Shown: positions 1 through 64,000 of the stretch, piece after piece
Position numbering within the stretch: the stretch's first letter is position 1
Layout of the letters: every line of letters starts with the position of its first letter
Origin: Marinobacter arenosus
GTDB lineage: Bacteria > Pseudomonadota > Gammaproteobacteria > Pseudomonadales > Oleiphilaceae
Length of the DNA stretch: 64,000 bases
Direction: 5' to 3'
Assembly: GCF_019264345.1 (NCBI RefSeq)
Contig: NZ_JAHVAO010000001.1
Coordinates: 1,302,001-1,366,000, forward strand
Program-made: the position numbers and the translations under genes
Notes under the pieces: generated by a model
What the model saw: only the letters and a program-made list of their open reading frames with translations
What the model was told of the DNA's origin: nothing
Databases searched by the model: none

Positions 1-832
1 GCTCGGCGACCCGGTAGAGCGTCAGGATCTGTGAGGTCATGGCTTCCAGCCGCTCATTCTGGCGCAAGATGCTGGCGACCAGTTGCTCGTCGGCACCGCC
101 GTCACTGGCCAGTTCAATGGCAATTCGCTGCCGGGTGAGCGGCGTCCTCAGATCATGGGAAATATCCCGCAACAGGTGTTTCTGTCGCTCAAGCAGGCCG
201 CACAGGCGCTCGGTCATGGCATTGAAGGCGGTGGCAAGCTGGCCCACCTCATCCCGGCGCCGGGCGATGTCGTCGCTCACCCGCAGTTCCGTGTTGCCAC
301 CGGCAATCCGCTGGGCCGTGCTTTCCATGTGCTTCAGTGGCCGTGAAACGAAACGGGCAATCCAAAAGCACGCGAGGGTAATCAGCACGAAAGCCAGTCC
401 CATCTCGATAAAGCGGAAAAACTTCGGATCCAGCCAACCCTCACCGTTGACCCGGGGCCAGGCGACGAGCTGGTAACCATCAGCCACGTCGATCACCGCG
501 GGTTTCTGGGGGTACCAGCCGGACTTCATCCGCTCCCGGATGGACGACGGCAAACGCTTGTCGTCGTCCAGCTCAATCAGGATCAGGCGCAGTTCCAGCC
601 GTTTCCCCTGTTCGCGCAAAAAACGCCAGGCATCGCCACGCCCCTCGGTTTCACGAACCCTGATAGCTTCCAGCCCCAGATCCCTCAGACCGACCTGGCG
701 CTCTATCGCCTGCCGCTCCCGATCCAGCAGCGTACGGGTTGCCAGGCTGCTGGCCACCACGGTGACCGCCATCGCCAGCCAGATGGACAGGAAAATCCGC
801 CAGAACAGGGGAAACATCGGGCGACGGCTCAC
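1..832 (-). CDS. CpxA-like sensor histidine kinase (C-terminus cut off by window edge)
   Basis: Inner-membrane sensor kinase of a two-component pair. The visible 277 codons show a basic N-terminus and first membrane segment (about residues 8-28), a short periplasmic stretch, a second membrane segment (about 143-165), a HAMP linker, and a dimerisation/phosphoacceptor helix with the H-box SHDLRTPLTR, His at about residue 226. The ATP-binding domain lies beyond position 1. The GTG start at 832 overlaps the regulator's stop codon by 4 bases (GTGA), so the two are translationally coupled; an in-frame ATG at 817 is the alternative. Assignment to CpxA rests on the partner regulator and the CpxP-like neighbour, not on the sensor domain itself, which is short. 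Confidence 0.85.
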   Translation of the reverse strand, partial: MSRRPMFPLFWRIFLSIWLAMAVTVVASSLATRTLLDRERQAIERQVGLRDLGLEAIRVRETEGRGDAWRFLREQGKRLELRLILIELDDDKRLPSSIRERMKSGWYPQKPAVIDVADGYQLVAWPRVNGEGWLDPKFFRFIEMGLAFVLITLACFWIARFVSRPLKHMESTAQRIAGGNTELRVSDDIARRRDEVGQLATAFNAMTERLCGLLERQKHLLRDISHDLRTPLTRQRIAIELASDGGADEQLVASILRQNERLEAMTSQILTLYRVAE

Positions 833-1515
833 ACGGGCACCCGATAGCTGTATCCCAGCCCCCGAACCGTCTCGATCCGGGGCGGATCCTCATTACCCAG
901 CTTTCGGCGAAGATTACTGATGTGCATATCCAGGGTGCGGTCGTAGGCCTCGAGCCGCCGCCCGAGCGCCCACTGCATCAGGTCGGTTTTTCGCACCACG
1001 CTGCCGGCATGGGCCAGCAGAACCTGCAGAACCTCGTACTCGGTGGCGGTCAGATCAAGAACGACGCCCTGTTGGAGGATACGCCGGTGCCCCGGCTCAA
1101 CCCGCAAGTCGCCGTAGACCCGCGCGGCGTTCACCTCGGTCTTCTGGTCCCAGGCTATCCGGCGCAGCAGCGCCTGCAGTCGGGCAACCAGTTCTCTCGG
1201 GTTGCAGGGTTTGGGAATGTAATCGTCAGCCCCCACTTCAAAGCCAACAATACGGTCGGTCTCGTCACCGCGGGCGGTCAGGAGTACCACCGGCAGATGG
1301 GTCGCGGCGCGCAACTCCCGCAAGACCTCCAGCCCGCTGATGTCCGGCAGCATGATGTCCAGCACCACAATGTCACAGTCCTGCCCGAGGGCCAGAGTCA
1401 GTCCGTCCTGGCCGTTAGCCGCCTCGCGAACCGTAAATCCCTGATTGGTCAGGTAGCGGGCCAGTAATTCCCGCAATTCGTCATCGTCTTCTACCAGCAA
1501 CACCCGGTTTTGCAT
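829..1515 (-). CDS. cpxR: OmpR-family response regulator, CpxR-like
   Basis: 228-aa transcription factor phosphorylated by the adjacent kinase. Receiver domain residues 1-115 with acidic pocket D10/D11, phosphoacceptor D53 in VVLDIMLPD, and the switch lysine in ADDYIPKP; winged-helix DNA-binding domain about 130-228. The stretches TARGDETDR, RELVARL, LLRR and DRTLDMHISNLRRKL closely follow E. coli CpxR. I place the start at the ATG at 1515 because the longer upstream extension has no receiver homology. Divergent from a CpxP/Spy-like gene, which is the E. coli cpx arrangement. The gene name is an inference from sequence memory plus synteny; OmpR-family assignment is secure. Confidence 0.85.
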   Translation of the reverse strand: MQNRVLLVEDDDELRELLARYLTNQGFTVREAANGQDGLTLALGQDCDIVVLDIMLPDISGLEVLRELRAATHLPVVLLTARGDETDRIVGFEVGADDYIPKPCNPRELVARLQALLRRIAWDQKTEVNAARVYGDLRVEPGHRRILQQGVVLDLTATEYEVLQVLLAHAGSVVRKTDLMQWALGRRLEAYDRTLDMHISNLRRKLGNEDPPRIETVRGLGYSYRVPV

Positions 1516-1583
1516 CGTCTGTCTCCGTATTGGCTGACTGAAGTCTAACACGCAAGCTCCAAGTCGCTGATTCGGTCCATTTT

Positions 1584-1601
1584 CCTTTGCAGAACCTTTA
1601 C
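1584..1601. promoter_or_regulatory. Candidate CpxR binding site (direct repeat, 11-bp period)
   Basis: Two heptamers, CCTTTGC (1584-1590) and CCTTTAC (1595-1601), repeat with an 11-bp period. Read on the minus strand this is GTAAA, six bases, GCAAA, close to the known CpxR box GTAAA-N5-GTAAA. It lies about 95 bp upstream of the CpxP/Spy-like start and about 70 bp upstream of the regulator start, so it could serve both divergent genes. Confidence 0.55.
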
Positions 1602-1694
1602 ACAGCGCTGACATCCGTTGACGGGTGGCAGCGCTACCATAGCGGCGAATCACACCCATTACCGCCTCTGCGGTATGCAAACTGAGGAACGACT

Positions 1695-2054
1695 ATGAAC
1701 ACACGCAAAAACGCCCTCATCAGTGCCGGCATTCTGGCCTCTGCCCTGCTCGCCGCGAGCCCGTTTGTGCTCGCAGACCATCATGGTGGCAACAAGCAAG
1801 GCGGCCATTACGGCAAACCCAACATGGAAGAGCTGTGCGAACACTTTCGCGAGGGCAAGGGACGTTTTAACCACGAAGAGCGCGAGGCCAGAATGGACGC
1901 CCGCTGGTCGGAGATGGCCGAGCGACTGGAACTGACCGAAGAGCAGCTCGAGACCTGGGAGGAAATTCGACAGGAAAAACGTGAAAAACACGAGCAACGT
2001 CGGGCGAAGTGGGAGGAGAAACTGCAGGAACGCTGCAACTCCGTGGAGCAGTGA
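1695..2054 (+). CDS. CpxP/Spy-like periplasmic stress protein
   Basis: 119-aa exported protein. Signal peptide about residues 1-27 (basic MNTRKN, hydrophobic core, cleavage after VLA). The mature part is highly charged and almost entirely helical, with an LTEEQ motif inside RLELTEEQLETW that corresponds to the LTxxQ motif of the CpxP/Spy/CnrX group, followed by a lysine/arginine/glutamate-rich helix. Family members are periplasmic chaperones or signalling inhibitors of the Cpx sensor. It is shorter than E. coli CpxP (about 166 aa) and has one LTxxQ motif rather than two. Start at the first ATG after GAGGAACGACT. Divergent from the CpxR-like gene, consistent with feedback on that system. Confidence 0.75.
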   Translation: MNTRKNALISAGILASALLAASPFVLADHHGGNKQGGHYGKPNMEELCEHFREGKGRFNHEEREARMDARWSEMAERLELTEEQLETWEEIRQEKREKHEQRRAKWEEKLQERCNSVEQ

Positions 2055-2111
2055 TCAAAGACCGGGTTCTGTCGTATGGTATCGGGGTAGCCCAAAGGAG
2101 CCTCCCGAGCC

Positions 2112-3290
2112 ATGCCCGAACCCGGACACTCTTTCCCTTCTGTTTCCCTGACGGTTGAAACCTGTCAGTCCATCGAGGACATTTCCCGCCCGGACTGGGA
2201 GCGACTGGCCGGCCGGGATAACCCGTTTTTGCGCTATGAGTTTTTCCAGGCACTGGAGCGCTCCGGATGCACCAGCGCAGAGACCGGGTGGCAACCCAGC
2301 CACCTCGTGTTCCGCGCCGCCGGCGAACTGGTTGGCGTCGCACCGGCGTACCTGAAAACGCACTCCATGGGCGAGTATGTGTTCGACTGGGCCTGGGCGG
2401 ACGCGTATCAACGCCATGGCCTCAACTACTACCCCAAGCTCCTGATGGCCATCCCCTTTACACCGTCCCAGGGGCCCCGGTTGTTGCTGGACCCCGGGCT
2501 TCGACAACACCTTCGAGCGGGTCAGATCTCAGAGCTGCTGGACACTTTGATCACCCAGTTGGGCGCCCACTCCTGGCACCTCCTGTTTCCCGATGCGGCG
2601 GACCAGTCGTTACTCGTTCATGACGGGGAGCTGCACCGCATCGGCTGCCAGTTCCACTGGCATAATCGGGACTACGGCTGCTTCGATGACTTTTTGGCGC
2701 AATTGACCTCCCGCAAGCGGAAATCGATCCGCCGGGAACGCCGCCAGGTGTCGGAACAGGGCATTACCTTCCGGCGGCTCCGGGGGCGCGACATACCCGA
2801 TCATGCCCTCTCCGCCTTCTACGTCTTTTACCAGGCCACCTACCTGAAACGCGGCCAGCGCCCCTATCTGAACCGGTCGTTCTTTGAGCAGGTGCGGGAA
2901 TACCTCCCCGATCATCTGCACCTCGTGATCGCGATCCGGGACGGGGAAATGATTGCCGGAGCCCTGTTCCTACAGGGGACGGAGACGCTGTATGGTCGCT
3001 ACTGGGGCTGCCTCGACGAGTACAATCACCTGCATTTCGAGACCTGCTATTACCAGGGTATCGAGCTGGCCATCGAGCTCGGGCTGACACTCTTTGACGC
3101 CGGCGCCCAGGGCGAGCACAAGTTGGTGCGCGGTTTCGAACCCGAGCTCACCCATTCCTGGCATGGTATCCAGCATCCGGGATTCCGGGAGGCTATCTCG
3201 GCCTTTACCGAGGATGAAGCGCAACAGGTCACCGGGTATTACAAGGAGGCACTTTCGCTCCTGCCATTTAGACAGCGCAACGGTGATTAG
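2112..3290 (+). CDS. DUF482 family GNAT-fold protein (COG3146)
   Basis: 392-aa cytosolic protein of the DUF482 family, which has a duplicated GNAT-like (acetyltransferase/FemX-like) fold. Recognisable family stretches are NPFLRYEFFQALE near the N-terminus, the RKRKSIRRER segment about residue 200, YQATYLKRG about 240 and FDAGAQGEHKLVRGFEP near residue 330. Length fits the family (about 380-400 aa). The biochemical role is not established; older annotations suggest a link to peptidoglycan. The start is supported by an AAAGGAG ribosome-binding site ending about 10 bases upstream. Stands alone between the Cpx locus and an unknown membrane-anchored gene. Confidence 0.8.
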   Translation: MPEPGHSFPSVSLTVETCQSIEDISRPDWERLAGRDNPFLRYEFFQALERSGCTSAETGWQPSHLVFRAAGELVGVAPAYLKTHSMGEYVFDWAWADAYQRHGLNYYPKLLMAIPFTPSQGPRLLLDPGLRQHLRAGQISELLDTLITQLGAHSWHLLFPDAADQSLLVHDGELHRIGCQFHWHNRDYGCFDDFLAQLTSRKRKSIRRERRQVSEQGITFRRLRGRDIPDHALSAFYVFYQATYLKRGQRPYLNRSFFEQVREYLPDHLHLVIAIRDGEMIAGALFLQGTETLYGRYWGCLDEYNHLHFETCYYQGIELAIELGLTLFDAGAQGEHKLVRGFEPELTHSWHGIQHPGFREAISAFTEDEAQQVTGYYKEALSLLPFRQRNGD

Positions 3291-3341
3291 CTTCTATACT
3301 GAAAGTCCAACGCAATATTTTTTGCAAAGGGATTCAACGCC

Positions 3342-4013
3342 ATGGAAACGGACCCACTTCTGAGCGTTCTCAACGGCCCACAGTTCCCGCTGCTGATGGC
3401 TGCCGTCGCTTTGGTGGTCGGCCTCGCCGCCCTCTGGGCAGCATCAAGCGCCAAACGGACCGCCAGCCGGGAGGTCGAAACGCTTCGGCAACGGACCGGC
3501 GCCCTGGGCCGGGAGATGGACGAGCTTCGCGTCGGTCACTTCAACGGACCGGACCAGAACAACCCGGGCTATTCCGGCTCCGACGCCGACGCGGCCAAAT
3601 ACCAGGCCGAGAAGGAGGCCTACGACCAGATCTGGCCACAGCTCTGGCAACTGCACGACCGACTCGGGATGTTTCTTCGAGCCGTGGAAAACGGAGAGTC
3701 GGCGGGCGATCTCCGCCTCGAGGCCCGGAACGCGGCGCTGGAAGCCCGTAGCCTGCTCAACCGGTACCGCCCCTTCTGCAGCGAATCGGTGGACGAACTG
3801 GTGACCCGCTTGATCGATACCGAAATCAAGGCACACCTCGCGGCCTGCCAGCACCTGGACATGTCGAAGGAGGTATCGGGATCGGCGTCCGATCACGAAC
3901 GACGCGTGTTGCGGGACAAGTGCCACGCCCTCTATGACGGCGAAGCCCGGGACCTGATGAACCGCCTTGCCGGTGCCATCCGGCACCGGGTAATCAACGT
4001 CAGCTATCCTTGA
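3342..4013 (+). CDS. Unknown protein with one N-terminal membrane anchor
   Basis: 223 aa. I do not recognise the family. One membrane helix at about residues 15-34 (PLLMAAVALVVGLAALWA) is followed by a basic heptad-rich stretch that may form a short coiled coil and then a mainly helical soluble domain with three cysteines. The topology suggests anchoring to the inner membrane with the soluble part in the cytoplasm. Ribosome-binding site AAAGG about 12 bases before the ATG. Its last 14 bases overlap the end of the dodecin gene on the opposite strand. Confidence 0.65.
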   Translation: METDPLLSVLNGPQFPLLMAAVALVVGLAALWAASSAKRTASREVETLRQRTGALGREMDELRVGHFNGPDQNNPGYSGSDADAAKYQAEKEAYDQIWPQLWQLHDRLGMFLRAVENGESAGDLRLEARNAALEARSLLNRYRPFCSESVDELVTRLIDTEIKAHLAACQHLDMSKEVSGSASDHERRVLRDKCHALYDGEARDLMNRLAGAIRHRVINVSYP

Positions 4014-4215
4014 TACGGAACCCCACCTTCATAACCACCTGATAATGGCCAACCTTGCCATCGACGATGTGGCCGCGGGTTTCCACCACTTCGAACCATT
4101 CCATGTTGCGGAGACTCTTGCCACATTCCTCCAGGGCATTTTCAATGGCGTTCTCGATGCTTTTGCGCGACGATCCGACGATTTCGACTTTTTTGTACAC
4201 ATGATGATCGGTCAT
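4000..4215 (-). CDS. Dodecin family flavin-binding protein
   Basis: 71 aa, the usual dodecin length. Dodecins assemble into hollow dodecamers that bind and buffer flavins. The sequence has the family pattern: VYKKVEIVGSS, a single helix SIENAIENALEECGKSL, then WFEVVETRGHI and a final strand YQVVMKVGFRI. The tryptophan (residue 39) corresponds to the residue that stacks on flavin in known dodecins. Single gene, convergent with the upstream unknown gene. Confidence 0.88.
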   Translation of the reverse strand: MTDHHVYKKVEIVGSSRKSIENAIENALEECGKSLRNMEWFEVVETRGHIVDGKVGHYQVVMKVGFRIKDS

Positions 4216-4365
4216 AACGCCACTCCTCTCTCTTCACTGACTGTTACCTTGAGCCTAGAAGACAAGCGGAACCCCGGCAAACTCGCGCTGTCCAGAACGG
4301 ATCCGGCGACAGGGCCATGTCGTACCGACTAGAATTAAAGCACCCAACCTATCCGGAACCCTGAT

Positions 4366-5136
4366 ATGAAGCGTTTCCTGAAGTACACCGCCTGGCCCCT
4401 GGCCGGCCTGTTCCTGTTACTGGTGGGGCCGGTACTGCTGGCCACCAGCAGCAGCCTCCAGGGCGCAGAAAGCTGGCAAACCGCCAGCCGGGAGAGCGCC
4501 GGAATTGCCCCCCGGCCGGCGCAGCATGAAGACGCGATCATCCAGGTCTACGGTGCCCGGGCATGGAGCTGGCGTGGTTATTTTGCGGTCCATACCTGGA
4601 TTGCCACCAAGGAAAAGGGAGCCGACGCGTACCGGGTTCACGAAGTCACCGGCTGGCGCACTTACGTGGTCAACTCCCGCCCCGGCGAGCCTGACCGCCA
4701 CTGGTACGGGGCCCGACCCGAGCTCTATGCGGACATTCGCGGAGCCGACGCGGAAGCACTGATTCCGGCGATTTACGAGGCGGTGGAGAGTTACCCATAC
4801 CCAACCGAATACGAAGCCTGGCCGGGACCGAACAGCAATACCTTCATTGCCTGGATAATCCGGGAGGTGCCGGGTCTTGAGGTGGCACTGCCCAGCAACG
4901 CCATTGGCAAGGATTACCTGGGTAGCAAGGTGGTGGCGGAGGTGCCCGGCGGGGCCGGTTACCAGGTCTCCCTGGGCGGCTACTTCGGCCTGCTGGCGGG
5001 GGTTCGGGAAGGGCTGGAGCTGAACATCCTGGGCCTGTCGCTCGGGGTTAATCCCATGGCCCTGGGCATCAAATTGCCCGGTATCGGGGAACTGGCGCTG
5101 CGCAACACCAATCCGATGCCGGACACAGCCCCGTGA
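4366..5136 (+). CDS. DUF3750 family protein
   Basis: 256 aa with a hydrophobic N-terminus (about residues 7-28) that is either a signal peptide or membrane anchor. Family hallmarks seen: VYGARAWSWRGYFAVHTWI, YRVHEVTGWR, and the segment WPGPNSNTFIAWIIREVP about residue 160. The conserved His, Asn and Trp residues and the NSNTF segment make an enzymatic fold plausible, but no function is established. The C-terminal region is rich in glycine and hydrophobic residues. Convergent with azlD; 19 bases separate the two stop codons. Confidence 0.75.
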   Translation: MKRFLKYTAWPLAGLFLLLVGPVLLATSSSLQGAESWQTASRESAGIAPRPAQHEDAIIQVYGARAWSWRGYFAVHTWIATKEKGADAYRVHEVTGWRTYVVNSRPGEPDRHWYGARPELYADIRGADAEALIPAIYEAVESYPYPTEYEAWPGPNSNTFIAWIIREVPGLEVALPSNAIGKDYLGSKVVAEVPGGAGYQVSLGGYFGLLAGVREGLELNILGLSLGVNPMALGIKLPGIGELALRNTNPMPDTAP

Positions 5137-5155
5137 AGTGGACGCCGGCAGGCGT

Positions 5156-5467
5156 TCAGGTCAGATAACGTACCAAACCGGCCGCCGCGATCCCGGCGGC
5201 AATCGCCGGCAGGGGCTTCCTGAGCGCCAGCATGGTGACGGTGGTGACCGACAACGCCGCGATGGCCCCCAGATCCCCGGCGAACGCCATGGGCACCACA
5301 ATGGCGATCAGCACAGAACTGGCCATGGTGTTGATGAAGCTCTCAATCCGGGGGCTGATCCGCACGAACGACATGATGAACACGCCACCGAACCGGGTCG
5401 CCAGGGTGACGACCGTCATGATGGCAATCAGGGCAAGAACGCCGGCCGTGGTGGTTTCGATCGTCAC
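5156..5467 (-). CDS. azlD: AzlD family small subunit of branched-chain amino acid exporter
   Basis: 103-aa membrane protein with three to four hydrophobic segments. The segments ATRFGG and IESFINTMASSVLIAIVVP fit the AzlD family, which works with AzlC to export branched-chain amino acids and their analogues. GTG start at 5467 overlaps the azlC stop by 4 bases (GTGA), so translation is coupled and the two products are probably made in fixed ratio. Confidence 0.85.
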   Translation of the reverse strand: MTIETTTAGVLALIAIMTVVTLATRFGGVFIMSFVRISPRIESFINTMASSVLIAIVVPMAFAGDLGAIAALSVTTVTMLALRKPLPAIAAGIAAAGLVRYLT

Positions 5468-6201
5468 GCGGCGTCTCCTTCAGCCGCCGCCGAAACGGGT
5501 TTCTTGTCCAGCCAGAAGTAACCGATCACACCACCGGCCAGCGCTCCCACCACCACGTGGGTATTGGGCGGCAGCCATTTCCACGCGGCCAGGGAGGCCA
5601 GTGCGGCCACGGCCCAGGCGACCAGAACCCGTGGCGATTTCTTACCGCCCAGAGCCATGGCCAGCAGGAAGCAGCCGAGCACCATATCCAGGCCGAGGCT
5701 CTTCGGGTTCTGCAGCAGCCCCCCGAAATACACGCCCAGCCACGTGCCGACAAGCCACGCCAGCCAGAGCACCAGGCCACCGCCGAGGATCACTTCCAGG
5801 TTGCGCTTGCCATTCTGGTAGTCCTGGGCCGATACCGCCCAGTTCGCGTCCGTTAGCAGCAGAAGCAGGCCATAACGCTTGGCAGGCGGAACGTCTTTCA
5901 GCATCGGGTAGAGCGATGCCCCCATCAACAGATGGCGGGAATTGATGGCGAACACGACGGCAATCAGTGGCAGGATCGAGACCTCACTGCCCCACATATC
6001 CGTCGCCGCAAACTGCGAGGCGCCGGCAAACACCGTGGTGCTCATCAGGAGCGCTTCCAGTGGCAACAGGCCCTTCTGGGTCGCCGCCAGCCCAAAGGCA
6101 GCACCGAACGCCACCACAAACAACGAGATGGGAAGAAGCCGGACAAACTCCTGACGGACTCTTTGCGGCTGGATCTGATAAGAATAGGAAGCGACAGACA
6201 T
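5464..6201 (-). CDS. azlC: AzlC family large subunit of branched-chain amino acid exporter
   Basis: 245-aa inner-membrane permease. Hydrophobic segments begin at about residue 20 (LLPISLFVVAFGAAFG), and the family stretch FAGASQFAATDMWG follows at about 58. AzlC with AzlD forms a two-component permease that exports branched-chain amino acids. ATG start, first gene of a two-gene minus-strand operon. The leucine dehydrogenase and transporter 1.3-2.5 kb away may act on the same amino acids, but they lie in a separate unit on the other strand. Confidence 0.88.
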   Translation of the reverse strand: MSVASYSYQIQPQRVRQEFVRLLPISLFVVAFGAAFGLAATQKGLLPLEALLMSTTVFAGASQFAATDMWGSEVSILPLIAVVFAINSRHLLMGASLYPMLKDVPPAKRYGLLLLLTDANWAVSAQDYQNGKRNLEVILGGGLVLWLAWLVGTWLGVYFGGLLQNPKSLGLDMVLGCFLLAMALGGKKSPRVLVAWAVAALASLAAWKWLPPNTHVVVGALAGGVIGYFWLDKKPVSAAAEGDAA

Positions 6202-6300
6202 CAGAGGAAGCTAAGTCAGATCCCCCGGAACTCGTATAGGTGAATACCGAAGTCCGCCGCTTTTATCAGACTAAGGTCCTATCCGACAGGGCCGCACCAA

Positions 6301-6843
6301 TCAGTGGATGACGTGAACCCGGCCATCCCCTGCCGCAAAGGGATTGTTGAAACTGCTGCCCTCCCCCTGCAGGACGGCCTCGGGGTGGTTCTTCGTCATC
6401 AGCGCTTTCATCTGATCCACGTTCGCTTTCGGGGCATCCACCATGACCAGGTATTTCCCGGCTTCAATGTCCTTGTGGTAGCGGCGAATACGATAGTTCT
6501 CGGTGCCAATACCGCCAAACCCTCCAAGCCAGCCGCCAGCCAGGACCATAAACACACTCATGGCCACGAATGCGGACGCGGGCCAGTCCAGGCCGCCCCA
6601 CAACGCAAGGGGCAGAACAAAGGTCAGGGCGAACAACCCGCCAATCATGAGCCCCCGTTCCACAAACCGGGCCAGATCCGTCCGATCAAGCACACTGGCG
6701 GAGTGGAGCCGATGAGTGTAAAGGCCAGCCTCGTCCTTGCTGACAATGTGGAAACGCCAGTTGGTGACGCCTTCCTTGTGCAGGTCATCGGAAATACTTT
6801 CGACGCTGTCGATGGAATCGACCAGATAGAAAAGCCGTTTCAT
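6301..6843 (-). CDS. Unknown two-helix membrane protein with soluble flanks
   Basis: 180 aa. Residues 1-55 look like a small alpha/beta domain (MKRLFYLVDSIDSVESI, later WRFHIVSKDE), followed by two membrane helices at about 75-95 and 98-115 with a glycine-rich turn GGWLGGFGGIGTENY, then a C-terminal domain with a strand KYLVMVDAP. Similar proteins are sometimes labelled magnesium transporter, but I see no CorA or MgtE motif, so I do not assign a function. I start at 6843 because GGAGAGAGTT directly precedes that ATG; the longer frame upstream has no support. Confidence 0.7.
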   Translation of the reverse strand: MKRLFYLVDSIDSVESISDDLHKEGVTNWRFHIVSKDEAGLYTHRLHSASVLDRTDLARFVERGLMIGGLFALTFVLPLALWGGLDWPASAFVAMSVFMVLAGGWLGGFGGIGTENYRIRRYHKDIEAGKYLVMVDAPKANVDQMKALMTKNHPEAVLQGEGSSFNNPFAAGDGRVHVIH

Positions 6844-7049
6844 AACTCTCTCCTTCGCTCCGTCGGAGCGCGCCGCCACAGCTTTCTCCCCGAGTATAAC
6901 CCACCCCGGACGGACCGCCGGGGGCGGGCTGAAAACGATTCGCGCTAACGAGAACCGGAATATATCCATTTCCTATAAAAAATTTTCCCGCCGCACATGG
7001 CCTTGCAGCATTTTGCGTTAACCCGTCCCCATTGTTCATGTTTTGCGCA

Positions 7050-7080
7050 TTGACGTTAACGTAAAAAGTAACTAGTTTAT
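7050..7080 (+). promoter_or_regulatory. Candidate promoter overlapped by LiuR-like palindrome
   Basis: TTGACG at 7050-7055 is a good -35 element. The perfect 10-bp palindrome ACGTTAACGT (7053-7062) overlaps it, within TTGACGTTAACGTAA. A weak -10 (TAGTTT at 7073, or TTTATT at 7076) follows at 17-20 bp. Palindromes over a long spacer are typical of MerR-family control; LiuR, the MerR-type regulator of leucine/isovalerate degradation, recognises an ACGT-containing palindrome of this kind as I recall it. The downstream gene encodes leucine dehydrogenase. Confidence 0.45.
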
Positions 7081-7216
7081 TCCCAGTCCGGCCCCAAAAG
7101 GGTACTTCCTATCCGGAAACGCGGACCCCTGAAATCGACAAGCCGGCCACAACCCGGCCGACAACAACAAGACAGCCGCCCATGCCGAGATCCGGCCAGG
7201 TGGAGAGGATTTCAAC

Positions 7217-7384
7217 ATGTCAGATACAACGCTCCCCCCGGCGGGAGTGCGCCTCGCGCAATCGTGCCCGCCCAACGCCATCGACGTCTTCCGTTTCCAG
7301 AGGCCAGCCCGGCCCCGATTTTCGCTCCGCCATGATCAGCCAACGCAGGTCCCAGCCCGGTTTGCGGCTGACTGCTCCTGCTGA
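7217..7384 (+). CDS. Possible 55-aa leader or small protein
   Basis: ATG preceded at 7 bases by GAGAGGA, open for 55 codons and ending in the residues ADCSC. It has no recognisable domain, membrane segment or signal peptide and is rich in proline and arginine. It lies between the LiuR-like promoter and leucine dehydrogenase, so it could be a leader peptide. Third-position GC is only moderately high, and chance is a realistic explanation. Confidence 0.22.
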   Translation: MSDTTLPPAGVRLAQSCPPNAIDVFRFQRPARPRFSLRHDQPTQVPARFAADCSC

Positions 7385-7532
7385 TTTCTGGAAACGGTGA
7401 TAGCCAATCAGGAAGGACGCATCGCGCGCCCGACGTACCAACCAATCGCAATTAACGCGGTCTAACAACAAAACATCGGCTACCGCAGGCCCCACAAGGG
7501 TAGCGACAGCCAAGGAAGAAAGGTGAAACGCC

Positions 7533-8633
7533 ATGAACGTATTCAGCCATCCCGAGTTCGATAACCACGAGCACCTGTCCTTTTTCTGCGATCCGGAAAC
7601 CGGACTGAAAGCCATTGTGGCAATCCACAACACCTCACGCGGCCCAGCCCTGGGCGGCTGCCGGATGTTTCCCTACGCCACCGATGAAGCAGCGCTGCGC
7701 GATGTGCTGCGACTGTCCCGGGGCATGACCTACAAATCCGCGCTCGCCAACCTGGATCTGGGCGGCGGCAAGTCGGTCATTCTCGGCGATCCGCGCAAGC
7801 ATAAGACCGAAGCCATGCTCGAAGCCATGGGCAAGCATCTGGAGGGTCTGGGCGGCCAGTACATCGCCGCCGAGGATTCCGGCACCAGCGTTCCGGACCT
7901 CAAGGTCATGGGGCGCCACACCCAGCACGTTGCCGGCATTGCCGAGCGCATTGGCTTTGACGGCCAGCCCAGCAACGGCGACCCGTCACCCGCCACCGCG
8001 TATGGCACCTTTATTGGCCTCAAGGCCGCCGTCCGTCACAAGCTGGGACGGGACGACCTGACCGGCCTGAAGGTGGCCATCCAGGGCATCGGCAACGTCG
8101 GCTTCCGCCTGGCCAGGCACCTGAAAGAAGCCGGGGCGCAACTCTGGGTCTACGACATCTACGCTGAGAACATGCAGCGGGCAGTGGATGAACTGGGAGC
8201 CAAACCTGCTTCCGCGGAGGACATTCTGTTCCTGCCGGTGGACGTGGTTGCACCCTGCGCCATGGGCGCTGTGCTGAACGACGACAGCATTCCGCTTCTG
8301 AAGGCCCCCGTGGTGGCCGGCGCGGCCAACAACCTGCTCGAACGCGAAGACCACGATCAGGCCCTGAAAGACCGCGGCATCCTGTACGCCCCGGATTTTG
8401 CCATCAACGCGGGCGGCATCATCGATGTGTTCTACGAGCGTACCGGTGCGTCACCCGACACCGTGCGTGCCCACGTGGACACCATCGGCGACACCCTCAC
8501 GGAAATCTTCACCCGCTCAGAGCGCAGCGGTCGCCCGACCGGAGCTATCGCCAATGAGCTGGCCGAGGAGCGTTTCCGCAAACACGAGGGCCGGGGCAAT
8601 CCGGTCCCCGAACGCATGGCCCGGGCCGGGTAA
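7533..8633 (+). CDS. ldh: Leucine dehydrogenase (Glu/Leu/Phe/Val dehydrogenase family)
   Basis: 366-aa NAD-dependent enzyme that oxidatively deaminates leucine, valine and isoleucine to their 2-oxo acids, the first step of branched-chain amino acid breakdown. N-terminal catalytic domain with GPALGGCRM and the two lysines K68 (MTYKSALA) and K80 (DLGGGKSVI) at the same positions as in Bacillus leucine dehydrogenase; Rossmann domain from about 175 with [12 protein letters not shown]; the C-terminal part returns with [15 protein letters not shown]. Length is normal. Start chosen at ATG after AAGGAAGAAAGGTG. It is followed by a transporter gene after a hairpin, suggesting a shared or partly attenuated transcript. 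Confidence 0.92.
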
Positions 8634-8653
8634 CCCCCGGGCCCAACGTCTTT

Positions 8654-8676
8654 GAGGCCGCGCCTGGCGCGGCCTC
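8654..8676 (+). terminator. Intergenic hairpin between ldh and transporter gene
   Basis: GAGGCCGCG and CGCGGCCTC pair around a 5-base loop, 21 bases after the ldh stop. There is no run of T after it, so it may reduce readthrough or protect the upstream message rather than terminate fully. Confidence 0.5.
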
Positions 8677-8718
8677 TGCTTCCCCCCAACAAAAACAAGT
8701 ACCAAGCAGGAGACAGTT

Positions 8719-10131
8719 ATGTCTGTATCACAATCAGGTAGTGCCACCTACTCGGAGGCACTGGAAGGCTCCAACGCCAAGCGCGGGCTCTGGTCCTCGC
8801 GTCTCGCCTTCATTCTCGCGGCGACCGGCTCCGCCGTAGGCCTGGGTAACATCTGGAAGTTTCCCTACATCACCGGCGAAAACGGTGGCGGCGCGTTTGT
8901 CCTGACCTACCTTCTGTGCATCGCCGCCGTCGGCCTGCCGATCATGATGGCCGAAGTCCTCATTGGCCGTCGTGGTGGCCGCAGCCCGGTCAACAGCCTG
9001 CGACTGATTGCCGAACGCGACCGGTTGAAGCCGGCCTGGCGCATGGTGGGCGCCGTCGGTGTGCTCGCGGGCTTCCTGATCCTGTCTTTCTATTCCGTGA
9101 TCGGTGGCTGGGCAGTGTCCTATGTGGGCACCGCGGCCAGTGGTCAGTTGGTGGGCCAGTCCGCAGAGGCGATTGGCGCGATCTTCTCCGGCCTGCTGAG
9201 CGATCCGATGACCCTGCTGACCTGGCACACGGTGTTCATGGCACTGGTCATGGTGGTGGTCGCCAAGGGCGTGCGTTCAGGCCTTGAGCGCGCCGTGAGC
9301 ATCCTGATGCCCGGCCTCTTTATCCTGCTGCTGATCGTGGTCGGTTATGCCATGACCACCGGTGAGTTCGGCCGTGCGGCCAGCTTCCTGTTCCAGCCGG
9401 ACTTTTCCAAGCTGACTACCTCCGGCCTGCTGGTGGCACTGGGCCACGCGTTCTTCACCCTGAGCCTGGGCATGGCGGTGATGATGGCCTACGGCTCCTA
9501 TCTGCCGAAGAACATTTCCATTGCCAAGACCTCCATTGCCGTTTCCGTCATTGATACCGGTGTCGCCCTGCTGGCCGGCATGGCCATCTTCCCGCTCGTC
9601 TTTGCCAACGGCCTCGAGCCAGGCGCCGGCCCCGGCCTGATCTTCCAGACCCTGCCGCTGGCCTTTGGTCAGATGCCCATGGGTAGCCTGTTCGGCACGC
9701 TCTTCTTCGTACTGCTGATATTTGCCGCCTGGACGTCCGGCATTTCCCTGCTGGAACCGATCGTGGAGTGGCTGGAAGAACAGAAGGGCATGAACCGCAC
9801 CGTCAGCACCCTGGGCGCTGGCTTCGTGTGCTGGGCACTGGGCATTGCCTCCATCCTGTCCCTGAACCTGTGGTCGGATTTCGCCCCGCTGGGCAGCATC
9901 GCCATGTTCGAGGGCAAGACCATCTTCGATCTGCTGGACTTTTTCACCGCCAACATTCTGTTGCCACTGGGTGGGCTCCTGGTCGCCGTGTTCGCCGGCT
10001 GGGTGATGTCCCGCGAGGCCATCGAGAAAGAGCTCGCGCTGTCCGGGCCGATGTTCAAGCTGTGGTACGTGACCATTCGCTACTTCACGCCCGTTGCCGT
10101 TGCGGCGGTGTTCATCTACAACCTCGTATAA
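8719..10131 (+). CDS. Sodium-dependent transporter, NSS (SNF/SLC6) family
   Basis: 470-aa inner-membrane symporter with about 11-12 membrane helices. The first helix carries the family signature ATGSAVGLGNIWKFPY (about residues 34-49) with the unwound glycines that bind sodium and substrate, followed by NGGGAFVLTYLL. Bacterial members (LeuT, MhsT) import amino acids with sodium. Its position directly after leucine dehydrogenase suggests uptake of branched-chain or other hydrophobic amino acids for catabolism; that substrate is an inference. Start at ATG after GCAGGAGACAGTT. Confidence 0.9.
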   Translation: MSVSQSGSATYSEALEGSNAKRGLWSSRLAFILAATGSAVGLGNIWKFPYITGENGGGAFVLTYLLCIAAVGLPIMMAEVLIGRRGGRSPVNSLRLIAERDRLKPAWRMVGAVGVLAGFLILSFYSVIGGWAVSYVGTAASGQLVGQSAEAIGAIFSGLLSDPMTLLTWHTVFMALVMVVVAKGVRSGLERAVSILMPGLFILLLIVVGYAMTTGEFGRAASFLFQPDFSKLTTSGLLVALGHAFFTLSLGMAVMMAYGSYLPKNISIAKTSIAVSVIDTGVALLAGMAIFPLVFANGLEPGAGPGLIFQTLPLAFGQMPMGSLFGTLFFVLLIFAAWTSGISLLEPIVEWLEEQKGMNRTVSTLGAGFVCWALGIASILSLNLWSDFAPLGSIAMFEGKTIFDLLDFFTANILLPLGGLLVAVFAGWVMSREAIEKELALSGPMFKLWYVTIRYFTPVAVAAVFIYNLV

Positions 10132-10140
10132 CCTTCGTCC

Positions 10141-10162
10141 GGGGACGGCTTCGGCCGTCCCC
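10141..10162 (+). terminator. Strong UUCG tetraloop hairpin after transporter gene
   Basis: GGGGACGGC, TTCG loop, GCCGTCCCC: a perfect 9-bp stem with a very stable tetraloop, 10 bases after the stop codon. No U-tract follows, so it is a likely transcript end or 3' protector rather than a textbook intrinsic terminator. Confidence 0.65.
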
Positions 10163-10281
10163 GCCCTCACGAACAGGGCTCGTCGCCGATGATGACCGGT
10201 TTATGGCCCGTAATAACCGGCCACTGTCCCCCTCTTTACCGTAATCTCATTGTGTCGAACAATCATGCAATGAGGTAGTCC

Positions 10282-11118
10282 ATGTCAGCAGTCACCGCGT
10301 CTTTTCCCGTACGTCGTCAGGACTTCGGCTTTGAAGAAGTGCCCAGGCACTGGGTCGACAGCGATCCGTTCATGACCCACCTGTTCAACGCCCTCTCGGC
10401 GCTGTTTCCGGACGGTGAGCGTTTCTTCGTCAACAGCGTGCGGGCGGTCCGGGACAAGATCAACGATCCCCAGCTGCAGAAGGACATTGGCGCGTTTATT
10501 GGTCAGGAGGCCATGCACGCCAAGGAGCACGGCCACTTCAACGAGGGCGCCATTCGCCAGGGATTCGACATCAAGAAGCTGGAGGGCTGGACCCGGGGTT
10601 TCCTGTCGGTCAAGGATCTTCCGCTGCTGAACAACAAACGGGCGCACCTGGCCGCCACGGTTGCCCTTGAGCACTTCACCGGCATTCTGTCTGCCCAGTT
10701 GCTCAAGCGCGAGGATCTGGTCAACGCGATCGATCCGTCCATGCGCACCCTGTGGGCCTGGCACTGTGTTGAGGAGAATGAACACAAAGCGGTGGCTTTC
10801 GACACCTACCAGCAGCTCTATGACAAAACCGTGGTGGATTACGCCATCCGGATGGGCGTGATGGCCCTGATCACCACGCTGATCATGGTGGCCATCCACG
10901 GCTTTATCGTGGAACTGATGCGGGAGGACAAACAGCTGCTGAACCTGCGTTCCTGGGCCAAGGGACTGAACCGCGTGTGGGGCCGGGGAGGCCTGTTCAC
11001 GGCCATCATTCCAGAGTACCTGGACTATTTTCGTCCCAGCTTCCATCCCTGGGACCACGACACCGAGTTCCTGCTCAACCGGTGGCGCAAGCAGCTCGGC
11101 TTCAAGAAAGCCGCCTAG
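10282..11118 (+). CDS. COG3687 metal-dependent hydrolase family (ferritin-like di-iron)
   Basis: 278 aa, family PF10118. The conserved carboxylate/histidine pattern of a four-helix metal site is clear: GQEAMHAKEHGHFNEG (about residues 73-88), VALEHFTG (about 130) and VEENEHKAVAFD (about 162-173). A hydrophobic stretch at about 190-210 (MGVMALITTLIMVAIHGFI) may touch the membrane. The catalytic reaction is not established despite the family name. Monocistronic; ATG preceded by TGAGGTAGTC. Confidence 0.78.
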   Translation: MSAVTASFPVRRQDFGFEEVPRHWVDSDPFMTHLFNALSALFPDGERFFVNSVRAVRDKINDPQLQKDIGAFIGQEAMHAKEHGHFNEGAIRQGFDIKKLEGWTRGFLSVKDLPLLNNKRAHLAATVALEHFTGILSAQLLKREDLVNAIDPSMRTLWAWHCVEENEHKAVAFDTYQQLYDKTVVDYAIRMGVMALITTLIMVAIHGFIVELMREDKQLLNLRSWAKGLNRVWGRGGLFTAIIPEYLDYFRPSFHPWDHDTEFLLNRWRKQLGFKKAA

Positions 11119-11133
11119 CCTTCTCCCGGTTGC

Positions 11134-12036
11134 TCAGAGATGATCCAGGGAGGCCTTCAGGGTCTCCCCGATTCGTGCGTTCAGTTTCAGATCCACCAAC
11201 GGCTCGGCACGGGTCCGGCCCAGGTTGAGCGTGGCGATGGGCTTGCCCCAGTCGTTGGCATACCGACAGAACCGGAACCCCGAATACACCATCAGTGACG
11301 AGCCGACCACCAGCAGCGCATCGCTGGCCTTGAGAACGTCCATCGCCGAATAGACCCGGTCCTTTGGCACATAGTCCCCGAAGAACACCACGTCCGGCTT
11401 CAGAATACCGTCGCATCTGGGGCAGTCTGCGGGCCGGAAATCGCTGAAATCCACTTCCAGATCCGCATCGCCATCCGGCGCCGTACCTGCGCGATAATGA
11501 CCGTACCCGGGGTTCAGCTGGGCGCAGCGGTCATGCACGTCATCCCGGGGGCAGCGATACCCACAGCTCATGCAGATCACCTCATCGGCCCGGCCGTGCA
11601 AATCGGTAACGGCCCGGGTGCCCGCTTTCTGGTGCAACCGGTCCACGTTCTGGGTAACCACCAGGTTGCTGTGGTTGAGCAGTTCCAGATCGGAAATATG
11701 ATGGTGCGAGGGATTCGGCGTGGCGTTTCGCATCACGGGCCAGCCAATGAGACTGCGTCCCCAGTAACGCTGGCGGGTCTCGAAACTGTCCATGAAGGCT
11801 TGATGCTGGACCGGCTGCTTGCGCTTCCAGGCACCATCTTCGTCCCGGTAATCCGGAATGCCCGAGTCTGTGCTTACTCCGGCCCCAGTCAAAATCAGAA
11901 GTCTGGGGTGCTTCCGGATAAAGTCCGCCAGCAGCCAACCGGCATGCTCCGGTTCGTGCAGTACGGGCGCCTCATCCGGCTCCGGCAGACGCTGGCTGGA
12001 GCTGAAAGGCCGTGTTCGATGGTGCATCACAGGCAT
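11134..12036 (-). CDS. Class II (SIRT4-like) NAD-dependent sirtuin
   Basis: 300-aa NAD-dependent protein deacylase or ADP-ribosyltransferase. NAD-binding GAGVSTDSGIPDYR (about residues 48-61), TQNVDRLHQKAG and catalytic HG in TDLHGR. The zinc site is CMSC followed by CPRC with a 45-50 residue insert containing LNPGYG, APDGDADL and then LKPDVVFFGD, the pattern of class II sirtuins such as human SIRT4. I start at ATG 12036 (GGAGG four bases upstream); an ATG at 12027 has better spacing. Follows the spermidine-synthase-like gene by 16 bases, so they are probably cotranscribed. Substrates are unknown. Confidence 0.85.
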   Translation of the reverse strand: MPVMHHRTRPFSSSQRLPEPDEAPVLHEPEHAGWLLADFIRKHPRLLILTGAGVSTDSGIPDYRDEDGAWKRKQPVQHQAFMDSFETRQRYWGRSLIGWPVMRNATPNPSHHHISDLELLNHSNLVVTQNVDRLHQKAGTRAVTDLHGRADEVICMSCGYRCPRDDVHDRCAQLNPGYGHYRAGTAPDGDADLEVDFSDFRPADCPRCDGILKPDVVFFGDYVPKDRVYSAMDVLKASDALLVVGSSLMVYSGFRFCRYANDWGKPIATLNLGRTRAEPLVDLKLNARIGETLKASLDHL

Positions 12037-12052
12037 ACAACCTCCGGTCGAT

Positions 12053-12784
12053 TCAGCCCGGCTTGCGGGCCACATACACGGTGTTGAACGATTCCCTGTT
12101 CTGGAACGGATTGAAGAAGGTTACAACATGGCAGGCGACATCGGTAAACACCTCTCGCAATACCGTCATGAACTCGTCATCTTCGCCTTCGTTTGACCAC
12201 ATGGCAAAAATGCCTCGCGGCTTGAGTTGCCTGGCCATCCGTCCGATGTTGTCCACGGTGTAGAAACTGGCGTTGGAATCGTGCAGCAGTGCCCGGGGCG
12301 AGTGATCAATGTCCAGCAGGATGGCGTCGAAGGTTTTGCCCGGGGACTCGGGATCGAAACCGCCCGTATCGGGCTCGGCGATAGCCAGGTCGAAGAAGCT
12401 GCCGTGGACATAACGACTGCGGGCATCGGCGTTGATATCGGCGCCAAGCGGCACCAGCGCCTGCTGGTGCCAGCGAATGACCGGCTCCAGGTACTCGACA
12501 ATCAACAACTCACCTACCCGCTCATGCTTGAGCGCGGCAACGGCCGTATAGCCCAGTCCCAGCCCGCCAACGACGACACTGAGGTTATCGCCTTCGGTTT
12601 CCTTCAGGCCAAGGTCCGACAGGGCGACCTCGGCGTCCACGAACATGCTGGACATCAGGAATTCTTCGCCCAGTTTGACCTCGAAGATATCCCGGTCGCC
12701 GATCGCCGGAATCTTCCGCCGCCGAAGGGTTATCTCACCGATTTCGGAGGGTTGGCTGTCGATTTGTTCGAAAAGAAGTCCCAA
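12053..12784 (-). CDS. Spermidine synthase-like methyltransferase-fold protein
   Basis: 243 aa with a Rossmann fold of the spermidine synthase group: VVVGGLGLGYTAVAAL (about residues 70-85) as the glycine-rich loop, LLIVEYLEPVI with the acidic residue that would contact the donor, and DAILLDIDHSP. The N-terminal half of true spermidine synthases is shortened, and the polyamine-site motifs are not evident, so the substrate is unknown. The TTG start at 12784 has AAGAGG 7 bases upstream, and the residues from it match the usual family N-terminus (LLFEQIDSQP). In a minus-strand run with the sirtuin. Confidence 0.7.
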   Translation of the reverse strand: MGLLFEQIDSQPSEIGEITLRRRKIPAIGDRDIFEVKLGEEFLMSSMFVDAEVALSDLGLKETEGDNLSVVVGGLGLGYTAVAALKHERVGELLIVEYLEPVIRWHQQALVPLGADINADARSRYVHGSFFDLAIAEPDTGGFDPESPGKTFDAILLDIDHSPRALLHDSNASFYTVDNIGRMARQLKPRGIFAMWSNEGEDDEFMTVLREVFTDVACHVVTFFNPFQNRESFNTVYVARKPG

Positions 12785-12838
12785 GGGTTTGCCTCTTTGT
12801 CTGGGTTCTTGGCTGGCCTGTTTTGGCTTTGTGCTATC

Positions 12839-12945
12839 GCAGGCGGTGCCCCCTTTTCAAAACCCGCTCCTTCGGCACGTCCATGTGACGCTTGAGCTAC
12901 GCCATCCATGGCTTCGCACAGTTTTGAAAAGCGAGCTCCGCCTGC
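12839..12945 (-). repeat. Inverted-repeat element, copy A (conserved core, AT-rich stem)
   Basis: Arms 12839-12863 and 12921-12945 pair at 22 of 25 positions and contain CTTTTCAAAAC / GTTTTGAAAAG. They enclose a 57-base core that, read on the minus strand, begins TGTGCGAAGCCATGGATGG and continues with AGCTCAAGCGTCACATGGA. Copy B at 13562 has nearly the same core but a completely different stem. It begins 9 bases beyond the DUF1415 stop codon. No coding sequence is supported here. Confidence 0.85.
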
Positions 12946-12953
12946 TCCCCGTT

Positions 12954-13517
12954 TTACTCCCCGGCGTTCCCGGAGTTCTTCAGACACTTCGTGAGAATAT
13001 CCCGCATTTTGTCAGCACCGAGGTTTTCCATCAGTTCGATGTTTCTCTGTGGAATCCCATCTACGTCCGGATAACTTTCAATCGCCGCTTCCAGACTGGC
13101 CTCGCGCAGCAGGTGAAGCATGGGATACGGCGACCGATTGGTGTAATTCTCCGCCGAATCCGGTCCTGTGCCTTCGAACTGATAATCCGGATGGAAGCTC
13201 GCAACCTGGTATACGCCTTCCATCTCGAGATAGGCCAACAAGCCATCGGCCGCATCCAGAAATTCATTGTAGGCGTCAAAATCCTGCAAAACACCGGGGT
13301 GAATCAGCACCGTGGTTTCAACGTCGGGCTCATCATCCAGACGCTGCAGCTCCGAGTGCAGTGCCTGCAGGAGGTCGTCTTCAGTCGTTGCCTCAGACAC
13401 CACGAACCGGACACGATTCCGGACCAGCTCGCGCTTGGCGAACGGACAAAGGTTGTAGCCAACGACTACGTCTTCAACCCATTTCCGGGATGCTTCAATT
13501 ACCGCTGCTTCGTTCAT
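12954..13517 (-). CDS. DUF1415 family protein
   Basis: 187 aa, the usual family length. Recognisable features are KWVEDVVVGYNLCPFAKREL near the N-terminus and a run of conserved Asp, His and Pro residues in TVLIHPGVLQDFDAYNEFL, followed by SFHPDYQFEG and the NRSPYPMLHLLRE segment. Function is unknown. I start at 13517 because AGGAATCGAGT precedes that ATG; the longer frame upstream runs into repeat copy B. It is the only gene in the window bracketed by two copies of the same inverted-repeat element. Confidence 0.85.
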   Translation of the reverse strand: MNEAAVIEASRKWVEDVVVGYNLCPFAKRELVRNRVRFVVSEATTEDDLLQALHSELQRLDDEPDVETTVLIHPGVLQDFDAYNEFLDAADGLLAYLEMEGVYQVASFHPDYQFEGTGPDSAENYTNRSPYPMLHLLREASLEAAIESYPDVDGIPQRNIELMENLGADKMRDILTKCLKNSGNAGE

Positions 13518-13561
13518 ACTCGATTCCTGTTGAAGCCGGCCGCAAACTCGGCAGTCTGGTC

Positions 13562-13669
13562 GGACAAGCGGGTCGGGCTGTCCAGAACTGTGCGGAGCCA
13601 TGGATGGCGGAGCTCAAGCGCCACATGGATGTGCTTGAGCGGGTTCTGGACAGCCCGACCCGCTTGTCC
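13562..13669 (+). repeat. Inverted-repeat element, copy B (conserved core, GC-rich stem)
   Basis: Perfect 27-bp arms at 13562-13588 and 13643-13669 (GGACAAGCGGGTCGGGCTGT and onward) enclose a 54-base core TGTGCGGAGCCATGGATGG...AGCTCAAGCGCCACATGGA. The core differs from copy A by about four substitutions and a 3-base gap, while the arms share no sequence with copy A. Oriented opposite to copy A and located 20 bases beyond the ybiT stop codon. Confidence 0.9.
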
Positions 13670-13689
13670 AGCCCCCGCAAAACCAAGAA

Positions 13690-15276
13690 TTAAAGGTAAC
13701 CCTGGCTCCGAAGGTAATCATCATAAGAGCCACTGAAATCCGTCACCCCATCCGCACTCAATTCGATAATGCGCGTCGCCAGCGAAGAAACAAACTCCCG
13801 ATCATGGCTGACAAAGATCAGTGTGCCGGGGTAGTTCTCCAGCGCCAGGTTCAACGCTTCGATGGACTCCATGTCCAGGTGGTTGGTGGGCTCATCCATC
13901 AACATCACGTTGGGCTTCTGCAGAATCAGCTTGCCAAAGAGCATACGACCCTGCTCACCACCTGAGATCACCCGTACCGATTTACCGATGTCATCACCCG
14001 AGAACAGCATCCGCCCGAGGGTGCCGCGCACCAGCTGCTCGCCGCCCGTCGTCCACTGGGCCATCCAGTCGGTCAGGGTTTCATCGTCGGCGAAATCGGC
14101 GGTGTGGTCCTGGGCGAAGTAGCCGACCTCGGCGCTGTCGGTCCACTTCACTTCGCCGCCGTCGGGCTCATAGGCGCCTGCCATGCACTGGAGCAACGTG
14201 GTTTTGCCGATGCCGTTGGGCCCGATGATGGCCACGCGCTCGCCGGCCTCGACCTGCAGGTTCAGTTTGTTGAACAGTGCCTCGCCGTCGAAGCCCTTCG
14301 TCAGGTCCTTCAGTGTCACCGCCTGGCGATGCAGCTTCTTGCCCTGCTCGAACCGGATGAACGGGCTGACCCGGCTGGACGGCTTCACCTCTTCCAGCTG
14401 GATCTTGTCGATCTGGCGGGCCCGGGAGGTGGCCTGCTTGGCCTTGGAGGCGTTGGCCGAGAACCGGCTGACGAACTGCTGCAGTTCGGCAATCTGGGCC
14501 TTTTTCTTGGCGTTGTCCGCCATCATGCGCTCGCGGGCCTGGGTGGCGGCGGTCATGTACTCGTCGTAGTTGCCGGGGAACAGCCTCAACTCCCCGTAAT
14601 CCAGGTCCGCCATGTGGGTGCACACGCTGTTCAGGAAGTGGCGGTCGTGGGAGATGATGATCATGGTGCTGTTCCGGGCCACCAGAATGTTTTCCAGCCA
14701 GCGGATGGTGTTGATATCCAGGTGGTTGGTGGGCTCATCGAGCAGCAGCACATCGGGATCGGAAAACAGCGCCTGGGCGAGCAATACCCGAAGCTTCCAA
14801 CCCGGAGCCAGGGCGCTCATCGGACCATTGTGCTCCTCAAGCGGAATTTCCAGGCCCAGCAACAGCTCGCCGGCGCGGGATTCGGCGGTGTAGCCATCCA
14901 TCTCGGCGAACTGTACTTCCAGGTCCGCCACGGCCATGCCGTCTTCCTCGCTCATCTCGGCCTGGGAATAGATCCAGTCCCGTTCCTTCTTCACCTGCCA
15001 GAGTTCTTCGTGGCCCATGATCACGGTATCCATCACCGTGCAGTCCTCGTAGGCAAACTGGTCCTGGCGCAGTTTACCCAGACGGACGTTCGGCTCCAGC
15101 ATGACCTGGCCGGACGACGGCTCGAGATCGCCACCGAGAATTTTCATCAGCGTGGATTTGCCGCAGCCGTTGGCGCCGATCAGGCCGTACCGGTTGCCAT
15201 TGCCGAATTTGGCAGACACGTTTTCAAACAGGGGCTTGGCCCCGAACTGCATGGTGATATTGGCGGTGGAAATCAA
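13690..15276 (-). CDS. ybiT: ABC-F family ATPase YbiT
   Basis: 528-aa soluble protein with two ABC ATPase domains, no membrane segments. First Walker [10 protein letters not shown] (about 35-43) and [11 protein letters not shown]; the first signature is degenerate ([11 protein letters not shown]), as in E. coli YbiT. The linker has the family runs [22 protein letters not shown]; second Walker [10 protein letters not shown] and normal signature [12 protein letters not shown] with [19 protein letters not shown] proteins act on the ribosome rather than transporting solutes. TTG start at 15276, the same N-terminal length as E. coli YbiT. Followed 20 bases later by repeat copy B. Confidence 0.93.
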
Positions 15277-15470
15277 GAAAGAAACCTATCAACGTGAGGG
15301 CCGACAGTGCACCCAGGCACTGGCGCCGGCGAAAGAAAGCCGGCATTGTACAGGTTTGCAGCCCAGACCGTGAGACCGGAGAAACACGGATAAAAAGCGC
15401 TTGCCTCAGGCGGTGGGTACGGGCAGCATTCCCGTTCTGATGTATCCATACACCCAAGAGGAGTCCGACC

Positions 15471-15749
15471 ATGGCACAGGCAACAGCACGCCACATCCTG
15501 GTAGAGAGCGAAGCAAAGTGTGAAGAATTGAAGAAGGCCATCGAAGGTGGCCAGGATTTCGCGGAAGTCGCGAAGCAGCACTCATCCTGTCCGTCCGGCC
15601 GCAATGGCGGCGACCTGGGTGCGTTTGGCCCAGGCCAGATGGTCCCCGAGTTCGACAAAGCTGTATTCAACAGCGAACTGAACACCGTGATCGGTCCGAT
15701 CAAGACCCAGTTCGGCTACCACCTGCTGGAAGTGACCAGCCGCAGCTAA
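15471..15749 (+). CDS. ppiC: Parvulin-type peptidyl-prolyl isomerase PpiC
   Basis: 92-aa cytosolic proline isomerase, standard length for E. coli PpiC/Par10. Family signature ARHILVESE, then FAEVAKQHSSCPSGRNGGDLGAFGPGQMVPEFDKAVF and the C-terminal GPIKTQFGYHLLEV. No signal peptide, so it acts in the cytoplasm. ATG after GAGGAGTCCGACC. The stop codon overlaps the start of the VanZ-like gene (TAATG), indicating translational reinitiation. Confidence 0.93.
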   Translation: MAQATARHILVESEAKCEELKKAIEGGQDFAEVAKQHSSCPSGRNGGDLGAFGPGQMVPEFDKAVFNSELNTVIGPIKTQFGYHLLEVTSRS

Positions 15750-16699
15750 TGGGTTTTGGCCCGTCGCAAAAGCACGCCCGCAAGAGTCAGCGTCTGCAAA
15801 CGCTGGCTTTCGCGGGCGTTCTCGTCATGGCACCACTGTTTTTCATGGGTGGCCCCGACTGGCTGCCCGGGCCTCTGAACACCTCCGTGTGGAACCTGGG
15901 CCACATCGCGTTCTTCGCCCTGCTGACGCTGGTTCTGCGCCCGTGGCGGTGGCTGGAAGGCTGGCGGCTCTGGCTGGCTGCGACCGTGATCATGCTGGTG
16001 GCTGGTGCACTGATTGAAGCCGCCCAGTCGCAACTGGGACGGGATGCAGACTGGCGGGATGTCCTGCGCAATCTTACCGGGGTCTGGCTGATTCTGGCCT
16101 GGCAGCCACTGATCGGGCGTCCGCTCCGGCACAACGCCTTGATGATCGGGGTGGCCGCCGCCACCAGCCTGTTGGTGATTGTCGAGCTGGGCGCCACCGG
16201 TATCGTCGCGGCCCGGCAGTTCGAGCTGAGCAACCAGTTGCCGCAACTGTACAACTTCGATCACGAGGATCCCTCGCCCTACTGGCTCGGCGACCTCGAA
16301 CCGTCTCCCAATCCGGTTCAGGATGACGCCAAGAGCCTGAGGATTGAGCTGGACACCGACCGATACTCGGGCGCGTCCCTGATCAACCTGCCGGCTGACT
16401 GGCGCCAGTACGACACCCTGAGGATCAGCCTGTTCAACCCGGACCCAACCCCCCTACCACTGACGCTCCGGATCAACGATCTGATGCACGAACATGGCGA
16501 CAACGCCCACAGCGATCGCTACAACACCTCGTTCACGCTCGCTCCAGGCCCTCACACACTGACACTGGCCCTGAACGATGTCCGGAACGCGCCCAGCGAC
16601 CGCACCATGGATATGAGCCGCGTGCATCGGCTGACCCTCTTCGCCGTCCGGCTGCCTACGCCAAGAACCGTCTACCTGCTTGATCTCAGACTGGATTGA
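15749..16699 (+). CDS. VanZ-like membrane protein with C-terminal soluble domain
   Basis: 316 aa. Residues 20-160 have four hydrophobic helices with the VanZ-like motif NLGHIAFFALLTL and IEAAQSQLGRDADWRDVLRNLTG. The remaining half is a predicted extracytoplasmic beta-rich domain with paired features such as YDTLRISLFNPDP and LTLRINDLMHEHGD, resembling a carbohydrate-binding-type sandwich; that likeness is by eye. The start ATG shares a base with the ppiC stop. Codons 9-24 form a strong hairpin. Its last 14 bases overlap the M24-like gene on the other strand. Confidence 0.75.
   Translation: MGFGPSQKHARKSQRLQTLAFAGVLVMAPLFFMGGPDWLPGPLNTSVWNLGHIAFFALLTLVLRPWRWLEGWRLWLAATVIMLVAGALIEAAQSQLGRDADWRDVLRNLTGVWLILAWQPLIGRPLRHNALMIGVAAATSLLVIVELGATGIVAARQFELSNQLPQLYNFDHEDPSPYWLGDLEPSPNPVQDDAKSLRIELDTDRYSGASLINLPADWRQYDTLRISLFNPDPTPLPLTLRINDLMHEHGDNAHSDRYNTSFTLAPGPHTLTLALNDVRNAPSDRTMDMSRVHRLTLFAVRLPTPRTVYLLDLRLD
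15774..15819 (+). other. Long RNA hairpin at the start of the VanZ-like gene
   Basis: ACGCCCGC (15774) pairs with GCGGGCGT (15812), and inside it GTCAGCGT pairs with ACGCTGGC around a 6-base CTGCAA loop; the 4-base junctions also mostly pair. Total about 20 bp including G-U pairs and one mismatch. It sits 25 bases after the ppiC stop, inside codons 9-24 of the next gene, so it could either stabilise ppiC mRNA or limit expression of the VanZ-like gene. Confidence 0.6.
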
Positions 16700-17870
16700 G
16701 CGACCAGGGGTTGGCGGTGATCGGCTCCGCGCCCCGTTCAGTCACCAGAATCGTCTCACTGCAGCCAATCCCCCACTGCCCGGGCACGCGTAGACAGATC
16801 GGCAAATGAAACACCATGCCCGGCTTGAACTCGGTATTTCCTCCCCGGGCGATGAACCCGGAACCTTCCACCCACGAGGGTGGGAACTGGGCACCGACCG
16901 TGTACCCGAACACCCCGGAAAAGAAGACCATCCCCGCCAGTGGCGCCAGCGCCCGTTCCGCCGCCTGGGCGGCGGAATCAAAGGTGACACCCGGTCTCAC
17001 CGCTGCCAGCAGCGCATCCACAATCCGACGGCAGCCGTCGAATACCCGCCGCATGTCGGCAGACGGTTGGCCCGCCACCACCGTTTGCATCATGGGCGCC
17101 GTGTAGCGATGCCAGGCCGAACCAAACTCCAGGAAAACCGGTTCATCCGGCTCAATGCGGCAACGCTTGTGATTGGCATGAATCACGCTGCTGCGCACCC
17201 CGGCGGTTACGATGGGTTGCATGCTCATGAACTCACTGCCCGCCTCCAGCAACGCCCGGGCACCAACGGCAGCCACCTCGTTGTCGGTTATTCCAGGCCG
17301 AACGACAGCTACCGCGGCCCTCAGCCCCTCTGCCGTGATACTCGCGCTGCGACGCAACAGGCCGATTTCCATCTCGGATTTTATCAGACGGACTTTCTTG
17401 ACCAGCCCACCCGCGTCGACAAAGCGGACACCCGGCAACCGTTCTTTCAGGCCTTCCAGCACCCCCTGGCGAAGGGATCCGTGCCAGGCGTCGATGCCAA
17501 CGGTGTCGGCCGAGTCATTCAGGGCATCAATCAACGGGCCAAGCACTTCGCCGATGCCCTCCCACCGATACCCCGAAACCTGCCGGACGCGGGTGGTCAC
17601 CATGGCCGGGCCCATTTCGATGGAGGGCACCTGCAGTAACAGGGAGGAGGCGGTCACGACCAGGGCCACATGCACGGACACCTCGAAGGTGCTGTAGCCG
17701 GTCAGGTAGAAAATATCGGAACAGTCGGTCAACAGCAGCGCGTCTATGTCATCGGCTTCCATCCGATTACGGACGCGAGACAGTCTCTGATCGTATTCCT
17801 CAGGCGGGAATGGACATTCGGAGCCTCGCGATTGAAGCGACAACGCTTTCTGATAGGCATTGAAATCCAT
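16686..17870 (-). CDS. M24-fold protein lacking metal ligands, ectoine hydrolase-like
   Basis: 394 aa: creatinase N-terminal domain (about 1-155, including DALLLTDCSDIFYLTGYS) and pita-bread M24 domain (about 165-394). All canonical metal-binding positions appear lost: the first Asp pair region reads FLEFGSAWHRYTAP, the His region FGYTVGAQFPPSWVEG, and the first Glu region PGMVFHLPICLRV. Ectoine hydrolase DoeA lacks these ligands in the same way and has comparable motifs (KRYHCP, FHFMTG), so ectoine or a related amide may be the substrate. No other ectoine-degradation gene is adjacent. Alternative: a prolidase-like enzyme with another activity. Confidence 0.7.
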   Translation of the reverse strand: MDFNAYQKALSLQSRGSECPFPPEEYDQRLSRVRNRMEADDIDALLLTDCSDIFYLTGYSTFEVSVHVALVVTASSLLLQVPSIEMGPAMVTTRVRQVSGYRWEGIGEVLGPLIDALNDSADTVGIDAWHGSLRQGVLEGLKERLPGVRFVDAGGLVKKVRLIKSEMEIGLLRRSASITAEGLRAAVAVVRPGITDNEVAAVGARALLEAGSEFMSMQPIVTAGVRSSVIHANHKRCRIEPDEPVFLEFGSAWHRYTAPMMQTVVAGQPSADMRRVFDGCRRIVDALLAAVRPGVTFDSAAQAAERALAPLAGMVFFSGVFGYTVGAQFPPSWVEGSGFIARGGNTEFKPGMVFHLPICLRVPGQWGIGCSETILVTERGAEPITANPWSLNPV

Positions 17871-17978
17871 GGGAGCAACTCCTCAGTTGCATATACTAAT
17901 GAGATTGGACCCAAATTCGCCGTTGTACAACTTTCGGCCACCCCAACTGACCGGTAACCGGAATGGGAGGTCCCCAAT

Positions 17979-19103
17979 ATGCCCCGCAATCACGATGGAA
18001 CGGGCGCTTTTGAAGTCAGCGTGGAACTGGGTGCGCTCACCAGCATCGCCCACGATCCCCAGGTCGCCGTGCGAGTGGGCGCCGCCGTAGCGTCCCTGGT
18101 CAATGGCGTCGGCGGCGACCCGCTGCTCCAGCTTCGCCTGCTCCACCAGTCCCGCAGCCTTCTGTTCGATATGGGAGACAGTGGGCGCATGGCCCTGCGC
18201 TCGGCCCATCAGGTCAGCGACGTTTTCATCAGTCATGCTCATGCCGACCACATCGGCGGGTTCATGTGGTTCATGCGCAGTCGAATTGGCCACTTTCCAC
18301 CCTGCCGGCTGTTTGGGCCGCCGGGATTACTGGGGCACATTACCGGTATGATCCAGGGCGTGCTCTGGGACCGGGTGGAGGATCGCGGGCCCCGGTTTGT
18401 GGTTCATGAGTGGCACGGCGACCACCTCAAACGTTGGAAACTGAATGCGGGTGAAGGGCCGCCGGAACCCCTGGAAGATCAGGCGACGCCTGAGAATGTG
18501 ATTTACCAGGAACCGGAATTCCGGGTACGGGCGGCCATGCTGGATCACGGAACGCCGGTCATGGCCTTCTCCTGGGAGCCGTTCGGCAAACTCAATGTAC
18601 GAAAGAACGGTGTGGAGTCGCTCAAGGCCGAGCCCGGCCCCTGGCTGCACGATCTCAAGATGGCGGTACTGCGGAGCAATCCGGACACGCTGATCTCACC
18701 TGGCAATGGCTACAGCTACCGGGCCGAAGACCTCGCGGCCAGGCTGCTGATCCAGGCCCCCGGAGAGCCCGTGGTCTACGCCACCGATTTCGCGGACACA
18801 CGGGAAAACATCGAGAAGATGACCGTCCTGGCACGGGGCGCCCATACGCTGTTCTGCGAATCCTCCTTCATGCTGGAAGACGCAGACCAGGCCCGACGCA
18901 CCGGGCATCTGACGACGGAGGCCACCGCCCGCATCGCCAATGCGGCCGGGGTCCGACAACTGGTCGCCTTTCATTTCTCACACCGTTACGCCCGCCGGCG
19001 CGACAAGGTGTATTCCGAGCTTGGACGCTTCACTGACCGTTTGCTGGTTCCGGAGCGAGAAACGTCGCCATCTGCTTCCCAACCGACTCGATCGGTTCGG
19101 TAA
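17979..19103 (+). CDS. MBL-fold metallohydrolase, RNase Z-like
   Basis: 374 aa. Metal-binding motif ISHAHADHIGG (HxHxDH, about residues 83-93), further ligands in MLDHGTP, YATDFAD and the C-terminal AFHFSHRY, which together match the RNase Z/beta-CASP-less MBL pattern. A family insertion lies between about 130 and 190. Likely hydrolyses a phosphoester or ester; substrate unknown. ATG preceded by GGGAGG. Its final 74 bases overlap the end of the DUF2059-like gene on the opposite strand, so the last 24 residues are encoded antisense to that gene. Confidence 0.78.
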   Translation: MPRNHDGTGAFEVSVELGALTSIAHDPQVAVRVGAAVASLVNGVGGDPLLQLRLLHQSRSLLFDMGDSGRMALRSAHQVSDVFISHAHADHIGGFMWFMRSRIGHFPPCRLFGPPGLLGHITGMIQGVLWDRVEDRGPRFVVHEWHGDHLKRWKLNAGEGPPEPLEDQATPENVIYQEPEFRVRAAMLDHGTPVMAFSWEPFGKLNVRKNGVESLKAEPGPWLHDLKMAVLRSNPDTLISPGNGYSYRAEDLAARLLIQAPGEPVVYATDFADTRENIEKMTVLARGAHTLFCESSFMLEDADQARRTGHLTTEATARIANAAGVRQLVAFHFSHRYARRRDKVYSELGRFTDRLLVPERETSPSASQPTRSVR

Positions 19104-19860
19104 TGGCCCGCTGGATGCTGTTGGTCACCACCCGTGAAAAAGCCGCGCCCGGGCCGCTTTCCAGAAAATCCATGTACATCCCCATTTCCTGGGCGCCGAT
19201 CTTTTGATAGGTGTACAGGTAACTGTCGTACACCTGCTGCCCCACGACACCCCGAATGGTGCTGCGCTGGCTCTCGATCTGTTGCTTCAACTGATCGTAA
19301 TGCATGGAGTCACTGCTGAACGCCGCCATGGCCGTGGCCAAACCCAGTTGCACGGCGATGGTGGTATCCACGGCACTTTCGGTGGCCCGGGCCGCGCGAT
19401 CAAAACGGTCAAACATACGGGCCCGGTCCGTGCCCTGGTATTGCTTGTTCAGCTCAGGCGCTTTGGCCCGAATGTCGTTCCAGGCCGCGGGATTGGAGGC
19501 GGCAATCTCTGCCGCCGAGATCTTCCGGGCTACCGGCGTCTCATACCAGTCACGCACCGCCTCCAGCTGCTGGTCCGTGAGGTTCGCTTCCAGGTCCTTC
19601 ACGATCTGCTGCTCAATGTCGGCCGCGCGAAAACTGCTGCTGACCACATGTCCGATGGTCTCGGCCACCATCGGTGGCACTTGGCCGCCACGCTTCAGGC
19701 CATCGCGAATGCCCTGGCTCATCATGGCCGGGTACTGGGCAACGATGTCGTCAACCGGTGACGCGGCCAGCACCTGCTCGGGGCTCGGGGCCGCGAACAC
19801 GGGGCCGGCCGCGAACAGGCCGGCGACTAAAAGAGGTTTAACTAGGGTACCAAGCTTCAT
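19030..19860 (-). CDS. Exported DUF2059-like protein
   Basis: 276 aa with a signal peptide (MKLGTLVKPLLVAGLFAAG, cleavage near AFA/APS at about 24). The mature part is helical; the segment LTDQQLEAVRDWYETPVARKI resembles the DUF2059 core (usually ...FYxTPxGRKI), then a second helical half. Function unknown; periplasmic. I start at 19860, where the signal peptide begins, rather than the longer frame. Tail-to-tail overlap of 74 bp with the MBL gene. Confidence 0.7.
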   Translation of the reverse strand: MKLGTLVKPLLVAGLFAAGPVFAAPSPEQVLAASPVDDIVAQYPAMMSQGIRDGLKRGGQVPPMVAETIGHVVSSSFRAADIEQQIVKDLEANLTDQQLEAVRDWYETPVARKISAAEIAASNPAAWNDIRAKAPELNKQYQGTDRARMFDRFDRAARATESAVDTTIAVQLGLATAMAAFSSDSMHYDQLKQQIESQRSTIRGVVGQQVYDSYLYTYQKIGAQEMGMYMDFLESGPGAAFSRVVTNSIQRAITEPIESVGKQMATFLAPEPANGQ

Positions 19861-19901
19861 TTCTCTATCATCCCAATGTGTGATTGCCCCGTTTATGACA
19901 C

Positions 19902-20669
19902 GTGTTCCGCTCATTCATCAAGCAATCCCTGGGCTCCGGAGATGACAGTTTGGTAGGGAAACTCGGAAAACCCTGGCGCCGGCGCAAACGGCGCCGACAA
20001 CCCCGGCGTAATGTCTGGCGTTCCCGCGCCAAATGGTATGGGTTGCCCGTACTTGGTCTTCTGATGGGAACCTGGGCCACTCTTCGGTTCAGCCTGCTGG
20101 CGCCCGATCCGCCGGCCAACCCCGATAACCTCTGCGAGATCTTCCGGGAGCACCCGGTGTGGTACGACTACGCCCGCGAGTCACAATCCCGGTGGGGCAC
20201 CCCCATCGCCACCCAGATGGCCTTCGTATACTACGAATCGTCGTTTCGCAGCCATGCGAGGCCACCCAGGACACTGTTGTGGGGATTGATTCCGTGGACA
20301 CGGCCCACGTCGGCCTACGGCTATGCCCAGGCCCTGGATCCAGCCTGGCAGGAATACCTGGAAGCGAACGGCGACGGCTGGTTCACCGTTCGCACTGACA
20401 TGGAACACGCGCTGGATTTTGTCGGGTGGTATAACCGTTTGACCCACCAGCAGCTGGGCGTTTCATTCTACAGCCCGCGCCGCCTCTACCTGGCCTACCA
20501 CGAGGGACGAGGCGGCTACAGCCGCAGGACCTACGAGAGCAAACCGGCCATCCAGTCGCTGGCCTCCCGAGTGCAAAGCCGTGCCTTCCGCTACGACAAT
20601 CAACTCCAGACCTGCGAGCAGGAATTCCAGTGCTGGCGCTGGTATCAGTTCTGGCCGTTTTGTGGATAA
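19902..20669 (+). CDS. Membrane-anchored lytic transglycosylase-like (SLT) protein
   Basis: 255 aa. A strongly basic N-terminus (WRRRKRRRQPRR) is followed by one membrane helix (about residues 46-66), so the C-terminal domain is periplasmic. That domain has a goose-lysozyme/SLT pattern: MAFVYYESSFRSHARP with the candidate catalytic Glu, then the AYGYAQAL and LAYHEGRGGY segments. Likely cleaves or binds peptidoglycan glycan strands. GTG start at 19902 lacks a clear ribosome-binding site; TTG at 19950 with GGAGA 7 bases upstream is a good alternative. Four cysteines near the C-terminus may form disulfides. Confidence 0.7.
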   Translation: MFRSFIKQSLGSGDDSLVGKLGKPWRRRKRRRQPRRNVWRSRAKWYGLPVLGLLMGTWATLRFSLLAPDPPANPDNLCEIFREHPVWYDYARESQSRWGTPIATQMAFVYYESSFRSHARPPRTLLWGLIPWTRPTSAYGYAQALDPAWQEYLEANGDGWFTVRTDMEHALDFVGWYNRLTHQQLGVSFYSPRRLYLAYHEGRGGYSRRTYESKPAIQSLASRVQSRAFRYDNQLQTCEQEFQCWRWYQFWPFCG

Positions 20670-20675
20670 CCGCCG

Positions 20676-21575
20676 CTACGGCGACGTGTTGATCTCGATG
20701 GCCGTTTCCAGTGCCTTGAGTCGATCCACCAGATATTCCATGACGATCCGCACCCTGGCCATCTGCTGGGTGTCCTGGCTCACGTGTAGCCACAGGTCGA
20801 CGCTCTCGCCTTCCAATGGTTCCGACAGCCGACGAAGCTCCCGGGAGTTCTCCCCGAGGTAACAGGGCAACACGGCCAAGCCAGCACCGGCACAGGCCAG
20901 CGCGTGCATGGATTGGAGGCTGTTGCATCGAATCAGTGACTGGGCGTTCTTGAGGTGTTTGCGGTACCAGCGTCCGGTCGCCAGATGGCTGAAGGTTTCA
21001 TCGGGAATAATCCAGACACAGTCTTCCGGATGATTCTCGATGTCCATATCCCGGTGCCGACGGCAGTATCGCGCTGAGCCGTAAACCGCAGAATCAACGG
21101 CCGCAATCCGCTCACCATCCAGGGTCGCCTGGGGCTTGTTTTCGCATCGCAGGGTCAGGTCGGCTTCCCGGTGGCTCAGGTTGGCCACGTCGTTGTCGGT
21201 CAGCACTTCCAGCTCGATGTCGGGGAACTCGCGGACCAGCTCCGCCAGAATCGGGCTGAGCAGCGCGTTCATGGTGGCGTCTTCCGCCGCCAGCCGAACC
21301 TTGCCAACCGGGGAGGCATCCTGACCAACCAGCTTTCGCTCCAGATTCTCCATGGCCACTGCCAGCCTTTCGGCTTCCCGAAACGCGGTTTCACCGACCG
21401 GCGTAAGCTGTAATCCATCCCGGTTCCGTTCAAAGAACTGCACCCCCATCGACTCTTCCATCTGATCAAGTCGACGCAAAACAGTGGTTTGGTGCACACC
21501 CAGCATTTCACCGGCCCTGGCAAGCGTTCCGCCTATTGCCAGGGCACGTATATATCGAAGATAATCCCAATCCAT
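20676..21575 (-). CDS. LysR family transcriptional regulator
   Basis: 299 aa. Winged helix-turn-helix at residues 1-60 (YLRYIRALAIGGTLARAGEMLGVHQTTVLRRLDQME) and effector-binding domain from about 90. The helix-turn-helix with VHQTTVLRRLDQ and the weakly conserved start distinguish it from classic LysR members. Divergent from the 64-aa orphan gene; the 130 bp between them contain TGCATATTTGCA (21582-21593), a possible operator. The target is unknown. Confidence 0.85.
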   Translation of the reverse strand: MDWDYLRYIRALAIGGTLARAGEMLGVHQTTVLRRLDQMEESMGVQFFERNRDGLQLTPVGETAFREAERLAVAMENLERKLVGQDASPVGKVRLAAEDATMNALLSPILAELVREFPDIELEVLTDNDVANLSHREADLTLRCENKPQATLDGERIAAVDSAVYGSARYCRRHRDMDIENHPEDCVWIIPDETFSHLATGRWYRKHLKNAQSLIRCNSLQSMHALACAGAGLAVLPCYLGENSRELRRLSEPLEGESVDLWLHVSQDTQQMARVRIVMEYLVDRLKALETAIEINTSP

Positions 21576-21707
21576 AATAACTGCATATTTGCAACGTGAG
21601 TAAGGATTTTACCGTATTACTACTGCAAAAAAGAACCCTTACACTCTCTCGTAAATTAAAGGTAGATCGCTAACTAATTCACCCAAGTAAGTAAGGAGGA
21701 AGGCGCT

Positions 21708-21902
21708 ATGACTCAGAACCATATCGCAACTGTTCACCCGCTGCCGTCCACGATCCTCCACAATAGTGCTGAGGTCAGGCGCCAGTATACCCGCGCTGCT
21801 TCCAAGCAGGCGGTTCAGTTTATCAGCCGTAAGATTCGTTCCTGGAACAGGAAAGCAGGAGCAGTTTCACCGGATATGACTCAGATGCAGGGCGGTCACT
21901 AA
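21708..21902 (+). CDS. Small basic orphan protein (64 aa)
   Basis: Preceded by AAGGAGGAAGGCGCT, a near-ideal ribosome-binding site, and followed by a strong intrinsic terminator, so expression as its own unit is well supported. The middle is basic and helical (RRQYTRAASKQAVQFISRKIRSWNRK), reminiscent in style of DUF1127-type small proteins but without their conserved tryptophan/aspartate pattern. No membrane segment. Function unknown. Divergent from the LysR gene, which may control it. Confidence 0.7.
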   Translation: MTQNHIATVHPLPSTILHNSAEVRRQYTRAASKQAVQFISRKIRSWNRKAGAVSPDMTQMQGGH

Positions 21903-21963
21903 AACCCGATCTGAGCAGGCGCGGGACGCGCGAAGCTGAAAACCGCACATAAGGATTTGAGAG

Positions 21964-21996
21964 CGCCGGTGACACCGAAAGGGTCACCGGCGTTTT
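21964..21996 (+). terminator. Intrinsic terminator after the 64-aa gene
   Basis: CGCCGGTGAC pairs perfectly with GTCACCGGCG (10 bp, loop ACCGAAAGG) and is followed by TTTT. It lies 62 bases after the stop codon and before the convergent acyl-CoA synthetase gene. Confidence 0.85.
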
Positions 21997-22007
21997 ACGT
22001 CCAGGAC

Positions 22008-23690
22008 TCAGAATTCCCAGACCACCTTCTTCTTCTGACCGAACCACTCGTCCATTTTTCGATTGTAGAAGTCTTCGATCACGTTGCGCTTGATTTTCAT
22101 GGTCGGGGTCAGCATGCCGTTCTCCATGGTCCAGGGTTCCTTGACGACCACGACAAAGGCCAGCTTCTCATGGGCCTCGCATTGAGCGTTCACGGCGTCC
22201 AGTTCCCGGGCGAGTTCCTGCTCCAGTTCCCCGCGATCCCCGCCCGACAGCAGCTCACCCCGGGCTTCCTCTGACAACAGAACCATCAGGCAGGGTTGCG
22301 GCTGATTCGCACCGGCCACACACACCACTTCAGCCTTCGGGTGATTAAACCGGCTCTCGATCGGCACCGGAACCACGTACTTGCCTTTCGCGGTCTTGAA
22401 CAGATCCTTGACCCGCCCGGTGATACGCAGGCAACCATCACTGTCGATCTCGCCCATATCGCCGGTCTTCAGGAAGCCATCGTCGGTGACGTCCTCCCGG
22501 GTTTTTTCCTCGTTCTTGTAGTACCCGAGCATCTGACCGGGGCTCTTGACCTGGACTTCTCCCCCTTCAGCGATGCGATGCTCCACGCCCGGATTGGCAT
22601 TACCCACGGTGCCCACCTTGGCCTGGCCCGGCCGGTTGGCATGGGAATAGCCAAAGTTTTCCGACATGCCATACACTTCCAGCAATTCCAGACCCAGGTT
22701 CCGGTACCAGGCAATGATGTCCGCAGACAGCGGCGCGGCACCGGTCAGCGCGGCGCGACAATGATCCAGCCCCAACTGCTTCAGCACCTTCTTTTTCACC
22801 AGCGAGCGGACCACCGGGATGTTGAACAACAGCTTCTGTTTCTTCGGCGGCAGCTTGGCGTTCACCCCCAGGTAGAACTTCATCCAGAGGCGGGGCACCG
22901 AGAAGAACAGCGTCGGCCGCGCTCGCTGAAGATCCTCCTGGAAGGTATCGAGGGAATTGGCAAAATACAGATGGAAACCGTAATACAACGACTGGGTTTC
23001 CACCGCCGCGCGTTCCGCCACATGGGCCAGGGGCAGGTACGACAGCATGCGCTCCTCGCCAGAAACGGGGAACAGCTGCTGGAGACCGTCGGCCACTGAA
23101 ATCATGGTCCGGAAACTGTGCATAACGCCCTTGGGCCGTCCGGTACTGCCGGAGGTGTAGACCAGGGTCGCCAGTGAATCCGGATCCGGCAACTTGAGTT
23201 CCGCCGGCTCGTTCTGCGCCACCAGATCAACCCATTTCGGCGTATCGTCCCTCGGCGACATGGGCAGCGAGATAATCGGAAGATCCTCGGGGATATGGCC
23301 CTTGATGTCATTCCAGCCATCGGCGGTGCCATCCAGCTTGCCAAGGAACATCAGCTTGGCCTCACTGTGCTCAAGCACATAGGCAGCGGTGTCTCCGTTC
23401 AGGGTCGGATACAGAGGCACCGATGCATGACCGGCGGCCCAGATGGCAAGATCTGCCAGAATCCAGTGCGCGCTATTCTTGCCCAGTATGGCAATGTTGC
23501 TCCGGTCCGGAAGGTCCAGGCTGTTCAGGTACGCTGCAATTCGGGACACCTGGTCGGCGGCGTCTTTCCAGGTGATGTCCTCCACCCGGCCGTCACTGAA
23601 GGGTTGGGTGAGATAGACTTTGTCAGGCGTTTGTTTCGCCCAGTAATAGAGGCAATGCAGGGAGGTCTGCTTTTGCGGATCGACAGCCAT
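22008..23690 (-). CDS. AMP-forming long-chain acyl-CoA synthetase
   Basis: 560-aa adenylate-forming enzyme that activates fatty or other carboxylic acids to acyl-CoA. P-loop LVYTSGSTGRPKGVMHS (about residues 174-190), LEVYGMSENFGYS, DGFLKTGDMGEIDSDGCLRITGR and the C-terminal lysine region EPWTMENGMLTPTMKIKR (about 510-527), where the catalytic lysine is expected. It is the long-chain FadD15/ACSBG-like subtype by its LPLAHVAERA and the C-terminal KMDEWF. No beta-oxidation gene adjoins it. ATG start with AAGGAG upstream. Confidence 0.88.
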   Translation of the reverse strand: MAVDPQKQTSLHCLYYWAKQTPDKVYLTQPFSDGRVEDITWKDAADQVSRIAAYLNSLDLPDRSNIAILGKNSAHWILADLAIWAAGHASVPLYPTLNGDTAAYVLEHSEAKLMFLGKLDGTADGWNDIKGHIPEDLPIISLPMSPRDDTPKWVDLVAQNEPAELKLPDPDSLATLVYTSGSTGRPKGVMHSFRTMISVADGLQQLFPVSGEERMLSYLPLAHVAERAAVETQSLYYGFHLYFANSLDTFQEDLQRARPTLFFSVPRLWMKFYLGVNAKLPPKKQKLLFNIPVVRSLVKKKVLKQLGLDHCRAALTGAAPLSADIIAWYRNLGLELLEVYGMSENFGYSHANRPGQAKVGTVGNANPGVEHRIAEGGEVQVKSPGQMLGYYKNEEKTREDVTDDGFLKTGDMGEIDSDGCLRITGRVKDLFKTAKGKYVVPVPIESRFNHPKAEVVCVAGANQPQPCLMVLLSEEARGELLSGGDRGELEQELARELDAVNAQCEAHEKLAFVVVVKEPWTMENGMLTPTMKIKRNVIEDFYNRKMDEWFGQKKKVVWEF

Positions 23691-23840
23691 TCACGGCTCC
23701 TTGTTGTTGTTATCGGACGGTGGTTTTGTAGAATCCGGTGCCCCTCATAGTAGCGGTATTTTCCAGCCGCTCAATAGCCACAAGCTTCCGCACGAATCGC
23801 CAAAGCCACCACAAATGAGCAATAGTTCACACTTTTCTCC

Positions 23841-23868
23841 GTGACAAGCCCCGAACCTGGTCTAGAGT
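23841..23868 (+). promoter_or_regulatory. Candidate sigma-70 promoter of the 35-aa gene
   Basis: GTGACA (23841-23846), 16-bp spacer, TAGAGT (23863-23868), about 45 bp upstream of the microprotein start. Moderate match to consensus. Confidence 0.35.
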
Positions 23869-23912
23869 GACACCTGAAGCGTAACGGTTCTCGCCACTGG
23901 TAGGAGGTGACC

Positions 23913-24020
23913 ATGAAGACATCGTCCCGCTCATTCCTGATTTTCCCCGCGTGGGGCGTCATCCTGATGGGCTCCGGTGCCTTCCTTTACTGCGCTTATG
24001 CGGGCCTGCTCGGTACCTGA
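23913..24020 (+). CDS. 35-aa single-helix membrane microprotein
   Basis: Too short for usual annotation. The ATG is preceded by TAGGAGGTGACC, a perfect anti-Shine-Dalgarno match at good spacing. The product starts with polar KTSSRS followed by one hydrophobic helix (about residues 8-33: FLIFPAWGVILMGSGAFLYC and on), ending GLLGT. It would sit in the inner membrane. A candidate promoter lies upstream. It precedes the GST-like gene by about 95 bases and may share its transcript. Function unknown. Confidence 0.6.
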   Translation: MKTSSRSFLIFPAWGVILMGSGAFLYCAYAGLLGT

Positions 24021-24114
24021 ACCTCCGGGACTGGCCCCGACAGACTGAACACTGGCCTGGTACTGGTCGCATCCTGCTGTACACTGCGCTTTTCCGAGAA
24101 TGGATGCGTCTTTC

Positions 24115-25029
24115 ATGTCAGATCTTGTGCTGTTCCATTACCCCATGTCGCCTTTTTCCGAAAAAATCCGGGCGATGCTGGGATACGCCAACCTCTCCTG
24201 GTCATCCGTCATCGTGCGTGAAATGCCCCCTCGTCCGGAGCTGAACATCCTGGCCGGCGGCTATCGCAAGGTTCCGGTTGCCCAATTGGGCGCCGACATT
24301 TTTTGCGACACTCGAACGATCGCCGCCGAAATTGCTCGCCTGGCGGACAAGCCGGAACTGATTCTGGAGCAACAGCCCGAGGACGTTCAGGCCTTTGTTG
24401 AGGCGGTCGATCTGGACATTTTCATGGCCTGCGTGATTTCGGCCAGTGACGGCCGGCTGCTGCGCAAATTGATCCGCGAGACCTCCCTGCTTCATGCCCT
24501 CCGGTTCCTCAAGGACCGGATCAGCATGGGCAAGAAATCCAGGGTCAAAACAGTGCGCGGCGCCGAGGCGAAGGACAAGGTGATGGCCCACCTTGCCGAT
24601 CTCGAGCGCCGACTGGACCACGACTTCCTGTTCGGCACCACCCCCTGTATCGCCGATTTCTCGGCCTACCACGGGCTGTGGTTTGTTTGCGAATTGGCTG
24701 GCAAGCCCTGGCTGCGGGATTTCCCGAAAGTGGGCTCGTGGATGGCCCGCATGAAAGCCTTCGGCCACGGAAACGCTCAGGACCTGTCCGCAGACGAGGC
24801 GATTGCGCGCGCCCGGCACGCCGAGCCCAGGGAGCTGCCGTCTGGTGGCGATAACGAGATGCTGGGCACCGAGGTGAGCGTGGCGCCGACGGACTATGGT
24901 CGCGATCCGGTCACCGGCACCCTCGTCCATGCCGGCGCCCGCGAAGCGATCCTTGCCCGCAACGTCCCCGAAACGGGGCCGTTACACGTGCACTTTCCCA
25001 AACAGGGGTTCCGGATCAAACCGGCGTAA
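24115..25029 (+). CDS. Glutathione S-transferase family protein
   Basis: 304 aa, longer than the usual 200-220 aa. Thioredoxin-fold N-terminal domain (LVLFHYPMSPFSEKIRAML with Ser/Tyr at the usual catalytic region, KVPVAQLG as the cis-proline motif, about residues 5-75), then a helical C-terminal domain (FGTTPCIADFSAYHGLWF). Residues 235-304 form an extra tail (PVTGTLVHAGAREAILAR) of unknown role. Cytosolic. I prefer ATG 24115 over ATG 24100 because the fold begins directly there; ribosome-binding evidence is weak for both. Tail-to-tail with the Lrp gene. Confidence 0.8.
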   Translation: MSDLVLFHYPMSPFSEKIRAMLGYANLSWSSVIVREMPPRPELNILAGGYRKVPVAQLGADIFCDTRTIAAEIARLADKPELILEQQPEDVQAFVEAVDLDIFMACVISASDGRLLRKLIRETSLLHALRFLKDRISMGKKSRVKTVRGAEAKDKVMAHLADLERRLDHDFLFGTTPCIADFSAYHGLWFVCELAGKPWLRDFPKVGSWMARMKAFGHGNAQDLSADEAIARARHAEPRELPSGGDNEMLGTEVSVAPTDYGRDPVTGTLVHAGAREAILARNVPETGPLHVHFPKQGFRIKPA

Positions 25030-25031
25030 CC

Positions 25032-25460
25032 TCAACGCCGGAACCGGGTTTCCAGCACCACCGCCGAGTTGGTGCGCTCCACCCCCTCCAGATTGCCGAT
25101 GTCGTCCAGCACCGCGCTCAGTTCCTCCAGGGACTGAGCCTGGACGATCGCGATCAGATCGTACTCACCGCTCACCGAGAACAATTGCGACACCTGGGTA
25201 ATTTCCTCCAGCGCGGCGTTGGTTCTGGCCGTGAGCTTTTGCAGCACCTTAATCGAGACATGGGCCTCCACCTGGTTGGCGGAAAACTCGCCACCCAGCA
25301 GCACGGAATAGCCCCGAATGACGCCGCTGGCTTCCAGCCGGGCAATGCGATTCTGCACCGTGGATCTGGACACATGCAGGGTTCTGGCAAGGTCTGTGAT
25401 GCTCGCGCGGGCGTTCTGACGCAGCAGCATCAGCAGCTTCTGATCCTGTTTACCAATCAT
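25032..25460 (-). CDS. Lrp/AsnC family transcriptional regulator
   Basis: 142 aa. N-terminal helix-turn-helix (ARASITDLARTLHVSRSTVQNRIARLE, about residues 17-43) and C-terminal RAM ligand-binding domain from about 65. Family members sense amino acids. Divergent from astA; the 116 bp between them contains three ACTCAT repeats, so it probably controls arginine-succinyltransferase expression and its own. Confidence 0.9.
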   Translation of the reverse strand: MIGKQDQKLLMLLRQNARASITDLARTLHVSRSTVQNRIARLEASGVIRGYSVLLGGEFSANQVEAHVSIKVLQKLTARTNAALEEITQVSQLFSVSGEYDLIAIVQAQSLEELSAVLDDIGNLEGVERTNSAVVLETRFRR

Positions 25461-25467
25461 TTTGACA

Positions 25468-25502
25468 ACTCATCGACTCATTTTGTCATCAGCTTAACTC
25501 AT
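25468..25502. promoter_or_regulatory. ACTCAT direct repeats in the Lrp/astA divergent region
   Basis: ACTCAT at 25468, 25476 and 25497. The last two extend to a 10-bp repeat (ACTCATTTTG / ACTCATTTCG) 21 bp apart, two helical turns, which suits binding of an Lrp-type octamer to one DNA face. Confidence 0.45.
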
Positions 25503-25576
25503 TTCGATCACTTTGCATCTGCAAACCGACAGATTCACTGTTCATACTGTGCCCAAACCATTTCAGGATGTTGGTC

Positions 25577-26689
25577 ATGATCATTCGCCCCATTGCGCCT
25601 TCCGATCTGGACACGCTGTACCAGATCGCCATCGAGTCCGGACCGGGGTTCACCTCCCTGATGCCGGACCGCGACGCGCTTGCGCGCAAGATTGAGCACT
25701 CCATGGCCAGTTTCCGCCGGGCGGTTTCAGAGCCCGGCGACGAACACTACCTGTTCGTACTGGAAGACGAGGACACCGGAGACATACTGGGTACCACCGG
25801 CATTGAAGCCTCGGCCGGTCACACCAAACCGCTCTACCATTTCCATCGCAATACCGTGACCCACCATTCCCGCGATCTGGGTCTTCGGCGGAGCGTGGAA
25901 ACCCTGACCCGGTGCAACCACTATTCCGGATGTTCCGAAATCTGTTCACTCTACCTGCGACCGGAGTTCCGACGCGCCAACGCCGGCAAACTGCTGTCGA
26001 GGGTTCGCTTCCTGTTCATGGCGCTGCACCCCGAGCGTTTCTCCGACACAGTGATTGCCGAAATGCGCGGTGTATCAGACGCTTCGGGCCAGTCCCCTTT
26101 CTGGAACTGGCTGAAAGCCCACTTTGTCGACATGGAATTCGCCTCGGCCACCAGCCTCGTTGGCTCCGGCTATACCGACTTCATTGAAGAGCTCATGCCC
26201 GCGCATCCGCTGTATACCTGCCTGATGAGTCCCGAGGCACGGGCCGTGATCAGCCAGGTGCACGAGCACACTCGCCCGGCCCTGCACATGCTGGAGGCCG
26301 AAGGCTTTCGCCATAAGGGGTTGGTGGATCTGTTCGACGCGGGCCCCACGGTGGAATGCCTGCTGTCCGAGATCCGCAGCGTGCGGGAGGCCCGGGACTG
26401 GCAGGTTCAGGTGGACACAGGTCCGGCCAGCCAGTTCCAGAAACGGTCCCGTGAACCAATTGCCACACCGCTGCTGATCACCAATACTGGAACGGCAGGC
26501 TTCCGGGCCACGGTCGTGACCGACGCCAGCATGCACGGCACCCATACACTTTGCCTGAGCCCGGAACAGGCGCGCGGACTGGCCCTTGAGCAGGGCGGAA
26601 CCTGCCAGGCCCTGCCCCTGACCCGTTCGCGGCACAATGCAACGGCAGACCTTAACCCCACTCGTCCGGAGATCCATTATGCACACTGA
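25577..26689 (+). CDS. astA: Arginine N-succinyltransferase
   Basis: 370-aa cytosolic enzyme that transfers succinyl from succinyl-CoA to arginine, first step of the AST arginine degradation pathway. GNAT-like sequence typical of AstA: MIIRPIAPSDLDTLYQIA, SGPGFTSLMPDRD, ICSLYLRPEFRRANAGKLLS, then FIEELMPAHPLY and GLVDLFDAGPTVEC. About 25 residues longer than E. coli AstA. Start at 25577 (AGGATG upstream). The other ast genes are not here; it overlaps the next gene by 11 bases, a DUF1338 enzyme, which is unusual for ast clusters. Confidence 0.92.
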   Translation: MIIRPIAPSDLDTLYQIAIESGPGFTSLMPDRDALARKIEHSMASFRRAVSEPGDEHYLFVLEDEDTGDILGTTGIEASAGHTKPLYHFHRNTVTHHSRDLGLRRSVETLTRCNHYSGCSEICSLYLRPEFRRANAGKLLSRVRFLFMALHPERFSDTVIAEMRGVSDASGQSPFWNWLKAHFVDMEFASATSLVGSGYTDFIEELMPAHPLYTCLMSPEARAVISQVHEHTRPALHMLEAEGFRHKGLVDLFDAGPTVECLLSEIRSVREARDWQVQVDTGPASQFQKRSREPIATPLLITNTGTAGFRATVVTDASMHGTHTLCLSPEQARGLALEQGGTCQALPLTRSRHNATADLNPTRPEIHYAH

Positions 26690-27485
26690 CCGCGATTCCC
26701 TGTTCCAACAACTCTGGCAAAGCTACCGGGAGGTCACGCCGTCGGCTGAGGAGATTCATCGCATCCTGGGCGCCGAGGAAGGTCAGGCCATCGTGAACGA
26801 TCACATCGCCCTGCGGACGTTCAACCTGCCGCCGGTCGGCCTCGACGCGCTCGCAGAGCATTTCCTGAGCCTGGGTTACCGCCAGGGTGGCGAGTACCAC
26901 TTTGACGCAAAAAAACTCTATGCCCGGCATTATGAGCACCCGGATCCGAACGCGCCCAAGGTATTCATTTCCGAGCTGCTGGTCGAGCAGTGCTCCCCGG
27001 CGCTGCAGGCGACGGTCAAGGACCTGGTCGCCCAGGTGTCGCCCGAAAGCGTGACCGCGGATAATTTCCTCTACTCCGGCCGACACTGGGAGGTCGATTA
27101 CCAGACCTACCGGGCCCTGCTGGAGGAAAGCGAATACGCGGCCTGGATGGCGGCCTGGGGCTATCGGGCCAACCATTTCACGGTCAGCATCAATCACCTT
27201 ACCCAGTTCCATACCGTGCCGGAAATCAACCAGTTGCTGAAGGATCACGGATACACCGTCAACGCCTCCGGCGGTGAGGTCAAAGGCTCCCCGGATGACC
27301 TTCTGGAGCAGTCCTCCACCATGGCGGACCGCATGCCTGTTCGCTTCTCGGACCGGGAGGAGACCATCCCCAGCTGCTTCTACGAGTTTGCTCTGCGCTA
27401 CCCGAAACCGGACGGTACGTTATACAGCGGATTCGTTGCCGCCTCGGCCGACAAGATCTTCGAAAGTACCAACGCCGCCGGGTGA
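26679..27485 (+). CDS. DUF1338 metalloenzyme (2-oxoadipate dioxygenase/decarboxylase-like)
   Basis: 268 aa. Family PF07063; characterised long members (HglS/YdcJ) convert 2-oxoadipate to 2-hydroxyglutarate in lysine breakdown with an iron held by two His and one Glu. The equivalent residues are visible: H42 in NDHIALRTF, H166 in RANHFTVSINHL and E236 in CFYEFALRY. This is the short form (long HglS is about 460 aa). I start at 26679, with GGAGATCC upstream; this overlaps the astA end by 11 bases, so the two are coupled. The pairing hints at a role in arginine/lysine catabolism; the substrate is an inference. Confidence 0.82.
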   Translation: MHTDRDSLFQQLWQSYREVTPSAEEIHRILGAEEGQAIVNDHIALRTFNLPPVGLDALAEHFLSLGYRQGGEYHFDAKKLYARHYEHPDPNAPKVFISELLVEQCSPALQATVKDLVAQVSPESVTADNFLYSGRHWEVDYQTYRALLEESEYAAWMAAWGYRANHFTVSINHLTQFHTVPEINQLLKDHGYTVNASGGEVKGSPDDLLEQSSTMADRMPVRFSDREETIPSCFYEFALRYPKPDGTLYSGFVAASADKIFESTNAAG

Positions 27486-27511
27486 CCCCCCGGCTCGGGA
27501 GGGCGGGTGGT

Positions 27512-28168
27512 TCACGACCACCCCTGCTCTCCCAGCAGCGGCACAAACCTGACATCCCCCAGGTTTTCACTGCGGAATTCGGTGTCCGATATCCGGGTAA
27601 CCCGCTGCAGTGACTGCACGGTGTGCACCGATCCCACCGGGATCACCAGGTGGCCACCGATACTCAGTTGCTGTTTGAGGGTCTCCGGCACCACGGGAGC
27701 ACCCGCCGCCACGCAGATACCATCGAAGGGCGCCTGCTCCGGCCACCCCAGGGTGCCGTCGCCGCAGCGCACCACCACGTTGTCATACCCCTCGGCCGAC
27801 AGGGTTTCCGCAGCGTGGTCCGCCAACTCCGGAATGCGCTCGATGCTGAACACCCTGTCGGCAATCGAGGCGAGCACTGCCGCTGCGTACCCCGAACCAG
27901 TACCGATATCCAGAACCACGTCCCCACCCTTCAGATCGAGCGCATCCGCCATCAATGCGACAATATAGGGCTGGGAAATCGTCTGCCCGGATCCGATGGG
28001 TAATGGCCCGTCGTCGTAGGCACTGTCAATCAGGGTTCGGGTGACAAATTTTTCCCGGGGAACCCGCCTCATCGCCTCGATAACCAGCGGTGAAGAAATC
28101 CCCCGCCCGATGATCTGGTTCTCCACCATCCAGGCCCGACGCGACGCAAAATCCCTCTGCTCGTTCAT
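27512..28168 (-). CDS. pcm: Protein-L-isoaspartate O-methyltransferase
   Basis: 218 aa, normal length. Repairs age-damaged aspartyl residues in proteins using SAM. Motifs: MRRVPREKFV, YDDGPLPIGSGQTISQPYIVA, SAM-binding VLDIGTGSGYAAAVLA (about residues 82-97). Unlike the common gammaproteobacterial arrangement, it is not beside surE or nlpD/rpoS in this window. Confidence 0.93.
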   Translation of the reverse strand: MNEQRDFASRRAWMVENQIIGRGISSPLVIEAMRRVPREKFVTRTLIDSAYDDGPLPIGSGQTISQPYIVALMADALDLKGGDVVLDIGTGSGYAAAVLASIADRVFSIERIPELADHAAETLSAEGYDNVVVRCGDGTLGWPEQAPFDGICVAAGAPVVPETLKQQLSIGGHLVIPVGSVHTVQSLQRVTRISDTEFRSENLGDVRFVPLLGEQGWS

Positions 28169-28359
28169 GATCCCTCCTCCCCGACCGGCTCACTTACCGG
28201 TCGTTACAAAGCGGTAACCTTTTTACAACGGCGCCTCTCGGCACGTCTGACTATTTTCTAGTCACGGCCAACCGAAACACAACCGTTCGGTGCCTCAAAA
28301 CAACAACAATCGGGGCAGTCGGAACCCGCTGCAGAAGTTCCGCTGTCGAGGAGAAATCA

Positions 28360-29025
28360 ATGTCTGCATCCGTCAATCACCTCGAAGAGCGGACCCAGGA
28401 TTCGTCCGAGCTGCTCGAACACATCATTCCGTCCGCGATAACACTTGCGATGATGCTGCGCCACAAAAAGATGGCGGCCTGGCTGCGCGCGGAGTTTGAT
28501 GGCTATCAGGACAAGGAAATGGCACCGCCGTTTCGACACGGCCTGCACGGCCATATCGTGGCGCGGTCGCCTCAATATGGCTGGATTCCTGCGCCGGTTA
28601 ACGACCAGCAAAAGCAGGAATACGGTGACCTGGATCTGCTTGAGGGCGCCAAGGCCCTGGAGAAGATCTGCGTGAACAGCAAAAAAGGCGACGGCAATCG
28701 GGTATTGCTCAGCCCGGAAGACATGGTGGTTCTCCAAAAGCAGATCAACCTGAGCGCGGAACTGGCGATCAATCTCAGCCGGGACCAGTACTGCAAGCTG
28801 CTGCGAACCATTCGGGGAGCCATCTATCTGTACGCCGGGGCCTTGATAGCCAAGGGCCTGGCTGGCGAGCACAACCACTACAGCCCGGACGAGCGGGCGC
28901 TGGTGGCCGATCTTGACGATCCGGAGCGGTTCTGGCGCCAGGCCATGGATGAGCTGGACAGCCTGCCGGTTGCGGATGTGAAACCCGCCGGGTTTCTGGA
29001 GCGGGTGTTCGGGCGGGCCAGCTAA
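28360..29025 (+). CDS. AbiTii domain protein
   Basis: 221 aa. Residues about 20-150 match the AbiTii domain (found in abortive-infection-type toxins): ITLAMMLRHKKMAAWLRAEFDGYQD, then PPFRHG and a YGWIPAPVND segment. The typical pattern is a helical pair ending in W(I/L)xxELxGY followed by PxYR and GWIP. No membrane segment. Excellent ribosome-binding site GAGGAGAAATCA. It stands alone: no antitoxin-like small gene or restriction/phage gene is adjacent, the neighbour on the other strand being a TauE exporter. Upstream, GACTATTTTCTAGTC (28246) is a small inverted repeat. Domain call is by pattern memory. Confidence 0.65.
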   Translation: MSASVNHLEERTQDSSELLEHIIPSAITLAMMLRHKKMAAWLRAEFDGYQDKEMAPPFRHGLHGHIVARSPQYGWIPAPVNDQQKQEYGDLDLLEGAKALEKICVNSKKGDGNRVLLSPEDMVVLQKQINLSAELAINLSRDQYCKLLRTIRGAIYLYAGALIAKGLAGEHNHYSPDERALVADLDDPERFWRQAMDELDSLPVADVKPAGFLERVFGRAS

Positions 29026-29037
29026 ACCGCCCGTCCA

Positions 29038-29835
29038 TCACCCGAGCACGCTCACCATGCCGATGCTGCTGACAATCAGCAGCACGGTACCCAGAACCCG
29101 GAAAAAGACCGGCGTTTCAGCCCTCAGTATACGGTCGTGTGCCCGGAGCCCGATAACGTGGCCCACCGCAGCGCAGGGAAGCAACCACACGTGATGAATC
29201 AATTGAAGGTCAACGCCTGCCCACACGAAGGCCCCCATCTTGATCAGCACCAGAATAAACCAGAGCGCGAAAAGCGTATCCCGCAGCTTTTCCTTCGGCA
29301 GGTGCTGTGCCGCTACCGCAATGATCAGTGGCGCCCCGATCAGGGACGTTCCGCTGATGTAACCACCGACCATCAGGAACAGCGCGTCCACCGTCTTGCT
29401 GCCACTGCGGAACGGTTTGTTGACGATGTAAGACACCGAGTACAGGGCCACGATCACGAAGATGATGGCACTGAGAACATCACCGGGCATGGTGATCAGG
29501 CCGAAAACCCCAATCAGCTTGGGCACGATCATGATGGCCAGGATGCGCCACAAATACTGCCAGTCCACGGTACCTTCGGTGACGGCAGCAGCCACCCCGG
29601 ATCCGTCGGATCCGGGCGCTGACCGCTTCCGGTTGTTCAACCAGATGGTCAGTGACGAGAACACCAGAAGATGCACGGCGATGATCGGCAGGAATACCAG
29701 CGGCTCGTCCAGCACCAGCAGCAGGAAAGGCAACGACAGTACCGCACCGCCGAAGCCGAGGCCTGAGCGGACAAATCCGCTCCAGATAAAGATCAGAGCG
29801 ATCAGAACGTACTGGAAAAGACTGAGATCAGACAT
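29038..29835 (-). CDS. TauE/SafE (TSUP) family sulfur-anion exporter
   Basis: 265-aa inner-membrane protein with about 8 hydrophobic helices. Family signature GFVRSGLGFGGAVLSLPFLLL (about residues 20-40) and the repeat-half counterpart GGYISGTSLIGAPLIIAV (about 160). Known members move sulfite, sulfoacetate or other organosulfur anions; the substrate here is unknown. Polar break with charged SAPGSDGSG loop about residue 75. Divergent from the chemotaxis receptor. Confidence 0.85.
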   Translation of the reverse strand: MSDLSLFQYVLIALIFIWSGFVRSGLGFGGAVLSLPFLLLVLDEPLVFLPIIAVHLLVFSSLTIWLNNRKRSAPGSDGSGVAAAVTEGTVDWQYLWRILAIMIVPKLIGVFGLITMPGDVLSAIIFVIVALYSVSYIVNKPFRSGSKTVDALFLMVGGYISGTSLIGAPLIIAVAAQHLPKEKLRDTLFALWFILVLIKMGAFVWAGVDLQLIHHVWLLPCAAVGHVIGLRAHDRILRAETPVFFRVLGTVLLIVSSIGMVSVLG

Positions 29836-29936
29836 AGCGCCCTTTTTTCTGAATGAATGCTCCAGTTCTGTCCCGGGGAGCCGATAACATCCTTAACCCG
29901 ATGCGCCGGACAAACAAAAAAAACCGGAGGACCGTG

Positions 29937-31817
29937 ATGTCCCTGTCCTGGAAACAGAAATTTTCATTGCTGATTGCGGCCACCTTCGTTGGCTTGGCCA
30001 TCGCCATGCTGGCCTCACTGAGCGGACTGAGCAAAGTGTCCGAGGCCTACGAGGCTCGCGGTGAGGCGCGGGCCTACGGCGCATCCTCGCTGGGCCTGCT
30101 CAATGACTGGCTGGCCCTGGAGCGCCTCAGTGAGGACCTGACGCCTGACCGTGTGGCCGCGTTTCAGGACGAACTCGAAGCACTGACCGGACAGGCCGAC
30201 CAGCTGACAGAGTTCGCGCAGCACTTGCCCGACGGTGCCGGCATGGAAAAGACCGCCGCCCGGGTGCGCGACAAGGTTCAGGAGTATACAGAACTCCGGC
30301 ACGAATGGCTGGCGGCAAGCCAGACACTCGGCCTAACCAGCGACGAGGGGCTGAAAGCCACCCTGTCGGGATACGTCGATAACGACCTTCGCCAGATCAG
30401 CATTTCCATTTTCAATGACGACATCAACGTCATTGCCTCCAATTACCGGGACTACCTGGACACCTTTGACGCCGCCTACGCCGAACGGACCCGGGAAGCC
30501 GTCGTCCGAATGCAGAGCGTGGTCCGGGAGATGGACTGGCAGGACATCGACATCGGCCAGGCGGTGCAGGGCCTGGCCGATGCCTTTGCCGAGGCGGAGA
30601 ACGTCATCGGCGGCCTCGCCCAGCTTGAAACCCGGCTGGCCGCCAGCGGGACAGCACTCAGGGCGCTGATCGACCAACAGAACGAAGCCCTCGATAACGG
30701 CTTGATCCCGGCCACCAGCGAACAGGCCGAGGAAGCCCGCACTGCCTCCACCTGGCTGATCGTGGCCACATCGGTCGCCGTTCTGGTGGTGCTGATCCTC
30801 ACGCTCACCGGTGCCTCACGCACACTCGTCAGACGCCTGAACGAAGTGGTTTCCCTGTTGAGCCAGGTGGCAGCCGGGGATCTCAGCCAGCGCCTGGACC
30901 CGGGCAAGAATCCCAAGGATGAGTTCAACCGCCTCGGCGCAGCCACCAACAAGATGCTGGACGATGTCTCGACGGTGATCGGCCAGGTGCTGGAAGGTAA
31001 CAAGTCACTGGCCAGCCTGCAGGCTGAACTCGACGCCCTGATCGGGCAGATGGGCCGAAACGGCGAACAGGTGGAAGACGAAACCGAGCAGACCGCCACC
31101 GCCGTTCAGGAAATCTCCCACACCGCGATCGACATCGCCCAGTACACCCAGTCGGTCAATGCCGCCACCCAGAGTGCGAACGGCGCCGCCCAATCCGGTG
31201 CCCAGGTGATCAAGCGCAGCGCCGACAGCATGAGCGCCCTCGCCGCCCGGATCCAGGAATCCCACGACCAGATTGGCCAGCTCAGCAAGACCGGGGAAAA
31301 GGTCAATTCCATTGTTGATGTGATCAACGGCCTCGCCGAGCAAACCAACCTGCTCGCCCTGAATGCGGCCATTGAAGCCGCACGGGCCGGCGAGGCTGGC
31401 CGTGGCTTCTCGGTTGTGGCCGACGAGGTCCGGTCACTGGCGGAGAAAACCGTTTCGGCCACCAACGGCATCGCCGGAATCGTAGACTCCCTGAACCGGG
31501 AAACCGCCGCCATTACCACGATGATGAAGCAGGGCCTGGAATCGGCGAGCGAGGGCGAAAAGAGCGCCGGGGAAGCTGCCCGGGCCATCGACCAGATAAC
31601 CGGGTCGATCAACCAGCTGGCCGGCGATATGAACCAGGTGGTGTCGTCGGTGGAAGGCATTTCCACCACCACGGAGGAAATTGCCCAGAAGGTAGAGCAG
31701 ATCCACGGACACACCCGGGAAACCGCGGACATCCGGCTCCAGCTCAACCGGCACATTGACCGACTATCCTCCCAGACCGCCGCCCTGACCGAGGTCTCAC
31801 AACGGTTCCGGCTCTAG
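29937..31817 (+). CDS. Methyl-accepting chemotaxis protein
   Basis: 626-aa chemoreceptor. First membrane helix about residues 8-30 ([19 protein letters not shown]), a roughly 240-residue helical periplasmic sensor domain, second helix about 275-295 ([19 protein letters not shown]), HAMP domain ([20 protein letters not shown]), then the cytoplasmic coiled-coil with hairpin tip [41 protein letters not shown] start at 29937 because CCGGAGGACCGTG precedes it and the membrane helix begins there; the longer N-terminal frame has no support. No CheW-tethering pentapeptide is evident at the C-terminus. The sensed ligand is unknown. Confidence 0.92.
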
Positions 31818-31841
31818 GCCTGCTCCGTGCAGCGGCTACCC

Positions 31842-31870
31842 TTGCATCCATCAGGCGGCAGGGGTAGCAT
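31842..31870 (+). promoter_or_regulatory. Sigma-70 promoter of radical SAM gene
   Basis: TTGCAT (31842-31847), exactly 17 bp spacer, TAGCAT (31865-31870). The LexA-type box begins six bases downstream, at the expected transcription start, the classic arrangement for repression. Confidence 0.6.
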
Positions 31871-31876
31871 ACCAAA

Positions 31877-31896
31877 TACTGTACATTTAAACAGTA
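31877..31896. promoter_or_regulatory. LexA (SOS) box
   Basis: TACTGTACATTTAAACAGTA: CTGT, eight bases, ACAG with the flanking TA on both sides, matching the gammaproteobacterial LexA consensus TACTGT-N8-ACAGTA in every specified position. It ends 12 bases before the ATG of the radical SAM gene. Confidence 0.85.
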
Positions 31897-31908
31897 TTGG
31901 TGTCCTCG

Positions 31909-32970
31909 ATGAAAACCCGCGCAACCGGCCTCAATCCCCACAACCGCTTCCAGACAATTGTCACCGACCGCGACGTGGACGATGGCTGGCATCACGCGCC
32001 GGAAGACGACCTTAACCCGGATTCCCTCGCCACCGAGGTTGTCAACGAAACGGTCCGGTCGATCATCAGCCGCAACACGTCACCGGACGTGCCCTTCGAT
32101 CAGTCCATCAACCCCTACCGTGGCTGCGAGCATGCTTGCATCTACTGTTTTGCCCGCCCGACCCATGCCTACTGGGACATGTCGCCGGGACTGGATTTCG
32201 AAACCCGCCTGATTGCCAAGCCCAATGCCGCCCGGAAACTGCGGGAGGAACTGGACAAACCCGGCTATCGCGTATCGCCCATTGCCCTGGGCGTCAACAC
32301 GGATGCCTACCAACCCCTGGAGCGCAGTCGCCGAATCACCCGCGAATTGCTCGAGGTGTTGCTGGAATATCGCCACCCGGTCTCCATCATCACCAAGGGG
32401 GCGCTGATTCTCAGGGATCTGGATCTGTTGTCGGAACTTGCCCGCCAGTGCCTGTGCTCGGTCCGCGTCAGCCTGACCACCCTCAGCAACGACCTGAAAC
32501 GCCGCATGGAACCGCGCACCGCAGCTCCGGCAACGCGGCTTAGAATGATCGAGCAGCTCGCCGGGGCGGGCATTCCAACCGGCATCATTCTGGGGCCGGT
32601 GATCCCGTTCGTGAATGACCAGGAAATCGAGGCTATCCTGACCGCAGCGGCCGCCGCCGGGGCCACCCGAGCCAGTTGGATCATGCTGCGCTTACCCCTG
32701 GAGCTGGATGAACTCTTCCAGGACTGGCTACACAGGCATTTTCCGCAGCGCGCGGAGCACGTCATGAACCGGATCCGCGATTTGCGGGGCGGCAAGAGCT
32801 ACGACGCCACCTTCGGGCGCCGGATGACCGGCACCGGTCCCTATTCGGACCTTATCCGTCAGCGATTTACCAGGAAGGCCCGGCAGCTGGGACTGAACCT
32901 GCACGAGGAAGAGCCGTTGCGGAACGATCTTTTCCAGCGACCTGCCGGGGAACAAATGGGACTCTGGTAG
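31909..32970 (+). CDS. PA0069-family radical SAM protein (spore photoproduct lyase-like)
   Basis: 353 aa. Iron-sulfur cluster motif GCEHACIYCF (C-x3-C-x2-C, about residues 78-86), preceded by SINPYRGCEH, and a TIM-barrel-like body with LGVNTDAYQPLE, ITKGALILRDLDLL and VSLTTL segments. Related to the SplB branch of radical SAM enzymes that repair UV dimers, but the precise reaction of the PA0069/Rv2578c group is not established. A LexA box just upstream fits DNA-damage control. I start at ATG 31909 rather than TTG 31897, which lies within the operator. Confidence 0.88.
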   Translation: MKTRATGLNPHNRFQTIVTDRDVDDGWHHAPEDDLNPDSLATEVVNETVRSIISRNTSPDVPFDQSINPYRGCEHACIYCFARPTHAYWDMSPGLDFETRLIAKPNAARKLREELDKPGYRVSPIALGVNTDAYQPLERSRRITRELLEVLLEYRHPVSIITKGALILRDLDLLSELARQCLCSVRVSLTTLSNDLKRRMEPRTAAPATRLRMIEQLAGAGIPTGIILGPVIPFVNDQEIEAILTAAAAAGATRASWIMLRLPLELDELFQDWLHRHFPQRAEHVMNRIRDLRGGKSYDATFGRRMTGTGPYSDLIRQRFTRKARQLGLNLHEEEPLRNDLFQRPAGEQMGLW

Positions 32971-33032
32971 CGTCGAAACGTGTGTGCCCAGTCTTCCGCT
33001 GAGGCACTTCATGGACGTTCCGGAGAAACGCA

Positions 33033-34739
33033 ATGCCTGGATCAAGGACTGTCGCAAGCAGGATGCTTTTGGTCATTGCCCTTGGCGCCACAACCGTTTT
33101 CTCCGGAACCGCGGATGCCGACGAGGCCATTGCCGAACGGGTCGAGGCGCTCGGTGCCGGTTTCCCGGTCGAGGTGCTCGGCGTTCCCCTGCTCGCGCGG
33201 CAGGCGCTGCTGGATTTCTACCGGGCCACCGGGTACGAGCGGGCCTGGCAATCCCCGGACCATCGCCAGCAACTGATCAGCGCCGTTGAAACGGCCGTTC
33301 AGGATGGCCTGGACCCCGAGGATTATCATTCGGAGGTGCTCTACGACCTGGCACATCGTACCCTGCCCGAGCTTTCCCGCGAGTTGCAGGCCGACATGGA
33401 CTTACTCCTCTCCGATGCCTTCATGCTCCTTGGGTCCCACCTGCTTGATGGCAAGGTCAACCCGAAAACCCTGCAAGCGGAATGGACGGCCAATCGTCGA
33501 CAACGGCGGCTGGACACCCTACTCAAAACGGCGCTGAGCAGCGGCGACATTGCCGGAACACTGCAATCACTGCGCCCAAACCACTCCGGATACCAGGGGT
33601 TGGTCCGGGCCCGCCAAACAATGACCAGGCTCCTTGGCCAGCCCTGGCTGCCCATTGCCGGCGGCCCGGTCATTGGTCCCGGCGACCGGGACGATCGGAT
33701 GCCGGAAATACGCCGTCGGTTAACAGCCCTGGGCGACCTGCCCGACTACCAACTGGCGTCGGACCTCCGGCATTACAGTGGCGAACTCGAAGTGGTTGTG
33801 CCGGCGTTCCAGGCCCGCCACGGACTCGAACCGGACGGCCTCATCGGCCGACAGACGTTGGCCGCCCTCAACCTGTTGCCCGTTGAACGGATACGGCGGA
33901 TTGATGCGTCGCTGGAACGTTGGCGCTGGCTTCCGGAATCGCTTGGTGACCGGTTTGTCCTGGTCAACATCGCCGGCTACGAACTCAATCTGATCGACAA
34001 TGGTCGCCTCCGGCTGCACCGACGGGTCATCGTCGGCCAGCCCTACCGACAAACGCCGGTCTTCAGTGATCGAATCCGGTACCTGGTCCTGAACCCCGCC
34101 TGGACGGTACCCCGGACCTTGATGATTGAGGATCATCTTCCCCGGATCCTCCGCGACCCCGACTACCTTGAGCGCCTGAACATACAGGTGTACCAGGGCT
34201 GGGGCACCGACCGCCAGCGGGTGGATCCCGCCACGGTTGACTGGGCCTCGTTATCCGGCGATTACTTTCCCTACCAGCTGGTACAGGCGCCGGGGCCGAA
34301 CAACGCACTGGGCCGGATCAAGTTCATGTTTCCCAACCCGTACGACATCTACCTGCACGACACACCGTCGCAATCCCTGTTCGGTCGCCTTGGCCGTTCT
34401 TTCAGCGCCGGCTGCATTCGTGTGGAAGACCCTTTTCCACTGGCGGAGCAACTGCTGTCCGGGCATCCAGAGTGGAGCCTGGACCGGATTCTAGACGCCG
34501 CAGAGTCTTCCGAAACCCGGACCATAGTGTTACCACAGCCCATCCCCGTGTACATTCAATACTGGACAGCCTGGGTGGATGAGCACGGCGGTCTCCAGCT
34601 TCGCGATGACATCTATAATCGTGATAACCGCCTTATAAACCGTCTTCGCGAAACGCCCTCGGGGGATGCCGGGCGAATGACGCCGACGGCGGTTTTGCAC
34701 AGGACGTCCGCAAGCACCAGAAGCCAGGAGCAGCCATGA
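33033..34739 (+). CDS. L,D-transpeptidase, YcbB/LdtD type
   Basis: 568-aa exported peptidoglycan crosslinking enzyme forming 3-3 (DAP-DAP) bonds. Signal peptide about 1-29 (MLLVIALGATTVFSGTADA), an N-terminal scaffold domain, peptidoglycan-binding motif VVPAFQARHGLEPDGLIGRQTL (about residues 250-275), then the YkuD catalytic domain with HDTPSQSLFGR and FSAGCIRVEDP, nucleophile Cys 461. Matches E. coli LdtD in size (615 aa). Start at ATG with GGAGAAACGCA upstream. The stop overlaps the lipoprotein start (ATGA). Confidence 0.9.
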   Translation: MPGSRTVASRMLLVIALGATTVFSGTADADEAIAERVEALGAGFPVEVLGVPLLARQALLDFYRATGYERAWQSPDHRQQLISAVETAVQDGLDPEDYHSEVLYDLAHRTLPELSRELQADMDLLLSDAFMLLGSHLLDGKVNPKTLQAEWTANRRQRRLDTLLKTALSSGDIAGTLQSLRPNHSGYQGLVRARQTMTRLLGQPWLPIAGGPVIGPGDRDDRMPEIRRRLTALGDLPDYQLASDLRHYSGELEVVVPAFQARHGLEPDGLIGRQTLAALNLLPVERIRRIDASLERWRWLPESLGDRFVLVNIAGYELNLIDNGRLRLHRRVIVGQPYRQTPVFSDRIRYLVLNPAWTVPRTLMIEDHLPRILRDPDYLERLNIQVYQGWGTDRQRVDPATVDWASLSGDYFPYQLVQAPGPNNALGRIKFMFPNPYDIYLHDTPSQSLFGRLGRSFSAGCIRVEDPFPLAEQLLSGHPEWSLDRILDAAESSETRTIVLPQPIPVYIQYWTAWVDEHGGLQLRDDIYNRDNRLINRLRETPSGDAGRMTPTAVLHRTSASTRSQEQP

Positions 34740-35188
34740 AACGCCTCTTCGCCGCACTGATATCGATCCTCGCCCTCGCCGGGTGCGAGTCGCTTCCCGA
34801 TAAGCAGGAGGGTGCCGCCCGCAACGTCGTGTTCCTGAGTGCCCAGCACTGTCTGAGCGAATTCCTGGAGGATCTCGACAAGAACCATTACGGGCCGTGC
34901 CTGAAAATCACCGGAGTGGAGGGAAATCCGCCGCAAGTCCGGGAAGACGGTTTCATAGAATTACCGGTCGCCACCCCCCTGACCCTGGCAACCAGCTGCG
35001 TGTATCGACACGCTGACGGCTCTCCAATTCCACAGACCATGGAAACGGTCGACTACACGGTGACCGAACGGACGTTTACCAAAGCCGGCCAACGCTGGTA
35101 CCTTCACGCCCATAAACAGGCACGGGGCGTGATTGGCTGTGAGCCCACGCTGTCGCGATCGACATACCCGACCTACGAGACGGATTGA
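34736..35188 (+). CDS. Unknown outer-membrane or periplasmic lipoprotein
   Basis: 150 aa. Signal peptide with lipobox LAGC (MKRLFAALISILALAGCES), so Cys 17 is the lipidated residue; Glu at +2 and Ser at +3 would favour the outer membrane by Lol rules. The mature domain has three further cysteines (HCLSE, GPCLK, TSCVY, GCEPT regions) that could form disulfides. ATGA overlap with the L,D-transpeptidase gene suggests a functional partnership, for example a cofactor or anchor, but no family is recognised. Confidence 0.75.
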   Translation: MKRLFAALISILALAGCESLPDKQEGAARNVVFLSAQHCLSEFLEDLDKNHYGPCLKITGVEGNPPQVREDGFIELPVATPLTLATSCVYRHADGSPIPQTMETVDYTVTERTFTKAGQRWYLHAHKQARGVIGCEPTLSRSTYPTYETD

Positions 35189-36156
35189 ATCTTACCGGGA
35201 CAGGAAACCAGCCTTTGGAGGCAAGCCCCCCGTTACAGCGCCCCACCCCGGTCAAAGGGGACCAATGCCTGTCTTTGTCAGACGGGCGACGTCTGGCCTA
35301 TACCGACCTGGGCGATCCGGCCGGCTATCCGCTGATCTTCGGCCACGGCATGCCCGGTTGTCGACTGGAGGGTCGGTTCCTGCACGAACGGGCGCGGCGT
35401 CACGGCTTCAGGTTACTCACACCGGACCGGCCGGGCATTGGTGCGTCGGACTACCAACCCGGGCGAACGCTACTCCATTATCCGGACGACATCCGCCAGC
35501 TGGCTGACCACCTTGCCCTGGACCGCTTCAGCCATCTGGGCTGGTCCAGCGGCGGTTCGCGCACCCTGGCCTGCTGCTATGGACTCGGCCACCGGGTCGA
35601 TCTCGGCGTCTGTCTGTCCGGCTACACCCATTTTTCCGAATACCCGGGTGCGCAGAACCTGATCGAAGCGACCCGCTGGCCCGGTCCCAGGCTGGCCCGG
35701 CACAGCCCCGGGCTAACCCGGCTGGTGGTCAGACTGGTCGTCTGGCTGTCGCAGCGGCATCCTGGCCTGTACCTGCGCGAAGCCGAACAACTGGTCAGCG
35801 AAGAGGACCGGAATCTGCTTCGTTTCTTTCTCAAGGGCGAGTCCTTTCGGCGCGACCAGCTGATGTGCCTTGCCAGTGGAGGCCGGGCAATTGCCACCGA
35901 TCTGATGACCGAGCTGGAGGACTGGGGCTTCCGGCTCGCCGACATTACCACCCCGATCCTGGTTTACCAGGGCGAACAGGATCCTTTCATACCGGTGGAC
36001 TACGCGCGCCACCTCGCTGACAATCTGCCCCACGCCGAACTGACCCTGCTGCCGGGTGCAGGTCACCTGTACCCGCTGGCGGAGCAGTTCCAGGACCCAT
36101 TGTTCCTGCGGATACGGCAGCACCTGAACCACACCACTTTCGCAACGGAGGCCTGA
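35185..36156 (+). CDS. Alpha/beta hydrolase
   Basis: 323 aa. Alpha/beta hydrolase fold: oxyanion region FGHGMPGCR, nucleophile elbow GWSSGGSRT (catalytic Ser about residue 121), acid in GEQDPFIP and His in GAGHLYPL. No signal peptide, so cytoplasmic. Start uncertain: TTG 35185 overlaps the lipoprotein stop; TTG 35215 has AGGAAACC upstream and is an equally good choice. Substrate unknown. Overlap places it in the same transcript as the L,D-transpeptidase. Confidence 0.8.
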   Translation: MNLTGTGNQPLEASPPLQRPTPVKGDQCLSLSDGRRLAYTDLGDPAGYPLIFGHGMPGCRLEGRFLHERARRHGFRLLTPDRPGIGASDYQPGRTLLHYPDDIRQLADHLALDRFSHLGWSSGGSRTLACCYGLGHRVDLGVCLSGYTHFSEYPGAQNLIEATRWPGPRLARHSPGLTRLVVRLVVWLSQRHPGLYLREAEQLVSEEDRNLLRFFLKGESFRRDQLMCLASGGRAIATDLMTELEDWGFRLADITTPILVYQGEQDPFIPVDYARHLADNLPHAELTLLPGAGHLYPLAEQFQDPLFLRIRQHLNHTTFATEA

Positions 36157-36160
36157 CACC

Positions 36161-36433
36161 ATGACCAACCGCGTCGACATTCACTATTGCACAGGCTGTC
36201 GCTGGCTCCTGCGTTCAGCCTGGATGGCGCAGGAACTGCTCACCACCTTTGAAGGCGAATTGAACGAACTCACCCTGCACCCGGGTACCGGTGGTATTTT
36301 CGAGGTTTGGGTCAATGGCCGCCGCATCTGGTCCCGCAAGGAGCAGCAGGGGTTTCCGGAAATCACCAAACTCAAGCAACTGGTCCGGGATGAAATCGAT
36401 CCGGACCGTTCACTGGGCCACACCGACCGCTAA
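36161..36433 (+). CDS. Rdx family (SelT/SelW/SelH) selenoprotein-like protein
   Basis: 90 aa thioredoxin-like small protein. The redox motif CTGCRWLLR near the N-terminus is the CxxC/CxxU motif; here the second position is cysteine. Family hallmarks also include the GTGGIFEVWVNG segment and W(S)RKEQQGFPE. Thought to act in redox signalling in the cytoplasm. Lies 4 bases after the alpha/beta hydrolase stop. It is the last gene of the run starting with the L,D-transpeptidase. Confidence 0.88.
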   Translation: MTNRVDIHYCTGCRWLLRSAWMAQELLTTFEGELNELTLHPGTGGIFEVWVNGRRIWSRKEQQGFPEITKLKQLVRDEIDPDRSLGHTDR

Positions 36434-36559
36434 CCGAAAGGTGATCTCAGACCGGTTCAAAATTTCTGACCGGATTCATCGGAAGAATCCACTTTCAACC
36501 TGAACTGCCAGCACCGACCATGCGTACTTGAACATTCAATCAAGAATGGGAGGAACGAC

Positions 36560-37660
36560 ATGAGCGACGTCATGCAGAGCACTCGCTTTACCGACCTGAC
36601 ACTGGCCAATCGATTCGCACTGGCACCCATGACGCGGACCAGCGCCGAACCGGACGGCACCCCGAATGAGCTGATGGCCGACCATTACGAGGCCTACGCC
36701 AGAGGCGGCTTTGGCCTGCTGATCACCGAGGGCACCTACACCGACGATGACGCCAGTCAGGGCTACGCGAACCAGCCCGGTATCATCAACGACGCGCAGC
36801 GGGACGGCTGGAAAGCCATCGTCGACCGTGTCCACGCCGCGGGCAGCAAGATTTTCGTTCAGCTCATGCACGCCGGCGCTCAGTTCCAGGCCAGCCACTA
36901 CACCGATCAGCCCAAGGCGCCGAGCGCGGTCTTGCCCAAAGGTGAACCGCTCAGCTTTTACGGTGATCAGACCGCATGGCAGACGCCCGCCGTCATGACC
37001 CAGGCCGACATCAAGGCGGCGATTCGTGGCTTTGTCCAATCGGCTGAGAACGCCAAGGCCGCCGGGTTCGACGGCATTGAGCTCCACGGTGCCAACGGGT
37101 ACCTGCTGAATCAGTTCCTGAGCACCCACTTCAACCACCGTGAAGACGAGTACGGCGGCTCGCTCGAGAATCGCCTGCGGATCGTGGTCGAGACCATCAA
37201 AGCCGTGCGGGATGCCGTGGGCAACGAGTTCACACTCGGCATTCGACTGTCCCAGGGTACCGTGACCGATCCGGACTACCAGCTTCCGGAGGGCGAATCC
37301 GGCTTCCGCCAGATTGTCGAGGCGGTGCGGGACGCTGGTGCGGATTTCATCCACACCACGGACGGAGACGTACGCCGGGCCGCCTTCATTGAGGGTGAGA
37401 AATCCCTTGCCGATGTCGTCCGTGATGTGGCGGGCGTGGCGCTGATCATCAATGGCGGCATTGATGAAAACAGCCACCCGGACCTTGCCGCGCAGTATCC
37501 GGAGGCACTCCTGGCCGTCGGCAAAAAAGCCCTGGCCAATCCCGACTTTGTCCAGAGGCTCAAAGATGGCAAAGAGATCGACGATCTGGACTTCGCCATG
37601 CTGCAGCCCAAGGCTACCCTCCAGAACGAGCTGGAATGGCGCCGTAAACAAGCCGCCTGA
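36560..37660 (+). CDS. Old Yellow Enzyme family ene-reductase
   Basis: 366-aa FMN-dependent NAD(P)H reductase that reduces activated double bonds in quinones, enals and nitro compounds. TIM barrel with LAPMTRTSAEPDGTPNELM, VQLMHAGAQF, GFDGIELHGANGYLLNQFL and EYGGSLENRLR; the His/Asn substrate-binding pair falls in HGANGY. Clearly the NemA/YqjM-like group. Strong ribosome-binding site GGGAGGAACGAC. CTTGA-N8-TCAAG (36528-36545) sits just upstream and could be a repressor operator. Monocistronic or followed by the ZIP gene 27 bases later. Confidence 0.9.
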   Translation: MSDVMQSTRFTDLTLANRFALAPMTRTSAEPDGTPNELMADHYEAYARGGFGLLITEGTYTDDDASQGYANQPGIINDAQRDGWKAIVDRVHAAGSKIFVQLMHAGAQFQASHYTDQPKAPSAVLPKGEPLSFYGDQTAWQTPAVMTQADIKAAIRGFVQSAENAKAAGFDGIELHGANGYLLNQFLSTHFNHREDEYGGSLENRLRIVVETIKAVRDAVGNEFTLGIRLSQGTVTDPDYQLPEGESGFRQIVEAVRDAGADFIHTTDGDVRRAAFIEGEKSLADVVRDVAGVALIINGGIDENSHPDLAAQYPEALLAVGKKALANPDFVQRLKDGKEIDDLDFAMLQPKATLQNELEWRRKQAA

Positions 37661-37686
37661 ATCGGCCATCAGACCCGGGAGAATGA

Positions 37687-38472
37687 ATGAGCACGGACAT
37701 CAGCATTGTCTGGCTGGGCACGCTGGCGAGCCTTCTGGCCGGCCTGGCCAGCGGCCTCGGCGCGCTGGCCGTGTTCTTTCTCCGGACCCTGACCGACCGG
37801 CTTCAGGACAGCATGCTGGCCGGAGCGGCCGGCGTGATGCTGGCCGCCTCGTTCTTCTCGTTACTGCTTCCGGGACTGGAGTATGGCGAGGATCTGATCG
37901 GAACAACCTGGGGCGCGGCCCTGTTCGTGATCCTTGGCGTCCTGTCCGGCGCCGGGGCGTTGTTCTATATCCATCAGAAGCTGCCCCACGAACACTTCAA
38001 TCTGGGCCTGGAAGGGCCCAACCCCGCGCACATCCGGCGGATCTGGCTGTTCATTATTGCCATTACCCTGCATAACTTTCCCGAGGGCATGGCGGTCGGC
38101 GTCGGTTTCGCCGGCGGCGATGTGCGCAATGGCTATGTGCTGGCCACGGGCATCGGTATCCAGAACATACCCGAAGGCCTCGCCGTTGCCTTCTCGTTAC
38201 TGGCAATCAACTATTCACGGATCAAGGCATTCGGGATTGCACTGCTGACTGGCCTGGCCGAACCCGTTGGCGGGCTGTTCGGGGCCACTCTGGTGTGGCT
38301 CGCCGAGCCCATCATGCCGTGGACGCTCGGGTTCGCCGCGGGCGCCATGCTGTTTATCATCAGCAACGAGATCATCCCCGAAACCCACCGGAACTCTTAC
38401 AAAACCCTGGCCACCTTCTCACTGCTGGCCGGCTTCGTGGTCATGATGTTCCTCGACGCGACGCTGGGCTGA
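37687..38472 (+). CDS. ZIP family metal transporter
   Basis: 261-aa inner-membrane protein with about 8 helices. Metal-binding helix motifs HNFPEGMAVGVGFAGG (about residues 126-141) and IQNIPEGLAVAFS, and a further NEIIPETHR in helix 8. Family members take up zinc, iron and other divalent cations; subtype resembles GufA. Its last 54 bases overlap the end of the LysR gene on the opposite strand. Confidence 0.88.
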   Translation: MSTDISIVWLGTLASLLAGLASGLGALAVFFLRTLTDRLQDSMLAGAAGVMLAASFFSLLLPGLEYGEDLIGTTWGAALFVILGVLSGAGALFYIHQKLPHEHFNLGLEGPNPAHIRRIWLFIIAITLHNFPEGMAVGVGFAGGDVRNGYVLATGIGIQNIPEGLAVAFSLLAINYSRIKAFGIALLTGLAEPVGGLFGATLVWLAEPIMPWTLGFAAGAMLFIISNEIIPETHRNSYKTLATFSLLAGFVVMMFLDATLG

Positions 38473-39384
38473 GCCTCCCGGAGCCGGGGCATCAAACAAC
38501 CAGACCCCGGCGAGCGCCTCCAGCGCTTCGGCGATCACCGGTTCGGCTTCCCGGTCTCGACGCCAGATGAAACTCAATGCACACGGCAGGCGGACTCCGC
38601 TAACCACCACCAGCCCACGCTCCTGACGCTCGGCCATGGCCAGGGCATCCCGGGCCAGGCTCAGCCCCACGCCAGCCCGAACCAGATCGAGCATGCAGGC
38701 TTCCTGATCGACCTGGGCAACGCCATGGGGCACCAGACCCAGCGGCTCCGTCACGTTGGCCAGCAGCCGGTTATGCACCGAATCCGGCGGCGTGACGATC
38801 CACGGCAATTGCGCCAGGCTTGCCCAGCGTGTGTCCGCCACTCGGTTCGCCCACCCCGGAGGCGCAACCACATGGTAGTCGAACAGGGCCAGCTCCCGAT
38901 GCGCCAGCTCCGGCAAGGCGGGACCGGTTCCCGGGGGCGCCAGAAAATAGCCCACGTCCAGCTTGCCGGACCGGACCTGTTCCAGAACGCTGCCACTCAT
39001 GCCCTGGTGCAGCTCCGTCTCCAGCTGGGGAGCCCGGGCGACCAACCGGTTCAGGAACGCCCCCAGGCGAATGAATTCCGGGTCCACAATCGTTCCGATC
39101 CGCAGTCGACCCCGTACGGTGCTGTGAAGCGCCCGGGCACTCTGTTCAAAAGCGGCCAGTCCCGCCAGTGCCTTTTCCGCCATCGGCAACAGACTCTGGC
39201 CGTCCTCGGTCAGGACCAGGCCCTGGGGCTTGCGCCGGAACAGCTTCAACCCCAAATCGTCCTGTAACTGCTTGAGTTTCAGGCTGACCGCCGGCTGGGT
39301 CAGATGAAGCCGTTCGGCCGCCCGGGAGACACTGCCCTCACGGGCCACCGTAACGAACGCTCGTAACCCTTGAAGATGCTGCAT
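38419..39384 (-). CDS. LysR family regulator divergent from mmsA
   Basis: 321 aa. N-terminal winged helix-turn-helix (LRAFVTVAREGSVSRAAERLHLTQPAVSLKLKQLQDDLG) and effector domain. I start at 39384 with GAGGTGTCCCTG upstream. The C-terminal 18 residues are antisense to the ZIP gene. A symmetric T-N11-A box lies 23 bp upstream, and the next divergent gene is mmsA, so it probably controls mmsA and the GMC oxidoreductase as well as itself. Confidence 0.88.
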   Translation of the reverse strand: MQHLQGLRAFVTVAREGSVSRAAERLHLTQPAVSLKLKQLQDDLGLKLFRRKPQGLVLTEDGQSLLPMAEKALAGLAAFEQSARALHSTVRGRLRIGTIVDPEFIRLGAFLNRLVARAPQLETELHQGMSGSVLEQVRSGKLDVGYFLAPPGTGPALPELAHRELALFDYHVVAPPGWANRVADTRWASLAQLPWIVTPPDSVHNRLLANVTEPLGLVPHGVAQVDQEACMLDLVRAGVGLSLARDALAMAERQERGLVVVSGVRLPCALSFIWRRDREAEPVIAEALEALAGVWLFDAPAPGGSAQRRVEEHHDHEAGQQ

Positions 39385-39406
39385 CAGGGACACCTCGATG
39401 AACACA

Positions 39407-39425
39407 ATATAAGCATTACTTATAT
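39407..39425. promoter_or_regulatory. LysR-type operator
   Basis: ATATAAG-CATTA-CTTATAT, perfect 7-bp inverted repeat containing the T-N11-A pattern of LysR binding sites. 23 bp upstream of the LysR start and about 145 bp upstream of mmsA. Confidence 0.65.
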
Positions 39426-39570
39426 CATGGTTTTGAATTTCTCAATTGCTTCGTTGCCCAACTGGCACTAATTTACTTGTTTAATTCTTCATCAATAAGC
39501 CCCAATACCAGAAACCACCGTTCCTGAAGAAACCGACGAACAACCAGACCAGAACAGAAACGAGGCCACC

Positions 39571-41082
39571 ATGAGCAATCCAACGATCCAGCATTATATC
39601 AATGGGCAAATGTCAGACGGCACGTCGGGACAGAGCCAGGACGTTTTCAACCCGGCCACCGGCAAGGTGACCGGGCAGGTTGCTCTCGCCAACCGGGAGG
39701 ATGTCGAGCAGGCAGTGGCCGCCGCCAACGCCGCCTTTCCCAGCTGGGCCGACACGCCGCCCATCCGTCGGGCCCGCGTCATGTTCAAGTTTCTTGAACT
39801 GCTCAACCAGCACAAGGATGCCCTCGCCGAGGCCATCACCCGCGAACACGGCAAGGTCTTTACCGATGCCCAGGGTGAAGTCGCCCGCGGTATCGACATT
39901 GTCGAATTTGCCTGTGGCATCCCGCAGCTGTTGAAAGGCGACTACACCGAACAGGTCAGCACCGGTATCGACAACTGGACCACCCGTCAGCCGCTGGGCG
40001 TGGTTGCCGGCATTACCCCGTTCAATTTCCCGGCAATGGTGCCCATGTGGATGTTTCCGGTGGCGATTGCCGCGGGCAACACCTTCATCCTCAAGCCCAG
40101 CCCGATCGACCCCAGCGCGTCCCTGATGATTGCGGACCTGCTCAAGCAGGCAGGCCTGCCCGACGGCGTGTTCAACGTGGTACAGGGTGACAAGACGGCC
40201 GTGGAGGCCCTGATCGAGCATCCGGACGTGATGGCGCTGAGTTTTGTCGGGTCCACACCCATTGCCAACCTGATCTATGAGAACGGCGCCCGTCACGGCA
40301 AGCGCATCCAGGCATTGGGCGGCGCCAAGAACCACATGGTGGTGATGCCCGACGCCGACCTGGATAAAGCCGTGGACGCCCTGATCGGGGCCGCCTATGG
40401 CAGCGCTGGCGAGCGCTGCATGGCGATCAGCGTGGCGGTACTGGTGGGCGATGTTGCCGACAAGATCATGCCGCGCCTGGCCGAGCGGGCTAAGGCCCTG
40501 AAGGTCAAGGACGGCATGGAACTGGATGCCGAGATGGGGCCGATCGTCAGCGCCGCCGCGCACCAGCGCATTACCGGCTACATTGAGAAAGGCGTGGCAG
40601 AAGGCGCCGAACTGGTTGTCGATGGCCGCGAATTCAACAGCGCCAGCACCGGCGAGGGATGCGATGAGGGGTTCTGGATGGGCGGCAGCCTGTTTGACCA
40701 TGTCTCCCCCGAGATGACCATTTACAAAGAAGAGATCTTCGGACCGGTTCTGGCCTGTGTTCGGGTGCCCGACATTGCCACGGCGATCCGGCTGATCAAC
40801 GACCACGAGTTCGGCAACGGCGTCAGCTGTTTCACCGAAAGCGGCAGTGTGGCCCGTGAGTTCGGACGCCGCATCCAGATTGGCATGGTCGGCATCAACG
40901 TGCCCATCCCGGTCCCCATGGCCTGGCACGGGTTCGGTGGCTGGAAGCGCTCGATGTTTGGCGACACCCACGCCTACGGCGAGGAAGGCGTGCGCTTCTA
41001 CACCCGGCAGAAATCCATCATGCAACGCTGGTCCGACTCCATTGATGCCGGCGCTGAATTTGTGATGCCCACGGCCAAGTAA
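39571..41082 (+). CDS. mmsA: CoA-acylating methylmalonate-semialdehyde dehydrogenase
   Basis: 503-aa NAD-dependent enzyme that converts methylmalonate semialdehyde or malonate semialdehyde to propionyl- or acetyl-CoA; end of valine and beta-alanine breakdown. Family motifs: [29 protein letters not shown], nucleophile Cys 283 in GERCMAIS, and KEEIFGPVL. Length and the FPAMVPMWM motif, specific to this class of aldehyde dehydrogenase, are typical. Followed 41 bases later by a GMC oxidoreductase on the same strand, suggesting a joint operon. Confidence 0.92.
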
Positions 41083-41123
41083 CGCCGCGGCCTCTACCGT
41101 TAAGACAGAATTCGGAGAAAGCC

Positions 41124-42794
41124 ATGTCCGACAACAAGAACGCACAGGGACAGCTTGAGTTCGACTACATCGTGGTGGGTGCCGGCTCCGCCGGCTGCCT
41201 GCTGGCCAACCGTCTGAGCGCAGATCCCAACAACCGGGTTCTCTTGATCGAAGCGGGTGGCCGGGATAACTACCACTGGATTCACATTCCGGTGGGTTAC
41301 CTCTATTGCATCGACAATCCGCGCACCGACTGGTGTTTCCGCACCGATCCGACGCCAGGACTCAATGGCCGCACGCTGATCTACCCCCGGGGCAAGACCC
41401 TCGGTGGTTGCTCCAGCATCAACGGCATGCTGTACATCCGCGGTCAGGCCCGGGATTACGATCAATGGGCTGAGATCACCGGCGAAGACGCCTGGACCTG
41501 GAATAATTGCCTGCCGGATTTCATGCGGCACGAGGATCACTATCGCCTCGACGACGGTGGCGACGCCGATCCGGACCATCGAAAATACCACGGCCACGGC
41601 GGGGAATGGCGCATTGAGCACCAGCGTCTGAAATGGAAGGTCCTCGAGGACTTTGCCGAAGCCTGTGTTCAGGCCGGCATCCCCCGCACCCGGGACTTCA
41701 ACCGGGGTGATAACGAGGGCGTTGATTATTTCGAGGTCAACCAGCGTTCCGGTTGGCGCTGGAACACCTCCAAGGCCTTTCTCCGGGAGGCCGAAAAGCG
41801 CCCCAACCTGACCCTGTGGCACTCCACCCACGTGCTCGGCCTGGACATGTCCGATGGTGGCGATGAACCCCGCTGCACCGGGGTCCGGGTTGATCGGCCC
41901 GGCGAAGGCGAGATCGCAGCCCGGGCAAGCCGGGAGGTCATTCTGTCTGCCGGCGCCATTGGTTCGCCCCAACTGCTGCAGCTATCCGGCATTGGGCCGG
42001 CTGGCCTGTTGAAAGCGCACGACATACCGGTGGTGGCCGACTTGCCGGGGGTGGGCGAGAACCTACAGGACCACCTGCAGATTCGCTCGATCTACAAAGT
42101 CCACGGCGCCACCACCCTGAACACCATGGCCAATTCGCTGGCGGGCAAGGCCCGTATCGGCCTGGAATACCTGTTGACCCGGTCTGGCCCCATGAGCATG
42201 GCGCCGTCCCAGCTGTGCCTGTTTACCCGCAGCTCCGAGGAATTCGAGCACGCCAACATCGAGTACCACGTCCAGCCATTGAGCCTGGACGCCTTCGGGC
42301 AACCCCTGCACAACTTCCCGGCGATCACCGCCAGCGTGTGCAACCTCAACCCGACCAGCCGCGGCACCGTGCGCATTCGCAGCCGGGATCCGAAACAGGC
42401 GCCCGCCATTGCCCCCAATTACCTGAGTACGCCGGAAGACCGCAAGGTGGCGGCGGATTCGCTCCGGGTGACCCGGCGCATCGCCGAGCAGGAAGCCTTT
42501 GCCCGGTACCAGCCCGAGGAGTTCAAACCCGGCCTGCAATATCAGACCGACGACGAACTGGCCAAGCTGGCGGGCGACATCGGCACCACCATCTTCCACC
42601 CGGTCGGCACCACTCGTATGGGCCGGTCGGACGACGAATTGGCGGTAGTCGATCCCCACCTGAAAGTCCGGGGCGTAAGCGGCCTGAGGGTGGTTGATGC
42701 GGGCGTTATGCCGACGATTACCAGCGGCAACACCAACTCCCCCACCCTGATGATTGCTGAAAAGGCGGCGGGCTGGATTCTGGCCGGAGAGTAG
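41124..42794 (+). CDS. GMC family flavin oxidoreductase (choline/alcohol dehydrogenase-like)
   Basis: 556-aa FAD enzyme that oxidises an alcohol to an aldehyde. FAD-binding VVGAGSAGCLLANRLS at residues about 13-28, then RGKTLGGCSSINGMLYIRG, DHLQIRS and the active-site HPVGTTRMG with GNTNSPTLMIAEKAA near the C-terminus. Resembles choline dehydrogenase BetA and AlkJ; not followed by betaine aldehyde dehydrogenase. With the CoA-acylating dehydrogenase it could form an alcohol-to-acyl-CoA route. Confidence 0.9.
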   Translation: MSDNKNAQGQLEFDYIVVGAGSAGCLLANRLSADPNNRVLLIEAGGRDNYHWIHIPVGYLYCIDNPRTDWCFRTDPTPGLNGRTLIYPRGKTLGGCSSINGMLYIRGQARDYDQWAEITGEDAWTWNNCLPDFMRHEDHYRLDDGGDADPDHRKYHGHGGEWRIEHQRLKWKVLEDFAEACVQAGIPRTRDFNRGDNEGVDYFEVNQRSGWRWNTSKAFLREAEKRPNLTLWHSTHVLGLDMSDGGDEPRCTGVRVDRPGEGEIAARASREVILSAGAIGSPQLLQLSGIGPAGLLKAHDIPVVADLPGVGENLQDHLQIRSIYKVHGATTLNTMANSLAGKARIGLEYLLTRSGPMSMAPSQLCLFTRSSEEFEHANIEYHVQPLSLDAFGQPLHNFPAITASVCNLNPTSRGTVRIRSRDPKQAPAIAPNYLSTPEDRKVAADSLRVTRRIAEQEAFARYQPEEFKPGLQYQTDDELAKLAGDIGTTIFHPVGTTRMGRSDDELAVVDPHLKVRGVSGLRVVDAGVMPTITSGNTNSPTLMIAEKAAGWILAGE

Positions 42795-42801
42795 TTCCGG
42801 C

Positions 42802-43473
42802 TCAGTGCGCCAGTGCGACGATGTCCGGGTACTCACGGGTCTGCGTGCCCTGCCCGGTCATTCGCTCGGGGGTCAACGCACACACCTCGTTGACCATGGC
42901 CCGGGCCACGGTAGCCGCCGGCACACCCCGGAATTTCTCCAGCGGGCCTATGAGCGCCCGGTTGACCAGGGGCATCAGTTTGATGCCCAGGGCTTCGGCG
43001 GTGCGCTGCTCCTGCCTGTCGCCCAGTAACAGGCTCGGATGATAGATCGACAGGTAGGGGTAACCCAACCCGCGCACGGCGTCTTCCAGCTCCCCCTTCA
43101 CTCGATTGTAGAAGATGGTTGAATCGGACGAGGCCGCAATGGCGGACATCAGGATGAAAGCACGGACGTCGGCCGACCGGCCCAGTTCCGCGGTTTTCAG
43201 GCAATAGCCGTAATCCACCTTTCGAAACTGTTCCCGGGATCCGGCTTTCTTGATGGTGGAGCCAAGACAGCAGACGATGGCATCGACGCTGAACAACCCG
43301 GACGACGCCTCCAGGTTGTCAAAATTGACCTCGTGTTCCGTCAGTTTGGGGTGAACCCTGTCGGTCTTTCGCCGTACCAGGGTGACCACTGCCTCGACTT
43401 CAGGGCGAGCCAGCAACCCCTCAACGACTTTGGCGCCGGTCAGTCCGGTTGCCCCTACTACCATTACCTTCAA
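42802..43473 (-). CDS. NAD(P)-binding short-chain reductase-like protein (TIP30/HTATIP2-type)
   Basis: 223 aa Rossmann-fold protein. Nucleotide-binding VVGATGLTGAKVVEGLL at the N-terminus, LVRRKTDR, CCLGSTIKKAGS, then the SDR-like IFYNRVKGELEDAV containing Y and K spaced as in the extended SDR group. Resembles oxidoreductase HTATIP2. TTG start at 43473 with GGAGATAAGGCT upstream. Converges with the GMC gene with a 7-base gap. Function unknown. Confidence 0.75.
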   Translation of the reverse strand: MKVMVVGATGLTGAKVVEGLLARPEVEAVVTLVRRKTDRVHPKLTEHEVNFDNLEASSGLFSVDAIVCCLGSTIKKAGSREQFRKVDYGYCLKTAELGRSADVRAFILMSAIAASSDSTIFYNRVKGELEDAVRGLGYPYLSIYHPSLLLGDRQEQRTAEALGIKLMPLVNRALIGPLEKFRGVPAATVARAMVNEVCALTPERMTGQGTQTREYPDIVALAH

Positions 43474-43578
43474 AGCCTTATCTCCTCCGCAGTCTCTGAT
43501 GCCAGTCTCTCACAATGCCGGGCGCACTGCCTTTAAATCAGCACGGCGCATTCCAGAAAGCGAGCCCGTCGGGCAGAT

Positions 43579-43605
43579 AAAAAAGCACCGGGCAAGGCCC
43601 GGTGC
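43579..43605 (-). terminator. Intrinsic terminator of the tctCBA operon
   Basis: GCACCGGGC pairs with GCCCGGTGC (9 bp, 3-base loop), followed in the minus-strand direction by TTTTTT. It lies 45 bases beyond the tctA stop codon. Confidence 0.92.
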
Positions 43606-43649
43606 AAGACTGACAACAGATCGTCAGGTGGGAGCATGCCGTTGAGGCC

Positions 43650-45176
43650 TCAATCGCTGACCGGGCTCTCCTTCATGGCGGAGTTCATGCGGCGCCTCAG
43701 GATCGGACCGATCAGGTACGGCAGCACCAGTCCAAGGCCGGCAACCAGCCACAGCCCCATCGCCAGCGGACTGGCCCAGAGAATACTCCAGTCGCCATCG
43801 GACAACACCAGCGCGTGCCCCAGGTTCTTCTCCATCTCTGGCCCCAGCAGCAGCCCCAGAATGATCGGCACCAGGGGTATTTCCAGCTTGCGCAGAAAAT
43901 AGCCGGCCACACCAAAGGCGATCATGAAGTACAGATCAAACGTGCTGTGACTGATGGAGTAGATGCCAACGAACGCCACCATCGTGACGATCGGCAGCAG
44001 GAACATCGGCGGCACCGACAGCAGCTTGACGAAAAAGCCCACCAGCGGGATGTTCAGCACCAGCAGCAGCACATTGCCGATCAGCAGCGCGGCGATCACG
44101 CCCCAGACAATGTCGGCGTTCTGGGTGAACATCAGCGGTCCCGGGGTGATGTTGAGGGAAATCAGCATCGCCAGCAGTACCGCCGTGGTGCCACTTCCCG
44201 GCACGCCCAGGGTGAGCATCGGCACCAGCGCACCAGACGACGCGCCGTTGTTGCCGGCTTCAGGCGCAACCACGCCCCGGATGTCACCTTCACCGAAGCG
44301 ACCTTTCTTGCCCAGTATCTGTTTTTCCAGGGTGTAGCTGATAAAGCTGCCCAACGAAGCCCCGGCGCCCGGCAGGACACCGGAAATGAAGCCAAGCACC
44401 CCGCCGCGTAGCTGGGTCGGGATGGTGGTGACGAACTCCTTGAAGCTGAGGGTCAGTTTGCCCACGTTCACTTTCTCGCGGCCCTTGCCCATGCGGGACT
44501 CGACAAAAAACAGCAGCTCAGAGATGGCGAACAGGCCGACGATCGCCAGGATAAAGTCAATGCCCTCGTACAGCTCAAGGATCCCGAAGGTATAGCGCTG
44601 TGTACCCGTGGAAATATCGATTCCGACCGTGGAGATCATGATGCCCAGCGTTGCGGCAATCACCGTTTTCATAGGGTTCTTGCCGGTGATTCCGCCCAGG
44701 GTCGCAAACGCCAGCAGGAACAGCGCAAAGTACTCCGCCGGTCCGAAAGTCAGCGCGAATCGCGCCAGTACCGGCGCCAGCATGATCAGGCCGATGGTGC
44801 CAATCAGGCCACCGGCGAACGAGGCGATGGCGGATACCGCCAGGGCATCGGCCGCGCGCCCTTTCTGCGCCATCGGGTACCCGTCAAGGCAGGTCATCAT
44901 CGCCGGTTCATCGCCGGGAATGTTGAGCAGGATCGAGGAGATCCGGCCACCGTACATCGCCCCCGCGTAGACCGAGGTCAGCAGGATCATGGCGGTTTCC
45001 GGCGGCAGGCCCAGGGTGAACGCCAGCGGAATCAGGATCGCGACACCGTTGGCCGGCCCGAGGCCCGGCAAACAGCCGATCAGGGTACCGACGAAGGCGC
45101 CGAACAGGGCAAACATCAGGTTGTACGGCGTCAATGCCACCGCGAACCCGTCCATCAAAAAGCCCAGGGTTTCCAT
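43650..45176 (-). CDS. tctA: Tripartite tricarboxylate transporter, large permease TctA
   Basis: 508-aa inner-membrane protein with about 12 helices. Family signatures LPGLGPANGVAILIPLAFTLG (about 35-55), IGMISTVGID-type segments, PEAGNNGASSGALVPMLTLGVPGSGTTAVLL (about 310-340). Moves citrate or related carboxylates with TctB and the binding protein, driven by the ion gradient. The start overlaps tctB by one base (TGATG). Confidence 0.93.
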   Translation of the reverse strand: METLGFLMDGFAVALTPYNLMFALFGAFVGTLIGCLPGLGPANGVAILIPLAFTLGLPPETAMILLTSVYAGAMYGGRISSILLNIPGDEPAMMTCLDGYPMAQKGRAADALAVSAIASFAGGLIGTIGLIMLAPVLARFALTFGPAEYFALFLLAFATLGGITGKNPMKTVIAATLGIMISTVGIDISTGTQRYTFGILELYEGIDFILAIVGLFAISELLFFVESRMGKGREKVNVGKLTLSFKEFVTTIPTQLRGGVLGFISGVLPGAGASLGSFISYTLEKQILGKKGRFGEGDIRGVVAPEAGNNGASSGALVPMLTLGVPGSGTTAVLLAMLISLNITPGPLMFTQNADIVWGVIAALLIGNVLLLVLNIPLVGFFVKLLSVPPMFLLPIVTMVAFVGIYSISHSTFDLYFMIAFGVAGYFLRKLEIPLVPIILGLLLGPEMEKNLGHALVLSDGDWSILWASPLAMGLWLVAGLGLVLPYLIGPILRRRMNSAMKESPVSD

Positions 45177-45622
45177 CAGTGCACCTCCAGCAAGCCAGCC
45201 GGCAAGCTCAGGGACAGGCCGTAGTTAAACAGAACAAATACCACCACCGCACTGGCCAGCCCGGTCACGAAGGCGCGGCGGGGCGCCGCCCCCATCCGCC
45301 AGCTCAGGGTGCCCACGGCCAGGGTCGTCGCGACGACAAAGCCCAGCGGCTCCAGCAGGAAGGCGTACACCACCAGCACCAGCAACGACACCACCAGTTC
45401 CAGCGCGGACTTGCGGACCGGCCACTGGGCGTCCGGATCTGGCCGGATCATCAGGTAAAGGCTGCCCGCCACGAGCACCACCGAAAGAATGGTGGGAAAG
45501 GTTTCCGGGCCAACGCCCTCCGCCCCACCAAACGGCTCGGGCCACTGTTGCGCGGCCCAGCCGTAGGCAACGGCGAGGACCAGCAGGCCCAGTCCGAGAA
45601 CGCGATCACCGAAGCCCGTCAT
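45176..45622 (-). CDS. tctB: Tripartite tricarboxylate transporter, small permease TctB
   Basis: 148-aa membrane protein with four predicted helices and the characteristic GPETFPTILSVVLVAGSLYL. Small subunit of the TTT transporter. ATGA overlap with tctC. Confidence 0.9.
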   Translation of the reverse strand: MTGFGDRVLGLGLLVLAVAYGWAAQQWPEPFGGAEGVGPETFPTILSVVLVAGSLYLMIRPDPDAQWPVRKSALELVVSLLVLVVYAFLLEPLGFVVATTLAVGTLSWRMGAAPRRAFVTGLASAVVVFVLFNYGLSLSLPAGLLEVH

Positions 45623-46596
45623 TTCAACAGCCCGATTTCGCGAGAGAGGTTTTCAATGTCCTGAACCTGGTTCCGCACGAAGGCGTCAAACTCGCCCGCC
45701 GACGGATGGAACGGAATCAGACCATTGCTCTTCATGACCTTTTTCCATTCGGCGCTGGCGTAGAGTGTGTCCACCGCCTCGGTCCAGTATTGCTTCGCTT
45801 CGGGTGACGCGTCCTTGGGCATGTAGAAGCCGCGCCAGTTTGGTCCCAGGGCGTCCACCCCCTGCTCCCGGGCTGTGGGGATGTCGCTGAACCGTCCGGG
45901 CAGACGCTCTTCCGCAAGCACGGCGAGCACGCGCAGATCGCCGGAGTCCATGAACCCGGTGACCTCGGAAATGTCGCCGGTAAACGCGGTGACCTGGCCG
46001 CCGACCACCTGGGTCATCGCCTCACCACCGTTGTTGTAGGACAGGTAGGGAATCTTTGGCAGGTTTCCGGCGCCCGCGGCTTTCGCGGTGATCAGGACTT
46101 TGAGGTGATCCCAGCCACCCCGGGCACTGCCCCCGGCAAACTTGACCGATTTCGGATTGGCCTTGATGGCGTCCATCAGCTGGTTCAGGTTCTGGTACTC
46201 GGAGTTGCTGCTGACGGCAATAATGCCGTAATCGGCGCCCAGGGCTCCAACCCAGTTCACCATGCCGGCGTCCATGCCCGGGAACTGCTTCTGGGCCAGG
46301 CGCGTGGTGGTGGCGGTTGAGGCTGCCACCAACAGCTTGCTGTCGTCAGCGCGCTTGCTGACGGTGTGCGCGTAGGCTACACCACCACCGGCGCCAGCCA
46401 TATTCACGGTCTGCACACTGCCGTCGATCAGCCCCAGTTCCTGCATGACGTTACCGGCACTTCGGCAGGTGAAGTCCCAGCCGCCGCCGGGATCCGACGG
46501 TGCAATGCATTCCACTTTTCCGGAGGGCTGCCAGGCCATGGCAGACATACTGACGGCGGTCGCCGCCACGAAAGACAGGGTTCGCTTGATAAACAT
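45619..46596 (-). CDS. tctC: Tripartite tricarboxylate transporter substrate-binding protein (Bug family)
   Basis: 325 aa periplasmic solute receptor. Signal peptide about residues 1-23 (FIKRTLSFVAATAVSMSAMAW). Bug-family motifs VECIAPSDPGGGWDFTCR, and GGSARGGWDHLK. I start at 46596 with GAGAGGTGACAACC upstream. It captures a tricarboxylate or other carboxylate for TctAB. Divergent from the CitA-type kinase, which likely senses the same ligand. Confidence 0.9.
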   Translation of the reverse strand: MFIKRTLSFVAATAVSMSAMAWQPSGKVECIAPSDPGGGWDFTCRSAGNVMQELGLIDGSVQTVNMAGAGGGVAYAHTVSKRADDSKLLVAASTATTTRLAQKQFPGMDAGMVNWVGALGADYGIIAVSSNSEYQNLNQLMDAIKANPKSVKFAGGSARGGWDHLKVLITAKAAGAGNLPKIPYLSYNNGGEAMTQVVGGQVTAFTGDISEVTGFMDSGDLRVLAVLAEERLPGRFSDIPTAREQGVDALGPNWRGFYMPKDASPEAKQYWTEAVDTLYASAEWKKVMKSNGLIPFHPSAGEFDAFVRNQVQDIENLSREIGLLK

Positions 46597-46827
46597 GGTT
46601 GTCACCTCTCACTTGTTTTTGTGATCGCTCCTGAGGTCTGGCCCGTTGTTGGCAGGGCTCGCGGAACGACTGCAAAACAGGTTAAAAGCTGACCACCACG
46701 TCCTGAAGCTTGTGGGCGTATTGCCTTTAAATAACCTAAAACACGTTTTGTGCATTAAGTTCACGGGCAATATCCCCATGGGTGCTTTACCCTGAACACC
46801 AAACGACAACAAAACGCGACTGACACC

Positions 46828-48447
46828 GTGTTCCGAAAAACCCGACTCAAAACCCGGATGATCCTGACCCTTGGTCTGGTCAGCGCACTGCAAACGGCCC
46901 TGATTGGTGCCTTCGCCGGTTTCTACCTCAGCGAATCCCTCTACGACGAAATCGGGCAGCGGGCCCTCATGGTGGCCAAGACGGTGGCGGCCTCGCCGGC
47001 CATCGTGGAGGGCATCCGCGAACGTGAGCTGGATGACCTGAACCAATTGGCCACACGCCTGGCCCAGACCAACGAAGCGCTGTTCATCGTGATTGGCGAT
47101 CAGGACGCCCTGCGCCTTGCCCACCCCGACCCCAGCCGGATCGGTCATTCCATGGCCGATGACGACGGTGACGATGGCCGGCGGGCGCTGATCGGCGGCG
47201 AGGCCTACGTCGACCGGGCCCTGGGCAGCCTCGGCGAATCCATGCGGGGCAAGGCGCCGGTGGTCGACCCGGCATCCGACAGCGTCATCGGCATTGTGTC
47301 CGTGGGGTACGCGGTGGACCAGGTCGAAACCACCATCCAGCGTTACAACTTTGTGCTCTATGGGGTTGTCGGGCTGATGTTGCTGGTCAGCATTGTTGCC
47401 GCGATCATTATTGCCGGCCGCTTCAAACGCGCCATCTTCGGCCTGGAACCGGAAGAGATCGCCCGCCTGTTCCAGGAACGGGAAGCCACCCTGCAGTCGG
47501 TTCGCGAGGGCATCATTGCCATCAACCGGGAAGGCATCATCACCACCCTCAACCGGACGGCGCTGAAAACCCTGGGGCTACCGCCGGACACCCCGCTGGC
47601 CGGCCGCCCGATCCTTGAAGTTCTGCCCGAGAGCGACCTGCTCCCGGTTCTGGAATCGGGCACGCCCGATTTCGACCGCGAAGTGTGGATGCGCAACCGG
47701 CAGATGGTGGTCAACCGACTGCCCGTCCGTCAGGGTGCGGAGATCATCGGCGTGGTTGCCAGCTTCCGGCTCCGTGACGAGGTGGACCAGGTCAGCCGCC
47801 AACTCACCCGGATCCAGCAGTATGCGGACACCCTCAGAAGCCAGACCCACGAATACTCCAACAAGCTTCACACCATTGCCGGCCTGATCCAGATTGGCGC
47901 CACGGCGGAGGCCCTCAGCCTGATCGGCAGCGAAGTCAGTGATCATCAGACACTGATCCACCTGCTGCTGGAGGCCGTGCCGGATCCCGTCATCGCCGGC
48001 TGCCTGCTGGGCAAGTACAACCGCGCCCGGGAGATGGGGCTGCACCTGGACATTGATCCCGGCAGCCAGATGGCTGATATTCCGGCGGAACTGCCCCGTG
48101 AGCAGCTGGTCAGTGTGCTTGGCAACCTGATCGACAATGCCCTGGAGGCAACGCGCAGGCAGACAGGCGAAGGTGGCCAGGTCAGGCTGTCCATGACCGA
48201 CCTGGGCGAAGACCTGATTTTTGAGGTGGAGGACCAGGGCGCGGGGATCCCGGAAGCCGAGCGGGCACGGATCTTCCAGAAAGGTGTCAGCTCGAAAGCC
48301 GGAGACGCCCATGGCTATGGCCTTCACCTGGTCAGCCAGTTCCTGGATCGCTGGGGCGGGTCCGTGACCGTCGACGATCTGGTGTCGGGCGGCAGCCGTT
48401 TCACGCTTTACTTACCCAAACGACCGGACGGAGAGCGCAGTCATTGA
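46828..48447 (+). CDS. CitA/DcuS-type sensor histidine kinase
   Basis: 539 aa. First membrane helix about residues 11-34, PDC-like periplasmic carboxylate sensor (about 35-170) with RALMVAKTVAASP, second helix about 175-198, a cytoplasmic PAS domain (about 215-320), then DHp with THEYSNKLHTIAGLIQIG (His in HEYSNKLH) and ATPase domain with NLIDNALEA, DQGAGIP and GYGLHLV. The HEYSNKLHT form of the H-box defines the CitA/DcuS group. GTG start at 46828. Located across from tctCBA. The HEYSNKLH His is the likely phosphoacceptor. Confidence 0.9.
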   Translation: MFRKTRLKTRMILTLGLVSALQTALIGAFAGFYLSESLYDEIGQRALMVAKTVAASPAIVEGIRERELDDLNQLATRLAQTNEALFIVIGDQDALRLAHPDPSRIGHSMADDDGDDGRRALIGGEAYVDRALGSLGESMRGKAPVVDPASDSVIGIVSVGYAVDQVETTIQRYNFVLYGVVGLMLLVSIVAAIIIAGRFKRAIFGLEPEEIARLFQEREATLQSVREGIIAINREGIITTLNRTALKTLGLPPDTPLAGRPILEVLPESDLLPVLESGTPDFDREVWMRNRQMVVNRLPVRQGAEIIGVVASFRLRDEVDQVSRQLTRIQQYADTLRSQTHEYSNKLHTIAGLIQIGATAEALSLIGSEVSDHQTLIHLLLEAVPDPVIAGCLLGKYNRAREMGLHLDIDPGSQMADIPAELPREQLVSVLGNLIDNALEATRRQTGEGGQVRLSMTDLGEDLIFEVEDQGAGIPEAERARIFQKGVSSKAGDAHGYGLHLVSQFLDRWGGSVTVDDLVSGGSRFTLYLPKRPDGERSH

Positions 48448-49145
48448 GCACCATACGATTACTGATCATCGAAGATGACCGCAAGATCGCGGAAATTCAA
48501 CGACGATTCGCCGAACGCCTGGACAATGTTGAGCTGTGCGGCATAGCCCACACGCTCGCCGATGCCCGCGACCTGATTGATGTCATGGCCCCGGACCTGA
48601 TCCTTCTGGATGTCTACTTTCCCGATGGCAACGGCCTGGATCTGCTCCGCGAGCTCCGCGCGCAGGACAGCAGCAGCGACGTGATCCTGATCACCGCCGC
48701 GAAAGAAGTGGATACCCTGCGCAGCGCCCTGCGCGGGGGAGTCTTCGATTACATCCTGAAGCCACTGGTGTTCGAGCGCCTGGAGGAAGCGGTCCAGCGC
48801 TACCGGGACCACCTGAACCAGCTGTCGGGCCTGGACCAGATTGCCCAGAAAGAAGTCGATGCCCTCATTCCCCGCAACGCGGGGGAGGAAGGCCCGGCGC
48901 CGTCGCCTGACGAGGCTCGTCTTCCCAAGGGCATCGATGGCATTACCCTGGACAAGATCCGCGAGGTGATGGCCGGTGGCGGGCAGTGGAGCGCCGAGGA
49001 GGTGGGTGCGGCCATGGGCGCATCCCGGACGACCGCCCGCCGCTATCTTGAGTACCTGGTAGGCCGGCGTGAGGCGACGGCAGAAGTCAGCTACGGCAGT
49101 GTCGGACGGCCCGAACGTCGCTACTGCAGCACACCACGCAAGTAA
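48444..49145 (+). CDS. CitB/DcuR-type response regulator
   Basis: 233 aa. Receiver domain with IIEDDRKIAEIQRRF and LILLDVYFPDGNGLDLL (phosphoacceptor Asp about 55), then the C-terminal helix-turn-helix (LDKIREVMAGGGQWSAEEVGAAMGASRTTARRYLEYL) of the CitB group. The TTG start at 48444 overlaps the kinase stop codon. Likely activates tctCBA in response to a tri- or dicarboxylate; that target is an inference from the divergent layout. Its last 25 bases overlap mtgA on the other strand. Confidence 0.88.
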   Translation: MSTIRLLIIEDDRKIAEIQRRFAERLDNVELCGIAHTLADARDLIDVMAPDLILLDVYFPDGNGLDLLRELRAQDSSSDVILITAAKEVDTLRSALRGGVFDYILKPLVFERLEEAVQRYRDHLNQLSGLDQIAQKEVDALIPRNAGEEGPAPSPDEARLPKGIDGITLDKIREVMAGGGQWSAEEVGAAMGASRTTARRYLEYLVGRREATAEVSYGSVGRPERRYCSTPRK

Positions 49146-49822
49146 TTCAGACCCGACAACTGGGCCATCTGACCGCGAATCCAGGTCACCCGTTCCCAGA
49201 CGTAGGCCGAAGGCCTACCCGCACTCAGTACCTTCGGGTTTGGCAGCACCGCCGCCAATCTGGCCGCCTGGACCTCGGAGAGCCGGCTGGCCGGAATACC
49301 GAAGTAGAGTCGGCTCGCCGCTTCCACGCCGTAGATGCCCGGGCCAAACTCCGCGACATTGAGGTACACCTCAAGAATGCGCTTCTTCGGCCAGAGCACA
49401 TCAATGCCCAGTGCCAGTCCGGCCTCAAGGGCCTTGCGAACAAAGCTGCGCCCGTTCCACAGAAACAGGTTCTTGGCGGTCTGCTGAGTGATGGTACTCG
49501 CCCCTCTCAGGCCTTCACCGGCGCTGTATTCCGCCAGCGCCTTCCGGATGGCGTTAAAATCCACGCCCCAGTGATGGGGAAAACGTTGGTCCTCGCTGGC
49601 AACCACCGCCAGTGGCATCCACGGAGAAATCGCCTCCAGATCGACCCATTCCTGGTGCAAGGGCTGTCCCGGCGCCGACACCCGATAACCCAACATGAAG
49701 CTCGAGGTCGGCGGATCCACGAACCGGAACAGGGTGATCACGGCGACCATCAACAGCAGAACACCAGCGAGCGTCCAGGCCACCGCGTTCAGGGATTTTC
49801 TGATCAGGGATTGTCGCGCCAC
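49121..49822 (-). CDS. mtgA: Monofunctional peptidoglycan glycosyltransferase
   Basis: 233 aa. Polymerises lipid II into glycan strands in the periplasm, anchored by one N-terminal helix (about 13-33). GT51 signature VVASEDQRFPHHWGVDF with the catalytic Glu, then GASTITQQTAKNLFLW and RILEVYLNVAEFGPGIYGVEAASRLYFG. Length is normal for MtgA. GTG start. Complements the L,D-transpeptidase and SLT-like genes in this window functionally, but is not in the same operon. Confidence 0.92.
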   Translation of the reverse strand: MARQSLIRKSLNAVAWTLAGVLLLMVAVITLFRFVDPPTSSFMLGYRVSAPGQPLHQEWVDLEAISPWMPLAVVASEDQRFPHHWGVDFNAIRKALAEYSAGEGLRGASTITQQTAKNLFLWNGRSFVRKALEAGLALGIDVLWPKKRILEVYLNVAEFGPGIYGVEAASRLYFGIPASRLSEVQAARLAAVLPNPKVLSAGRPSAYVWERVTWIRGQMAQLSGLNYLRGVLQ

Positions 49823-49981
49823 AGATTCGCCACCAGTCTGTTTTGACTATCATCAGTTAAAGGCGCTCAGTATGTCGTGGATTGCCCCCTGTTTGAATTA
49901 CCAATCATTCAGGCGGCCCCGTCATCGGAGTGTCGCTATGCGTCGTATAACGACAAGGCCTGACTTCAAAGGCATCGGACC

Positions 49982-50494
49982 ATGGTGGAGCATCTCAAGC
50001 ACGCGGAGGGCTTCCGGCTCCTGCTGACCCCCAATCACTCCCTGAGTTGGCGTGGCAACGTGAAAATCTGGCTGGCCCTGCTGGCCCTCTCTGCCATGAT
50101 TGCCGGCGGCATGGCGATGGCCGGCGCCTGGGTCATCATTCCGTTCGCCGGACTCGAACTGGCCGCCCTCGCCGCAGGGTTCTACCTCACTTCGAGGGCC
50201 TGCCAGCGCCGGGAGGTGCTCACGGTCAGCGACACCGACATCCATATCGAAAAAGGCAGGACCCGGAAACTCGCAGAATGGACGCTGCCCCGTCGCTATG
50301 CCCGGCTGCGCCTCAACGCGCCCCGACATCCCTTCACCGCGCCCAAACTGGAGCTGATCCACCGGGATACCCAGGTCACGCTCGGCAGTTTCCTGAACAT
50401 CGAGGACACCGAGATTCTCATACAACTGTTGGAGTCGCGGGGGCTGGTGATTGAACGAAGAGAGCCCGATCCGGAGATCGGGCTCTGGTTCTAG
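49982..50494 (+). CDS. DUF2244 integral membrane protein
   Basis: 170 aa with two membrane helices (about 28-48 and 51-69) and a cytoplasmic beta-rich tail. Family features: LLLTPNHSLSWRG near the start, REVLTVSDTDIHIEKG, and ARLRLNAPRHPFTAPKLELIHR. Often found next to cytochrome oxidase genes, which is not the case here. Function unknown. It overlaps the end of the alpha/beta hydrolase gene by 4 bases. Confidence 0.75.
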   Translation: MVEHLKHAEGFRLLLTPNHSLSWRGNVKIWLALLALSAMIAGGMAMAGAWVIIPFAGLELAALAAGFYLTSRACQRREVLTVSDTDIHIEKGRTRKLAEWTLPRRYARLRLNAPRHPFTAPKLELIHRDTQVTLGSFLNIEDTEILIQLLESRGLVIERREPDPEIGLWF

Positions 50495-51393
50495 GCGGCG
50501 TTGGTGAGCCGACGGTAGATCGGTTCCACCACGCTCGGGTGCCACAGCAGTTTGAAGTGCCCCAGCCCCTCGGTCTGCAGCTTTTCCGAGCCGGGCCACG
50601 TCAGATAAACGCGGTCGCTCTGGCTGGCCGGAACCGACTGATCGTCGCGATCAATAACCACCAGTCCTCGGGGGGCAAGGTCCGGTGCGAGCTCATCGAA
50701 TGAGAACTGGCGCCATACATCGGAACCGAATCGCCGCTCCATCCGCCGGCGCTGTTCTGACACCATGGCCTCGGACAGTCCGAGGGTGGCGCCGAAACCG
50801 GCCACGACGGAATCCAGGTCCCGGGGTGGTGCCAGCATGATCAGATGCCTGGTCCGGATACCATCCACCACCGCACGCGCCGCGGCCAGGGAACCTATCG
50901 AGTGTGCAATGATGGCCTCGACCGGCCCCACACTGGCCGCAACCTTGAACACCACGTCCGCCATCTCGTAAAGGTTGGTCTGGCTACCCTGGGCCCGACC
51001 GTGGGCGGGCGCATCAAACACCACCACCCGAAAACCGGCCTTGACCAGGGGCTGAACAAATGCCCCGAACTGAATGCCGCCACCGGACCAGCCGTGCACC
51101 ATCAGGATCACCGGACCATGCCCCCAGCTGTAAACCGGGACGATCTGCGCGCCATACTGGAGCTGGGTGTAGCTGGTCGCCTCGTCGAGCAGGTATTCGT
51201 AGCGGATCGGCAAGGGCAGCCGCTGGGGCGAGAAGAACAGACTCTCAACGATGTTTCCGGCTGTGTGGGGCGCTACCCGATGCAGCCATTGCAGGGCCGT
51301 TCCGATGGCAGCCACCCGTCCGTTGCGTCTGGCCAGCGGTGCTTGCGGGAGCCGTGTTGCGACATCTGTGTTGGTTGTGAATTGGGCAGTCAT
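50491..51393 (-). CDS. Alpha/beta hydrolase divergent from GlxA-family regulator
   Basis: 300 aa. LMVHGWSGGGIQFGAFV oxyanion region, nucleophile IIAHSIGSLAAARA (catalytic Ser in HSIGS), acid DRDDQSVP and His near GLGHFKLL. The lid is reduced. No signal peptide. ATG at 51393. Divergent from the GlxA-family regulator across a perfect 18-bp palindrome, which suggests that the hydrolase is its regulated target. Confidence 0.8.
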   Translation of the reverse strand: MTAQFTTNTDVATRLPQAPLARRNGRVAAIGTALQWLHRVAPHTAGNIVESLFFSPQRLPLPIRYEYLLDEATSYTQLQYGAQIVPVYSWGHGPVILMVHGWSGGGIQFGAFVQPLVKAGFRVVVFDAPAHGRAQGSQTNLYEMADVVFKVAASVGPVEAIIAHSIGSLAAARAVVDGIRTRHLIMLAPPRDLDSVVAGFGATLGLSEAMVSEQRRRMERRFGSDVWRQFSFDELAPDLAPRGLVVIDRDDQSVPASQSDRVYLTWPGSEKLQTEGLGHFKLLWHPSVVEPIYRRLTNAA

Positions 51394-51472
51394 GACAATC
51401 CCTCCTTCGCTGTTGGCCGGATGGCCAACCTGATTGACGGTTTCAGATTACGACTTGCCAGACCGACCCGTG

Positions 51473-51490
51473 AGTGTCATATTTGACACT
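51473..51490. promoter_or_regulatory. Perfect 18-bp palindromic operator
   Basis: AGTGTCA-TATT-TGACACT, with perfect 7-bp arms. 26 bp upstream of the GlxA-family gene and 80 bp upstream of the alpha/beta hydrolase. The GTGTCA half-site suits an AraC-type dimer. Confidence 0.65.
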
Positions 51491-51516
51491 GTAGATGCGA
51501 AAAAGGACACCCCGCC

Positions 51517-52545
51517 ATGAATAAGATCGCCATTGTCGCCCTGCCCTTCTGCCACGGTACCGGCATTGTCGGTGTGATGGATTTTTTCGCCACCGCTAAC
51601 TACTGCGACCGGGGCACAGCCCGGAACGAGCCACTGTTCGATTGCCAGATCGTGACCATCGATAATGAGCCGGTGCACTCGTTCAGCAGGATTCCGATTG
51701 CGCCAACGGTGCGCTGGGAGGATTTCCAGCCCGACGTGATCATTGTCGGCTCCGCGATGGAGGCCGTGATCGGCGACCGTCACATCAGTGCGGCACTCGA
51801 CCAGTCCCGCCACCTTTATCCCTGGTTGCGTTCGGCCTTGGACCGCGGTGCCATTGTGGCCAGCGTTTGCACGGGCAGTTTTATCCTGGCCGAGGCCGGC
51901 TTGCTGGCACAACACGTCGCCACGACCCATTGGCGGGCGGCCCCGGCCTTTCGCCGGCGCTATCCGGACATCAGGCTGGAAGCGGAGCAATTGCTGGTTG
52001 ATAACGGCCAGATCATCTGCGCCGGGGGCGCAACCTCGTTCATCGACCTGTGCCTGTACCTCGTTGAGAGACTGGGTTCCCCCGCGCTCGCCGTGGCCTG
52101 CAGCAAATTGCTGATCCTGGACGCCCGCCGGGCGGAGCAATCGCCCTATATGAACTTTTACAGCAGCCGAGCCCATCAGGACGAGGTGATCGGCGACATT
52201 CAGGATTGGCTGGAGCAGCACTACGCCGACCCTATTGCCATCGACGACCTGGCCGAACGGGCCAGACTGGGGCCGAGAACGTTCAAGCGGCGCTTCAAGG
52301 ACGCCACTGGCGAAACGCCATTGAATTACCTGCAACACCTGCGGATTGAAGCCGCCAAGCATGGCCTGGAGTCAACCCGGCGCCAGACCGCCCAGATTAT
52401 CTGGGATGTCGGCTACGAAGATGCCAGCTCGTTCCGGCGCCTCTTCAAGCGGAACGTCGGGTGCACCATGGAGGAATACCGCCGGCGATTCAGCTACGTC
52501 ACGCCCGGGCGCACCCGACCACAGCTGGCGGCGCACAATGACTGA
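51517..52545 (+). CDS. GlxA-family (PfpI/DJ-1 plus AraC) transcriptional regulator
   Basis: 342 aa. N-terminal DJ-1/PfpI amidotransferase-like domain (residues 1-185, with VASVCTGSFILAEAGLL containing the nucleophile-elbow Cys) and a C-terminal AraC domain with two helix-turn-helix units (about 225-330, including IAIDDLAERARLGPRTFKRRFKDATGETPLNYL). Members regulate quaternary amine or amino acid use in pseudomonads. ATG with AAAGGACACC upstream. Likely binds the adjacent palindrome and controls the divergent hydrolase. Confidence 0.9.
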   Translation: MNKIAIVALPFCHGTGIVGVMDFFATANYCDRGTARNEPLFDCQIVTIDNEPVHSFSRIPIAPTVRWEDFQPDVIIVGSAMEAVIGDRHISAALDQSRHLYPWLRSALDRGAIVASVCTGSFILAEAGLLAQHVATTHWRAAPAFRRRYPDIRLEAEQLLVDNGQIICAGGATSFIDLCLYLVERLGSPALAVACSKLLILDARRAEQSPYMNFYSSRAHQDEVIGDIQDWLEQHYADPIAIDDLAERARLGPRTFKRRFKDATGETPLNYLQHLRIEAAKHGLESTRRQTAQIIWDVGYEDASSFRRLFKRNVGCTMEEYRRRFSYVTPGRTRPQLAAHND

Positions 52546-52595
52546 GAATTACTATCATTGCGTTTTCAGCAGACTTTCCATAGACTTCGCCGCCA

Positions 52596-53648
52596 GTGGC
52601 AGTCGTGGGTGGTGGGGCGTTGGAGCAGCTGACTTTTCTCTTTTCCGAATTGAACCGGGTGGTGCTGGACCCGGTGAGCGATCGTTTTACCGGGATATTT
52701 GATCTGAACGGGCGTTTCGGCGTCTTCTTCCTGTGTATTTCCTACGCCGTGGCCTACGGACTGTTCCGGTTCCGACGGCACCGGGGACAAACGGATGCCC
52801 GCTCCTTCTGGCAGTTCATTGGCGGGGCCAGCGTCAACCTGCATCGCTCGGCTCTGCTCGATTACCAGTACTACCTGGTGCGCGCCATCCTAAAAGTTGC
52901 CCTGGTGCTGCCGGCCGTTGCCCTGGTGGATCCCGTCATACTGACGTCCGGCGACTACATCGCCTTTTTTACCAATCTATGGGGCGCAAGACCCACACTT
53001 GGCAATGATCTGGCCCTGTCCCTGCTGTATGGCCTGGGCGTATTCCTGGTTCAGGACTTCAAGCATTACTGGGTTCATCGCGCGTTCCACTCACGCTGGC
53101 TGTGGGAATTTCACAAAGTGCATCACTCGGCACCGGTGCTGGTACCGGTGACGGCGAGCCGCATACATTTCGTGGAGAAGATCGTGGAACGCCTGGCGAC
53201 GGCCGTGTGCATCGGCCTTTACGCGGGGATTTTCTGGTACGTGTGTGGCGGTGAAATCAGCCGGTACACCCTGTTTGGCGTGACCTACCTGGTGTTCATT
53301 TTCAACGCCCTTGCCGCCAACCTGCGGCACAGCCACGTCTGGCTGTCGTTCGGGCCCAAACTTGAGCACATCCTCAACAGCCCGGCCCAGCACCAGATTC
53401 ACCACAGTGATGCGCCGCGGCACTTCAACAAGAACTTCGGGACCAACCTCTCGATCTGGGACTGGATGTTCGGAACGCTCTACACCACCACCAGTACCCC
53501 CGAACCCATTCGCTTCGGAACCGGCGAGCGAGACCGGGAACGATACCTTACGCTGTACAGCCTGATTGTCACCCCCTTCGTCGAGCTGGGGCGGCGATTG
53601 CGTCGCCCCCCTGCGCCCCGCGCCACGGGCGCGGGTATTCAGGACTAG
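52596..53648 (+). CDS. Sterol desaturase/fatty acid hydroxylase family protein
   Basis: 350 aa membrane di-iron oxygenase. Four to five hydrophobic segments; histidine boxes HYWVHRAFH, FHKVHHSAP, and the C-terminal HQIHHSDAPRH, which supply the iron ligands. The family hydroxylates or desaturates sterols, fatty acids, carotenoids or ether lipids. Start uncertain: GTG 52596 is used; TTG 52620 with GGTGGGG upstream is an alternative. Follows the GlxA-type gene by about 50 bases. Confidence 0.83.
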   Translation: MAVVGGGALEQLTFLFSELNRVVLDPVSDRFTGIFDLNGRFGVFFLCISYAVAYGLFRFRRHRGQTDARSFWQFIGGASVNLHRSALLDYQYYLVRAILKVALVLPAVALVDPVILTSGDYIAFFTNLWGARPTLGNDLALSLLYGLGVFLVQDFKHYWVHRAFHSRWLWEFHKVHHSAPVLVPVTASRIHFVEKIVERLATAVCIGLYAGIFWYVCGGEISRYTLFGVTYLVFIFNALAANLRHSHVWLSFGPKLEHILNSPAQHQIHHSDAPRHFNKNFGTNLSIWDWMFGTLYTTTSTPEPIRFGTGERDRERYLTLYSLIVTPFVELGRRLRRPPAPRATGAGIQD

Positions 53649-53651
53649 CCG

Positions 53652-54434
53652 TTACTCGTAGCGGGCCGCGATGGCATCAAGCTCACCGGCCGCGCGGGCT
53701 TCGTCGAGGGCCCGCTGCAGATTGGCCACAATGGCCGGATCGGTGTTTTTGCTGAGTGCCAGGTACATGGGCGTCTCACGGAACACCAGGACCGGCTTGA
53801 GTCCGGTAATGCCGTGCTCCTTCTCAGCCACCAACGGACCGACCAGGCCGTCCGTTACCCACAGATCCGCCTGACCCAACATCAACCGCTGGGTGTTCAC
53901 ATCCCCCGACATACCCATGGCCACATTGAACCCCTGGTCCACCAGGTACTCCGACATGACATCGCCCTTGTAGCCGGCAATCTGCAACTCCCTGGCGTCC
54001 TCGAGGCTGTCCAGGGTGATATCCGATTCCGGCGCGGCGAACAGCGTCCACTTGATCGAGGCCAGGGGGCCGACCCACTGGAAGAGCTCTTCCCGCTCCT
54101 CGGTTCGCGCGGTACAGAAGAGTCCGTGGTTCTCCCGACCCTGGACCCAATCGTACGCGTAGCTCCAGGCCCGCATCTTCATCACATAGTCATAATCGAC
54201 CCGGGCCAGCATGGCCTTGACCATGTCGCTGCAAATACCCGTGATGTCATCCTCTTCGTGGGCAAAGCCCTTGCCGGAGACCGATGCGTTGTAGGGCGGA
54301 TAGTTCTCGGTGAAGATATACAGTCGCTCTGCCGCAATCGCCGCCGTGGCGACGGTAGACAGTGTGAGGGCCAGAAGTGCGGCTGTGGCGGCTTTTACTA
54401 CTGTTGTTGTTACCGCTGCTGATTCACTGGGCAT
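53652..54434 (-). CDS. Periplasmic solute-binding protein, family 3
   Basis: 260 aa. Signal peptide about residues 1-35 (VVKAATAALLALTLSTVATAAIAA). The mature protein starts RLYIFTENYPPYN, the classic start of the PBP-like extracytoplasmic domain, then ITGICSDMVKAMLARV and WVGPLASIKWTLFAA. Known members bind amino acids or feed transporters or sensory proteins, but no permease or ATPase gene adjoins it, so it may be an orphan receptor. Convergent with the sterol desaturase family gene with 3 bases between. Confidence 0.85.
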   Translation of the reverse strand: MPSESAAVTTTVVKAATAALLALTLSTVATAAIAAERLYIFTENYPPYNASVSGKGFAHEEDDITGICSDMVKAMLARVDYDYVMKMRAWSYAYDWVQGRENHGLFCTARTEEREELFQWVGPLASIKWTLFAAPESDITLDSLEDARELQIAGYKGDVMSEYLVDQGFNVAMGMSGDVNTQRLMLGQADLWVTDGLVGPLVAEKEHGITGLKPVLVFRETPMYLALSKNTDPAIVANLQRALDEARAAGELDAIAARYE

Positions 54435-54662
54435 TGCTTGTCCTTGATCAAAAATAGGGTTAATGAAGCGGGACCATCTAACGGCAGGTTACGTGACCGG
54501 ACCTAACGCCATAATTGCCAAAGCTACCTACTGTATGTTCTGGCCAATCGACCTGGGTGTTTCTGCCAATTGCACACATCATTACGCGTCCGGCAAAAAA
54601 AGTCAGTGACAAAACGTATCTGCAAAAGAAACGATGCGAAATCAATGCCTTGAAGGGCGTAT

Positions 54663-55565
54663 TCAGGATTCGCCCTGGGCATTGGATGGCGACTCGCCGG
54701 TACTGACCACGGTGGGACCAATCACCGACAGGACCTGCGGCCTGCAGACCACCTCCAGTGGCGTTTTCCCCACCACGTCGCCATCCGCCGTGACCGTTTT
54801 TGGCTTACCGGTCCGAACCGAACACCGAGTTCCCTTCAGGTGAACGATGGTGCTGGTTCGCCGGGGAGAGCGGCGGTTGAGACGGACCATGATAAACGTG
54901 AGCAGCAGCTGGAAAAGGGGCCGCGGCTTTACCGCAATGACATCAAGCTGACCGTCGTTGGCGGACGCCTCGGGGATCTCGTTTCCGCCTCCGAAAAAAG
55001 CACCGCTGGCGACGGCAATCGACAGCCATCGGCCTTTGACACGGCCCTTGTCGCACCGGATTTCAGCCTTGAAGCCCCGCTTGGCGTTGAGGCGCCGCAA
55101 CAACCCGATGCCGTAACTGAATCGGCCAAACAGCTTCTTCTCGGCCCCCTCCGACTCCCGAACCGGCAAGGTGCCCAGTCCAATGTGGGCGACATTGAGG
55201 AACAGCGCCTGGCCGAATTCGGCAACATCCACTCGCTGGCAGGTGCCCTTGGCGATGAGCGCGCACAGTGCCTCGGGGTCCTCGGGCAGCCCCAGGTTCC
55301 GGGCAAAATCGTTGGCGGTTCCCGAGGGCAGCACCGCCAGGGTCGCGTCTTTGGCCAGACACAGCTGCGCACCCCGGTTGACCGAGCCATCGCCTCCGGC
55401 CACCATCACCACATCGCCGGGCTCCACCCTGTGGACCCAGTCATCGTCCGTGAAGTCACAGCATTCCGGGTCAGGGATACCGACGGACGCCAGACTATCG
55501 CGCCAGTATTCGCGCCCCCGCTCACCTGATCCGGCCTTGGGATTGGCCAACAGCCAATGGGTCAT
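54663..55565 (-). CDS. Diacylglycerol kinase-family lipid kinase (YegS-like)
   Basis: 300 aa. DAGK catalytic domain: WLLANPKAGSGERGREY, then VVMVAGGDGSVNRGAQL (GGDGSVN, about residues 56-62), AVLPSGTANDFARNLG and the C-terminal VTADGDVVGKTPLEVVC. Phosphorylates diacylglycerol, ceramide or phosphatidylglycerol-type lipids. Cytosolic. Divergent from the Asp/Glu-racemase-fold gene. ATG start. Confidence 0.88.
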   Translation of the reverse strand: MTHWLLANPKAGSGERGREYWRDSLASVGIPDPECCDFTDDDWVHRVEPGDVVMVAGGDGSVNRGAQLCLAKDATLAVLPSGTANDFARNLGLPEDPEALCALIAKGTCQRVDVAEFGQALFLNVAHIGLGTLPVRESEGAEKKLFGRFSYGIGLLRRLNAKRGFKAEIRCDKGRVKGRWLSIAVASGAFFGGGNEIPEASANDGQLDVIAVKPRPLFQLLLTFIMVRLNRRSPRRTSTIVHLKGTRCSVRTGKPKTVTADGDVVGKTPLEVVCRPQVLSVIGPTVVSTGESPSNAQGES

Positions 55566-55675
55566 TTCAGCTCGTTCCTGTCACTGTCGGTTCCATCGCG
55601 CGTCGAGCGCGGCTTCCTGTTCATACCAACGATAACCCATTGGCCCTGACCCCGCCTCACGACTATGGTTACGGT

Positions 55676-56413
55676 ATGGAAAACCATGGTTTCACCGCTC
55701 ACATCGGGTTTCTTTACCCCGGCCACGCCGCCGAGGACGATTACCCACGCCTGGCACGAATGGTGCGCCCGGCGGCGGATATCCGGGTTGTGCATACCGA
55801 CTTTGCCGAAGACGCGCACACCGTCGAGGCCCTGACCGAAATGGGCAGTCCCTCCAGACTCCTGAAAGGTGCCGCCCAACTTCGCGACTCGGGCATTGAA
55901 GCGGTTCTGTGGACCTCCACCAGCGCCAGTTTCGTTCGCGGTCTCGACGGCATCCGGGAGCAGATCGATACCCTGGAGAAAGCCTTGCAGGTTCCGGCGT
56001 CCACCACCGCCATGGCGTTCGCCCGCGCGGTGACTGCCATCAATGCCCGGCGGGTGACCATCGCCGCCACCTACCCTGCGGACGTAGCCGTCCTGTTCCG
56101 GGATTTTCTGGAGCACTTCGATATTGAGGTGGTGAGACTGGCTAGTCACGGCATTGCCACCGCAGCCGAAGCCGGCACTCTCAACAAGGAGGTGGTGCTG
56201 CAGTTTGCCCGTGAGAACAATCACCCGGACGCCGATGCCCTGCTGATCCCGGACACGGCACTGCACTCGGCAGGCTGGTTGGAGGAGCTGGAAACGGTGG
56301 CCGGCAAACCGGTGCTCACCGCCAACCAGGTCAGCTTCTGGGAAGGCCTGCGTCTGTGTGGCAAATTGACGCCCCAGCAGGGACTGGGCACACTCTTCGC
56401 CACCGAACTCTGA
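55676..56413 (+). CDS. Asp/Glu racemase-fold protein without catalytic cysteines (maleate isomerase/arylmalonate decarboxylase-like)
   Basis: 245 aa. The fold is indicated by VLWTSTSASFVRG, AFARAVTAINARRVTIAATYP, DIEVVRLASHGI and the VLTANQVSFWEGLRLCG C-terminal pattern of maleate cis-trans isomerases and arylmalonate decarboxylases. The two catalytic cysteine positions are replaced: Thr/Ser in WTSTSAS and Asp-Thr in LIPDTALHS; the only cysteine is near the C-terminus (RLCGK). Catalysis must differ or be absent. ATG 55676 chosen; TTG 55640 is possible. Followed 51 bases later by the haloalkane dehalogenase gene. Confidence 0.78.
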   Translation: MENHGFTAHIGFLYPGHAAEDDYPRLARMVRPAADIRVVHTDFAEDAHTVEALTEMGSPSRLLKGAAQLRDSGIEAVLWTSTSASFVRGLDGIREQIDTLEKALQVPASTTAMAFARAVTAINARRVTIAATYPADVAVLFRDFLEHFDIEVVRLASHGIATAAEAGTLNKEVVLQFARENNHPDADALLIPDTALHSAGWLEELETVAGKPVLTANQVSFWEGLRLCGKLTPQQGLGTLFATEL

Positions 56414-56464
56414 AGCCAACCGGCCTCAGCCAGACGAACAAATAAGGATAACAAGGCCACCGCC

Positions 56465-57355
56465 ATGGATTTCGTCAGAACCCCCGAGAAGCGATTTGAA
56501 CGCCTGCTGGATTACCCCTTCGAGCCCCACTACGTCCAGCTTGATAACCTGCGAATGCATTATGTCGACGAGGGACCCGCGGAGGCCAGGCCGATACTGA
56601 TGCTGCACGGTGAGCCCTCCTGGTCCTACCTCTACCGGCACATGATTCCGGTTTGTGCGGCGGCGGGCCATCGGGTCATTGCGCCGGACCTGATCGGCTT
56701 CGGCAAATCCGACAAACCCACGTCGATTGATGATTACAGTTACCAGCAGCATATGGACTGGATGCAGTCGTTCATTGACCAACTGGAACTGACTGACATC
56801 ACCCTGGTGTGCCAGGACTGGGGATCGTTACTGGGCCTGCGCCTTGCAGCCGAGAACCCGGACCGGTTCCGGGCGATTGTCGTGGGCAACGGCATGCTGC
56901 CGACCGGCGACCAGAAAGCGCCACCGGCGTTCAAGATCTGGAAGAACTTTGCCCTGCACAGCCCGTGGTTCCCCATCGCCCGGATCATCAATACCGGGTC
57001 ATTCCGAAAACTGGGGCCGGATGAGATGCGCGCCTACGACGCTCCGTTTCCCGGCAAAAAGTACAAGGCCGGTGCCCGGGCCTTTCCCAGGCTGGTGCCC
57101 ATGACCCCGGACGACCCGGCCACAGACGCCAACCGGAAAGCCTGGCAGGTGCTGGAACAATGGGAAAAGCCTTTTCTCACCACCTTCAGTAATGGCGATC
57201 CAATCACCCGGGGTGGCGACCGGTACCTGCAGGAGCGGATTCCGGGCGCCAAAAACCAGCCCCACGTCACCCTGAAGGGCGGCCACTTCCTTCAGGAAGA
57301 TTCCCCGGTGCCCTTCGCCCGGGCCATCAACGACCTGCTGGCCACCATGGCCTGA
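56465..57355 (+). CDS. dhlA: Haloalkane dehalogenase
   Basis: 296-aa alpha/beta hydrolase that cleaves carbon-halogen bonds. Catalytic triad D118 (VCQDWGS; the adjacent W119 binds halide), D245 (FSNGDPIT) and H274 (GGHFLQED), plus HGEPSWSYLYR as the oxyanion loop. The acid after the cap domain and the triad order fit the HLD-I subfamily (DhlA/DpcA-like). Length fits HLD-I. It sits just after a racemase-fold gene. Halogenated marine compounds are plausible substrates; the actual substrate is unknown. Confidence 0.9.
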   Translation: MDFVRTPEKRFERLLDYPFEPHYVQLDNLRMHYVDEGPAEARPILMLHGEPSWSYLYRHMIPVCAAAGHRVIAPDLIGFGKSDKPTSIDDYSYQQHMDWMQSFIDQLELTDITLVCQDWGSLLGLRLAAENPDRFRAIVVGNGMLPTGDQKAPPAFKIWKNFALHSPWFPIARIINTGSFRKLGPDEMRAYDAPFPGKKYKAGARAFPRLVPMTPDDPATDANRKAWQVLEQWEKPFLTTFSNGDPITRGGDRYLQERIPGAKNQPHVTLKGGHFLQEDSPVPFARAINDLLATMA

Positions 57356-57376
57356 GCTGGGTCTGGCCCAGGCACG

Positions 57377-58267
57377 TCAGCTCTGTCCTGCCGGCACCCG
57401 TGGCCGGTAGTGCCAGGACGACCAGGTGTACAGGGCCAGCGCGAGCCAGATCACCACGAAACTGACCAGCTGGACCTGACTCAGGGGTTCCCCGAAGACC
57501 AGCAGCGCGATGAAGAACTGCAGGGTCGGGTTGATGTACATCAGAAAGCCCACGGTCGCGAGGCGAAGGCGGCGCGCCGCGCCCGCGAACAGCAGCAGCG
57601 GAATGGCGGTGACGATTCCGCTCGCCATCAGCAGCGCCCCCGTATGGAGGTTGTCGCCAAAATGGGAGAGGTCCGCATGACGCAGCCAGCCAAAGGTCAT
57701 CAACCCCACCGGTAGCAGCAACAGGGTTTCCACGAACAGGCCCGACAGCCCATCCAGAACGACCTGCTTGCGGAGCAGACCGTAGGTTCCGAAAGTGATC
57801 GCCAGCGCCAGGGTAATCCACGGCAACTCACCCAGCACCACCAACTGGATCAGGATGCCAATTCCCGCCAGCAGGACCGCCGCCATTTGCCAGGGTCCCA
57901 TCCGTTCGCGCAGAACCAGCATGCCCAGCGCCACATTGACCAGTGGTGTCAGGAAGTAGCCGAGGCTGGCCTGCAGTACGTGCCGGGTTTCCACGGAATA
58001 GATGTAAATGCCCCAGTTCGCCGCAATCAGCACGGCGCAGCCCAGGACACGCCAGAGCTGGGCCGGGTTGGCGAGGGCCGCCTGCACGGCCGACCAGCGA
58101 CGGAGGCCGCTGATCACCAACGCCAGAAAGACGCAGGACCAGATGATCCGGTGCACCAGGATTTCGAACGCCGGGACACCCTCGAACAGCGCAAAGAACA
58201 GCGGAAAGCAGCCCCAGATGGTGTAGGCAGACAGACCGTAACAGACGCCCCGGGTTGTCTCATTCAT
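57377..58267 (-). CDS. rarD: RarD-type EamA/DMT transporter
   Basis: 296-aa inner-membrane protein with ten helices in two EamA repeats. The RarD type is indicated by RGVCYGLSAYTIWGCFPLFFALFEGVPAFEILVHRIIWS at the start (loop as in chloramphenicol-sensitive RarD) and VETRHVLQASLGYFLTPLVNVALGMLVLRE at the centre. Probably exports a small metabolite or amino acid. ATG start overlaps the stop of the next EamA gene (ATGA). Confidence 0.87.
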   Translation of the reverse strand: MNETTRGVCYGLSAYTIWGCFPLFFALFEGVPAFEILVHRIIWSCVFLALVISGLRRWSAVQAALANPAQLWRVLGCAVLIAANWGIYIYSVETRHVLQASLGYFLTPLVNVALGMLVLRERMGPWQMAAVLLAGIGILIQLVVLGELPWITLALAITFGTYGLLRKQVVLDGLSGLFVETLLLLPVGLMTFGWLRHADLSHFGDNLHTGALLMASGIVTAIPLLLFAGAARRLRLATVGFLMYINPTLQFFIALLVFGEPLSQVQLVSFVVIWLALALYTWSSWHYRPRVPAGQS

Positions 58268-59151
58268 GCCGGTTTCTTCTGGGTGACGACCAGGGCCACC
58301 CCGGTGATGGCCACAAGGCCGCCAATCATGGCCAGACCGCCCAGGCGCTCATCGAACAGCAGGTAGGCTTCCAGCGCCGTAACCGGGGGCACCAGGTAGA
58401 ACAGACTCGCCACCTGGGACGCGGCGCCCTGGCGAATGAGCCACATCAGCAGCAGTATGGCGCCGATGGACACGCCAAGAACCAGCCAGGCCATGGACAG
58501 CTGCAGTTGCAGACTCCACTCGACCTCGCGGGACTCCAGGGCAAACGCTCCAATGGCGAAGAAGGTGGCCGCAGCACCGTACTGGATCAGGGTACCGGCA
58601 ACGAGGTCCGCCCCGGTGCCGTGGCGTTTCTGGTACACCGTGCCCATGGAAATGCCTGCCAGCGCAAACACCGCCCACAGCAATGCCCAGGGCGAAAAGC
58701 CCACACTGGCGCCGGTGCCGCCGAACTTTTCCACCAGCACCAGGGCCACGCCGACCAGGCCTAATGCCAGCCCCAGCCATTGGCGGCCACTTACGCTCTC
58801 TTTCAGGAACACCACCGCCGCCGCCGCAGTCACCAGCGGCTGGAGACCCACTATCAGCGAGACGATACCCGACGCCATGCCACCCTCGATGGCGTAGTAA
58901 ACGCCCCCCAGGTAACAGCCGTGAACCAGGATGCCGGTAACGGCCAGGTGCCCCGCACCGCGCCAGCCCGGCCAGCGGGTCTTCATCAGCCAGGCCAGAC
59001 CCAGCAGCAATACCAGGGTCATCAGCATTCGGAGCAGCAACAGCGTGAACGGTTCGGCAAACGGCAAACCGTACTTGGCACCGATAAAGCCTGTGCTCCA
59101 GAGCCAGACAAACAGGGCGGGCACAAAAAACGAGTAAAAGAATGAACGCAT
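58264..59151 (-). CDS. EamA/DMT family transporter
   Basis: 295-aa membrane protein with ten helices in two repeats. Start at 59151 (MRSFFYSFFVPALFVWLWSTGFIGAKYGLPFAEP), an N-terminal pattern typical of the group, rather than the TTG at 59211. Repeat boundaries at LLRMLMTLVLLLG and VSGRQWLGLALGLVGVALVL. Substrate unknown. Overlaps rarD by four bases; two paralogous exporters in one coupled unit is uncommon and could indicate a heteromeric or redundant pair. Confidence 0.85.
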   Translation of the reverse strand: MRSFFYSFFVPALFVWLWSTGFIGAKYGLPFAEPFTLLLLRMLMTLVLLLGLAWLMKTRWPGWRGAGHLAVTGILVHGCYLGGVYYAIEGGMASGIVSLIVGLQPLVTAAAAVVFLKESVSGRQWLGLALGLVGVALVLVEKFGGTGASVGFSPWALLWAVFALAGISMGTVYQKRHGTGADLVAGTLIQYGAAATFFAIGAFALESREVEWSLQLQLSMAWLVLGVSIGAILLLMWLIRQGAASQVASLFYLVPPVTALEAYLLFDERLGGLAMIGGLVAITGVALVVTQKKPA

Positions 59152-59255
59152 GCGTCGAAACAGGAATCCGTTTGGGTTTTCAGTATCTTTACTGTAGTAA
59201 TTAGCTCGCAAACAAAACAGATACAGAAAACAGGGTTAATAACCAGTACAGATTG

Positions 59256-61451
59256 TCAGGCAGCCCCACCCGGCAGTCGCACCTCAATGAGCGGTTCATC
59301 TTCATGCCAGTGCCCGTTCCAGGTGACGTCCGGAGCGCCCCCAGGACGAGGCTGAATGCTGATGGAAATGGAACCGTAACTCGTGGGCGCGGGCCCGAAC
59401 CGAATGGGACGATCCTGGTCCAGCCAGCGCTCGGGCACCCCGGCACAGAGAATCAGCCGGTCACCTTCCTCCCGTACAAAACAGTTCCGGACCATCAGCA
59501 CCCACTCCGCCGACGCCCAGACGTGGTGACCATCCCCCATGCATCCGCCACCGGTGCCGGGATGGATCGCCTCCGGCCATTGGCCCGTTGGCGACGCGAG
59601 ATCCGCCACCGCGTCCATCAGGTCAAGATAACGGGCATCACCAGCCCGAAGCAGTACCTGGGCCACATGCAGGGTGAGGTAGGCATTCAGTCCGGAGTGG
59701 ATCATGTCCTGGTAGAACGCCCCTTTCACAAAGCAGTTCTCCAGCAGGAACTCGACACAGTCCAGCAACCGGCGATCGTCTGGCTCGCAGAGCTGGGTCG
59801 GATACCCCATCGCCAGGGACCCAATCGCGCCGGCGTCGAGCCGACGATAGGGTGACGCCGGCATGCCGGGGCGTTTGAGCCGGCGCTCACAACCGGCGAG
59901 GCTCCGGTCCACCGTCTGAGTGAACTCCCGGGCACCGGCGGCGAACCTGTCACTGGTGTCCCGGTCATCGGCGGCCAGCAGCTCGGCCGCCGCCCTGAGG
60001 CCGGCAATGCCCCAGAAATCGTCCCAGTAGTAGTAATCGTTGGGCCCCAGGTGTTCGGCACTGAACCCTGCGGGGAGCAGCCCGGCGTGCGGTTTGTCGA
60101 GGGTGCCGCTCACCCGTTTCTTCTGGATCCAGTGCGCGCCCTTGCTCACCGGCTCAAACCAGTCAATGGGCATTTTCCGGCCAGTCATCGCGAAAAAACG
60201 CTGCAGGATCCAGAGCACTTCGCCGTTGGCATCCCACTCACCTTCCTGGGACCGGAAGTACCCGTTCTTGAGCTGTCGCTCCGGGAACTGGTTCAGGGCG
60301 CGCTCGGCCCGGTCTGTCATGCCAGCGCACAACAGGGCATGGATGATGAACGCGGCGTCCCGGAACCAGAACCGCTTGTAGGTGTAGGGGCCGGGATACA
60401 CATCGTCGGGCGAATGCAGTACCAGCGACCGGAGAGCGGCGTCGTACAGGAACTGCCAGGTTTCATCCGGACACTCCAGCCGGGCGTGCCCCGCCAGGGT
60501 CTCATCCCAGGCTTCCGGGCGCAGACCGGCCACCGGTTCCTCTGCCAGGGGCACGGTGACCGTCAGCGTGGCAGCTTTCCCTGCCTGTACCGGAAACAGC
60601 GCTGCCGCGGTAACCATACCCACGTCACACACGCCTTCGGTCTGATCCTCCTTGTCCGCCAGATGGATATGAACATCCCCTTGCCGGTAGTCAGAGACGT
60701 GATGGCTGCGCGCCGGCTGACTGAAGAACACCGACTGTTTGCCCTCCACACGCCAGGCGTCGCGTTGGTCCGACAGATTCACCCGGTGAATGAAGGCGAC
60801 CCCTTCCGGATTGGCCGGGCGCAGCGATAACACCAATGAACCGGAAACGTCAGAGTGCCCCTCCAACTCAAGCTGGCATACCGGCCGGCCATGCTCAATC
60901 ACGACCCGCGCGCGGCTGATCAGCTTCAGCCCCTCCATCTCCGATTCCGTGACCACGCAGGGATTGCTCCCGAGTTCCTGCCACTGCCGGCTGACCCGGC
61001 AACGAGATGGCAGCAGGCAACGGCCGTCGTCCGCGAGGAGCCAGCCATCCAGGGACCAGCCATCGTACAACGGGGTCAGCAGCCCCCGTGGATCCACCAC
61101 CGGCAAGGCCTCCACATCCGGCTGGCCCACGGCGGTCCAGTTGCGGTTACTCAGGTTGATGTGGGTGATGGAGAAAGCCCGAGGGATGAAGGCGGCATCC
61201 GTGGGATCGAACTGGCGCTCCACCCAGTACGGCCAGACCCAGTCCAGATTGTGCTGGATGACCCGGCTGTTGATCAGGCCCCGGGCGTGGAACACCACCC
61301 CGGCCCGCAGCAGCTCGATCGGCTCCCCGACTTCGGACGGCTGGGCAAAGCTGTGCAGCTTACCCAGCAGGGCAATCGGGTCGAGAAAACCATGGCGATG
61401 GGCCATGCGCTTGACCAGATATCGCCAGGGCAACCATTTCATCCAGCTCAT
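59256..61451 (-). CDS. Six-hairpin glycosidase-like (alpha/alpha-toroid) protein
   Basis: 731 aa. C-terminal half is an (alpha/alpha)6-barrel of the six-hairpin glycosidase type with repeated helical hairpins: FWFRDAAFIIHALLCAGM, GYFRSQEGEWDANGEVLWILQRFF (Asp and Glu likely catalytic acids), YYYWDDFWGIAGL, SPTGQWPEAIHPGTGGG. The N-terminal half is beta-sandwich-like. GH15/GH63/GH65/GH116-like; substrate unknown; no signal peptide and no linked sugar transporter, so it is probably cytosolic. ATG at 61451, overlapping the TVP38 gene (ATGA). Confidence 0.7.
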   Translation of the reverse strand: MSWMKWLPWRYLVKRMAHRHGFLDPIALLGKLHSFAQPSEVGEPIELLRAGVVFHARGLINSRVIQHNLDWVWPYWVERQFDPTDAAFIPRAFSITHINLSNRNWTAVGQPDVEALPVVDPRGLLTPLYDGWSLDGWLLADDGRCLLPSRCRVSRQWQELGSNPCVVTESEMEGLKLISRARVVIEHGRPVCQLELEGHSDVSGSLVLSLRPANPEGVAFIHRVNLSDQRDAWRVEGKQSVFFSQPARSHHVSDYRQGDVHIHLADKEDQTEGVCDVGMVTAAALFPVQAGKAATLTVTVPLAEEPVAGLRPEAWDETLAGHARLECPDETWQFLYDAALRSLVLHSPDDVYPGPYTYKRFWFRDAAFIIHALLCAGMTDRAERALNQFPERQLKNGYFRSQEGEWDANGEVLWILQRFFAMTGRKMPIDWFEPVSKGAHWIQKKRVSGTLDKPHAGLLPAGFSAEHLGPNDYYYWDDFWGIAGLRAAAELLAADDRDTSDRFAAGAREFTQTVDRSLAGCERRLKRPGMPASPYRRLDAGAIGSLAMGYPTQLCEPDDRRLLDCVEFLLENCFVKGAFYQDMIHSGLNAYLTLHVAQVLLRAGDARYLDLMDAVADLASPTGQWPEAIHPGTGGGCMGDGHHVWASAEWVLMVRNCFVREEGDRLILCAGVPERWLDQDRPIRFGPAPTSYGSISISIQPRPGGAPDVTWNGHWHEDEPLIEVRLPGGAA

Positions 61452-62188
61452 CGGGTGTCGTCCTCCTCCGCGGTGTCGGTTTCAGTCTCGATCCGATAAC
61501 GGGCCAGGGCCCGGCGGGCCAGCCGGTTGAGAAATACAACCGCCAGGATCGTACCCACGAATCCAGCGCCGTAGATGGCCCATTCCAGCGGCGTACGGGC
61601 GCTTTCGCGAACGCCAAGCGTCGACAGGTCCGCCGCCAGTGAACCCAGATAGACGTTGTGCAGCGAAAACGGAATCACGCCAAAGAACGTCCCCGCGACA
61701 AAGCCCCCGAACGAGAAGTTGGTCAGACCAAACAGGAAATTGGAGAGCTTGCCCGGGAAAAACGGAATCAGTCGCGTGAGCAAAACAATCTTCCAGCCAT
61801 GGGGGGCCATTTCACGACTGACCACCGAAAGCCGGGCCTTGCTCCGAATGTAAACATGCGCATGTTCGCCCAGAAAATGCCGGGCAATGAGAAACGCGAT
61901 GGCCGAACCCAGTGTGGTCCCCACCACCACATAGGCGGTGCCCTCCACCACGCCAAACACGAACCCTGCGCCGGTGGTAAGCAGCACTCCGGGCAGCACG
62001 AGCACCATGGCCAGTGCCATGAGACCGATGAACATGGCCGCCGCCCAGATACCCTGGCTGTCGAACCAGCGCAGCAGATCGAGCACCTGGTGATGAACGC
62101 CGAAAGCGTACAGCAGGCCGACAATGGCGCCGACGCCGGCAACGCTGCCCGCCATCCACAGAAACGGAGACTTTTTCCAGTTGCCCAT
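61448..62188 (-). CDS. TVP38/TMEM64 (DedA-like) family membrane protein
   Basis: 246 aa with 5-6 hydrophobic segments. Family core LVLPGVLLTTGAGFVFGVVEG with GTTLGSAIAFLIARHFLGE and RLIPFFPGKLSNFLFGLTNFSF. Bacterial members are poorly characterised but related DedA/VTT proteins flip lipids between leaflets. First gene of a two-gene operon with the six-hairpin protein. ATG with AGGG upstream. Confidence 0.82.
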   Translation of the reverse strand: MGNWKKSPFLWMAGSVAGVGAIVGLLYAFGVHHQVLDLLRWFDSQGIWAAAMFIGLMALAMVLVLPGVLLTTGAGFVFGVVEGTAYVVVGTTLGSAIAFLIARHFLGEHAHVYIRSKARLSVVSREMAPHGWKIVLLTRLIPFFPGKLSNFLFGLTNFSFGGFVAGTFFGVIPFSLHNVYLGSLAADLSTLGVRESARTPLEWAIYGAGFVGTILAVVFLNRLARRALARYRIETETDTAEEDDTR

Positions 62189-62252
62189 GGCAACACCCTA
62201 ACGCGCGAACGGACCGTCCCTCAAAGTCGTCTGGATCCGCAACGCGCTGCCG

Positions 62253-62492
62253 TCACTGGCTGCTGAAAATGGCCTGGAGTTTCTGGGTAAGCTCAACGGC
62301 CTCCGCCCCCAGTGGTGTCAGGTAACCGCCATCTTTCTGGCTGATCAGGCCCTTTGCATAGAGGCTTTCCGCCGCCCTGACGGTCTCCGCAGATGCCGAA
62401 TGGGCATGCACCTTGATTCCCTCCTGGGTGGAGCTCGATGGAAACTGGGCCAGAAGATTGAGTTCGGCAAGGTGATCAGCAGAGAATGGCAT
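62253..62492 (-). CDS. TIGR02647 small DNA-binding-like protein
   Basis: 79 aa. Highly conserved in pseudomonads: MPFSADHLAELNLLAQFP, then GIKVHAHSA and helices AESLYAKGLISQKDGGYLTPLGAEA, which looks like a winged helix-turn-helix repressor fragment. Function unknown. The start is the internal ATG at 62492 with GAGGAATTGCC upstream; the long frame continuing upstream is spurious. Divergent from the pseudouridine synthase gene by 54 bases. Confidence 0.78.
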   Translation of the reverse strand: MPFSADHLAELNLLAQFPSSSTQEGIKVHAHSASAETVRAAESLYAKGLISQKDGGYLTPLGAEAVELTQKLQAIFSSQ

Positions 62493-62546
62493 GGCAATTC
62501 CTCGTATTATTGTCGTGACTTCCTCACAGCATAGTCGATTAACGTC

Positions 62547-63275
62547 ATGAAGCTTTCCAGAATTCTCAGCAACCGGGACGGGGTCAGCCGCAAGCGAGCC
62601 AACGCGCTGATTGCAGCGGGCCGGGTGACTGTGAACGGGACACCCTGCCGGGTCCCGGCGTTGGAGGTGGATCGTTTTTCGACGGTCAGAGTGGACGAGG
62701 CAATCATCCAGCCCGGCGACACGGCCCACTACCTGATGCTTCACAAACCCGCGGGCTACCTCAGCGCCACTGTGGATGACGTTCACACGACGGTGCTGGA
62801 TCTTATTGCCCCATCCCTGCGGCAGGAACTCCACATCGCCGGGCGGCTGGACCGAGCCAGTACCGGCTTGCTGATTCTCACCAACGACGGCACCTGGTCG
62901 CGTCAGCTGACGGAGCCGAAAATCAAACTGCCGAAGGTGTATCGGGTCGAGACCGCTGCCCCGATCAGCCAAGAAACCGCACAATGCTTTGCCGACGGCA
63001 TCTGGTTCGAGTTCGAACAACTGAGGACGTCCCCGGCCACGCTGGAACTGCTGGGGCCGCAGGAAGCGCGAGTAACGATTTACGAAGGCCGCTACCACCA
63101 GGTCAAGCGAATGTTTCATGCCGTTGGCAACCGCATTACCTCGCTGCATCGGGAGCGAATGGGAGCCATCGAACTGGACGGTGCCCTGGCGCCCGGGGAC
63201 TATCGCCCGCTGACAGCCCCGGAGATCGGCTCCGTTCGTCCGGCAGCGGTGGACCGGCTTCCGGTTCAGAGTTGA
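62547..63275 (+). CDS. rsuA: RsuA-family pseudouridine synthase
   Basis: 242 aa. S4 RNA-binding domain (residues 1-48, with RILSNRDGVSRKRANALIAAGRV) and catalytic domain with the RLDxxT/S motif AGRLDRASTGLLILTNDG (catalytic Asp 102), later GRYHQVKRMFHAVGNRI. Modifies one uridine of 16S rRNA in the RsuA case; RluE/RluF-type 23S targets cannot be excluded. Length normal. ATG start. Confidence 0.87.
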   Translation: MKLSRILSNRDGVSRKRANALIAAGRVTVNGTPCRVPALEVDRFSTVRVDEAIIQPGDTAHYLMLHKPAGYLSATVDDVHTTVLDLIAPSLRQELHIAGRLDRASTGLLILTNDGTWSRQLTEPKIKLPKVYRVETAAPISQETAQCFADGIWFEFEQLRTSPATLELLGPQEARVTIYEGRYHQVKRMFHAVGNRITSLHRERMGAIELDGALAPGDYRPLTAPEIGSVRPAAVDRLPVQS

Positions 63276-63363
63276 CCCAGCTCAGGGCCGCACCGCCCGC
63301 GCTGTTGTGTAATGCACTAAGCTTCCGGAAGGCAACGTACAGACACACGGACGACTCCCCGCC

Positions 63364-64000
63364 ATGGCCAACAACACCTACTACCCGAGACAGCTACGCC
63401 ATCTGAGCAGCTACCTCTCCGCACTGGTCCAGGGGCGGCTTTGGCTGAAAGTTCTGGTGGGCATGTTCCTGGGGCTTATCGTAGGCACCTTACTGGGGCC
63501 ATCGGTGGGTCTGGTGGAACCCAATACCGGTACGTTGATCGGAAACTGGCTGGCGTTCCCCGGACAGTTGTTCCTGGCCACCATCCAGATGATTGTCATT
63601 CCGCTGGTCATCGCTTCCGTGGTACGAGGCCTCGCCGCCAGTGAGAATCTGGATCAGCTGCGTAAGCTGGGGCTGCGAGTCACCGGTTTCTTTGTCATCA
63701 CCACCGCCATCGCCGCCGCCATTGGCCTCTGGATTGGCAACCTGATGAACCCCGGCAGCATGTTGAAGGGACTGGCAACGCCAGTGCCGGCAACAAACGA
63801 CGTTACGGCGGCGGACATGCCTGGAGTCGACGACCTGCCCGCGACCCTGATCGGTCTGTTGCCAGGCAACCCCCTCGACGCCATGGTCGAAGGCCAGATG
63901 CTTCAGGTGGTCATCTTCTCGATCATTGTCGGCATCGCGCTGGTCAGTATGGAATCCCGGAAATCGCGCCCGATGCTCGAACTGCTGGATTCGCTGCAAC
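63364..64000 (+). CDS. Dicarboxylate/cation symporter (DAACS family), C-terminus cut off
   Basis: 212 codons visible. Four hydrophobic helices in the N-terminal half, with WLKVLVGMFLGLIVGTLLGP and QMIVIPLVIASVVRGLAA, and an extended loop (about 130-165) where TM3-4 would be. The family (GltP/DctA/SstT) takes up dicarboxylates or glutamate with protons or sodium. Substrate unknown. The gene runs off the window end. Confidence 0.85.
   Translation, partial: MANNTYYPRQLRHLSSYLSALVQGRLWLKVLVGMFLGLIVGTLLGPSVGLVEPNTGTLIGNWLAFPGQLFLATIQMIVIPLVIASVVRGLAASENLDQLRKLGLRVTGFFVITTAIAAAIGLWIGNLMNPGSMLKGLATPVPATNDVTAADMPGVDDLPATLIGLLPGNPLDAMVEGQMLQVVIFSIIVGIALVSMESRKSRPMLELLDSLQ

Follow-up and report, generated by a model that had tools for sequence, protein, structure and literature searches.

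The DNA around a DUF1415 gene of Marinobacter arenosus raises the question of what two neighboring repeats can be that have a core in common and enclose it in long stems of differing sequence, each stem being complementary within its own copy. Within the 64-kb window, meaning the whole 64,000-nt stretch of DNA analyzed, element A lies at 12839..12945 on the minus strand and element B at 13562..13669 on the plus strand. They are the two longest among the nine inverted repeats of the window (at least 16 nt, within 200 nt), and both are matched by the covariance model R1 described below, with E values of 7.7e-19 and 1.4e-24, respectively. Between them lies the DUF1415 gene (12954..13517, minus strand; PF07209, E 2.6e-71), and B is followed by the gene of an ABC-F family ATPase (13690..15276, minus strand; NF011646/PRK15064, 998.5 bits for a cut-off of 762), this family match replacing the label ybiT that a preliminary description of the locus had used. 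The placement given in that description holds: A and B stand in opposite orientation around DUF1415, A at 8 bases from the stop codon of DUF1415 and B at 20 bases from that of the ABC-F gene. The core strand of A is the DUF1415 strand, and that of B is antisense to both genes.

The observation of two structured inverted repeats with a common core is confirmed. For B, the inverted-repeat search delineated two arms of 27 nt (13562..13588 and 13643..13669) that are 100% complementary and separated by a core of 54 nt (13589..13642, also supported by alignment), in which the predicted fold contains hairpin 1, GCC-ATGGAT-GGC with an ANGGAN loop (13597..13608, in agreement with the alignment), and hairpin 2, also with an ANGGAN loop (13612..13640, with ACATGGATGT at 13623-13632), all on the plus strand. 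For A, the search and alignment gave, on the minus strand, a 5' arm (12921..12945) and a 3' arm (12839..12863) of 25 nt each with 88% complementarity and 57 nt between them (core, 12864..12920), and the predicted fold places hairpin 1, GCC-ATGGAT-GGC, at 12901..12912 and the loop region of hairpin 2, ACATGGACGT, at 12877..12886. The two stems had been called unrelated, which stands for their outer part, which differs from copy to copy. It does not stand for the inner 8-11 bp or so beside the core, which are semi-conserved (consensus GCTTTCCAAAAC / GTTTTGGAAAGC), the claim having compared the inner arm of A with the outer arm of B. Weak conservation was also seen in the flanks (e.g., 13540-13561 and 13670-13690), as a stretch of about 22 nt upstream of the stem together with a C-rich stretch 4-7 nt downstream of it, in a profile that is weighted by A/B orthologues.

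A and B are far from alone. BLAST of the whole genome with B returned 34 rows, about 23 of them true copies and the rest reverse-strand or chance matches. The core search, set as a test beforehand, was carried further with R1, a covariance model built from 22 of these copies. At E 0.1 it returned 33 rows, of which one duplicates another on the reverse strand, so that the genome contains 32 distinct places and not just two. The suspicion of a dispersed, structured family is borne out by these places and by the arms, since a core of 52-58 nt with complementary arms is found in all 22 aligned copies of this genome. When stem length is scored outward from the core (+1 for a match, -2 for a mismatch), the paired stretch measures 25-29 bp in 18 of the 22 copies (range 21-32, with 0-5 mismatches). 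Of the 342 unique elements obtained from all loci fetched, 299 have a paired stretch of 25-30 bp, 28-29 bp being the commonest lengths. Pairing rather than stem sequence is what is kept, as the preliminary description had proposed: among the 22 copies, 94.6% of the cells of the stem helix are paired and both-sided changes occur at 27 of its 28 pairs. Shifting the partner by one column lowers the pairing of the whole structure from 94.2% to 41.5-45.8%, and 0 of 500 shuffles matched the observed values of covariation and pairing.

Within the core, most copies carry GCC-ANGGAY-GGC as hairpin 1 and CAC-ANGGAN-GTG as hairpin 2. Over the 342 elements, hairpin 1 reads CCANGGAYGG, its GGA being imposed by the search pattern, which did not impose one on hairpin 2. 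The latter reads ACANGGANGU, in which neither N is fixed (N4: T182 G112 C34 A12; N8: T179 C147 G8 A6). GGA is present in hairpin 2 of 340 of the 342 elements, and its C, A, GGA, and G are nearly invariant (337-340 of 340). In both hairpins the loop is most often ATGGAT or ATGGAC, the fourth letter varying among T, G, C, and A. Of the 340 elements that have the second GGA, 337 place it 23-25 nt from the first, and 269 of the 342 cores contain at least four GGA.

This architecture recalls a known candidate RNA. An Rfam scan of 12700-13800 matched TwoAYGGAY (RF01731, clan CL00106) over the full model to B with 33.9 bits (E 0.0029) and to A with 25.3 bits (E 0.25), the other four rows being at chance level. 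The curated gathering cut-off of RF01731 is 43 bits; the best score in the M. arenosus genome (G000) is 42.6 bits (E 2.6e-5), and no match above the cut-off was obtained in any of five genomes, so that none of their copies is a member by Rfam's rule. At the gathering cut-offs, Rfam gave no match in the 64-kb window and only 5_ureB_sRNA and tRNA at 19 other loci. The RF01731 places, 12 in the M. arenosus genome and 29 in genome G017, are R1 places in 41 of 41 cases. TwoAYGGAY was described as a candidate RNA from human gut, gamma-proteobacteria, and Clostridiales (PMC2864571). It was later found to contain strong matches to the CsrA motif and CsrA binding was proposed; the same study calls the function unknown and describes the model's external stem as "not well conserved" (PMC4333381). 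The Marinobacter elements likewise have two hairpins with AYGGAY-type loops and, around both, an outer stem of poorly conserved sequence. Judged by this architecture and by the sub-threshold score, the family is akin to TwoAYGGAY, and we regard it as a real and strong structural family that is a high-copy variant of the known candidate. The excerpts of the TwoAYGGAY descriptions make no mention of a dispersed high-copy family with near-perfect stems specific to each copy, nor is a dispersed Marinobacter family like this one described among the titles and abstract openings listed in searches of the open-access literature.

The loops also resemble the sites of CsrA/RsmA, for which a SELEX consensus RUACARGGAUGU and an ANGGAN hexaloop with variable N have been reported (PMC7652899). 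Indeed, the elements carry ANGGAN hexaloops on short stems, in paired sites, and binding of CsrA/RsmA to them can be predicted with somewhat better than even odds. The sponge RNAs CsrB, CsrC, and RsmX/Y/Z share with the Marinobacter elements several GGA motifs, some of them in ANGGAN loops. These sponges, however, are one to few stand-alone genes with a promoter and a terminator, whereas the elements are tens of short copies with no visible promoter or terminator.

Our preferred reading, to which we give a probability of about 0.5, is that A and B are members of a dispersed, TwoAYGGAY-like, high-copy family of putative CsrA/RsmA-binding RNAs, the stem of which is re-matched by selection and by hairpin-templated mutation. 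The descriptive part of this reading (fold, strand, loops, spread, age of the sites, stems that drift while paired, and homogenised cores) is established by comparison of sequences, and the mechanism would run as follows. RNA of the core strand would fold two ANGGAN hairpins, 23-25 nt apart, on a stalk of mostly 25-30 bp; the two loops would bind one CsrA/RsmA dimer, and each copy would be able to hold or titrate CsrA. The stalk would present and stabilise the pair of sites or be cut by a double-strand RNase, its sequence being free and only its pairing selected. Template switching at the replication fork would copy a change from one arm to the other and so yield double changes in one step.

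The history of individual sites bears on how the stems arise. The preliminary description had raised the possibility that the stem is copied from the target site, and a stem generated in this way at insertion would fit two observations, namely that paralogous copies have similar cores and unrelated outer arms and that three relatives lack the element, even as a remnant, at one site of the M. arenosus genome (L040), which leaves room for a gain. However, the element is found at site A in 28 and at site B in 27 of 30 fetched Marinobacter loci (M. arenosus included), and a further site, C (L041), is occupied in 26 of 30 (M. arenosus included). Sites A, B, and C are therefore old and common across the genus, and their orthologous stems diverge by paired changes. 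Of the five misses at A and B, A in L109 and B in L113 are visible variants, B in L103 is without hairpin 1, B in L111 is half deleted, and A in L112 is absent. The outer arms also keep a weak memory of their site, with 7.03 mismatches of 16 between orthologues versus 8.47-8.48 otherwise. Eleven sites of the M. arenosus genome were compared with up to three close relatives (G016, G106, and G089), two of them (L045 and L046) being left out as mis-anchored. In alignments with the relatives, we read remnants of the element at L032, L047, L049, and L057; at L035 the element is present in G089, L031 has diverged too far in G016 for a judgement, and L044 in G016 (locus L193) has kept its stem and lost its core, a natural core-less derivative. 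Site C itself is empty in the three close relatives, but a fresh insertion there was set aside on account of its occupancy in 26 of 30 loci, which implies a loss in those relatives. No fresh insertion or gain is proven among the eleven sites and sites A, B, and C, and no empty site offered a lone target-derived arm that a loss would fail to explain. Taken together, a target-derived stem is very improbable. In G059 (L416), site C is taken by a stem of about 29 bp, nearly perfect, that encloses a short hairpin of quite another kind; this hairpin has no GGA loops and is followed by T-runs. Either the core has been swapped or a second type of long-hairpin element occupies the site. A paired stem can thus persist without a CsrA-type core.

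How stems change while paired was followed at A and B over 363 species pairs, which are non-independent: the differences comprise 1274 transversion-type and 838 transition-type double changes, together with one-sided or other differences amounting to 276 G-U, 24 A-C, 133 other, and 5 in which neither state is paired. The closest pairs, with 1-2 differing positions, show 21 doubles (8 transversion-type and 13 transition-type), 5 G-U, and no other difference. Along a divergence scale taken from the four-fold sites of the ABC-F gene, 729 comparisons of A and B, also non-independent, gave 4.3-7.5 both-sided versus 0.5-0.8 one-sided changes per 16 pairs, part of the large both-sided counts being indels common to both arms. 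Paired one-base indels of this kind are seen in A between L105 and L107 and between L096 and L097. Close pairs at site C (1-5 differing positions) gave 88 doubles, 13 G-U, and 16 other among 117 differences; intermediates consequently exist, and mismatches of a kind other than G-U are no rarity there, which weighs somewhat against the preferred reading.

A rival account of these figures is plain compensatory evolution, in which a functional stem is under selection and no special mutational mechanism takes part; this account differs from the preferred reading only in the template-switch step. It is in keeping with G-U pairs far above A-C (see below), as expected from selection on one folded strand, with the capacity of large bacterial populations to select weakly, and with the intermediates themselves, which make up 276 G-U and 157 mismatches at A and B and 29 of the 117 differences at site C. 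Nevertheless, transversion-type doubles cannot pass through G-U, and their excess is not predicted by compensation via G-U, the ratio to transition-type doubles being 1.5 to 1 where the number of possibilities would give 2 to 1. The paired indels and the stem kept around another core in G059 also count against this account, which we consider rather unlikely. Template switching has been proposed to make stems perfect, or keep them so, through multibase compensatory changes (PMC8794818), and the Marinobacter stems behave alike. The excerpts of that study deal with the histories of RNA genes, whereas here tens of stems evolve in parallel in each genome. Within the preferred reading, a contribution of template switching to stem change is rather probable in view of the doubles and indels. 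Hundreds of stems of the family have orthologues across many species, and the core serves as an internal control, so that one-step template switching versus slow compensation in RNA stems should be directly countable in strains.

The core evolves in the opposite manner. At the 25 loci where both sites are usable, the cores of A and B differ on average by 3.68 edits within the same genome, versus 8.19 edits between orthologous and 8.25 between unrelated cores. Extending the comparison to A, B, and C gave 4.89 edits within the same genome (27 comparisons), 7.54 at the orthologous site (550), and 7.53 for neither (1019), and none of 500 label permutations reached the same-genome mean (permutation mean 6.83, lowest 5.19). 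By this measure, the core bears no trace of orthology and a trace of within-genome kinship: cores are homogenised within a genome and stems drift while paired. It is this opposite evolution of core and stem, and not the existence of two odd repeats, that is striking. Our guess as to the cause of the homogenisation is ectopic gene conversion. Co-evolution with CsrA was set aside, the CsrA gene being single-copy in the nine genomes tested, a comparison of gene counts only. A bolder extension, which is doubtful at present, would have tens of self-folding, putative CsrA/RsmA-binding modules arrayed over the genomes of Marinobacter and many relatives in the order, each independent of its neighboring genes, with concerted cores and with stalks continually rewritten and re-matched by hairpin-templated copying. 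The array would then be a scattered sponge and also a natural experiment on how template switching shapes RNA stems. If true, CsrA would meet tens of dispersed binding modules and not a few sponge RNAs.

Which strand acts can be read from the exceptions to Watson-Crick pairing. Over the inner 25 pairs of the 342 elements, the core strand has 8133 Watson-Crick, 266 G-U, 23 A-C, and 128 other pairs, and 143 stems are without any exception; in the per-position table, position 24 is always paired, which is a register artefact. The elements were picked by Watson-Crick matches only, which does not favor G-U over A-C. When 33 loci fetched as A/B orthologues were removed, the remaining 293 elements, among which further orthologues may persist, had 7196 Watson-Crick, 260 G-U, 23 A-C, and 139 other pairs over 26 pairs (G-U versus A-C, p 5e-52). 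An A-C on one strand is a G-T on the other, and tolerance of G-U with hardly any A-C means that the core strand behaves as a folded single strand. The acting form is likely to be RNA of the core strand. The bias holds in every gene arrangement (G-U:A-C of 90:9 for '>>', 68:7 for '><', 32:0 for '<>') and is equally strong where both neighbors are antisense to the core ('<<', 57 versus 6).

The median distance of the elements to a stop codon, on whichever side, is 31 nt, and they lie further from start codons (66-69 nt), with neighboring genes called by our own codon-usage script. Their orientation is unbiased ('>>' 109, '<<' 95, '><' 78, and '<>' 42 of 342, with 13 elements missing one neighbor and 5 inside predicted genes). 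The proximity to stop codons and the neutral orientation fit an intergenic repeat. Weight-matrix scoring of the flanks, with matrices entered by hand, gave no clear promoter for the core strand: the upstream score versus shuffled sequence was 4.47 versus 4.40 for '<<' and 4.49 versus 3.88 for '>>', and promoter-like scores were higher inwards on both sides of the elements. The G-U bias in the '<<' arrangement, the unbiased orientation, and the lack of a clear promoter in these flanks make a read-through RNA awkward, and so the element may act as single-stranded DNA, either as a REP/BIME-like sequence or as an IS200/RAYT-type substrate with a hairpin-binding protein on one strand. Its intergenic, orientation-neutral position close to stop codons, the tolerance of G-T on one strand regardless of gene direction, and a copy number that spans 0 to at least 62 in a single genus would suit such an element. 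REP, BIME, and REPIN sequences are likewise short, palindromic, intergenic, and present in many copies; in the Marinobacter elements, by contrast, the middle is conserved and not the ends, the arms differ from copy to copy, and the Y1 transposase of RAYT systems is not required. This transposase (PF01797) has no match in the M. arenosus genome, is present in 34 of the 61 genomes of the genus, and is absent from high-copy genomes such as G008, G009, G019, G024, and G038, and it was consequently rejected as the driver of the family. The loop consensus of an RNA-binding protein and the lack of a proven fresh insertion among the sites compared weigh further against action as single-stranded DNA, which is unlikely on balance. 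In G004, 19 Y1 transposase matches accompany only 6 elements, and the two thus do not go together. As to a bias in replication strand, 18 of 31 copies in G089 would lie on one strand if position 1 were the origin; the first 4 kb of G089, which show no long plus-strand frame, do not bear this assumption out, and the count therefore carries no weight.

The position near stop codons could also suggest a bidirectional transcription terminator or a BIME-like stabiliser of mRNA 3' ends, and the T-run after the hairpin inside the G059 stem would go with it. T-runs (6 T in 8, looked for up to about 40 nt past the stem) are nonetheless scarce: of 341 copies, only 9 have one on the core strand and 24 on the opposite strand. 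This speaks against an intrinsic terminator, and neither function needs a strand-specific G-U bias or conserved loops. A role of this kind is accordingly quite improbable, and the putative CsrA/RsmA-binding RNA remains our preferred reading.

The family is widespread. R1 (E 0.01) has matches in 60 of 61 genomes of the genus, M. arenosus included, with 3 to at least 62 copies per positive Marinobacter genome, and G017 yielded 85 R1 rows, two of them reverse strands, for 83 places. The exception is the near-complete Marinobacter genome G049, in which neither R1, with filters stricter there, nor RF01731 found a copy. CsrA is present in G049, and the element family is therefore dispensable. Order-wide, 67 of 194 genomes have R1 matches, representing 39 of the 96 genera, and nine loci outside Marinobacter have the same folded architecture on long stems unrelated to one another.

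The exact 22-base core was found in at least 119 stretches, and 74 of 80 among the matches listed are from Marinobacter. The six others (L211, L225, L236, L254, L270, and L278) are core-bearing contigs labelled Planctomycetota, Planctomycetaceae, or Kuenenia. Of five of these loci that were folded, L211, L270, and L278 are multi-branched on long GC-rich stems that vary from copy to copy, and L225 and L254 have no clear multi-branched fold. R1 scores for these contigs are weak (E 0.009 to 0.31), and common origin, convergence, or mislabelled bins are candidate readings. Finally, a sister type with another core, in which the stem of hairpin 1 is extended (TTGCC/GGCAA) and hairpin 2 is CCCANGGATGGG, recurs in several Marinobacter species at a distance of about 1.4 kb from site C (L391, L393-L397, L403, L406, L408, and L410).
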